IMG/VR virus record: IMGVR_UViG_3300031227_000343
Coordinates: 1 to 26,853 of that record
Direction: 5' to 3' (one strand)
Length of the DNA: 26,853 nt
Source of the DNA: a virus
Shown here: positions 1 through 26,853 of the stretch, piece after piece
Layout: each line of letters begins with the position of its first letter
How positions within the stretch are numbered: the first letter of the stretch is position 1
The notes under the pieces: generated by a model
What the model saw: the letters and a program-made list of their open reading frames with translations, nothing else
Database searches by the model: none
What the model was told of the DNA's origin: nothing
Made by a program: the position numbers and the translations under genes

Positions 1-114
1 GTCATTTATTGGCAGCGGGCTGGGGCAACTCCTGCGATGACAGATACGAAGATTACAGGATCGTTGTTCGAGTTCCCCGATGAGTGGGTTGCTGTTTCTT
101 CGCTTCGAGTGTAA
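1..114 (+). CDS. C-terminal end of an upstream phage gene (partial)
   Basis: The first 37 codons of the window are an open frame that runs in from the left edge and stops at TAA (112-114). The visible tail contains FEFPDEWVAVSSLRV. A Shine-Dalgarno site for the next gene (AGGAG, 115-119) follows at once, so this is the end of the preceding gene of the same operon. Too little is present to name a family. By position it is probably another virion or morphogenesis protein. Confidence 0.6.
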   Translation, partial: VIYWQRAGATPAMTDTKITGSLFEFPDEWVAVSSLRV

Positions 115-126
115 AGGAGATGAACT

Positions 127-1518
127 ATGGGAATGGGTCCCGGTTCCAGCGTATCCAGAAACGTGACGGCGATCTTGGAAGACACCGACAATCTTCCGAT
201 TGATCCAGCCGATGCTTCGGACATTGCGTCAATGCATGCTGTTCCAGCGGCTGGTGCGACGGCCAATGCGTTGTTGCGTGATGTGATAGGGAACAAGACG
301 GATGACGTCGCCGGAACATCTTTGGTTTCGAAACTGAGATCGGTGGGCAGTGACAATCATGTGCATCACAAATTGTTCACCGGAGACGTTTACTTCGTCA
401 ATGCCACGGATGGTGACAACACCAATGATGGGAAGACTCCAGGAACCGCGAAGGCAACCATCGCAGCGGCCACTACCTTGATGACCGCTGGAGATGCTGT
501 TGCGGTTAATGCTGGCACGTACAACGAGAATGTTGTGCTGGCTTTAGTGGGTATGGAGATGTGGTGTGAGATAGGTGTGCTGATTGATCCAGACAGTGGT
601 GTTGGAATAACGGTGTCTGGCGATTCGTGCAAGATCGTTGGGGATCATAAGGTTACGCCAGCCAGTGCTGTTGGGGTGTTGGTCACTGGAGATGGTTGTC
701 ATCTTATCAGCGGGACGGTGATTGGTGGAACATCTGGAATGCAAGTGACTGGCTCTGATGTGATTATCGACGATTATGCTGTTGGCTTCCAAACCGCCAT
801 CTCATTTGACATTCAAGGCATACGAGCCAGGATTAGAGATTGTTCGACGGTTGGCAATGCCGCAACGATTGGCTACGGAATAAGTGGTGGTGTTGATACA
901 GGGGCGTTGCTTCGATGTACTTCAGCTGGGCATCAAACAGCAGGATATTCAATTGGCTCTGGGACAACAAATTGGACGGTCTTGGATTGCTCGTCTGGCG
1001 GTGGAGATGGTCGTTGGGTGGACACCGATTCAGTGAATGTGTGGAGCAACTTCTCGTATGCTGATGAAGTGTTCACGGAGATGGAATTCACAGACAACTC
1101 AACGACATTCAACATATTCAAAGTGACCGGCATCGTTTCGATTTCAAGCATCTATGGCCATGTGGAAGAAGTTTTGAATGCTCAGATGGGGAATTGCAAA
1201 CTTGAAATGGCGGCTGGGGCCCATACTGAAGACCTGACAACTGCTGTGACACTGAACAGTTTGCCGGTGGGCACATTCATCGGGAAGATTGCCACGGCCG
1301 GAGATGCGTTGTCTACCGGTTCATCTGCTGCTCCACAAGTCATCGAGAACACAAACTTTAAGGAACCAAGGGTGGCCTCCATAATCGTTGCGGAAACTGG
1401 AACGGCCACGTATGTCCGATTGGTGAGCGATGATGCTGTTGGGGACAAAGATGGAGCCATTCACTGGCACTGTCATTGGGCTCCGCTGTTAGATGATGGT
1501 TTTGTCGAGGCTGTATAA
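127..1518 (+). CDS. Beta-helix phage structural protein (head fibre/decoration-like)
   Basis: This 463-residue protein starts at an ATG preceded by AGGAG at 115-119. From about residue 87 it has the signature of a right-handed parallel beta-helix: VYFVNATDGDN, then a DGKTPGTAKATIAAA stretch and AVNAGTYNENV. This is the usual opening of pectate-lyase-like or DUF1565-like repeats in phage appendages. Short Gly/Asp/Val-rich coils continue to about residue 290. The last 170 residues look like a separate beta-sandwich (FNIFKVTGIVSISSIYG, then LRLVSDD-type strands), a layout I associate with trimeric surface proteins of virions. No catalytic residues can be assigned. It is followed 13 bases later by the connector gene, so it belongs to the head or neck module. 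A role as a capsid fibre or decoration is inference. Confidence 0.6.
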   Translation: MGMGPGSSVSRNVTAILEDTDNLPIDPADASDIASMHAVPAAGATANALLRDVIGNKTDDVAGTSLVSKLRSVGSDNHVHHKLFTGDVYFVNATDGDNTNDGKTPGTAKATIAAATTLMTAGDAVAVNAGTYNENVVLALVGMEMWCEIGVLIDPDSGVGITVSGDSCKIVGDHKVTPASAVGVLVTGDGCHLISGTVIGGTSGMQVTGSDVIIDDYAVGFQTAISFDIQGIRARIRDCSTVGNAATIGYGISGGVDTGALLRCTSAGHQTAGYSIGSGTTNWTVLDCSSGGGDGRWVDTDSVNVWSNFSYADEVFTEMEFTDNSTTFNIFKVTGIVSISSIYGHVEEVLNAQMGNCKLEMAAGAHTEDLTTAVTLNSLPVGTFIGKIATAGDALSTGSSAAPQVIENTNFKEPRVASIIVAETGTATYVRLVSDDAVGDKDGAIHWHCHWAPLLDDGFVEAV

Positions 1519-1531
1519 AGAGGAGTGACAA

Positions 1532-2365
1532 ATGGCAACCCATACGATCAATGAAGGTGTTATCGCCACTGCTGGCGGTTCCATCGTGACGGCAACTGAA
1601 GCTTACTTGGAGTTGGGGCTCACATCTCCGACTGCTGTTGAGGTTCGTGTCGTGCTCGCTTCCATACGCAAGGCTGAAGGGGCCGTGAAAAGGTACCTTC
1701 GTTATGATCCGGTGCAACGCAGGCGGACAGAGTATTTGCCATTGGGTGATCTGAATGCTGGGCGGTCTGCGGCTATCTGGGAGGTCAACGACACTCAGGC
1801 ATACATGAGGGAGTCGGTTGGATCGGCTGGAGGTGAGATCATTCTTCGGCACATTCCAGTACGGTCAACTGTTGCGATGGTGGTTCACACTGATTCGGAT
1901 GGTCGTTCGGACACGACTGAGGATGCTTTCACTGAGCAGAAGACTGAAGGCTCTGATTTCTGGCCGAACTACGATGGAAAGGACACGGATGGTTACAAGA
2001 TTTGTCGTGATGGCATAATACGACATGTTGGAGCTTGGCCCAGAACACCCGGTTCGATTCGGATTGCCTACACAGCTGGCTACAGTGTCGATGAGTTTCG
2101 TTCTGTGGACAATTTGGTGGATGCTGCCCCGATATGGGATGCCGCATTGGATGAGTCCATACGTCGAGCGAAGAAGGTGTTTCTCAACATGAAGCAATTT
2201 CATGGGTGGGCGGCTGGCCCGAAGTCGAGTGAAAGTCTTGGTGATTACAGTTACAGCACCGGCTCGACCACTGACATGGCTTTTGGTGGGGCCTGGGATT
2301 TGCTGCCCGAGACGAAGGAGAAGTTGCGAGAGTTTGTCAATTGGGGTTACGAGTTGGGGAGCTGA
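1532..2365 (+). CDS. Head-tail connector (HK97 gp6-like adaptor)
   Basis: A 277-residue protein with AGGAG at 1521-1525 before the ATG. The N-terminal half has the helical pattern of head-tail connector proteins that dock on the portal: TEAYLELGLTSPTAVEVRVV, then IRKAEGAVKRYLRYDP, which is typical of gp6/phiE125 gp8-like adaptors. It is longer than the usual 100-200 residues, with an inserted beta-rich middle (SDGRSDTTEDAFTEQKTEGSDF) and the common IRIAYTAGY motif near residue 180. The C-terminal helix ends in REFVNWGYELGS. The next gene encodes a head-closure domain and starts 3 bases after this stop, which supports a neck role. It is odd that these neck genes lie upstream of the portal rather than after the capsid gene. 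Confidence 0.7.
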   Translation: MATHTINEGVIATAGGSIVTATEAYLELGLTSPTAVEVRVVLASIRKAEGAVKRYLRYDPVQRRRTEYLPLGDLNAGRSAAIWEVNDTQAYMRESVGSAGGEIILRHIPVRSTVAMVVHTDSDGRSDTTEDAFTEQKTEGSDFWPNYDGKDTDGYKICRDGIIRHVGAWPRTPGSIRIAYTAGYSVDEFRSVDNLVDAAPIWDAALDESIRRAKKVFLNMKQFHGWAAGPKSSESLGDYSYSTGSTTDMAFGGAWDLLPETKEKLREFVNWGYELGS

Positions 2366-2367
2366 TC

Positions 2368-5300
2368 GTGTCACTTTTAGATAATATGCCGCACAAATGT
2401 TCTGCTTATCGGCGGGTTCGCACGACAGACGACCTCGGCGGGGCCAAGGATGCCTACTCATTCCTCACGTTTTCGGATCGGGATTGTTGGTTGCAGTCGG
2501 CCAGCGATAACGAGGTCCGTATTTTCCAGAAGCAGGGAATCGACGTAACCGGGAAGGTTTTCTTCACATCGGACCCGGAGTTGGACACTCGACACGCTGT
2601 AACAGTAAACAACAAAGCTGATGGAAATTCTCTTGGAACATGGTTGGTGAAGAGCCGGCCGTTGCCGGATACAAGCGTTGGGTTGGCCGTGCTCTACAAA
2701 GTGATGGTGGAGGAGTCCACAACGGGCAGCACTCCCGATTCGATATTGGGTGAGGGCGAAGAAGACATCAGCGATGCTTTGTCCAACGCGGAAAACATTG
2801 CGGCAAACACAGCAGCCATCGAAAGCAATGATGTTGACATAGTTGCGAATAAGGCGAACATTTCGGGCAACGATATTGATATTGCTGCCAACGTGTTGGC
2901 CATAGCAGTTAACGGTTCGGGCATCGCCACGAATGTCACAGACATTGCCACGAATGTCACAGACATTGCCACCAATACTTCAGGAATTGCCACCAACGTA
3001 ACTGGTATTTCAGACAATGTAACTGATATAGCGGCCCATGTTGCTAATCAGACGGCGGCGTTTGTCAACGTGCTTGACGGCGATGTCACCGGGGACGGGA
3101 GCACGGACGACAAGGCGGCTATTGAGGCTCGTATGGCCATTGCGTTGGCGTCGGGTGCGGCACTGTTGTTTCCGTCAGGCAGCTACAAGATTGAGAGCGA
3201 CTTGACGTTTACGGTGCCGTGCATTTTTATGGGCGGTGTATTGAAACCCGACGTTGGCATTATCGTGATGTTCAACAAGCCGATGGACAATCCGTTGGGC
3301 AGCCAATGTTTCGATGTAGCATACACCAGGGGACTTGGGGCCGCGTCATCCATAGCAGACGGAGATGATCCTGTTGCCTTACCTGGGGTCAGGTTCGCAA
3401 GCTCCAGCAATCAACCGCTTATTAGACCGCAATGGTGGGGAGCGCTTGCCGGTGAGGTTGTAGACTGTGGCGATGCTTTCCAGCAGGCGATTGATTCCGT
3501 GACCTGGTTGGGCTCGAACAGTTATGCTGCCATACCTGTTATGATTCCAGGTGGCAGATACAACGCATCGCATGAGTTGTTCGATGGTTACGATTTCGTC
3601 AACCACGACAGCACGGATGATCATTTGTGCAGGCGGGACAAAACTGTAGTCGATACTCCCGGTGTGCGAGCATCACCTGTTCCACTCATAGGTGAAGATG
3701 GTGGTATCTATATAAAATACACGGGCACCGCACACACCAATCAGTCGGCGAAGTATTTTGTATACTATAGCCCAGCCAGTGAAGGTGCCCCAGAGGTTCG
3801 ATTATCTGGGATTTTCTTGAACTGTGACTACGAACGTCGTGGATTCTATTTTGCAGCTCTTGGTCGAACTAAATCGTTTTCTGATTTAATTGTTCTGAAA
3901 TCCATTCAAGTAGCGTTTGACATTATATCGTGTTACACATGTGACATGAAGAGCTTGAATTGTAGCAACACACGGGGAATAGGCATCCGCACGTATGGGG
4001 CCAACGGCAGCAGGATAAACAACTGCCAGTATTCGACCAACTACAAGGTGGGTGTTTTCGGCGACTATTGGCCCGACCCAGACGAGACGCACATCGTCAC
4101 CGCCAACGGATCTATCGTCCAAACTTCCGTAGACCAGCGAGCGGGTTTTGTTCTTGATGGAACGATTATGGGCGACACTCTCAATGTGGAGGGCGCATAC
4201 CTAAGTTGGCCAATTGTTATAAGTGGCGGCACCAAGGTGGGTACCCAGCTCAAGTGCAGTGTGATAGACCATGAGTTCCAGACAGGCAACAAGTTTTACT
4301 TTGACGGGGCGATACGCGACCTGGTTGAGATTAACGATGATGATTTTTACTTGGATTACGACCCGGGAACCACGACTTCTGGCTTTCTGTACCGTGCTTG
4401 CGAAAGCATAACACAGAATGCTACTCTTGGCGTGGTGACACTAACAAACCACCGGTTCGCAGAAGGCGACCGCATAAAGTTCAACACCACCACGGGCATG
4501 GCTGAGCTTAACAACAACTGGTATCGAGTAGGTCCGCCGACAGTCGGCGGAGCAATGGCAACCGACACGTTCGGCATCTATGAGTTCCATACCGACTTTG
4601 CCAACAGCGGTGCCTTGGTTCCTGTAGCAACAGATGGATTCGCGGTGAGCGATGCCACAGAATACATTTCGGGCAGTGGCGGAAATGGCTTTTACCTAGG
4701 CGGAACAACTTGTCAATACACTAACTTGCGGTTCGAGACCAACGTCATAGCATTTTCGTACATAGTAGTTGGGGCTGAATCACGAAACATTACAGTAGAT
4801 GGGATTTACCAGTCAACATCGTTGCAACCGCGAACGATTGTCTACTGTGACCGTGGACCCGTGACTGGAGCTGTTTCTGGCTACACCCATACGGGTCATC
4901 GTTTTAGAAACATCAGAGCGAACTCTCGTTTGTATACTCCAACTGCCACTGCTGCTTCGCGGGCTCTTGTTGAGTTTGACATCACACCTGGATACCGAGC
5001 CGATGGGAACACGGTTGATAGCGTAATAGATAATAGTGAACACTCATTTGGAACTCCTGCAATTCCGAAAGTGCTGTTCACGGAGCCGTCAAGCTATGCT
5101 ACATCGTTTGCCGCCGGAAGCCCAACAGGCGGCTATCAGGTTTGCAACTACGTGGACGGCATAGGAACGTCCATTGAGCGATGGGAGCCTGACAACGCTA
5201 CGCCTCCCGTGTATGGGCATCACGTCGGCGGCGATGTGATTGTGCTAAAGATACCCTGGACGAAGTTCCGAATCGACGACCACACAGTAGACATCACGAA

Positions 5301-5484
5301 TTTCGACGACGGGTACGAGGGGCAAGAGATCACGGTGTTTGTGGGTGCCAATACAGTTGCCGGCGGCAAAGACATTATCCATGATGTTACCAAGATTGTA
5401 CTCACCAGCGGTGCAGATATTACACCGTCTGCTGGCGACTTGTTGCGATTCCAGCTTGTCGGCACGGTTTGGTATCAGATGTAA
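2368..5484 (+). CDS. Fusion: head-closure-like domain + coiled stalk + pectate-lyase-like spike
   Basis: I place the start at GTG 2368, three bases after the connector stop, because GGGGAG lies just upstream; the product is 1038 residues. Residues 1-115 resemble head-closure/head-tail joining proteins (PF05521 type): MPHKCSAYRRVRTTDDLGG, then FQKQGIDVTGKVFF, then a WLVKSRPLPD strand, ending at VMVEES. A short acidic linker follows, then about 12 heptads of the form I-x-x-N-x-x-x (about residues 143-226), a trimeric stalk. From about residue 230 comes VNVLDGDVTGDGSTDDKAAI and LLFPSGSYKI, the classical start of the Pectate_lyase_3 spike fold, followed by a long beta-helix to about residue 950. 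The C-terminal strands (VIVLKIPW...LRFQLVGTVWYQM) look like a capping domain. Such spikes bind or cleave surface polysaccharides; joining one to a head-closure domain would place it at the neck. The frame is continuous through the junction. Confidence 0.75.
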   Translation: MSLLDNMPHKCSAYRRVRTTDDLGGAKDAYSFLTFSDRDCWLQSASDNEVRIFQKQGIDVTGKVFFTSDPELDTRHAVTVNNKADGNSLGTWLVKSRPLPDTSVGLAVLYKVMVEESTTGSTPDSILGEGEEDISDALSNAENIAANTAAIESNDVDIVANKANISGNDIDIAANVLAIAVNGSGIATNVTDIATNVTDIATNTSGIATNVTGISDNVTDIAAHVANQTAAFVNVLDGDVTGDGSTDDKAAIEARMAIALASGAALLFPSGSYKIESDLTFTVPCIFMGGVLKPDVGIIVMFNKPMDNPLGSQCFDVAYTRGLGAASSIADGDDPVALPGVRFASSSNQPLIRPQWWGALAGEVVDCGDAFQQAIDSVTWLGSNSYAAIPVMIPGGRYNASHELFDGYDFVNHDSTDDHLCRRDKTVVDTPGVRASPVPLIGEDGGIYIKYTGTAHTNQSAKYFVYYSPASEGAPEVRLSGIFLNCDYERRGFYFAALGRTKSFSDLIVLKSIQVAFDIISCYTCDMKSLNCSNTRGIGIRTYGANGSRINNCQYSTNYKVGVFGDYWPDPDETHIVTANGSIVQTSVDQRAGFVLDGTIMGDTLNVEGAYLSWPIVISGGTKVGTQLKCSVIDHEFQTGNKFYFDGAIRDLVEINDDDFYLDYDPGTTTSGFLYRACESITQNATLGVVTLTNHRFAEGDRIKFNTTTGMAELNNNWYRVGPPTVGGAMATDTFGIYEFHTDFANSGALVPVATDGFAVSDATEYISGSGGNGFYLGGTTCQYTNLRFETNVIAFSYIVVGAESRNITVDGIYQSTSLQPRTIVYCDRGPVTGAVSGYTHTGHRFRNIRANSRLYTPTATAASRALVEFDITPGYRADGNTVDSVIDNSEHSFGTPAIPKVLFTEPSSYATSFAAGSPTGGYQVCNYVDGIGTSIERWEPDNATPPVYGHHVGGDVIVLKIPWTKFRIDDHTVDITNFDDGYEGQEITVFVGANTVAGGKDIIHDVTKIVLTSGADITPSAGDLLRFQLVGTVWYQM
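2920..3045 (+). repeat. 21-bp tandem repeat encoding heptads of the spike stalk
   Basis: Six consecutive 21-base units encode IATNVTD, IATNVTD, IATNTSG, IATNVTG, ISDNVTD and IAAHVAN. Units 2920-2940 and 2941-2961 are nearly identical at the DNA level. Degenerate units of the same heptad extend upstream to about 2794. Ile at position a and Asn at position d is the N@d pattern known from trimeric coiled coils of adhesins and phage fibres. Such repeats can change length by slippage. Confidence 0.8.
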
Positions 5485-5495
5485 GAAGGGGTATA

Positions 5496-5837
5496 ATGAT
5501 AGTTACATGCAAGACATTTGATGACTTCATGGTCAACCTGAACTCGATCTCCAACGATCGTTTGGTTGAAAAGACCTTGAGGGTTTCGATAAGCGAGTTG
5601 GATGAGAGTGGCACTGGCACCAGGTTCATCATCAACTTCCAGGCATCGGCGGTCGTCGACTTCAAATCTCTTGAAGGTCAGTACCTTCTGGAGTTGGGGG
5701 TGGTCACAGGCAGGGACATCCGAGATGCCGAGCCGGAGTTGACCGGCACAGAAAAGGCTTTGGAGTACAAAACGATTTTGAGTGAGTTGTGCAAGGTTCG
5801 GGGGTGGTCAATGCTTCCGGGCATAATTTCAATCTGA
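5496..5837 (+). CDS. Small phage protein of unknown function
   Basis: The ATG at 5496 follows AGAAGGGG (5484-5491) and gives 113 residues. The protein is mixed alpha/beta with no signal peptide or membrane segment. Visible stretches are LRVSISELDESGTGTRFIINFQASAVVDF, then LLELGVVTGRD and a C-terminal WSMLPGIISI. I do not recognise a family. It lies 11 bases after the spike fusion and 11 bases before the next gene, all in the same operon, so a virion or assembly role is likely but unproven. Confidence 0.65.
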   Translation: MIVTCKTFDDFMVNLNSISNDRLVEKTLRVSISELDESGTGTRFIINFQASAVVDFKSLEGQYLLELGVVTGRDIRDAEPELTGTEKALEYKTILSELCKVRGWSMLPGIISI

Positions 5838-5848
5838 GGAGAAGAACG

Positions 5849-6451
5849 ATGACAAAGAATGCTGTTGATTTTCAGGAGTTCGATGATGCCTTGGCAAAGG
5901 CGAAGGATGGTGGCAGTTTCATGGCCGCTGTGTGGATGGTCAGTGACGGGAAGGTGCAGTTGTTGCGAAGATCCACGTCGAAGTTCCCGCGGGGCGATTT
6001 CCTGCGAGCCGTGGCGCAACTTGCCGATCTTTGTGCTGTAGATTGTGCCGGGGCTGAAAAGGCAAAGAACAATGGGGCTTCCGCTGTTCCGGAGCCCTTG
6101 CCACGGGCCAAGCCCGACATCAAGGTGTTTCCCAAACCCGACATCAAGGTGTTTCCGACAGAAGAGCCCACCCCTGAGCCGCAGGCTCCGCCGGTGGGAC
6201 TCCCGGATCCAGGACCAGCATTGAGGGCGATAACGCCTGAGTCTGACATGAAGGTGGAGGAAGATGAACCGTGTGTTCTTGGCAGAGGAGTCCAAGGACA
6301 GATGCCTGTGGTCAATGTGCAGAGAACATCGGCTGCCGTGGTCTTGCATGTTGAAGGTCAGTTGCCCGTGGCATTGCCCGCAGAGGCCACCGAGGTCCAG
6401 GTTTCGCAAGCTGTCGAGGTGTATCGGTCCAGCATGGGGGCAATCAAATGA
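5849..6451 (+). CDS. Unknown phage protein with a duplicated KPDIKVFP motif
   Basis: The ATG at 5849 has GAGGAG upstream (5836-5841) and yields 200 residues; an earlier in-frame start at 5789 lacks support. Residues 1-70 look globular (EFDDALAKAKDGGSFMAAVWMVSDGKVQLLRRSTSKFPRGDF). The middle is a Pro/Glu-rich low-complexity linker containing two exact copies of the octapeptide PDIKVFPx-type unit. The C-terminal part is beta-rich with GQMPVVNVQRTSAAVVLHV. No family is recognised. The stop overlaps the next ATG (ATGA at 6448), indicating translational coupling. The repeat and linker suggest a two-domain protein with a flexible tether. Confidence 0.6.
   Translation: MTKNAVDFQEFDDALAKAKDGGSFMAAVWMVSDGKVQLLRRSTSKFPRGDFLRAVAQLADLCAVDCAGAEKAKNNGASAVPEPLPRAKPDIKVFPKPDIKVFPTEEPTPEPQAPPVGLPDPGPALRAITPESDMKVEEDEPCVLGRGVQGQMPVVNVQRTSAAVVLHVEGQLPVALPAEATEVQVSQAVEVYRSSMGAIK
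6113..6156 (+). repeat. Direct repeat of 20 bases (period 24) in an unknown gene
   Basis: Two identical 20-base copies at 6113-6132 and 6137-6156 encode the duplicated PDIKVF motif in the linker of the surrounding gene. It looks like a recent short tandem duplication. Confidence 0.85.
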
Positions 6452-6798
6452 AGTGGCTGAGATCGTTTTTGGCCTACCGTGGACTCACAATTGCTCGCAA
6501 GCGTGCAGCCAAGATTATCAGACAAAGCCAGCGGCTTGACAGACGACTGGTGAAACGTCAGAGGCAGTTGAAGCATTTGGCTGAGACCATTTCCGAGGAT
6601 CTGGAAGATGCCACGGAGTTGAACAAGGACCGGGACCAGGCACTTGTCATGCTTGAAAATGAGAACGAAGTGTTGCGGGATGTTCTGTTGCCCGAAGTGA
6701 CGGCGGCTCAGCAGATGGCCGTGGCTCGTTGGGAGACAGAAATGACCATTCAGAATTATAAGCAGGCCGCCAACACGCCGGGCCGTGTTGAGCATTGA
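6448..6798 (+). CDS. Small basic coiled-coil protein
   Basis: This 116-residue protein overlaps the previous gene by ATGA. It is almost entirely helical and highly charged. A basic N-terminus (YRGLTIARKRAAKIIRQSQRLDRRLVKRQRQLKHL) is followed by an acidic coiled coil (ETISEDLEDATELNKDRDQALVMLENENEVL). No cysteines or membrane segment are present. Its place directly before the portal would suit a small scaffold, chaperone or DNA-associated protein, but no family is recognised. Confidence 0.6.
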   Translation: MKWLRSFLAYRGLTIARKRAAKIIRQSQRLDRRLVKRQRQLKHLAETISEDLEDATELNKDRDQALVMLENENEVLRDVLLPEVTAAQQMAVARWETEMTIQNYKQAANTPGRVEH

Positions 6799-6835
6799 GT
6801 TGAAGAAGAACGTCACTTGAAGAGAAAGAGAATCG

Positions 6836-8503
6836 ATGGGAGCCCTCACAAAAGCGTTGAGGCACTGCGAGGCCGTTGCCAGTACAGCTCAGGTAAATGC
6901 TCTTCAGCTCAAAGCTGATGGCATGTTGGATTTGGGAAGCTCTGGTGGTGCTGCCAGCTTGAGCCAGTGGACAGACAACGCCCGCTACAATGAACGTTAC
7001 AACTTGTTCCGCGGTGTTGTCTATGCAGCGATCAATGCCATTGCTCAGGAGGGGGCTGGCCAGCCAGTCAACCTGAGTCGCATCAAGGGGACATCCAAGA
7101 ACAAGTCCAGGATTGGCACCAAGCACATAACGAGCAAGATGCTCACATCTGCTTTGGTCAAGACAGCTGACCAAGAAATAGAGGTCATCAAGGTTCACGA
7201 GTTTCTCACCATGCTGGAGAATCCAAATCCTATTCAGAACCGCTGGCAATTGGTCTACTCTTTCATGGCCAATTTGTTGTTGACTGGTTGGGGATACATC
7301 GTGGGAGGGCAAACCAAGGATGGTTTCGAGTTGTATTCTTTGCCCACCACGTGGATACGTCCGGATCATAGCAAGGGTCCATTCTCGCAGTTTCGCATAG
7401 TCAATCCGAAGAATCCGAGCGATGGAAAGGAGAGCAAGTTGTTGGGAAGGGAAAGCGTGGCATTCGCTCATCTTCCAAATCCATCGGATCCGTTGAGTGC
7501 AATGGCCCCGGCCGGCTCCCAGATGCAGGCCATCCGAGTTGATGACCACATCTGGACATCCAGGGAGAGGTTTTTTGACAACGGGGTGTTTCCATCCGTG
7601 ATCGTGACAGTTGGAAAAGACCCGCATCCGGGAGCCGAGGGCGGAGGGGTGAGACCAAGATTGACGGCAAGCCAGCGCCGGCAGGTGAACTCTGTGATAA
7701 AGAAGACGATGTCCGGAGTTCACAATTACGGCAACCCAGCCATTGTTGACGGGTATATCGAGAGCATCGAAAGGCTCTCAATGACCCAGACTGAGATGGG
7801 TTGGGAGAAGTCCGAGAAGGCCACCAAGCAGGCCATTCTCACAGCGTTTGGAGTTCATCCATATATCTTGGGGGAGGCTGTCAGCGTCGGTGGTTATGCT
7901 CAAGTGGCGAACATCGAAAAGCGTTTCTATGAGAAAGTCAACACAATGCTCGACATGCTCGGAGCTGTGATGACGAACTTTATCGGACAGGCCGATGGCG
8001 ACGATAAGCTGGTGGTGTGGTGGGAAAAAAAGGAAGTGCGTGATCCCAGCCTCCATGCTGGCAACTTGTTCAAGATGCGGAGCAATGACGATATCAGCCA
8101 AGACGAGATCCGGGCCGAGTTTGGGTTCGCCCCTGATGAGGATCGAAACCAGTCGGTGCTTGGCAAGAGTGCTGCACAGGCGATGAAAACGTTGGAGTTG
8201 CTCGGTGGTGGTAAGATAACAGAAGAGCAAGCCCAGGCGACGCTGGAGGCGATGGGATTGCCGACTGACGTGGCGGAGAAGATGAGCAAACCACCGGAGG
8301 TGAAGGAAGAGCCAGCAGAAGGTGGTGCGCCGGTCGGAGAAGGGGCATTGCCGGGCGTCGAACCTCCACCAGGGGAAAAACCCCCGGAAGAGGACGAGGC
8401 CGCTGCTGGGGCTGCTACGGCCTTGGAATCAGCTGTGAGCTATCTTCGGATGAGTCCAAAGAGTTTAGCCAAACAGATCGTAGATAGCAGCCGAGGAAGT
8501 TGA
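6836..8503 (+). CDS. Phage portal protein (HK97-type)
   Basis: A 555-residue protein, slightly longer than typical HK97 portals (about 400-500). The portal forms the dodecameric ring at the special capsid vertex through which DNA is packaged. Family features seen in order are: RYNLFRGVVYAAINAIAQEG (wing helix), FLTMLENPNPIQNRWQLVYSFMANLLLTGWGYI, LYSLPTTWIRPD, the clip/stem region with TASQRRQVNSVIKKTMSG, and MTQTEMGWEKSEKATKQAILTAFGVHPYILGE. This last stretch is very characteristic of portals. The C-terminal 70 residues are a Pro/Glu/Gly-rich flexible tail. A weak purine-rich site precedes the ATG. The stop overlaps the next gene (TTG at 8500), the usual portal/minor head coupling. Confidence 0.9.
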   Translation: MGALTKALRHCEAVASTAQVNALQLKADGMLDLGSSGGAASLSQWTDNARYNERYNLFRGVVYAAINAIAQEGAGQPVNLSRIKGTSKNKSRIGTKHITSKMLTSALVKTADQEIEVIKVHEFLTMLENPNPIQNRWQLVYSFMANLLLTGWGYIVGGQTKDGFELYSLPTTWIRPDHSKGPFSQFRIVNPKNPSDGKESKLLGRESVAFAHLPNPSDPLSAMAPAGSQMQAIRVDDHIWTSRERFFDNGVFPSVIVTVGKDPHPGAEGGGVRPRLTASQRRQVNSVIKKTMSGVHNYGNPAIVDGYIESIERLSMTQTEMGWEKSEKATKQAILTAFGVHPYILGEAVSVGGYAQVANIEKRFYEKVNTMLDMLGAVMTNFIGQADGDDKLVVWWEKKEVRDPSLHAGNLFKMRSNDDISQDEIRAEFGFAPDEDRNQSVLGKSAAQAMKTLELLGGGKITEEQAQATLEAMGLPTDVAEKMSKPPEVKEEPAEGGAPVGEGALPGVEPPPGEKPPEEDEAAAGAATALESAVSYLRMSPKSLAKQIVDSSRGS

Positions 8504-9087
8504 ATCGGATTTCTCAAATGATCGCTCCTAAAATCTATGACAAGGCCCTGGACAACGCCCGGGCAGCAGTCGAACTGAAGGTTGCCATGGAACGGCCTCA
8601 GCTGTGCAAGCTGCTTTTGAAGTTCGCCCACAAAGCAGTTGAGCGGAAGGCTGTTACAGACCGCAAGACAGTTCTCCGAGAGATCTTCCTCAAGCAATTC
8701 GAGGAGGTCGAGGATGAGTTGGTTGTGGCTCTGCAGCCGATGTTTACCAGCCAGATTCAGAGTATTGCCAGTCGGCTGATTCTGTTGGATGTGTCGATGG
8801 AGAACCATCAGCAGGACAACAAAGCACTTGCCCCTGTTTCCGATCAGGCACAGGATCTCATCGCTCAGGCGTTCGATCCAGCAGAATGGCGAGATGAATT
8901 AGTCAATCGGGCTCTTCCGGTGATGGCGAAGAAGATGCTGGAGGCTGCCCGGGCACAGTTGCGAGTTATGGGATTCGACAATAAATCGATTGTGGTTTGG
9001 CGTGACAAACATCTCGCCGATCGTCACAACCAAATGACTCATGGGAAATATAAGGAGAGTCAGGATGCCCAGAAAAGTAGATTATGA
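8500..9087 (+). CDS. Minor head protein, N-terminal part (split gpF-like partner)
   Basis: A 195-residue helical protein beginning at TTG 8500, which overlaps the portal stop and is preceded by GAGGAAG. An ATG at 8518 is the alternative start. The sequence has a long amphipathic helix pattern (FLKQFEEVEDELVVALQPMFTSQIQSIASRL), then AQAFDPAEWRDELVNRALPVMAKKMLEAAR. These features I associate with the N-terminal arm of SPP1 gp7/Mu gpF-like head morphogenesis proteins; the gpF core itself is in a separate downstream frame. The C-terminus (ADRHNQMTHGKYKESQDAQKSRL) looks like run-off sequence and overlaps a small gene. I infer that one ancestral minor head gene is split here. Confidence 0.6.
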   Translation: MNRISQMIAPKIYDKALDNARAAVELKVAMERPQLCKLLLKFAHKAVERKAVTDRKTVLREIFLKQFEEVEDELVVALQPMFTSQIQSIASRLILLDVSMENHQQDNKALAPVSDQAQDLIAQAFDPAEWRDELVNRALPVMAKKMLEAARAQLRVMGFDNKSIVVWRDKHLADRHNQMTHGKYKESQDAQKSRL

Positions 9088-9265
9088 ACCAACCCCTGAA
9101 GAGATCAGGAAGGCCACGGCCGAGATCAGGCGGGGGTGGAGTGTTTCCAAGAAAGTGTTTCGAAACCAATTGCCAAAAGAAACACCTTACAAGACGCCTG
9201 TCTACAGTGTAACAATGGTTCGTGATTTTCTTGACGACACGCCTGTTTTCACAAGGATCAATTGA
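9065..9265 (+). CDS. Small protein inserted between two halves of the minor head gene
   Basis: The start ATG 9065 follows TAAGGAG (9051-9057) and gives 66 residues. It overlaps the previous frame by 23 bases and the next by one base (TGATG). The sequence is basic and helical at first (PEEIRKATAEIRRGWSVSKKVFRNQ), then extended (TPVYSVTMVRDFLDD). It resembles small DNA-binding or regulatory proteins in composition, but no family is recognised. Its position between two parts of what is normally one protein makes it a candidate insertion. Confidence 0.6.
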   Translation: MPRKVDYEPTPEEIRKATAEIRRGWSVSKKVFRNQLPKETPYKTPVYSVTMVRDFLDDTPVFTRIN

Positions 9266-10935
9266 TGCCGACAACGGCTACAGAATGGTTGAATGACCAT
9301 CCGGGTGATGTTGAAAGCCTTGTTCAACTTTTGGTTGATTCGGGTACAGACATCGAACTGCTGACTGATCTCCCTCCATCGATGCAAAAAGAGATCGCGT
9401 CTCAACTTGCCGACACATTTCAACAGGATTACTGGCTTGATATTCACAACACCACGATGGGCGATGCAACGACGTCTCTGCAGAAAGGCCTGAACGACGG
9501 TTGGTCGATTAGAAAAATAGCTGAATCGATGAGGGACAATTTCATCGATCCAAACGACCCTGAAGGCACGAAAAAGTATGCAAGACGTCGGTCGATAAAC
9601 ATCGCCAGGACTGAAGCCGGCCATGCGTTGAACGGTGCCCGCAAGGCATCCATGAATACACTGATGGAGGAAATGGGCGGGCAGGTGCCGATGAGGCCGT
9701 CTTGGCTGAGTGTGCTCGGTGCAACGACCAGAGATACCCATGCGGCTCTTGACGGGGTACCTGCCGATGAGAATGGGTTGTGGGACTTGGCTGGGTATAT
9801 GGTACCGTGGCCGGGCTACACCAGCTTGCCAGCGGAGCTTCGTTGCAACTGCCAATGCCAGCCTGGGTTTGCGAAGGTTTCACCGATCGGGAAGCTAGTC
9901 GCAATCAGTCGAATGTTCTACAGTGGCCCCCTTGTAGAACTTGTAACGAAGTCGGGCAGCAGGATTTACTTCACCCCAAACCACCCCGTATTGACCTCGG
10001 AGGGTTGGGTCGGAGCAAGCCAAGTGAAGGCAGGAATGCACCTTTTCCAAGATGCTACTGGTGTTTCTCTTGGTGAAGACGAAAAGTACGAACCAATCAG
10101 TATCGAGGATATGTTTCAATCGTGCTGTGCCTCCATGGGTTGTGTTGAAAGTCGAAGACGATTTCCTTTCCAATTCCACGGCGATGCGAAGCATGGGCAA
10201 GGCAAAATCGACACTATACTTGTCGATGTAGAATTGGCGAACCCATCCGTTGCAGAAGGATTCCAAAATGGGAAGGAACTTGACTTCGTGTTTGCTGCAA
10301 GCGAGTTGGGCGTTTCTCAGGCAAGCAGCAGTGTTGCCGGGACTGGCGTTTTCCCATCGGATGAGTTGGGCAGTAGAATTGGTTCGCAGCAAACCATGAC
10401 GTTTAAGGCATCTGTGGATGACAGGTCTGGAGACCCCGTGAGTGTTAGCGATTTCGACTTGGCCTTTTCCGGACAAGTAAGCAGACAAGATCGCAGTTTC
10501 ATTCAACGAGATGCGTTTTTTGCCGGGTTTGCCACGGAGGTAACACCCCGTAGACCGAATGTTGATTCCAAGTCGTTTCAATCGGACAAGGATAGAATGG
10601 GGATCACACCCATAGATTTTGGCGATGGCTGTGGCAGATCTCTGTTCGTTGACATACAACCGGATGAGGTCATTGGGGTCGGGCTCGATCTTGATTTTTC
10701 TGGACATGTTTACGATATCCAAACTGAGTCAGGTGTTTATTGGTCTCAATCTATTATAGCACACAATTGCACGATCAGCATGGAGTTGGGCATGCAACAA
10801 GAGGATGCTCAACGACTTATCAATGAGTATGGTACATTCCGAGAGGAATACGGGTTGGCCAAGGGACTCAGTCCTTGCGGTTGTGAAGTGAAACACCTTC
10901 CCGGCCAACACAATCAACAGGAAGAAGAACAATGA
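9265..10935 (+). CDS. Minor head protein (Mu gpF-like) interrupted by an intein
   Basis: ATG 9265 follows AAGGA (9253-9257) at good spacing; a TTG three bases earlier is also possible. The precursor is 556 residues. N-extein: residues 1-197 with NIARTEAGHALNGARKA (from about 112), then SWLSVLGATTRDTHAALDGV and LPAELRCNCQ. This is the Mu gpF/head morphogenesis signature: an RTE helix, a W...D...H core and a terminal C-x-C. The intein follows (304 residues), then a C-extein of 55 residues starting CTISMELG. The predicted spliced protein is 252 residues with the C-x-C motif restored as NCQCTI. The gpF family sits on the inside of the portal vertex and helps head assembly or DNA ejection. Without splicing the motif would be disrupted, so splicing is presumably needed. 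A second gene is encoded on the opposite strand of the intein segment. Confidence 0.85.
   Translation: MPTTATEWLNDHPGDVESLVQLLVDSGTDIELLTDLPPSMQKEIASQLADTFQQDYWLDIHNTTMGDATTSLQKGLNDGWSIRKIAESMRDNFIDPNDPEGTKKYARRRSINIARTEAGHALNGARKASMNTLMEEMGGQVPMRPSWLSVLGATTRDTHAALDGVPADENGLWDLAGYMVPWPGYTSLPAELRCNCQCQPGFAKVSPIGKLVAISRMFYSGPLVELVTKSGSRIYFTPNHPVLTSEGWVGASQVKAGMHLFQDATGVSLGEDEKYEPISIEDMFQSCCASMGCVESRRRFPFQFHGDAKHGQGKIDTILVDVELANPSVAEGFQNGKELDFVFAASELGVSQASSSVAGTGVFPSDELGSRIGSQQTMTFKASVDDRSGDPVSVSDFDLAFSGQVSRQDRSFIQRDAFFAGFATEVTPRRPNVDSKSFQSDKDRMGITPIDFGDGCGRSLFVDIQPDEVIGVGLDLDFSGHVYDIQTESGVYWSQSIIAHNCTISMELGMQQEDAQRLINEYGTFREEYGLAKGLSPCGCEVKHLPGQHNQQEEEQ
9895..10707 (-). CDS. Antisense Vsr/DUF559-like homing endonuclease with two HTH repeats, nested in the intein
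   Basis: Reading leftward from ATG 10707 (a TTG at 10722 is the alternative) to TAG at 9895, this gives 270 residues, in exact codon-opposite-codon register with the intein. Residues 13-51 (DLIRLYVNEQRSATAIAKIYG, then LVRLKRLGINIR) and 70-108 (ILSAYLSGKGQVEIANTHGV, then IHRCLKRHGLLR) are two mutually similar helix-turn-helix units sharing Y, IA, G, I and LKR-x-G. Residues 140-245 look like a Vsr/DUF559 PD-(D/E)XK-type nuclease: FYIDKYSVDFALPMLRIAVELE with D167 and E178, then H191, LKHILDTDWFVLFVF and RGQYGVVWGE. Such shared patterns would not be expected from a random shadow frame. Related Vsr-like proteins are known as homing endonucleases of phage split inteins. I infer that this one mobilises the intein. 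The His that usually follows the core appears replaced by Ser/Thr, so activity is uncertain. Confidence 0.75.
   Translation of the reverse strand: MSRKIKIEPDPNDLIRLYVNEQRSATAIAKIYGCDPHSILVRLKRLGINIRSTGCYLRGKPGKKRISLNETAILSAYLSGKGQVEIANTHGVSRPVIHRCLKRHGLLRTNSTAQLIRWENASPGNTAACLRNAQLACSKHEVKFLPILESFCNGWVRQFYIDKYSVDFALPMLRIAVELERKSSSTFNTTHGGTARLKHILDTDWFVLFVFTKRNTSSILEKVHSCLHLACSDPTLRGQYGVVWGEVNPAARLRYKFYKGATVEHSTDCD
10753..10761 (-). promoter_or_regulatory. Candidate extended -10 promoter for the antisense endonuclease
   Basis: On the reverse strand this reads TGCTATAAT, an exact TGn-TATAAT extended -10. It lies about 46 bases upstream of ATG 10707, so a transcript would start near 10746 with a leader of about 39 bases. 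The -35 region is poor (ATGCTG or TGCTGA), which extended -10 promoters tolerate. No strong Shine-Dalgarno is seen before the ATG. On the sense strand the same bases encode Ile-Ile-Ala of the intein C-terminal splice block. Confidence 0.4.
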
Positions 10936-11261
10936 GTAAGAACGGTAATATGCGACATCACAGAAAGCTGCTTAAATCCAGTCCAGATGACATCACATTG
11001 TGCCAGGCAGTTCAGGAGAAGTTCCTGGATTTGTGTGGCTCGTGGCTTCGGGTCAAGCAGCAGGAAATTGATATTCCGCAAGACACCCACTCTGATATGT
11101 ACAAGTGGCGGCAGATGGCTGCTCGGCACCAGATGGGTGATTTCCGGCACACCGGAGCTGAGATGCAGGCACTCAAAAGCATGGCTCAGTGGACGGTGGA
11201 TATGAATTGTGATTTGCGGAATCAACCCAGAAAAGCAGTTGAATGGAGGAACGAATTATGA
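10932..11261 (+). CDS. Small phage protein of unknown function
   Basis: A 109-residue protein whose ATG overlaps the minor head stop (ATGA), with AGGAAG upstream. It is helical and basic, with LCQAVQEKFLDLCGSWLRVKQQEIDI, then MYKWRQMAARHQMGDFRHTGAEMQALKSMAQWTVDM. No signal, membrane or catalytic motif is visible and no family is recognised. It is the first of six very small coupled genes between the minor head gene and the serine-tailed gene. Confidence 0.6.
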   Translation: MSKNGNMRHHRKLLKSSPDDITLCQAVQEKFLDLCGSWLRVKQQEIDIPQDTHSDMYKWRQMAARHQMGDFRHTGAEMQALKSMAQWTVDMNCDLRNQPRKAVEWRNEL

Positions 11262-11413
11262 GCGAAGAAGGCGATAGGTTGATGAATGCCCAGCGGCGTC
11301 GCAAGAGAGAAGCCAAAGGACGAAGATTCGACCATCTATGCTCTATTTGCCGACGACTTGAATCCAGAGGGCACGATCCGTTCTGCCCTCGCCGGAAGAA
11401 GGGAATGCCATGA
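11258..11413 (+). CDS. 51-residue cysteine-containing small protein
   Basis: A short frame with GGAGGA just upstream of ATG 11258, overlapping the previous stop by ATGA and ending in a TGA that overlaps the next ATG. The product is very basic (AQRRRKREAKGRRFDHLCSICRRL) and has C-x-x-C followed by H and a later Cys (GHDPFC). This suggests a small zinc-binding module. The double overlap and Shine-Dalgarno site make it a credible gene despite its size. Function is unknown. Confidence 0.6.
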   Translation: MSEEGDRLMNAQRRRKREAKGRRFDHLCSICRRLESRGHDPFCPRRKKGMP

Positions 11414-11643
11414 CAAGTTTATTGTGGTTGCTGCTCGGTCTGATTCTAGGGTTTGTGATTGGGGCGTTGGCACCCAGCCGGGACAACAGTTTCATCATCA
11501 ACATACAGAAAACCTTGAAAAAGGGACAGACGTTCACGTTTTCGATCAGTCGTTTCGATCATGACATGGAAGACGATGATGATGGTGATGATGGTTTCAA
11601 ACCTCCTTTTCTCCCGAAGTCTGAACGGTACGAATCCAATTAG
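11410..11643 (+). CDS. Small membrane-anchored protein with acidic tail
   Basis: 77 residues. The N-terminus has one clear transmembrane segment (SLLWLLLGLILGFVIGAL, residues 3-20), followed by a soluble part with IINIQKTLKKGQTFTFSISRF and a strongly acidic stretch (MEDDDDGDD). It overlaps the previous gene by ATGA. One-pass small membrane proteins in late operons can be holin-, spanin- or ion-related, but nothing specific is visible, so no function is assigned. Confidence 0.6.
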   Translation: MTSLLWLLLGLILGFVIGALAPSRDNSFIINIQKTLKKGQTFTFSISRFDHDMEDDDDGDDGFKPPFLPKSERYESN

Positions 11644-11654
11644 GAGCGACGACG

Positions 11655-11849
11655 ATGTTGCGATACTGGGAAGTTGTTGATGGCAATGGCAAGATCCTCG
11701 CTGCTGGGTTGGGAGATTCCAAGCACCTGCAAGGCCGTCACAACCAACAGTCGTATGGCAGTGGTGGTGAAAGCAAAACAGTTGCCAAGATGCTGGAGAA
11801 GATTGAGAAGTTGCCCGTTGATGAACCATTTTCGGAAGAGGATGAATGA
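11655..11849 (+). CDS. Small phage protein of unknown function
   Basis: 64 residues from ATG 11655, with TAGGAG at 11641-11646. It opens MLRYWEVVDGNGKILAAGLGD, a short beta hairpin pattern, followed by a Gly/Ser/Gln-rich loop and an acidic helix (VAKMLEKIEKLPVDEPFSEEDE). No family is recognised. It ends 1 base before the next start. Confidence 0.55.
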   Translation: MLRYWEVVDGNGKILAAGLGDSKHLQGRHNQQSYGSGGESKTVAKMLEKIEKLPVDEPFSEEDE

Positions 11850-11850
11850 A

Positions 11851-12117
11851 ATGCCCAACATCTTACGCAACAGACCTCCCCAGATAGCCGATGTTCAATG
11901 CAGTCGGCTGACCTTCCAGCCTGGAGACCGTATCATCGTGAGGGTTCGTGTCAATCTGGACAACGATCAACGCCGTAAGTTGCGGAAGAGTGTACAGAAG
12001 TTTGCCGGTTGTGAGGTAGATGTGCTTATTATCAATGAGCTGGAGATTGATGTCGAAGTTGCAAAGGGCATGGCCGGGCATCCCTGCCCGATGTGTGGAA
12101 AGGCGGTTGGTACATGA
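11851..12117 (+). CDS. Small protein with C-terminal CPMC motif
   Basis: I choose ATG 11851 because GAGGA lies 8 bases upstream; ATG 11842 is also in frame but too close to a ribosome site. The product is 88 residues. It contains FQPGDRIIVRVRVNLDNDQRRKLRKSVQKFAG, then DVLIINELEIDVE and HPCPMCGKAVGT at the end. The strand-helix-strand pattern and the terminal C-x-x-C are visible, but the family is unknown. The stop overlaps the next ATG (ATGA). Confidence 0.55.
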   Translation: MPNILRNRPPQIADVQCSRLTFQPGDRIIVRVRVNLDNDQRRKLRKSVQKFAGCEVDVLIINELEIDVEVAKGMAGHPCPMCGKAVGT

Positions 12118-12317
12118 GCGAAAGTTGTTGGAAAGAAGTGCTCAAGGATGACAAGGATCTTGCCCGGTTTCTACGCAGTATGCAGAAGTTCGATAGGTTG
12201 TTCTGCGATTTGATGAGTGACGGAGGTGAGTACACTTTGAGGTTTGAAGTCAAAGGCAGCAAGGGAAAGCTCCTTCATTGTCGAGTTGGAACGGATGAAT
12301 TTGATAGAAATGGATAA
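12114..12317 (+). CDS. Small phage protein of unknown function
   Basis: 67 residues beginning MSESCWKEVLKDDKDLARFLRSMQKFDRLF, then a beta pattern (EYTLRFEVKGSKGKLLHCRVGTDEFD). The start overlaps the previous stop by ATGA, so it is probably translated by coupling. It is the last gene before a 127-base non-coding stretch that carries a promoter-like sequence. Confidence 0.55.
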   Translation: MSESCWKEVLKDDKDLARFLRSMQKFDRLFCDLMSDGGEYTLRFEVKGSKGKLLHCRVGTDEFDRNG

Positions 12318-12324
12318 AGTGGTC

Positions 12325-12352
12325 TTGGGATGTTGGAAAGACACCCTATAAT
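12325..12352 (+). promoter_or_regulatory. Sigma70-like promoter ahead of the capsid block
   Basis: TTGGGA (12325-12330) and TATAAT (12347-12352) are separated by 16 bases. The -10 is a perfect consensus and the -35 matches at four of six. It lies in the only sizeable intergenic space in this part of the window and points at the serine-tailed gene and the capsid genes beyond. Confidence 0.5.
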
Positions 12353-12368
12353 TCAATAGTATTCGGAC

Positions 12369-12400
12369 GTCGAAAGCGACTACGAGGAGCTGTGACGTAG
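12369..12400 (+). promoter_or_regulatory. Short stem-loops in the 5' leader
   Basis: Two adjoining inverted repeats follow the promoter: GTCG/CGAC around AAAG (12369-12380), and CTACG/CGTAG around an 11-base loop (12380-12400). ACGTC at 12367 could pair with GACGT at 12394 instead. A run of nine T (12424-12432) and the Shine-Dalgarno of the next gene follow. The stems are short, so this is only a candidate structured leader. Confidence 0.25.
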
Positions 12401-12444
12401 ATCCTGCCGGATTTATGTTCACAGTTTTTTTTTGGAGAGTAGCA

Positions 12445-13161
12445 ATGAAAAACGTAGTTTTTTGGCTCGGGCCTGCTGTTGGTCTTGCGAGCCGTTCGTT
12501 GATCATCACAAGAATGTATCGGGCGGGTGATGACTCCGCACCGGCTGCATTCTATTCAGGTTCTTTAGGAGCTGCCATCGAATCGGTGACAGTTCCTTTG
12601 ACAGACAACGTAATTTGGCAAGCTGTCCTGATAGACACAAGAGCATCCGGAGAAGTCAGTGAACCAGATGTCTTGAACTTCCACACGGGCTCATTGCAGT
12701 TTCCAGGCCCAGCTTCGGATCATGTTAATCGGCTGCAGATCCTTTCGATGGAGGATTTGTCAAGCTCTTCGAGCACAAGTTCGTCGAGTCAAAGTTCTTC
12801 GAGTTCGTCGAGTCAAAGTTCTTCGAGTGCTTCCAGTGTTTCGAGTGTTTCGAGCACAAGCTCGTCGAGTCAAAGTTCTTCAAGTTCTTCAAGTGCTTCG
12901 AGTGCTTCGAGTGCTAGCTCTTCGAGTGCTTCGAGTGCAAGTTCTTCGAGTGCTTCGAGTGTTTCGAGTTCTTCGAGTTCTTCGAGTATCTCGACAAGCT
13001 CTTCGAGTGAGAGCTCTTCGAGCCAGAGCACTTCGAGTGCTTCCAGTTCGTCCTGGTCAAGTTGGAGTGAAACATCTGACAGCTCTTCGGCGAGTTCCGA
13101 TAGTTCCAGTTCTTTGAGCACTTCGAGTGCTTCGAGTTCGTCCTGGTCCAGTCAGACTTAA
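12445..13161 (+). CDS. Serine-tailed phage structural protein
   Basis: ATG 12445 has GGAGAG just upstream and gives 238 residues. The first 105 form a globular domain (MKNVVFWLGPAVGLASRS, then VPLTDNVIWQAVLIDTRASGEVSEPDVLNFHTGSLQFPGP). The remaining 130 residues are almost pure serine with scattered Gln, Ala, Val, Thr, Trp and Glu. Two further proteins in this window carry similar tails, so the tail appears to be a shared module of virion proteins. No family name is certain. A surface-exposed, flexible or modified tail is inference. Its own promoter and leader suggest strong expression. Confidence 0.65.
   Translation: MKNVVFWLGPAVGLASRSLIITRMYRAGDDSAPAAFYSGSLGAAIESVTVPLTDNVIWQAVLIDTRASGEVSEPDVLNFHTGSLQFPGPASDHVNRLQILSMEDLSSSSSTSSSSQSSSSSSSQSSSSASSVSSVSSTSSSSQSSSSSSSASSASSASSSSASSASSSSASSVSSSSSSSSISTSSSSESSSSQSTSSASSSSWSSWSETSDSSSASSDSSSSLSTSSASSSSWSSQT
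12757..13155 (+). repeat. Degenerate TCGAGT-type repeat encoding the serine tail
   Basis: Low-complexity DNA built from TCGAGT, TTCGAG and related hexamers. It mixes the TCN and AGY serine codon families. Such a tract is prone to length change and creates long shadow frames on both strands (Leu/Glu-rich on the reverse, Arg/Val-rich on the forward) that I do not regard as genes. Confidence 0.85.
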
Positions 13162-13185
13162 CATTGAATGAATCGAACCATACAA

Positions 13186-13240
13186 GCATGGCAGCGATAC
13201 CAGAACCGTCCGAAATACGATGGTCCGGACGCTGCCATGC
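13186..13240 (+). promoter_or_regulatory. Long perfect stem-loop upstream of a capsid-module gene
   Basis: GCATGGCAGCG (13186-13196) and CGCTGCCATGC (13230-13240) are an 11-base perfect inverted repeat. Inside lie GTCCG (13208-13212) and CGGAC (13226-13230), which extend the stem after an internal loop. No T-run follows, so it is not a simple terminator. It ends 24 bases before a strong Shine-Dalgarno (AAGGAGG, 13264-13270). Confidence 0.5.
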
Positions 13241-13278
13241 TCGATGGAATCAAACATACTTTGAAGGAGGAAATTGAA

Positions 13279-13572
13279 ATGCCTCGTGAGTTCACGCTTC
13301 CGCCGAAGCACATGGACAACGTCATCCGTCTGCTCAAAATGGCTTCGCTCGATCATGTGAAGCATTTGAGGACGGCAACTTGGAACAACTTGAAGCGACT
13401 TGGATTGAAGCGAGATATCAGGGTTGCCAGAAAGAAAGTTCCGAAGGGCAGTGACCAATTCGATTTGGGTTCGATCATCACCTGGATGTACAACATTCCG
13501 AAGACCGACAAGAAAGCAATCAAGCAGTTGTTGGTGATCGACGCCACGGCTTGCCGGCGTATGGGAGGTTGA
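13279..13572 (+). CDS. Small basic protein before the protease, unknown function
   Basis: The start at ATG 13279 is chosen because AAGGAGG lies 8 bases upstream. An in-frame ATG at 13168 would add 37 residues but has no ribosome site and would run through a stem-loop. The product is 97 residues, helical and basic (HMDNVIRLLKMASLDHVKHLRTATWNNLKRLGLKRDIRVARKK), ending ATACRRMGG. No family is recognised. The stop is directly coupled to the protease start (TTG 13574). Confidence 0.6.
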   Translation: MPREFTLPPKHMDNVIRLLKMASLDHVKHLRTATWNNLKRLGLKRDIRVARKKVPKGSDQFDLGSIITWMYNIPKTDKKAIKQLLVIDATACRRMGG

Positions 13573-13573
13573 G

Positions 13574-15580
13574 TTGCCACTTCCGAAACCCAAACCGAAC
13601 GAGAGTGAAGACGATTTTATATCACGGTGTGTCCCGATCGTTATGGAGGAATCAGATGATCGGAAACAGGCCGTTGCTACTTGTTATTCACAGTTCAAAG
13701 GAAAAGCAATGACTCCTAACGATACACTTCTCGCTGCTATTCGGTCCCGTGGCCAAAAGCAGACCGAGTTTGGTTATGGCATCCGGACGGCTGATGTTTT
13801 CGTGAGGACGTTAGCCGAACGCATTGGCATCGACAGTTGTTACAAATACGCGGCGAGTAGAACGACCAGTTTCGATGACATACTCCAGAAGGCTGGCCGG
13901 ACGTTGGTCTACTCCAACTCTGATATGGTTATCGAGGAGAAGGATGTCAATACGATCCGCAAGGACCATGACATTGAGCTTCCGAAAAACACCTTGATGG
14001 TTTTCAAGCATACCTTGACGACATCGGCCAAGGATCGGGACGGAGACGTACTGCATGCAGCAGGGGCAGTTCCGGATCCGAAGATGCTTCTACTCTGGCA
14101 GCATCTTCACACGATGCCGATCGGAAAGGCGATCGCAATCGCTGATCAGAATGATGAACATCTGAAGATGGTTTCGTGCATCGTCGATATGAATGAGACC
14201 AGCCACGACGCCGCTGTCATGGTAGACAATGACATGGGCCGTTTCTCTCACGGGTTCAGGGCCATCGATTTCGAAGAGATCAAAGAAGGTGATAAGAAGA
14301 GACCATCGGGGGCTTTTGACATCAAGGAATACGAGATCATGGAAGAGTCACTCGTCAGTGTTCCGGCCAATGTTGATGCGACAACCGAGGAAGTGATGCT
14401 GTCGTTGGTTGAGGGCGGCAAGTTGACCAGCCCGATGATGAAGGAATATGGGAAGGTGTTGCGGGAGAAGCGGTCGGTTCAGGTGCCAGTCACGTTTCGT
14501 GAAATACAATGCAGTTCATTCGGTGAACTCAAACAGGCTCACGAAGCCGGTTTGATTGCCGGAGTAACCAAGGCCGGAGGGAAGAGCGATGAAACAATCG
14601 ACGACAAAAGAGGAAGAATCAGCGCATCAGAAGAAACCAATGAAGAAGCCACTGACAACGAAGGGCGGAAAGCTGACGGAGAAGAGGAAGGTGCCGACAA
14701 GAAAATGAAGTGCCCCGAATGCGGTGGGGTCATCAAGGACGGCAAGTGTACGAAGTGCGATTACGTTGTGCCCAAGTTGGATGTAGGTAAAAACAATGGG
14801 CCTGGTGGGCATAAACCTGACGGTACTGGGCCTCATGGTGCCGGTGCTGGACCAGGAAGTGGCAGGGCTGATGGTTCTGGTAAAGCTACATTCGGCAAAG
14901 AAGATGACGAAGGGGATGATGAACCCAAGGGCAAGCCCCAGAAGTGCCCCAAATGTGGTTCGACCAAGATCAAGGACGGCAAGTGTGAAGAGTGTGGATA
15001 CGTGTTTCCACAGGATGAGGAAAGCAAAGCCGTGGATCGTGAGGAAAGAGCCAAATTGGATGCCATGTCCACCGGCAAGAATGTCAAGTGTCCGAAGTGT
15101 GGTTACACGGCACCGATGAATTACTGGTCACCGGGCAAAAAAGAGTATCTGTGCCCGGAATGCAAGGCTGACATGTCGAGCAAGTTTCCTGCTGAATGGT
15201 TGAAGAAAGATGATAAGAAGAGTGCCGAGGTGATTTTCAAACACACCAAGCAGGGCCGCACCATTTCCAAGGCCAATGAAGTCAGCCTTCAGGACGCAGT
15301 TGACGACTTGAAGGAAGTTGGCAAGATGGCCATCGCCCGCCCAGCCAAGGCGTTGGTCAAGTCGGCAACATCCACTTTGATCAGTGTGCTGAAGCAGATT
15401 GAGAAGCCGGAGACGAATGAGCAACCACAATCGACACCTATGTCGTTGTTCATAGCCAGTTCCACTCTGGTCGAAAGAAAAACAATGAAACACCTGCTTG
15501 AGGTCTTTGAAAGATCCGAGCAACGAGCGAAAGAAGTGAGGGCCATGCGGCCCTTGTTATCGACACGCCCGGCGCAGTGA
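13574..15580 (+). CDS. Prohead protease (U35/HK97-like) with three zinc ribbons
   Basis: TTG 13574 follows GGGAGG (13563-13568). The 668-residue protein opens with MPLPKPKPNESEDDFISRC and ATCYSQF, a short module I associate with N-termini of phage protease and head proteins. The protease domain spans about residues 135-280: FKHTLTTSAKDRDGDVL, LLWQHLHTMPIG (His177), RFSHGFRAIDF (Ser225) and IMEESLVSVPANVDA. This fits the HK97 prohead protease family, which cleaves scaffold and capsid N-termini during maturation. Unusually, three C-x-x-C ... C-x-x-C zinc-ribbon units follow at about residues 380, 458 and 506, separated by acidic and Gly/Pro-rich linkers. The C-terminus is helical (EVSLQDAVDDLKEVG, LLEVFERSEQRAKEVR) and could act as a scaffold. 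The capsid gene follows 41 bases later. Confidence 0.88.
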   Translation: MPLPKPKPNESEDDFISRCVPIVMEESDDRKQAVATCYSQFKGKAMTPNDTLLAAIRSRGQKQTEFGYGIRTADVFVRTLAERIGIDSCYKYAASRTTSFDDILQKAGRTLVYSNSDMVIEEKDVNTIRKDHDIELPKNTLMVFKHTLTTSAKDRDGDVLHAAGAVPDPKMLLLWQHLHTMPIGKAIAIADQNDEHLKMVSCIVDMNETSHDAAVMVDNDMGRFSHGFRAIDFEEIKEGDKKRPSGAFDIKEYEIMEESLVSVPANVDATTEEVMLSLVEGGKLTSPMMKEYGKVLREKRSVQVPVTFREIQCSSFGELKQAHEAGLIAGVTKAGGKSDETIDDKRGRISASEETNEEATDNEGRKADGEEEGADKKMKCPECGGVIKDGKCTKCDYVVPKLDVGKNNGPGGHKPDGTGPHGAGAGPGSGRADGSGKATFGKEDDEGDDEPKGKPQKCPKCGSTKIKDGKCEECGYVFPQDEESKAVDREERAKLDAMSTGKNVKCPKCGYTAPMNYWSPGKKEYLCPECKADMSSKFPAEWLKKDDKKSAEVIFKHTKQGRTISKANEVSLQDAVDDLKEVGKMAIARPAKALVKSATSTLISVLKQIEKPETNEQPQSTPMSLFIASSTLVERKTMKHLLEVFERSEQRAKEVRAMRPLLSTRPAQ

Positions 15581-15621
15581 CCTGGCGGTCAACCAAGTTT
15601 CGGTTTATACAGGAGAAAACA

Positions 15622-17244
15622 ATGAATCCAACCGAAGCTCTAAAAAACTGGCTCATCGAAAACAAGGGTGTCGACAAAGACGCCAGTGACGATGTGTTTA
15701 GTAAGGCCACTGCGGATGCGTTGCTTGACAAGTCCCTGACGGCCGAGGATTACTTCGAACTGTCGAAGGAACCTGACGACGAAGATGCCACAGAAGTTAC
15801 CAAGCAGTTTGCTGGAATTGCAGATGGCATCAGTGAAACCAACTCTTTGCTCAAGTCGTTGTTCGAGGTGAAAACCAAGACTCCCGATGTTGAGGAAGAG
15901 GAAGAGGACGACGAGAAGTCCAAGAAGCCGACCGGCGAGAAGAAGGTCGACATCTCTGGCATCGTTGCTTCCCAGGGCGGAACCCCCACGGAACCCAACG
16001 GAGACAAGGACATGCAAGTTCGTGTCAAGGAAGCGGTCGAGATGTACGACGGAAGTCGAAAATCGATGACCTTTCCCACCACGAAAGACGACGGTCAGGC
16101 ACACCAGCTGGCTGGTCAACGTGTCAAGGACTTTGGTCGCCCGCTGGACAAACCCAGTGAGCAAGACGAAGCACTTGCTGGTGCTTGGGCCAAGTTCCAG
16201 ATTGCTGCGGCTTGTCCGAAGATTGCTGGTACTGCCGGCCGTGCTTGGGAGATTCTGCCCGAACACGACAAGAATCTGCTCCACCACCTCGCTGAGAAGG
16301 GGATGTGGGATGATTCCAACGACAACAAGCTCCGGCAGCGGAAGGGGTACCACCGCGATGGTATGAAAGCCCTGATCGATGATTCGACCAGTGGTGGCCT
16401 TGAAGCTGCTCCAATCGTGTTCGACGACATGGTCATCACGACTCCGTTGCTGCATGGGGAACTGTACCCACTTGTGAACACCGTTCCTCTGGCCCGTGGC
16501 CGGCGTGTGGAAGGTGTTTCGACAGGCACAGTGACCTCTTCCTGGGGTGGGGTTGATGACACGGCTGTTTCGCTGTTCAGTACGGCGGCATACGTGTCGG
16601 CATTCGACACCACCATCTTCCGATGGGAAGGCTCGGTCAGGGTTGGTTTGGACTTCCTTTCTGACACCCCGATTGACTTCGGTCGTCACATCACCGGCCA
16701 GTACGGTGAAAGGTTGCTGGAGGATCTGGATGACGTGATTGCGGTCGGTAACGGAACGACCCAACCGGAAGGCGTCATGAACAAGTCTGGTGCTGGTTCG
16801 GTTTCTTTCGGTGCCGCCACCTCCATCGGCAACTACGAATCCCTGCGGTTCGGAGTGGTCAAAGCGGAACACCGAGCTAACGTCAAGGCCTCGGCAGTCT
16901 TTTGTGGTACGGAAACCAGCTATGCAAGGGCCATGGCTCTCAACGTGGGAACCGCTGATGCCCGTCGTTTGTTTGCCTTTGGAGAAACCACGGGAACGTA
17001 TGATGGATATTCCCTCATGCATCGCCCGTTCAAGATCAACGAGAGCATGACCAATGCGCAGCTCTTTTACGCGATCTTGGCTCGGTATCGAATGTACCGA
17101 CGAAAGGGTTTGGCCATTCGGACGAGCACGGAAGGGGATACTTTGATCCGGCGCAACGAACTTCTGATCGTTGCAATGGCCCGTTATGGTGGCCAGATGG
17201 AACGTGGTTCAACTTGTGCTGTTGTCACCGATGCACCTGCTTGA
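15622..17244 (+). CDS. Major capsid protein (HK97 fold)
   Basis: ATG 15622 follows AGGAG (15611-15615) and gives 540 residues. The first 120 or so form a highly acidic helical domain (EEEEEDDEKSKKP), matching the delta or scaffold region removed by the prohead protease. The mature part has HK97-capsid features: DSTSGGLEAAPIVFDDMVI, VNTVPLARGRRVEG, RWEGSVRVGLDFLSDTPIDFGRHI, DLDDVIAVGNGTTQPEGV and a C-terminal FYAILARYRMYRRKGLAIRTSTEGDTLIRRNE. This is the PF05065 pattern. It forms the icosahedral shell. A strong terminator follows 16 bases after the stop, consistent with a highly expressed gene. A 460-codon antisense frame within it is a shadow. Confidence 0.92.
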   Translation: MNPTEALKNWLIENKGVDKDASDDVFSKATADALLDKSLTAEDYFELSKEPDDEDATEVTKQFAGIADGISETNSLLKSLFEVKTKTPDVEEEEEDDEKSKKPTGEKKVDISGIVASQGGTPTEPNGDKDMQVRVKEAVEMYDGSRKSMTFPTTKDDGQAHQLAGQRVKDFGRPLDKPSEQDEALAGAWAKFQIAAACPKIAGTAGRAWEILPEHDKNLLHHLAEKGMWDDSNDNKLRQRKGYHRDGMKALIDDSTSGGLEAAPIVFDDMVITTPLLHGELYPLVNTVPLARGRRVEGVSTGTVTSSWGGVDDTAVSLFSTAAYVSAFDTTIFRWEGSVRVGLDFLSDTPIDFGRHITGQYGERLLEDLDDVIAVGNGTTQPEGVMNKSGAGSVSFGAATSIGNYESLRFGVVKAEHRANVKASAVFCGTETSYARAMALNVGTADARRLFAFGETTGTYDGYSLMHRPFKINESMTNAQLFYAILARYRMYRRKGLAIRTSTEGDTLIRRNELLIVAMARYGGQMERGSTCAVVTDAPA

Positions 17245-17260
17245 TGGATACCTGTTGCGA

Positions 17261-17309
17261 CGTCGCAGGGCCGGTTTATCGTTCTTCGGCCAGCCCTGCG
17301 GCGATTTTT
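17261..17309 (+). terminator. Rho-independent terminator after the capsid gene
   Basis: CGTCGCAGGGC (17261-17271) pairs with GCCCTGCGGCG (17293-17303) in an 11-base-pair stem with one G-U pair, followed by ATTTTT (17304-17309). The loop contains a further short GGCC-type pairing. This is a classical intrinsic terminator, probably limiting read-through from the capsid gene into the tail genes. Confidence 0.85.
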
Positions 17310-17351
17310 AGAAGAACAAAATGAAGAACAAACATAATGAGGAGAACGAAA

Positions 17352-17936
17352 ATGAGTTCAAGTTTACCACCGTTTGGAGTTCGGGCAGATCATCCGAGAA
17401 ATTGTGATTTGATTATTCAGGGAATACCAGGTTGCCGACTCAGGTCTCGCATCGTGGCAAGTCGAACAGTGTTGGACGACAATCAAAAACCTGATGGTGA
17501 GTGTTTGATACCACCGGATCAATCGAGGCACTTGGGAGTTCTTCCGACAATTCCTGGGATGGAACTTCATGTCAACCCCGAGAAGTGTACATACAAGATC
17601 GTCGACCCGTTGCGGGGCAACGACAAGATTCTGAATGCTATCAAGCGTGGTTTGGAGCGTGATGATCGTCCGATGCGAGGCGAGAAGTTCGAGGGGATGC
17701 CCACCCAAGAAGGAAAGCTCGACAAGCACCGTATGAAGACGTTGTGCCGGGAGTTGGTGAAGCTGCTGGAGGTTGAGCATGTAGCGATGGCCAAGGGGCC
17801 GAAGCCCGATTTGGAAGATGTCGATGAGCTGGATGGGAAGTACTTGACTAACCCAGGATCAAGGATTCCCAACAGCCAACCAATGTTCGAAGAGGATATG
17901 GAAAATTACGATGCCAAGGTGAATGAGGTCCGTTGA
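17352..17936 (+). CDS. Phage protein of unknown function after the capsid gene
   Basis: ATG 17352 follows GAGGAG (17339-17344) and gives 194 residues. Visible features are GVRADHPRNCDLIIQGIPGCRLRSRIVASR, PDQSRHLGVLPTIPGMELHVNPEKCTYKIVDP, and a charged C-terminal half with MKTLCRELVKLLEVEHVAMAKGPKPDLEDVDEL. No membrane or catalytic motif is seen. Position between the capsid gene and the tail completion gene suggests a neck or decoration role, but the family is unknown. Its stop overlaps the next start (TGATG). Confidence 0.65.
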   Translation: MSSSLPPFGVRADHPRNCDLIIQGIPGCRLRSRIVASRTVLDDNQKPDGECLIPPDQSRHLGVLPTIPGMELHVNPEKCTYKIVDPLRGNDKILNAIKRGLERDDRPMRGEKFEGMPTQEGKLDKHRMKTLCRELVKLLEVEHVAMAKGPKPDLEDVDELDGKYLTNPGSRIPNSQPMFEEDMENYDAKVNEVR

Positions 17937-18397
17937 TGGCGGGTTTGAGTCCTGAAATAAAACGAGCTATTGACCTACGTCGCTCCCGGGGCGGTCATGC
18001 TAGGGATATTAGGATCGAATGGTTTATCAAGGAAGTCAGCGACAAAGTGTCATTGACGATGAAGAAACGCACTCAGCTTGCTACAGTTTTGATTCTTGAC
18101 AAAGTGGTGCGGAACATCGGTGTTGCCGTGAAAAAGGAAAAGGGACCGAAAGGCGGCATAATTGTCACCAAACGAAGTGTGGCTGGGGAGTTTCCACGGG
18201 CTGATACCGAGGAGTTACAAAAGAGCATTTTTTATATGGTGGAGAAAATAGGTCGTGGAGACTGGATCGGATTTGTTGGCACAACCTTGGATTACGGTTT
18301 GATTTTGGAAACGAAGATGAACCGGAGTTTCCTGGTGAGAACCCTGAATGAGAACAGGGCAAACGTGAATACTATTTTATCAGGGCCAATCAAATGA
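17936..18397 (+). CDS. Tail completion / HK97 gp10-like protein
   Basis: ATG 17936 overlaps the previous stop and has GAGG upstream; 153 residues. It contains VSDKVSLTMKKRTQLATVLILDKVVRNIGVAVKK, EFPRADTEELQKSIFYMV, WIGFVGTTLDYGLILETKMNRSFLVRTL. The last stretch is the pattern shared by HK97 gp10-like tail-component proteins (an LE...R.FL..L motif near the C-terminus). These join the neck to the tail. Overlap by ATGA with the tail-terminator-like gene fits the usual order. Confidence 0.7.
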   Translation: MAGLSPEIKRAIDLRRSRGGHARDIRIEWFIKEVSDKVSLTMKKRTQLATVLILDKVVRNIGVAVKKEKGPKGGIIVTKRSVAGEFPRADTEELQKSIFYMVEKIGRGDWIGFVGTTLDYGLILETKMNRSFLVRTLNENRANVNTILSGPIK

Positions 18398-18882
18398 GCG
18401 TGGGAACAGCTGACATACAGAAAGCAATCAATGCGGCTTGGACAGCCTCGACATTGAATTCCAAGTTCACCGACCTTGGTGGCGGCACCCCTGTTTTGAA
18501 TTTCAACGAGGCCACCCCCGAGCAGGAACAGCCCTACGCCGTTTGGAGTTTCGATAGCCCCACAGTGGAGACGAGAACCACTGGCGGATCAGCCACGCTG
18601 AACAGAGAGATACGAAACGGAGCTTTGCGATTCGATGTTCACACGAAACCAGTGTCGGGTGATTCGAGAGGGGCTTCGCAGATTGCGGCCTACTTGATCG
18701 AAGAAATTATGAAGGTCTTCGGTGGGCATCCAACCGAGAATCCGTCAGCTGAGTTTTCGTTGGACAATGGTGAGTTGTTGATCGTGCAATTCACCAGGGA
18801 TTACTGTATTCAAACTGGAAACAACAACTATCAGTGGACACTCGAATACCAAATGTTGGTCGATGTCCCCGTAGCTTTGTAG
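18394..18882 (+). CDS. Tail terminator-like protein
   Basis: 162 residues, overlapping the previous gene by ATGA. Features include ADIQKAINAAWTASTLNSKF, EEQPYAVW-type strand (EQPYAVWSFDSPTVETRTTGG), IRNGALRFDVHTKP, GASQIAAYLIEEIMKVFGG and a C-terminal YQWTLEYQMLVDVPVAL. This alternating beta-strand/helix plan is that of DUF3168/gpU-like tail terminators, which cap the tail tube. Its position between the gp10-like gene and tail genes agrees. Sequence recognition is moderate. Confidence 0.65.
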   Translation: MSVGTADIQKAINAAWTASTLNSKFTDLGGGTPVLNFNEATPEQEQPYAVWSFDSPTVETRTTGGSATLNREIRNGALRFDVHTKPVSGDSRGASQIAAYLIEEIMKVFGGHPTENPSAEFSLDNGELLIVQFTRDYCIQTGNNNYQWTLEYQMLVDVPVAL

Positions 18883-18892
18883 GAGTGTTGCA

Positions 18893-19579
18893 ATGGCTGA
18901 GTCGATGTCAAACCCGAAGATCAACATAAAAGTCACAGGCACTCTGACGAATACATTGGATGACGGGACGGGTGGTTCCATTTCTCAGCCGACTTGCAGC
19001 ATCTCCCCAACGTTGGACAATGGTATCAGTGCTGGTCAATGCAATCGAGCATGGCAGCGAAAAGACACAGTTATCGCTAAAGATGCCCAGGAAACAATTG
19101 ACCTCTATGATTTTGTCGGTGTTGACATCGGTGCTGGTGCTGGCCGAGATGGGCTTGGTCTCCCATTGACCTTCGAAGAGATTGTGACCATAGTAATCGC
19201 CAACGAGAATGCCGTCACAGCGGCGGGCATCCTTGAAATACTGCCCGCCAACTCCCAGGGCTGGACGCCCATTGGAACACACACGACTGCAACTGGCGGG
19301 GCTTTGAGGGGGCAAGGTGCTCTTATAAAGTACCAGACGGCCGAGGCTGGTTTCGATATAACCGATGGAGCAAACCATCGTATCACCTTGCGTGCTATCA
19401 ATGGTCCTGTCACAGTTTCGATCTACATCCTGGCCCGTCACGATGACAACGAATCCAGTTCCAGCAGTTCCTCTAGCGTGTCGGCCAGTTCGATCTCGAC
19501 CAGTTCCAGTTCGATCTCAGACAGTTCCTCCAGCAATTCTTCAAGCAATTCTTCAAGCAGTTTGTCGAGCCAATCATAA
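18893..19579 (+). CDS. Serine-tailed virion protein, first tandem paralogue
   Basis: ATG 18893 with AGGAG at 18881-18885 overlapping the previous stop; 228 residues. The globular part (1-184) has MSNPKINIKVTGTLTNTLDD, GISAGQCNRAWQRKDTVIAKDAQETIDLYDF, FEEIVTIVIANENAV and HRITLRAINGPVTVSIYILARHD. The last 40 residues are a serine-rich tail ending in SSQS. It shares many identical residues with the next gene, so the two are tandem duplicates. It is beta-rich and probably a tail or head surface protein. The family is unnamed. Confidence 0.65.
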   Translation: MAESMSNPKINIKVTGTLTNTLDDGTGGSISQPTCSISPTLDNGISAGQCNRAWQRKDTVIAKDAQETIDLYDFVGVDIGAGAGRDGLGLPLTFEEIVTIVIANENAVTAAGILEILPANSQGWTPIGTHTTATGGALRGQGALIKYQTAEAGFDITDGANHRITLRAINGPVTVSIYILARHDDNESSSSSSSSVSASSISTSSSSISDSSSSNSSSNSSSSLSSQS

Positions 19580-19596
19580 GATAGGATAGTGGTCCA

Positions 19597-20781
19597 ATGG
19601 CAGAAGCAGTATCAAATCCGAAGATTAGTATACAAGTCGGCGGTAATTTGTTGAACACATTGAATGAGTCCAACAATGCCTCTATCGGGCATCCGGCTTG
19701 CAATCTCAATCCCACTTTGGCGAATGGTGTCAGTGCTGGTCAATGCAACCGGGCATGGCAACGGCTTGACATCACCATTGCCAAGGATGCTCAAGAGACA
19801 ATCAGTCTGTATGACTTTGAAGGCGTTGACATCGGTGCTGGTGCCGGCAGGTCTGCTCTCGGGCAGTTGTTGACCCTGGAAGAGATCGTGGCCATTGTTA
19901 TCGTCAATGAGAATGCCGTAGGGGCTGCCGGTCTGCTGGAGGTGTTACCAGCCAACTCAGAGGGTTGGCAGCCTATCGGGTCTCACACCGAGACGTTGGG
20001 CGGAGCCTTGGGAGGCCAAGGTGGATTGGTCAAATACCAAACGGCGGAGATTGGTTTTGAGATCAACACCGGGGAAGAGGAGTTGATCACCAACGGTGAT
20101 TTTGCGACTGGTGATTGGACGGGGTGGACGAATCTAAGTAGTGGAGGCGGTACAGCTACGTACAATGCTTTGGTCTCCGGTGTCAATCTATTCGGTGGTG
20201 GAGCGGGCACGGGAAAGATAGCCCATACATTGGCAATTCCCCTTGAGAACGGGGCTGCCTATATTTTATCGGGCACAGTAGTTGGACCTTCTGATTCAGT
20301 GACTTTGTACGATGCTTCTACTTGGGCAATAGGAACTCACAGGAAAAGGATAATCGGTAATGGGTCTTTGTTTGCTGGTGATGGATTGAGTTTTGAAGTG
20401 AGTGGATCAGATTTATCAACGATCAACAACATCAGCCTTCGTAAGGAATCAGGCCATCGCATCACCTTGAGAGCCGTCAACGCCGATGTGTCATATTCGA
20501 TGTACATTCTGGCCCGCCATGATGAGAATGAATCAAGCTCCAGTTCTTCATCTTCCAGTAGTTCGTCTTCCAGCAGCTCTTCGAGTGGTACATCCAGTAG
20601 TTCTTCGAGCATATCAGTCAGTTCAAGTTCTCAGTCAATCAGTGACAGTTCAGTTTCCACCAGTTCTAATTCTAGCAGCTCCAGTAGTCCCAGCAGCTCT
20701 AGTTCTACCAGTTCTAGTTCGCAGAGTGAATCGTCCAGCAGTTTGTCGAGCCAATCGTCAAGTAGTACGTCAAGCAGCTAG
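19597..20781 (+). CDS. Serine-tailed virion protein, second paralogue with inserted domain and premature TAG
   Basis: 394 residues to TAG 20779-20781. It matches its upstream neighbour throughout (GVSAGQCNRAWQRLDITIAKDAQETISLYDF; HRITLRAVNADVSYSMYILARHDENES). An extra block of about 126 residues (160-285, bases 20074-20451) sits between NTG and GHRITL. It begins LITNGDFATGDWTGWTN and resembles a carbohydrate-binding jelly-roll (CBM_4_9-like). The serine tail is interrupted by TAG, but the same frame stays open and serine-rich for 28 more codons to TAA (20866-20868), ending SSQS like its paralogue. The longer form is probably the original one, with the TAG a recent nonsense change or read-through site. 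Confidence 0.65.
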   Translation: MAEAVSNPKISIQVGGNLLNTLNESNNASIGHPACNLNPTLANGVSAGQCNRAWQRLDITIAKDAQETISLYDFEGVDIGAGAGRSALGQLLTLEEIVAIVIVNENAVGAAGLLEVLPANSEGWQPIGSHTETLGGALGGQGGLVKYQTAEIGFEINTGEEELITNGDFATGDWTGWTNLSSGGGTATYNALVSGVNLFGGGAGTGKIAHTLAIPLENGAAYILSGTVVGPSDSVTLYDASTWAIGTHRKRIIGNGSLFAGDGLSFEVSGSDLSTINNISLRKESGHRITLRAVNADVSYSMYILARHDENESSSSSSSSSSSSSSSSSSGTSSSSSSISVSSSSQSISDSSVSTSSNSSSSSSPSSSSSTSSSSQSESSSSLSSQSSSSTSSS

Positions 20782-20883
20782 GCAAGCAGTTCGTCAACCA
20801 GTTCAGAAAGTTCAGAAAGTTCGATTTCAACCAGTTCAGAAAGTTCGTCTAGTTCGTCTCAATCGTAACGTTAGGAGTTTCAT

Positions 20884-21315
20884 ATGACCAGTTTAAACAC
20901 GCTTACAGGCCGCCTGGGAGATTTCCAAGTTGGAACAGTTCAAGTGGCACGTACTACTCAATGGGATGTCAGCCCAACGCTCAGCAGCAGCAGTGAATGG
21001 GGTGACAGTGACAGTGCGGGCTACACCAGTCGGGCTGCCGGTCGGAAGGATTGTACATTCAATGCTGAGGGCAAGTATTCCACCAGCGACGAGCAGTTCG
21101 ATCTGTTCCAACCGGAGGATGTAGCGATTGCCGTGTTGTGGATGAATCGCACAGATTTGTACTGGGACTTTCCCAGGGCCCTGTGCAGTGATTTCGGTCT
21201 TACGGTCAACATCGATACGGAAGAGGTCATCGGGTGGACGAGCGGCTGGGGAGCCGATGGAATATACTATCGTCCAGGCCAGTCCGGGGCTACAAGTCGG
21301 TCGTTTCCATCCTAG
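20884..21315 (+). CDS. Major tail (tube) protein
   Basis: ATG 20884 follows TTAGGAG; 143 residues. The sequence has QWDVSPTLSSSSEWGDSDSAGYTSRAAGRKDCTFNAEGKYSTSDEQFDLFQPEDVAIAVLWMNRTDLYWDFPRALCSDFGLTVNIDTEEVIGW and a C-terminal WGADGIYYRPG. The beta-sandwich with a D-F...G.Y.T-type start and a mid V-LW-N strand fits tail tube proteins. Its place directly before the frameshifted tail chaperones and the tape measure supports this. The gene is shorter than many tail tube genes but complete. Confidence 0.75.
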   Translation: MTSLNTLTGRLGDFQVGTVQVARTTQWDVSPTLSSSSEWGDSDSAGYTSRAAGRKDCTFNAEGKYSTSDEQFDLFQPEDVAIAVLWMNRTDLYWDFPRALCSDFGLTVNIDTEEVIGWTSGWGADGIYYRPGQSGATSRSFPS

Positions 21316-21386
21316 TGGAAATTGATTTATGAAAAGGATGGTGCCATGCAACGGCCCATCTGCAAACCAGCAACAGGAGAAAGATG

Positions 21387-22022
21387 ATGTCGGAAGACAT
21401 AGCAAGAGCCGTAGGGGCCAAGAGCCCAACGGAAGTGAAGATTGCCGGGAAGATATGCAAGGTGAAGCCATTAGGATTGCGGGAATTAACCGAAGTCCAA
21501 ATGGAATGCTTGGAATGGTATAAGCGGCAATACATCAAAACGTTCGTCGATAGTGCCGACATGTTTCCAGATGGAATGGAAGAGGCTAGGAAAGCCCGAG
21601 GGGAAGCAGCCAAGTGGGACATAGATGATTTGCCAAAGAAGCATGTTTATGATCCGAAGACCATCGTTGTTACCGATAAACTGCGAAAGTGGGTTGTTGA
21701 AGAGTTTGGTCTTGAAAAAACAAAAGCTGTCGATGATGACAAAATCAAACAAACGGCCGCTGCTGCTTTAGATCGGAAGTCTTTGTCGGTGAAAAAGTAC
21801 AAGGAACTGACTGGGAACAAAGCCCGATCGGTTCCTATTGCTTATGACAATTGGTGGATGACCGGGTGTTTGGATGGAATGGTGTCGTTCATTCACAAGT
21901 GCTTTGAGGGCACGGTTACACGTCAGGAAGTCTTGGATGAGGTGTCTAAGAATACCGGCTTGATGGCTGAAGTGCAAGCAGAGATCGAGAGATTGTCAAT
22001 GCCGTCGATGGGAAATGGATAG
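21387..22022 (+). CDS. Tail assembly chaperone, short form (gpG-like)
   Basis: ATG 21387 lies 7 bases after AGGAG (21375-21379); an ATG three bases earlier is closer than usual. The zero-frame product is 211 residues, ending MPSMGNG before TAG (22020-22022). It has VKIAGKICKVKPLGLRELTEVQMECLEWYKRQ, a common opening of tail chaperones, then a charged middle and a C-terminal helix (LDEVSKNTGLMAEVQAEIERLSMP). Such proteins bind the tape measure during tail assembly. A -1 slippery site lies four bases before the stop. Confidence 0.8.
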   Translation: MSEDIARAVGAKSPTEVKIAGKICKVKPLGLRELTEVQMECLEWYKRQYIKTFVDSADMFPDGMEEARKARGEAAKWDIDDLPKKHVYDPKTIVVTDKLRKWVVEEFGLEKTKAVDDDKIKQTAAAALDRKSLSVKKYKELTGNKARSVPIAYDNWWMTGCLDGMVSFIHKCFEGTVTRQEVLDEVSKNTGLMAEVQAEIERLSMPSMGNG

Positions 22023-22471
22023 GGCCCGCTGAACTCAGACGACTGAGTGATGAAGATGGTGGGCGAGATGATTATGAGCCATGTGGTTTGTTGTGTGGTG
22101 TGACTCCTTTTATGGTTCGCATTCTTTGTGAGTCACCTAATGCGTTTGATTCAAGGGCTAGAGGGAACTTCAACTACACTCCGAATCAAGTTGGGGATAT
22201 GACTCTCGATCAGATTTTCATGCTATTGACTGATTGCAAATTGCTTAGGAAAAAGGACAAGGGAAGTAGAACGCAAGAAAAGAGCACTCTCGGTGTGTTG
22301 GAAATGGCTGATAATGATGGAAAGGTGAAGGTCCGTACTTCCGATGGTGCGTTGCTCAAATTGAAAAGAACCGGGAAGTCAATGGTTCAAATCATTGAGG
22401 AAAGAGAGCAAGCAAAGAAGGAAAAAGAACAGGCAAAGAAGAATCGGAAAAAGCGGCGAGGAAGGAGATGA
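21387..22471 (+). CDS. Tail assembly chaperone, frameshifted long form (gpGT-like)
   Basis: A -1 shift at GGGAAAT (22010-22016) joins the upstream chaperone to the frame that continues with WIGPAELRRLSDEDGGRDDYEPCGLLCGVTPFMVRILCE and runs to TGA (22469-22471). The fusion is about 361 residues. The -1 frame is open from 21971 and the sequence between the slip site and the first possible start at 22088 is clearly protein-like, so the second frame is not an independent gene. The C-terminus is very basic (EKEQAKKNRKKRRGRR). This is the same arrangement as lambda gpG/gpGT. The ratio of the two products normally matters for tail length. Confidence 0.8.
22010..22016 (+). other. Programmed -1 frameshift slippery heptamer GGGAAAT
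   Basis: G GGA AAT in the zero frame is an exact X-XXY-YYZ heptamer, almost the lambda GGGAAAG. A zero-frame TAG follows at 22020. A small stem-loop ACTCAG/CTGAGT (22033-22038 with 22043-22048, loop ACGA) lies 16 bases downstream and may stimulate slippage. Confidence 0.85.
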
Positions 22472-22475
22472 TAAA

Positions 22476-23141
22476 GTGGTAGTTTACGAAGCTCGAAACA
22501 AGGTGAATGGAAAAGTTTATGTAGGGAAAACTATTTTTACCCTTGCTAAACGTAGGCAGGAACATGAAGCACTAGCTTTGCGGGGTAATCCATCTGCGGT
22601 GTTTTTGAGGGCTCTTCGCAAGTATGGATTTGATGCTTTCAAGTGGCGGGTGCTAGTAATAGAAGATAACGATGACGATCTCAATGAGTCAGAGCGGGTT
22701 TGCATTAAGGCATTGAAAACCAGAGTTCCGGGTGGATACAACTTGACGGATGGTGGTGATGGCGGACAAGGGTATAAACATACGAAAGAATCAAGGGATA
22801 AGATCAGTAAAGCCTGCATAGGCAAGCCGGCACCTAACAAAGGTATTCCCCATACAAGAGAAACAAAGAAGAAGATTAGTGAAGCTGCCAAGGGACGAGT
22901 TGCTTGGAACAAGGGTGTACCTTCTGGGGAAACTACTGTGCCAAAAGGATGCTCATTCAAAGGAAGAAAACATACGGATGAAGCGAAAGCAAAAATGAAA
23001 ATTGGTTGTGCTAAGCGGCCCAAACCATCCTCCGAAGCTATTATGAAGACGAAGACAACGAAACGTGTGAAGTTTTGGATTAAACGGTTGCAGAAGAAAT
23101 GGCAAACCATGCAACACGAGGGGAGGGTTCTGTGGGGTTAG
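22476..23141 (+). CDS. GIY-YIG homing endonuclease with NUMOD3 repeats
   Basis: GTG 22476 follows GAAGGAGA (22461-22468) and gives 221 residues. The catalytic domain shows VVYEARN...KVYVGKT (GIY/YIG variant), R in LAKRRQEH, FLRALRKYGFDAFKW, E in NESERVCIKAL and GGYNLTDGGDGGQGY. Repeated NUMOD3-type DNA-binding motifs follow: HTKESRDKISKACIGKPAPNKG, HTRETKKKISEAAKGRVAWNKG and GRKHTDEAKAKM. This is the architecture of free-standing Seg-type endonucleases that home into phage genes. It sits between the chaperone and the tape measure genes and overlaps the latter by 10 bases. The structural genes on either side remain complete. Confidence 0.88.
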   Translation: MVVYEARNKVNGKVYVGKTIFTLAKRRQEHEALALRGNPSAVFLRALRKYGFDAFKWRVLVIEDNDDDLNESERVCIKALKTRVPGGYNLTDGGDGGQGYKHTKESRDKISKACIGKPAPNKGIPHTRETKKKISEAAKGRVAWNKGVPSGETTVPKGCSFKGRKHTDEAKAKMKIGCAKRPKPSSEAIMKTKTTKRVKFWIKRLQKKWQTMQHEGRVLWG

Positions 23142-25366
23142 AGCTCGCAAAAGCATTCATAGTCATCCGTGCGGACATGTCGAAGCTGACCAGTGATTTG
23201 GGCAGGGCCAAAACGAAGGTCACTGGTGCTCTCGGTGGCGTTGCTGCTACGGCAGGCGGCGTGGTTGCTGCTGCTGGTATCCAGAGATTAGGCAGGGCTA
23301 TGATGTCTGCTGTAGACGACGCCATGTCGTTTGAAAAGACCATGATCGACGTTCGGTCCAACGCTCGTTTGTTGGGAGATGAGGGGGCGGCAGCTTTCAG
23401 GATGTTGGAGAAGACGGCACGTAAGATGGGTGCAACTACGATGTTCTCAGCTAATGAGGCCGCCTCTGCATTGAATCAGTTGGTGCTGGGTGGCCTAAAT
23501 GCCACGCAGGCTGCGACATCCCTTAAAGGTGTTCTGGATTTGGCCGCATCTGCGAATCTGGAGTTGGCCGAGGCCGCGAAAATCGTCGTGACCAATATGG
23601 TGAAATACAACATTGCTGCCAACGAAACTGGTAAGATCGGTGACTTTTTGGCATCAGCCCAAAGTCGAGCTTCAGTCACTGCCAGGTCCCTGGATGTAGG
23701 GTTGACCACGTTGGGGGCGTCAGCCTCGTCGATGGGTGTCGAATTTCGACAAGTTGTGGCAGTCCTTACTGGGTTTGGCAAGGCAGGTGTCCCGATGTCT
23801 GTTGCCGGAACTTCGATAAAAACGGCACTCGGACGAATTGCCGCCCAATCCCCTGAAGTGGCACGGGTTTTGGATGATATGGGGGTATCTATCCAGGATT
23901 TTGTGACAGACAATGGATTGGACCTGATATCGTTGTTCGAGGACATTGCGGACAAGTTTCCTACGGGTGTTTGGGAATCGGGGGCAGCGTCGGTGGCCTT
24001 GTTTGGGGCGAAAGGTACCCAGATTGTCGGTGTCTTGCAACAGATGAAAGGCGAAGGAAACTTCGTTCGTGAAACATACGATCAGATGGGGAAGGATATT
24101 GGCAGGTCCGGTGTAATAGCCGCCGCCAAGATGGAAACTTTTTGGGGGTCGGTAAAGAAGGTGCGATCGGCTCTTGGGGAGTTGGCCATCGCTGGGCTCA
24201 CCCCGGTACTGGACGCATTGAAACCTATATTGGAAATAGTTGTTTTTTTGGTTGGTGGGTTAGCGAAGTTTGCTAGATACCTCAAAGCCTTCACGCCGTT
24301 GATGTCAGCCGTGTTTTCAATAATGTTATTGTTGGTAGGAGCGGCATTGGCTTGGGCTCTTGCATTGAAAATGGTTGCATTGACGACGGTATTTATTACG
24401 GCAATGTCCGGACCGGCGGGATGGGCAGCGTTGGCTGTGGGATTGGGTTTAGTGACAGCGGCCGCTATTGGTTTGAATGCTGAAATGGATGATACGAAAG
24501 AAAAAGTGGAGGAGCTTTTAGATAAATCAAAGGGAACAGCTGTAGATAGGGATGATCCCAATTCAGTATTGAAATCTTCTGATAAGATGATAAAGGAAAC
24601 GGAGCATAAGATAGGTGAATTGGAACAGCAAATCAATACAATGTTAGACAGTGGGTTGGGCGGCCCATTAGTTGCTGGTCATATTGTTATATTAGATGCT
24701 GAGATAAAAGCACTGAAAGGGCTTAAAGATTCAATGAAGGAAACGGCCAAGGCAGCCACAACAGGAAAAGGGCCAGATGCAGAAGACATTGTTCCAGATT
24801 CCGAAGACGCCACCTCAGCAATGGCCGATTTGGATGAGGAGATATATCGAATACGGAACAATCTTACCGATGCCCAGATTGATGTTCGTGATTTCATGCA
24901 ATCCTTTACACCTTCTGATGAGCAAATGAGGAAGTTTAAGTTGATGCGAAAGGAATTGGAAAAGGTGAAGAAGGCAACCGAAGCCAAAACCAAGTTCAAG
25001 GAGGCGGGAGAGGCGTTTGCAAAGTCGATGCAAGAAGAGGGCGAACGAATGCGGAAGGCCATGCGAACGCCAGCCGAGAGTCTGCGTGATGAAATTGCTC
25101 GGGTGCAGGAATTGTTGAGTGCCAGTGTGATCTCCCAAGAGACGGCAGGAAGGAAAATAGAGCAACTTCGGGAAAAGGGGATGGAGGACAGAGCAGGTGG
25201 GCAACGGTTTGGTTTTCGGGAAATGGGTAAACACATTCAGGACATGGTGATGAAGAAGGGAATTCAATTGGATCAGAAACGGAACAATTTGTTGGAAAAA
25301 CAAATTGCTGTCCAGCAGGACATTGTCAAAGCTGTAGCAGGACCAGGCAATCGGTGGGAGGCTTGA
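23132..25366 (+). CDS. Tail tape measure protein
   Basis: I choose GTG 23132 because GGGGAGGG (about 23120-23127) lies at proper spacing; an ATG at 23099 would lack a site. The product is 744 residues, opening GLELAKAFIVIRADMSKLTSDLGRA. It has the TP901/PF10145 core: FEKTMIDVRSNARLLGDEGAAAFRMLEKTARKMGATTMFSANEAASALNQLVLGGLNATQA and MSVAGTSIKTALGRIA. A hydrophobic region at about residues 365-448 (IVVFLVGGLAKF; MLLLVGAALAWALALKMVALTTVFI) probably forms membrane-inserting helices used at DNA ejection. The C-terminal half is coiled coil. At 0.15 nm per residue the tail would be about 110 nm, a general estimate. Confidence 0.9.
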   Translation: MGLELAKAFIVIRADMSKLTSDLGRAKTKVTGALGGVAATAGGVVAAAGIQRLGRAMMSAVDDAMSFEKTMIDVRSNARLLGDEGAAAFRMLEKTARKMGATTMFSANEAASALNQLVLGGLNATQAATSLKGVLDLAASANLELAEAAKIVVTNMVKYNIAANETGKIGDFLASAQSRASVTARSLDVGLTTLGASASSMGVEFRQVVAVLTGFGKAGVPMSVAGTSIKTALGRIAAQSPEVARVLDDMGVSIQDFVTDNGLDLISLFEDIADKFPTGVWESGAASVALFGAKGTQIVGVLQQMKGEGNFVRETYDQMGKDIGRSGVIAAAKMETFWGSVKKVRSALGELAIAGLTPVLDALKPILEIVVFLVGGLAKFARYLKAFTPLMSAVFSIMLLLVGAALAWALALKMVALTTVFITAMSGPAGWAALAVGLGLVTAAAIGLNAEMDDTKEKVEELLDKSKGTAVDRDDPNSVLKSSDKMIKETEHKIGELEQQINTMLDSGLGGPLVAGHIVILDAEIKALKGLKDSMKETAKAATTGKGPDAEDIVPDSEDATSAMADLDEEIYRIRNNLTDAQIDVRDFMQSFTPSDEQMRKFKLMRKELEKVKKATEAKTKFKEAGEAFAKSMQEEGERMRKAMRTPAESLRDEIARVQELLSASVISQETAGRKIEQLREKGMEDRAGGQRFGFREMGKHIQDMVMKKGIQLDQKRNNLLEKQIAVQQDIVKAVAGPGNRWEA

Positions 25367-25367
25367 A

Positions 25368-26378
25368 ATGGAAGATGTGAATGATTGGCGTTTAAGCACT
25401 GACAAGGGTATCCCATATCGATTGTTCGAGGACAGCCCTGGTGGAAGCTTTTCAGAAGAAAGTAGTGATGCCACTGAGATATATATCATACAAACATCTC
25501 GTTTAGATGATTTCATTTCGGAGTCATTTCCAGATCCGGCAGTTGTACTTGGGGAAGGATGGCTTTTCCAAAAGAAGCGGAAAATGCCAGGGCCCAATTT
25601 GCTATATACGTCCAAGGTGAGCTATGACGCATTTCCAAAAGGCAAACCACTCGATCCTTGGGAAAATGATGAGGATGCTCCGTCTGATACTTATGCTGAG
25701 TTTGTCAAGGTAACAATCAATTACGCCACCGACAAGGATCAAGGGAATAAGGAAGACAACGATCCAGATAATGAAGACAACGAAGATTTTTTCCAGGTAT
25801 CAGCTCAAGCATCAGGGGAGTTTTTTACATTACCCACAAGAGGTTTGAAGTGGGAGATAAGTAAAAATGATCGTTCAAAAGATGTAGATATAAAAGATCC
25901 ATTAGTACCTAATTCCATAATCATACCAGAAGTTGAATATACGGTAACTTACCCATCCCTGACTCCTTGGATGGCAAAGGTATTGGTACATCGATACCGC
26001 CGTTGCATGGGAGCTGTCAACAATAAACCGTTAGCAGTGTTTCAGAATGCTCCGGCAGAGACGATTCTTTGCTTAGGATTTTCATACAACTATAAAAACA
26101 CTTGGCGTAAAGGCGACGTAAAGATAGATTTTGAAGGCCGTTTTTGGGAGAAGTCACCAGAGCCAGGTATTGGTCACAATCATGTTTGGCGTGCAGGTCA
26201 TGGTTGGACTAGGATTAGAAAGCCCAATGAAAAACTTATTCACAGAATAGGTTCATTTGTACCCTTGTTCTTTTCTGGTCCGGTTCCTGATGACCCGAAA
26301 CCAGAAAGAGCAGAAGACCATATTGATTGGGAAGCACTTGCCCTTGATACTGATGAAATCTGGGGTGATACTGGATGA
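25368..26378 (+). CDS. Tail protein after the tape measure, unknown function
   Basis: 336 residues starting one base after the tape measure stop, with GGGAGG upstream. The first third is acidic and disordered-looking. The core has VPNSIIIPEVEYTVTYPSLTPWMAKVLVHRYRRCMGAVNN, ETILCLGFSYNYKNTWRKGDVKIDFEGRFWEKSP and GHNHVWRAGHGWTRI. I have an impression of a conserved distal-tail-module protein, but no name is certain. Position right after the tape measure is where distal tail or baseplate-hub genes lie. No catalytic motif is visible. Confidence 0.65.
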   Translation: MEDVNDWRLSTDKGIPYRLFEDSPGGSFSEESSDATEIYIIQTSRLDDFISESFPDPAVVLGEGWLFQKKRKMPGPNLLYTSKVSYDAFPKGKPLDPWENDEDAPSDTYAEFVKVTINYATDKDQGNKEDNDPDNEDNEDFFQVSAQASGEFFTLPTRGLKWEISKNDRSKDVDIKDPLVPNSIIIPEVEYTVTYPSLTPWMAKVLVHRYRRCMGAVNNKPLAVFQNAPAETILCLGFSYNYKNTWRKGDVKIDFEGRFWEKSPEPGIGHNHVWRAGHGWTRIRKPNEKLIHRIGSFVPLFFSGPVPDDPKPERAEDHIDWEALALDTDEIWGDTG

Positions 26379-26408
26379 TAGTAAAACAAATTAACCACAA
26401 GAACAGAG

Positions 26409-26853
26409 ATGCCTGACTGGAAACCAGTACGAAAAGGCGATCTAATTAGATACTCTGTTCGTGACGAGAACAAGTTGCGTCAACGGGCTTTTCGTCCCAT
26501 GTCCGTGTCTTCTTATTCATCCGGCATACAGACTCCGAATCTGAAAGCTCTGAATCCTGAAGCACCTCACAGAGAATATGAAGTTGAGATAACCAATCTG
26601 AAAGCAAGTGATGACGACACTAAAAACAGTGCTTTATACCTTTGTCGTTTTCGGTGTTATGGTACAACAGATGCACAATGGGAATCAAAGACTGATGAGT
26701 ATTTGCTGGATGCCTTGGATGCTGGTTCTCAGTTGTTTGTGGGAGCCAGGATCACAGCCAGGTGGGACAAACAGCGTGGGGCTTTTGTGCCTTGCCATCC
26801 TTCTATTGGAGCTGCCATTCTAACCTCTGCATTGAGCCGTCTCGGAACAGCCA
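26409..26853 (+). CDS. Tail-module protein, N-terminal part (cut by window end)
   Basis: An open frame from ATG 26409 to the window end (about 148 codons), beginning MPDWKPVRKGDLIRYSVRDENKLRQRAF. It continues EYEVEITNLKASDDDTKNSALYLCRFRCYG and LLDALDAGSQLFVGARITARWDKQRGAFVPCHPSIG. No stop is reached. The ribosome site is weak (AGAACAGAG). The frame reads well throughout, so it is a real gene of unknown function following the distal tail gene. Confidence 0.6.
   Translation, partial: MPDWKPVRKGDLIRYSVRDENKLRQRAFRPMSVSSYSSGIQTPNLKALNPEAPHREYEVEITNLKASDDDTKNSALYLCRFRCYGTTDAQWESKTDEYLLDALDAGSQLFVGARITARWDKQRGAFVPCHPSIGAAILTSALSRLGTA

Follow-up and report, generated by a model that had tools for sequence, protein, structure and literature searches.

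The 26.9-kb record of an uncultivated virus analysed here, referred to as the window, raises the question of whether one stretch of phage DNA can code for an intein on one strand and for the homing endonuclease of that intein on the other. On its + strand, the window carries portal, MuF-like head protein, prohead protease, capsid and tape-measure genes, and the ORF of the Mu gpF-like minor head protein (9262-10935, + strand; Pfam Phage_Mu_F, E 2e-6; PHROG head morphogenesis) is split by an intein. The exteins lie at 9265-9855 and 10768-10935 (+ strand), and two intein-free homologues, L111 and L113, align continuously across their junction. A first-pass annotation, made from the sequence alone, had proposed that a 270-residue frame antisense to the intein and in exact codon register encodes two helix-turn-helix (HTH) units and a Vsr/DUF559-like nuclease core, so that splicing and homing functions would share one stretch of DNA as a nested selfish element.

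In the sense direction, 9856-10767 (+ strand) encodes a complete class 1-like intein of 304 residues within the Mu gpF-like head protein, the splicing activity of which is inferred. It runs from C1 to HN followed by C+1, matches Intein_splicing (E 3e-5) and fulfils the class 1-like criteria with C1, TPNHPVLT, HVYDIQ and IIAHN followed by C; in the family alignment, C1, the T-N-H-P of block B, the HV of block F and N304 are invariant. A profile of the sense protein, which comes from the same DNA as the antisense gene, matches the solved KlbA, RadA and RecA inteins (E 8e-11 to 4e-7). The AF2 model of the sense protein contains a confident Hint fold in residues 1-70 and 263-304, and the middle is mostly without confident fold. 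The N-terminal half of this splicing domain (residues 1-70, 9856-10065, + strand, pLDDT 81-97) includes block B, TPNHPVLT (9973-9996, + strand), whose codons face those of the last nuclease strand, and its DNA doubles as the coding sequence of the antisense C-terminus. The C-terminal half (residues 263-304, 10642-10767, + strand, pLDDT ~90) contains blocks F (HVYDIQ, 10705-10722, + strand) and G (IIAHN), as placed by the alignment. Between the two halves, residues 125-262 (10228-10641, + strand) form a spacer that is predicted to be disordered (pLDDT ~33) and that lies opposite the antisense HTH region and the first part of the nuclease. Within the nuclease half (10012-10222), sense residues 80-122 are partly modelled with moderate to good AF2 confidence.

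The opposite strand of the intein contains an ORF of 270 amino acids (9895-10707, - strand), which starts with an ATG at 10707 and ends with a TAG stop at 9897-9895, 13 codons inside the intein start. It lies exactly codon over codon with the sense MuF ORF, with an overlap of 813 bp. Given the codon usage of the MuF gene itself, the probability of an open mirror frame in the window is ~0.04, and the length of the frame alone is therefore weak evidence in the window. In AT-rich phages, the odds of an open mirror frame are ~1e-9 (Aaphi23) and ~1e-11 (Vibrio H2). A family profile built without the window matched the antisense ORF (E 4.8e-36) as its sole match among the 361 stop-to-stop ORFs of the window, and also matched both HTH copies separately. 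Four other long antisense ORFs of the window, including a 460-aa mirror of the capsid gene, gave no family match.

By profile and predicted fold, the antisense ORF encodes a nuclease of the Vsr/DUF559 fold preceded by two HTH units; DNA cleavage is inferred. Its AF2 model (mean pLDDT 82) comprises two HTH units of three helices each, followed by a nuclease of alpha/beta type. The first unit (antisense residues 11-45, 10573-10677, - strand, helices at pLDDT ~93-96) matches the HTH families PHROG 8446/7545 (E 2e-6), and the second (residues 70-103, 10399-10500, - strand) matches PHROG 4494 (E 1e-5) and GcrA/resolvase HTH (Z 6.7-5.8). The nuclease domain (residues 137-245, 9973-10299, - strand) was assigned by both profile and fold matches. 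Structural comparison of the model gave Vsr (1cw0, Z 10.6), I-Bth0305I (3r3p, Z 10.1) and NGO0050 (3hrl, Z 9.4). Foldseek alone returned no match below E 0.001 for this model, the matches to Vsr and I-Bth0305I being due to the further structural comparison and to profiles. The antisense family profile matched I-Bth0305I (3r3p, E 2e-5) and NGO0050 (3hrl, E 2e-7) and, weakly, Vsr, with Vsr-type matches ranging from 2e-5 to 4e-4, and Pfam matches among the family members were to Vsr, DUF559 and MTES_1575. As a single sequence, the window protein had no match in the PDB and found no relative among viral contigs, so that alignments were needed to find relatives; one of these, alignment A1, was too divergent to serve as a scan query. 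Free-standing DUF559-like genes on chromosomes were matched by the nuclease half as well; 52 of 398 genomes contained any match, and most of these genes have stops in their mirror frame.

Residues E141, Y164, D167 and R196 are invariant in 41 sequences and E178 is present in 40 of them; the window keeps all five. The E178 codon faces the sense F107 codon, and direct reading of the sequence shows the sense motif FHGD to be the mirror of the antisense motif IAVE (10174-10185, both strands), each being conserved across the family. At the position of a His found in 36 of the 41 relatives the window has a Ser; the alignment is gapped there, and an exact match to the EDxHD column was not established. 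Residue 204 is an Asp in place of Gly.

What the first-pass annotation had observed at the locus was confirmed, and comparison with relatives strengthened it considerably. The intein blocks (N-terminal Cys, TPNHPVLT, VYDIQ, IIAHN then C) in a Mu gpF-like protein were confirmed by the Phage_Mu_F and Intein_splicing matches, the 270-residue frame and its register by the ORF coordinates, and the two HTH units and Vsr/DUF559-like core by HTH families on two separate stretches and by nuclease profile and fold (I-Bth0305I, Vsr, NGO0050/DUF559). Its cautions that frame length is no evidence by itself and that the capsid gene has a longer mirror frame without domain pattern were equally borne out.

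The antisense start codon and Shine-Dalgarno position (10705-10722, - strand) lie in the mirror of block F, where the ATG is the reverse complement of a His codon, CAT. This His is encoded by CAT in 37 cases and by CAC in 2, compared to 63 CAT and 107 CAC in the exteins (p 6e-12). Similarly, the block F Leu is encoded by CTC in 33 of 42 cases, versus 222 of 971 in the exteins (p 2e-13), and CTC yields a Shine-Dalgarno GAG a few bases upstream of the ATG. The Shine-Dalgarno sequence is weak in the window (TTGGATATCGTAAACATG) and GAGG/GGAG-like in most relatives. This codon bias supports translation of the antisense gene, for which there are no RNA or ribosome data, and a search for an antisense promoter in the window found none above chance. 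Since the window lacks the common His and has a weak Shine-Dalgarno sequence, in addition to the Asp for Gly at residue 204, its own antisense copy may be attenuated, and a weakened copy is no more than a possibility.

Across the loci recovered, the arrangement of a sense intein with an antisense nuclease is widespread. A phage search with the antisense protein gave matches antisense to head-protein genes of Gordonia, Aggregatibacter and Salmonella phages. One Gordonia antisense protein matches 127 phage records, the annotated ones listed having the match within genes for head, structural or hypothetical proteins. Scanning IMG/VR with an alignment returned 274 relatives, and 80 of them were retained. 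The sense mirror was unbroken over the match in 64 of 64 antisense-retrieved loci, i.e. 63 of the 80 kept relatives and L021 from a bacterial genome. As the 80 loci had been retrieved by their antisense frame, they were not taken as an unbiased sample of antisense openness, which was checked instead on loci retrieved with the sense protein. All 11 loci fetched in this way (Snoke, BR313c, Vibrio H2, PK2, MSW-3, Fosterous, KMB36, Vibrio 1.197, Idiomarina 1N2-2, Klebsiella RCIP0061 and Vibrio PvVp04) likewise carry such an antisense ORF in mirror register, and the hosts of the sense-retrieved phages include Gordonia, Salmonella, E. coli, Pseudomonas, Vibrio, Klebsiella, Edwardsiella and Idiomarina. 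Intein_splicing was found in 46 and Phage_Mu_F in 37 of 47 sense ORFs, and in the loci examined every full HTH-nuclease protein was encoded opposite an open sense ORF that had intein features. Most annotated records examined omit the antisense ORF, and many phage genomes are therefore probably without an annotated homing endonuclease. The GenBank record of Salmonella phage PK2 (L102:1729-2538) does list the ORF, labelled as a hypothetical protein that overlaps the head gene.

As no close relative of the intein in the window turned up, selection was estimated from other members of the family. Each sense third base pairs with an antisense first base, and each sense first base with an antisense third, so that the two readings can be separated. 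The omega estimates rest on 7 pairs of relatives that are not wholly independent, with kappa assumed to be 3 and only single-difference codons classed. In the exteins, omega was 0.13 for the sense and 1.05 for the antisense reading, the third base was the most variable and antisense-changing substitutions were not depleted. Within the intein, antisense omega was 0.08 in the nuclease half (p 4e-24) and 0.14 in the HTH half (p 5e-29), where sense omega was 0.78 and not significant; at the N-terminal splicing blocks it was 0.13 for the sense and 0.26 for the antisense reading. In these relatives, the antisense reading is thus under strong purifying selection (omega ~0.1, a roughly tenfold depletion of antisense-changing substitutions in the core) inside the intein only and not in the exteins. 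The nuclease half also appears constrained in the sense reading (NN/SN 0.19), the cause of which is not fully explained. In the intein core, the sense first position, which is the antisense wobble position, varies more than the third in every differing pair, and over the same DNA the antisense alignment scores exceed those of the sense in 73 of 91 pairs. Among the sense codons for Leu and Ser, TTA, CTA and TCA, which would be antisense stops, make up 2 of 1,709 where the antisense gene lies opposite, compared to 314 of 2,409 in the exteins. Full dual coding is found in the relatives mainly at the N-terminal splicing blocks, and much of the sense middle is a nearly unconstrained spacer that the model predicts to be disordered.

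Of 40 genes in which codons were counted, only L058 has antisense stops. At this locus (L058:2650-4695) the sense intein frame is intact and the antisense stops include one in the HTH half, which makes it a candidate endonuclease-dead allele; such a pattern is what would be expected of a decayed homing gene. The first-pass annotation had named two findings that would refute it, the lack of any profile or structural match for the antisense protein and antisense frames broken by stops in related intact inteins. With the matches to I-Bth0305I, Vsr and NGO0050/DUF559, unbroken sense mirrors in 64 of 64 loci, an antisense gene in 11 of 11 sense-retrieved loci and stops in L058 alone, neither refutation was judged to have occurred. 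In the overlapping-codon test that it had suggested, strong purifying selection on the antisense reading was limited to the intein.

The presence or absence of an insert at a precise site among close relatives, a criterion for mobile inteins, is fulfilled, and homing itself is inferred from it. The insertion site is precisely empty in the close relatives L111 and L113, whose MuF is 76-77% identical to that of the window. In L110 (L110:4001-5554, MuF 72% identical), a different intein lies two codons upstream of the window's site and also has an antisense endonuclease gene. The MuF DNAs of phages KMB36 (L105:2516-3409) and Snoke (L004:3226-4041) are ~93% identical and contain different inteins at different sites (junctions TSTT then C and HPN then C, respectively), both with an antisense endonuclease. 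The MuF DNA of KMB36 matches 269 phage records, of which only 4 are matched with at least 80% coverage, insert included. The intein-free MuF gene of L111 (L111:3708-4445) has an in-frame stop in its C-extein, which is either a sequencing error or a sign of a broken gene.

The locus is very likely a mobile intein with its homing endonuclease encoded antisense in its own coding sequence, codon facing codon. Both readings, their dual conservation, the selection on the antisense protein, the nuclease family and fold and the presence/absence polymorphism are shown computationally; splicing, antisense expression, cleavage specificity and homing are inferred. According to this model, the sense mRNA would be translated into a MuF head protein precursor, from which the Hint halves (residues 1-70 and 263-304) would splice out the whole insert, including the long spacer. 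The spacer would be mostly the sense translation of the endonuclease gene, for which a stop-free frame suffices. An antisense transcript would start in or beyond the downstream extein and be translated from the ATG and Shine-Dalgarno sequence in the mirror of block F. The resulting two-HTH endonuclease of the Vsr/DUF559 fold would target MuF alleles without the intein and cleave them at the insertion site, whereupon the intein would be copied into the cut allele by repair. In a bolder form, which we hold with similarly high confidence, these loci represent a class of mobile phage elements that is widespread and ancient and that encodes a splicing protein and its homing endonuclease on opposite strands of the same bases in exact register, with the ribosome-binding site and start codon of the endonuclease inside a conserved splicing block; here too, expression, splicing, cleavage and homing are inferred. 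The nested selfish element of the first-pass annotation is thereby supported, with its homing and cleavage inferred, and refined in that full dual coding is found mainly at the N-terminal splicing blocks and that the arrangement is widespread.

Three alternatives were considered. The first concerns the window only and is compatible with the main explanation, namely that its copy is a decaying relic of a once-active antisense homing gene. The Ser in place of the His of 36 of 41 relatives, the weak Shine-Dalgarno sequence and the broken antisense allele beside an intact sense intein in L058 speak for it, whereas the 270-codon frame is intact and E141, Y164, D167, E178 and R196 are retained, and we regard it as unlikely. 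The second is that the antisense gene is real and has another role than homing, e.g. as a nuclease for superinfection exclusion or defence, or as a regulator that binds DNA, and happens to be stored in the intein. DUF559-like nucleases do exist as free-standing chromosomal genes, the HTH and nuclease architecture alone is no proof of homing, and there are no cleavage data. However, the full protein is found only antisense to open, intein-featured sense ORFs in the loci examined, one mobile relative of solved structure, I-Bth0305I, is the homing enzyme of an intron, and the host inteins show the presence/absence and site shifts typical of homing, which makes this alternative very unlikely. The third, that of an ordinary intein with a sense central domain whose antisense frame is a mere mirror, open by codon bias and similar through sense conservation, has in its favour the P of ~0.04 in the window alone, the existence of long domainless mirror ORFs and the somewhat constrained sense reading of the nuclease half, but is all but excluded by the position-specific substitution inverted in the intein only, the open mirrors of AT-rich phages against odds of ~1e-9 to 1e-11, the greater antisense similarity in 73 of 91 pairs and the matches of the antisense nuclease to free-standing genes and solved nucleases while the sense middle is for the most part modelled without confidence. 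We therefore rejected the mirror-image artefact on the codon-class test, the free-standing homologues and the lack of family matches among the control mirror ORFs.

The reading of a mobile intein with an antisense endonuclease was compared to known systems. The antisense protein has the same Vsr-type nuclease fold (Z ~10) as Vsr (1cw0, 1vsr) and I-Bth0305I, an EDxHD homing endonuclease (3r3p). I-Bth0305I, too, belongs to a self-splicing element within a phage gene, in its case a group I intron; the window gene differs in lying antisense within an intein coding sequence and in having N-terminal HTH units. Of the solved structures, DUF559/NGO0050 (3hrl) is closest in sequence to the nuclease core, with which it shares an IGPY-VDF ... 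VE motif, whereas nucleases of this type are mostly short free-standing chromosomal genes, neither nested nor accompanied by two HTH units. Mobile inteins with LAGLIDADG or HNH domains (PI-MtuI, PI-PkoII) likewise have Hint blocks, insertion in a conserved motif and an endonuclease in the same element. In those inteins, the endonuclease forms part of the sense polypeptide, as a domain that splicing releases, whereas in the window it is a protein in its own right, encoded by the other strand. In group I introns whose endonuclease gene is on the complementary strand, and in fractured genes with split inteins, the endonuclease gene is likewise apart from the splicing product. A group I intron need not be translated through the endonuclease gene, as the intron is RNA; in the window, by contrast, the same bases are translated in both directions.

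Protein-coding antisense overlap has been described in bacteria, as for the E. coli genes ano (PMC5960689) and laoB (PMC5810103) and in PMC9927249. Compared to the 186 bp of ano, the overlap in the intein is 813 bp, is conserved across divergent phages and encodes a recognisable fold in either direction. Minor head proteins of phages have been reported to contain inteins (PMC11162368; PMC7468147), and the bearing sections of these two papers do not mention an antisense gene. The first-pass annotation had claimed novelty for the arrangement, and we found no description of an antisense-encoded intein endonuclease in the open-access literature searched; papers on EDxHD enzymes and phage inteins were incompletely covered, so that this absence is not proof.

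The arrangement combines two known kinds of element, mobile inteins and Vsr-fold homing endonucleases, in such a way that the endonuclease is the mirror image of the intein and not its domain, which explains why the middle of the MuF intein looks featureless to annotation. It provides a natural case, in many divergent sequences, of two recognisable folds coded codon over codon, in which the rules of dual coding become testable, and it bears on the debate on sense-antisense coding (Rodin-Ohno, PMC4082485) and on the reported bacterial antisense genes. As the E. coli phages Snoke and KMB36 carry it, it is directly testable.

Three other genes of the window have unusual features. The prohead protease (668 aa, 13574-15580) has a long, unusual-looking C-terminal extension with about three Cys4 zinc-ribbon-like motifs and Pfam DZR and Zn-ribbon matches. 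The C-terminal half of the protein encoded at 12415-13161 consists almost entirely of Ser-rich low-complexity sequence. Upstream of the portal gene, 2341-5484 encodes a pectate-lyase/rhamnogalacturonase-like protein of 1047 aa, which might be a tailspike or depolymerase.
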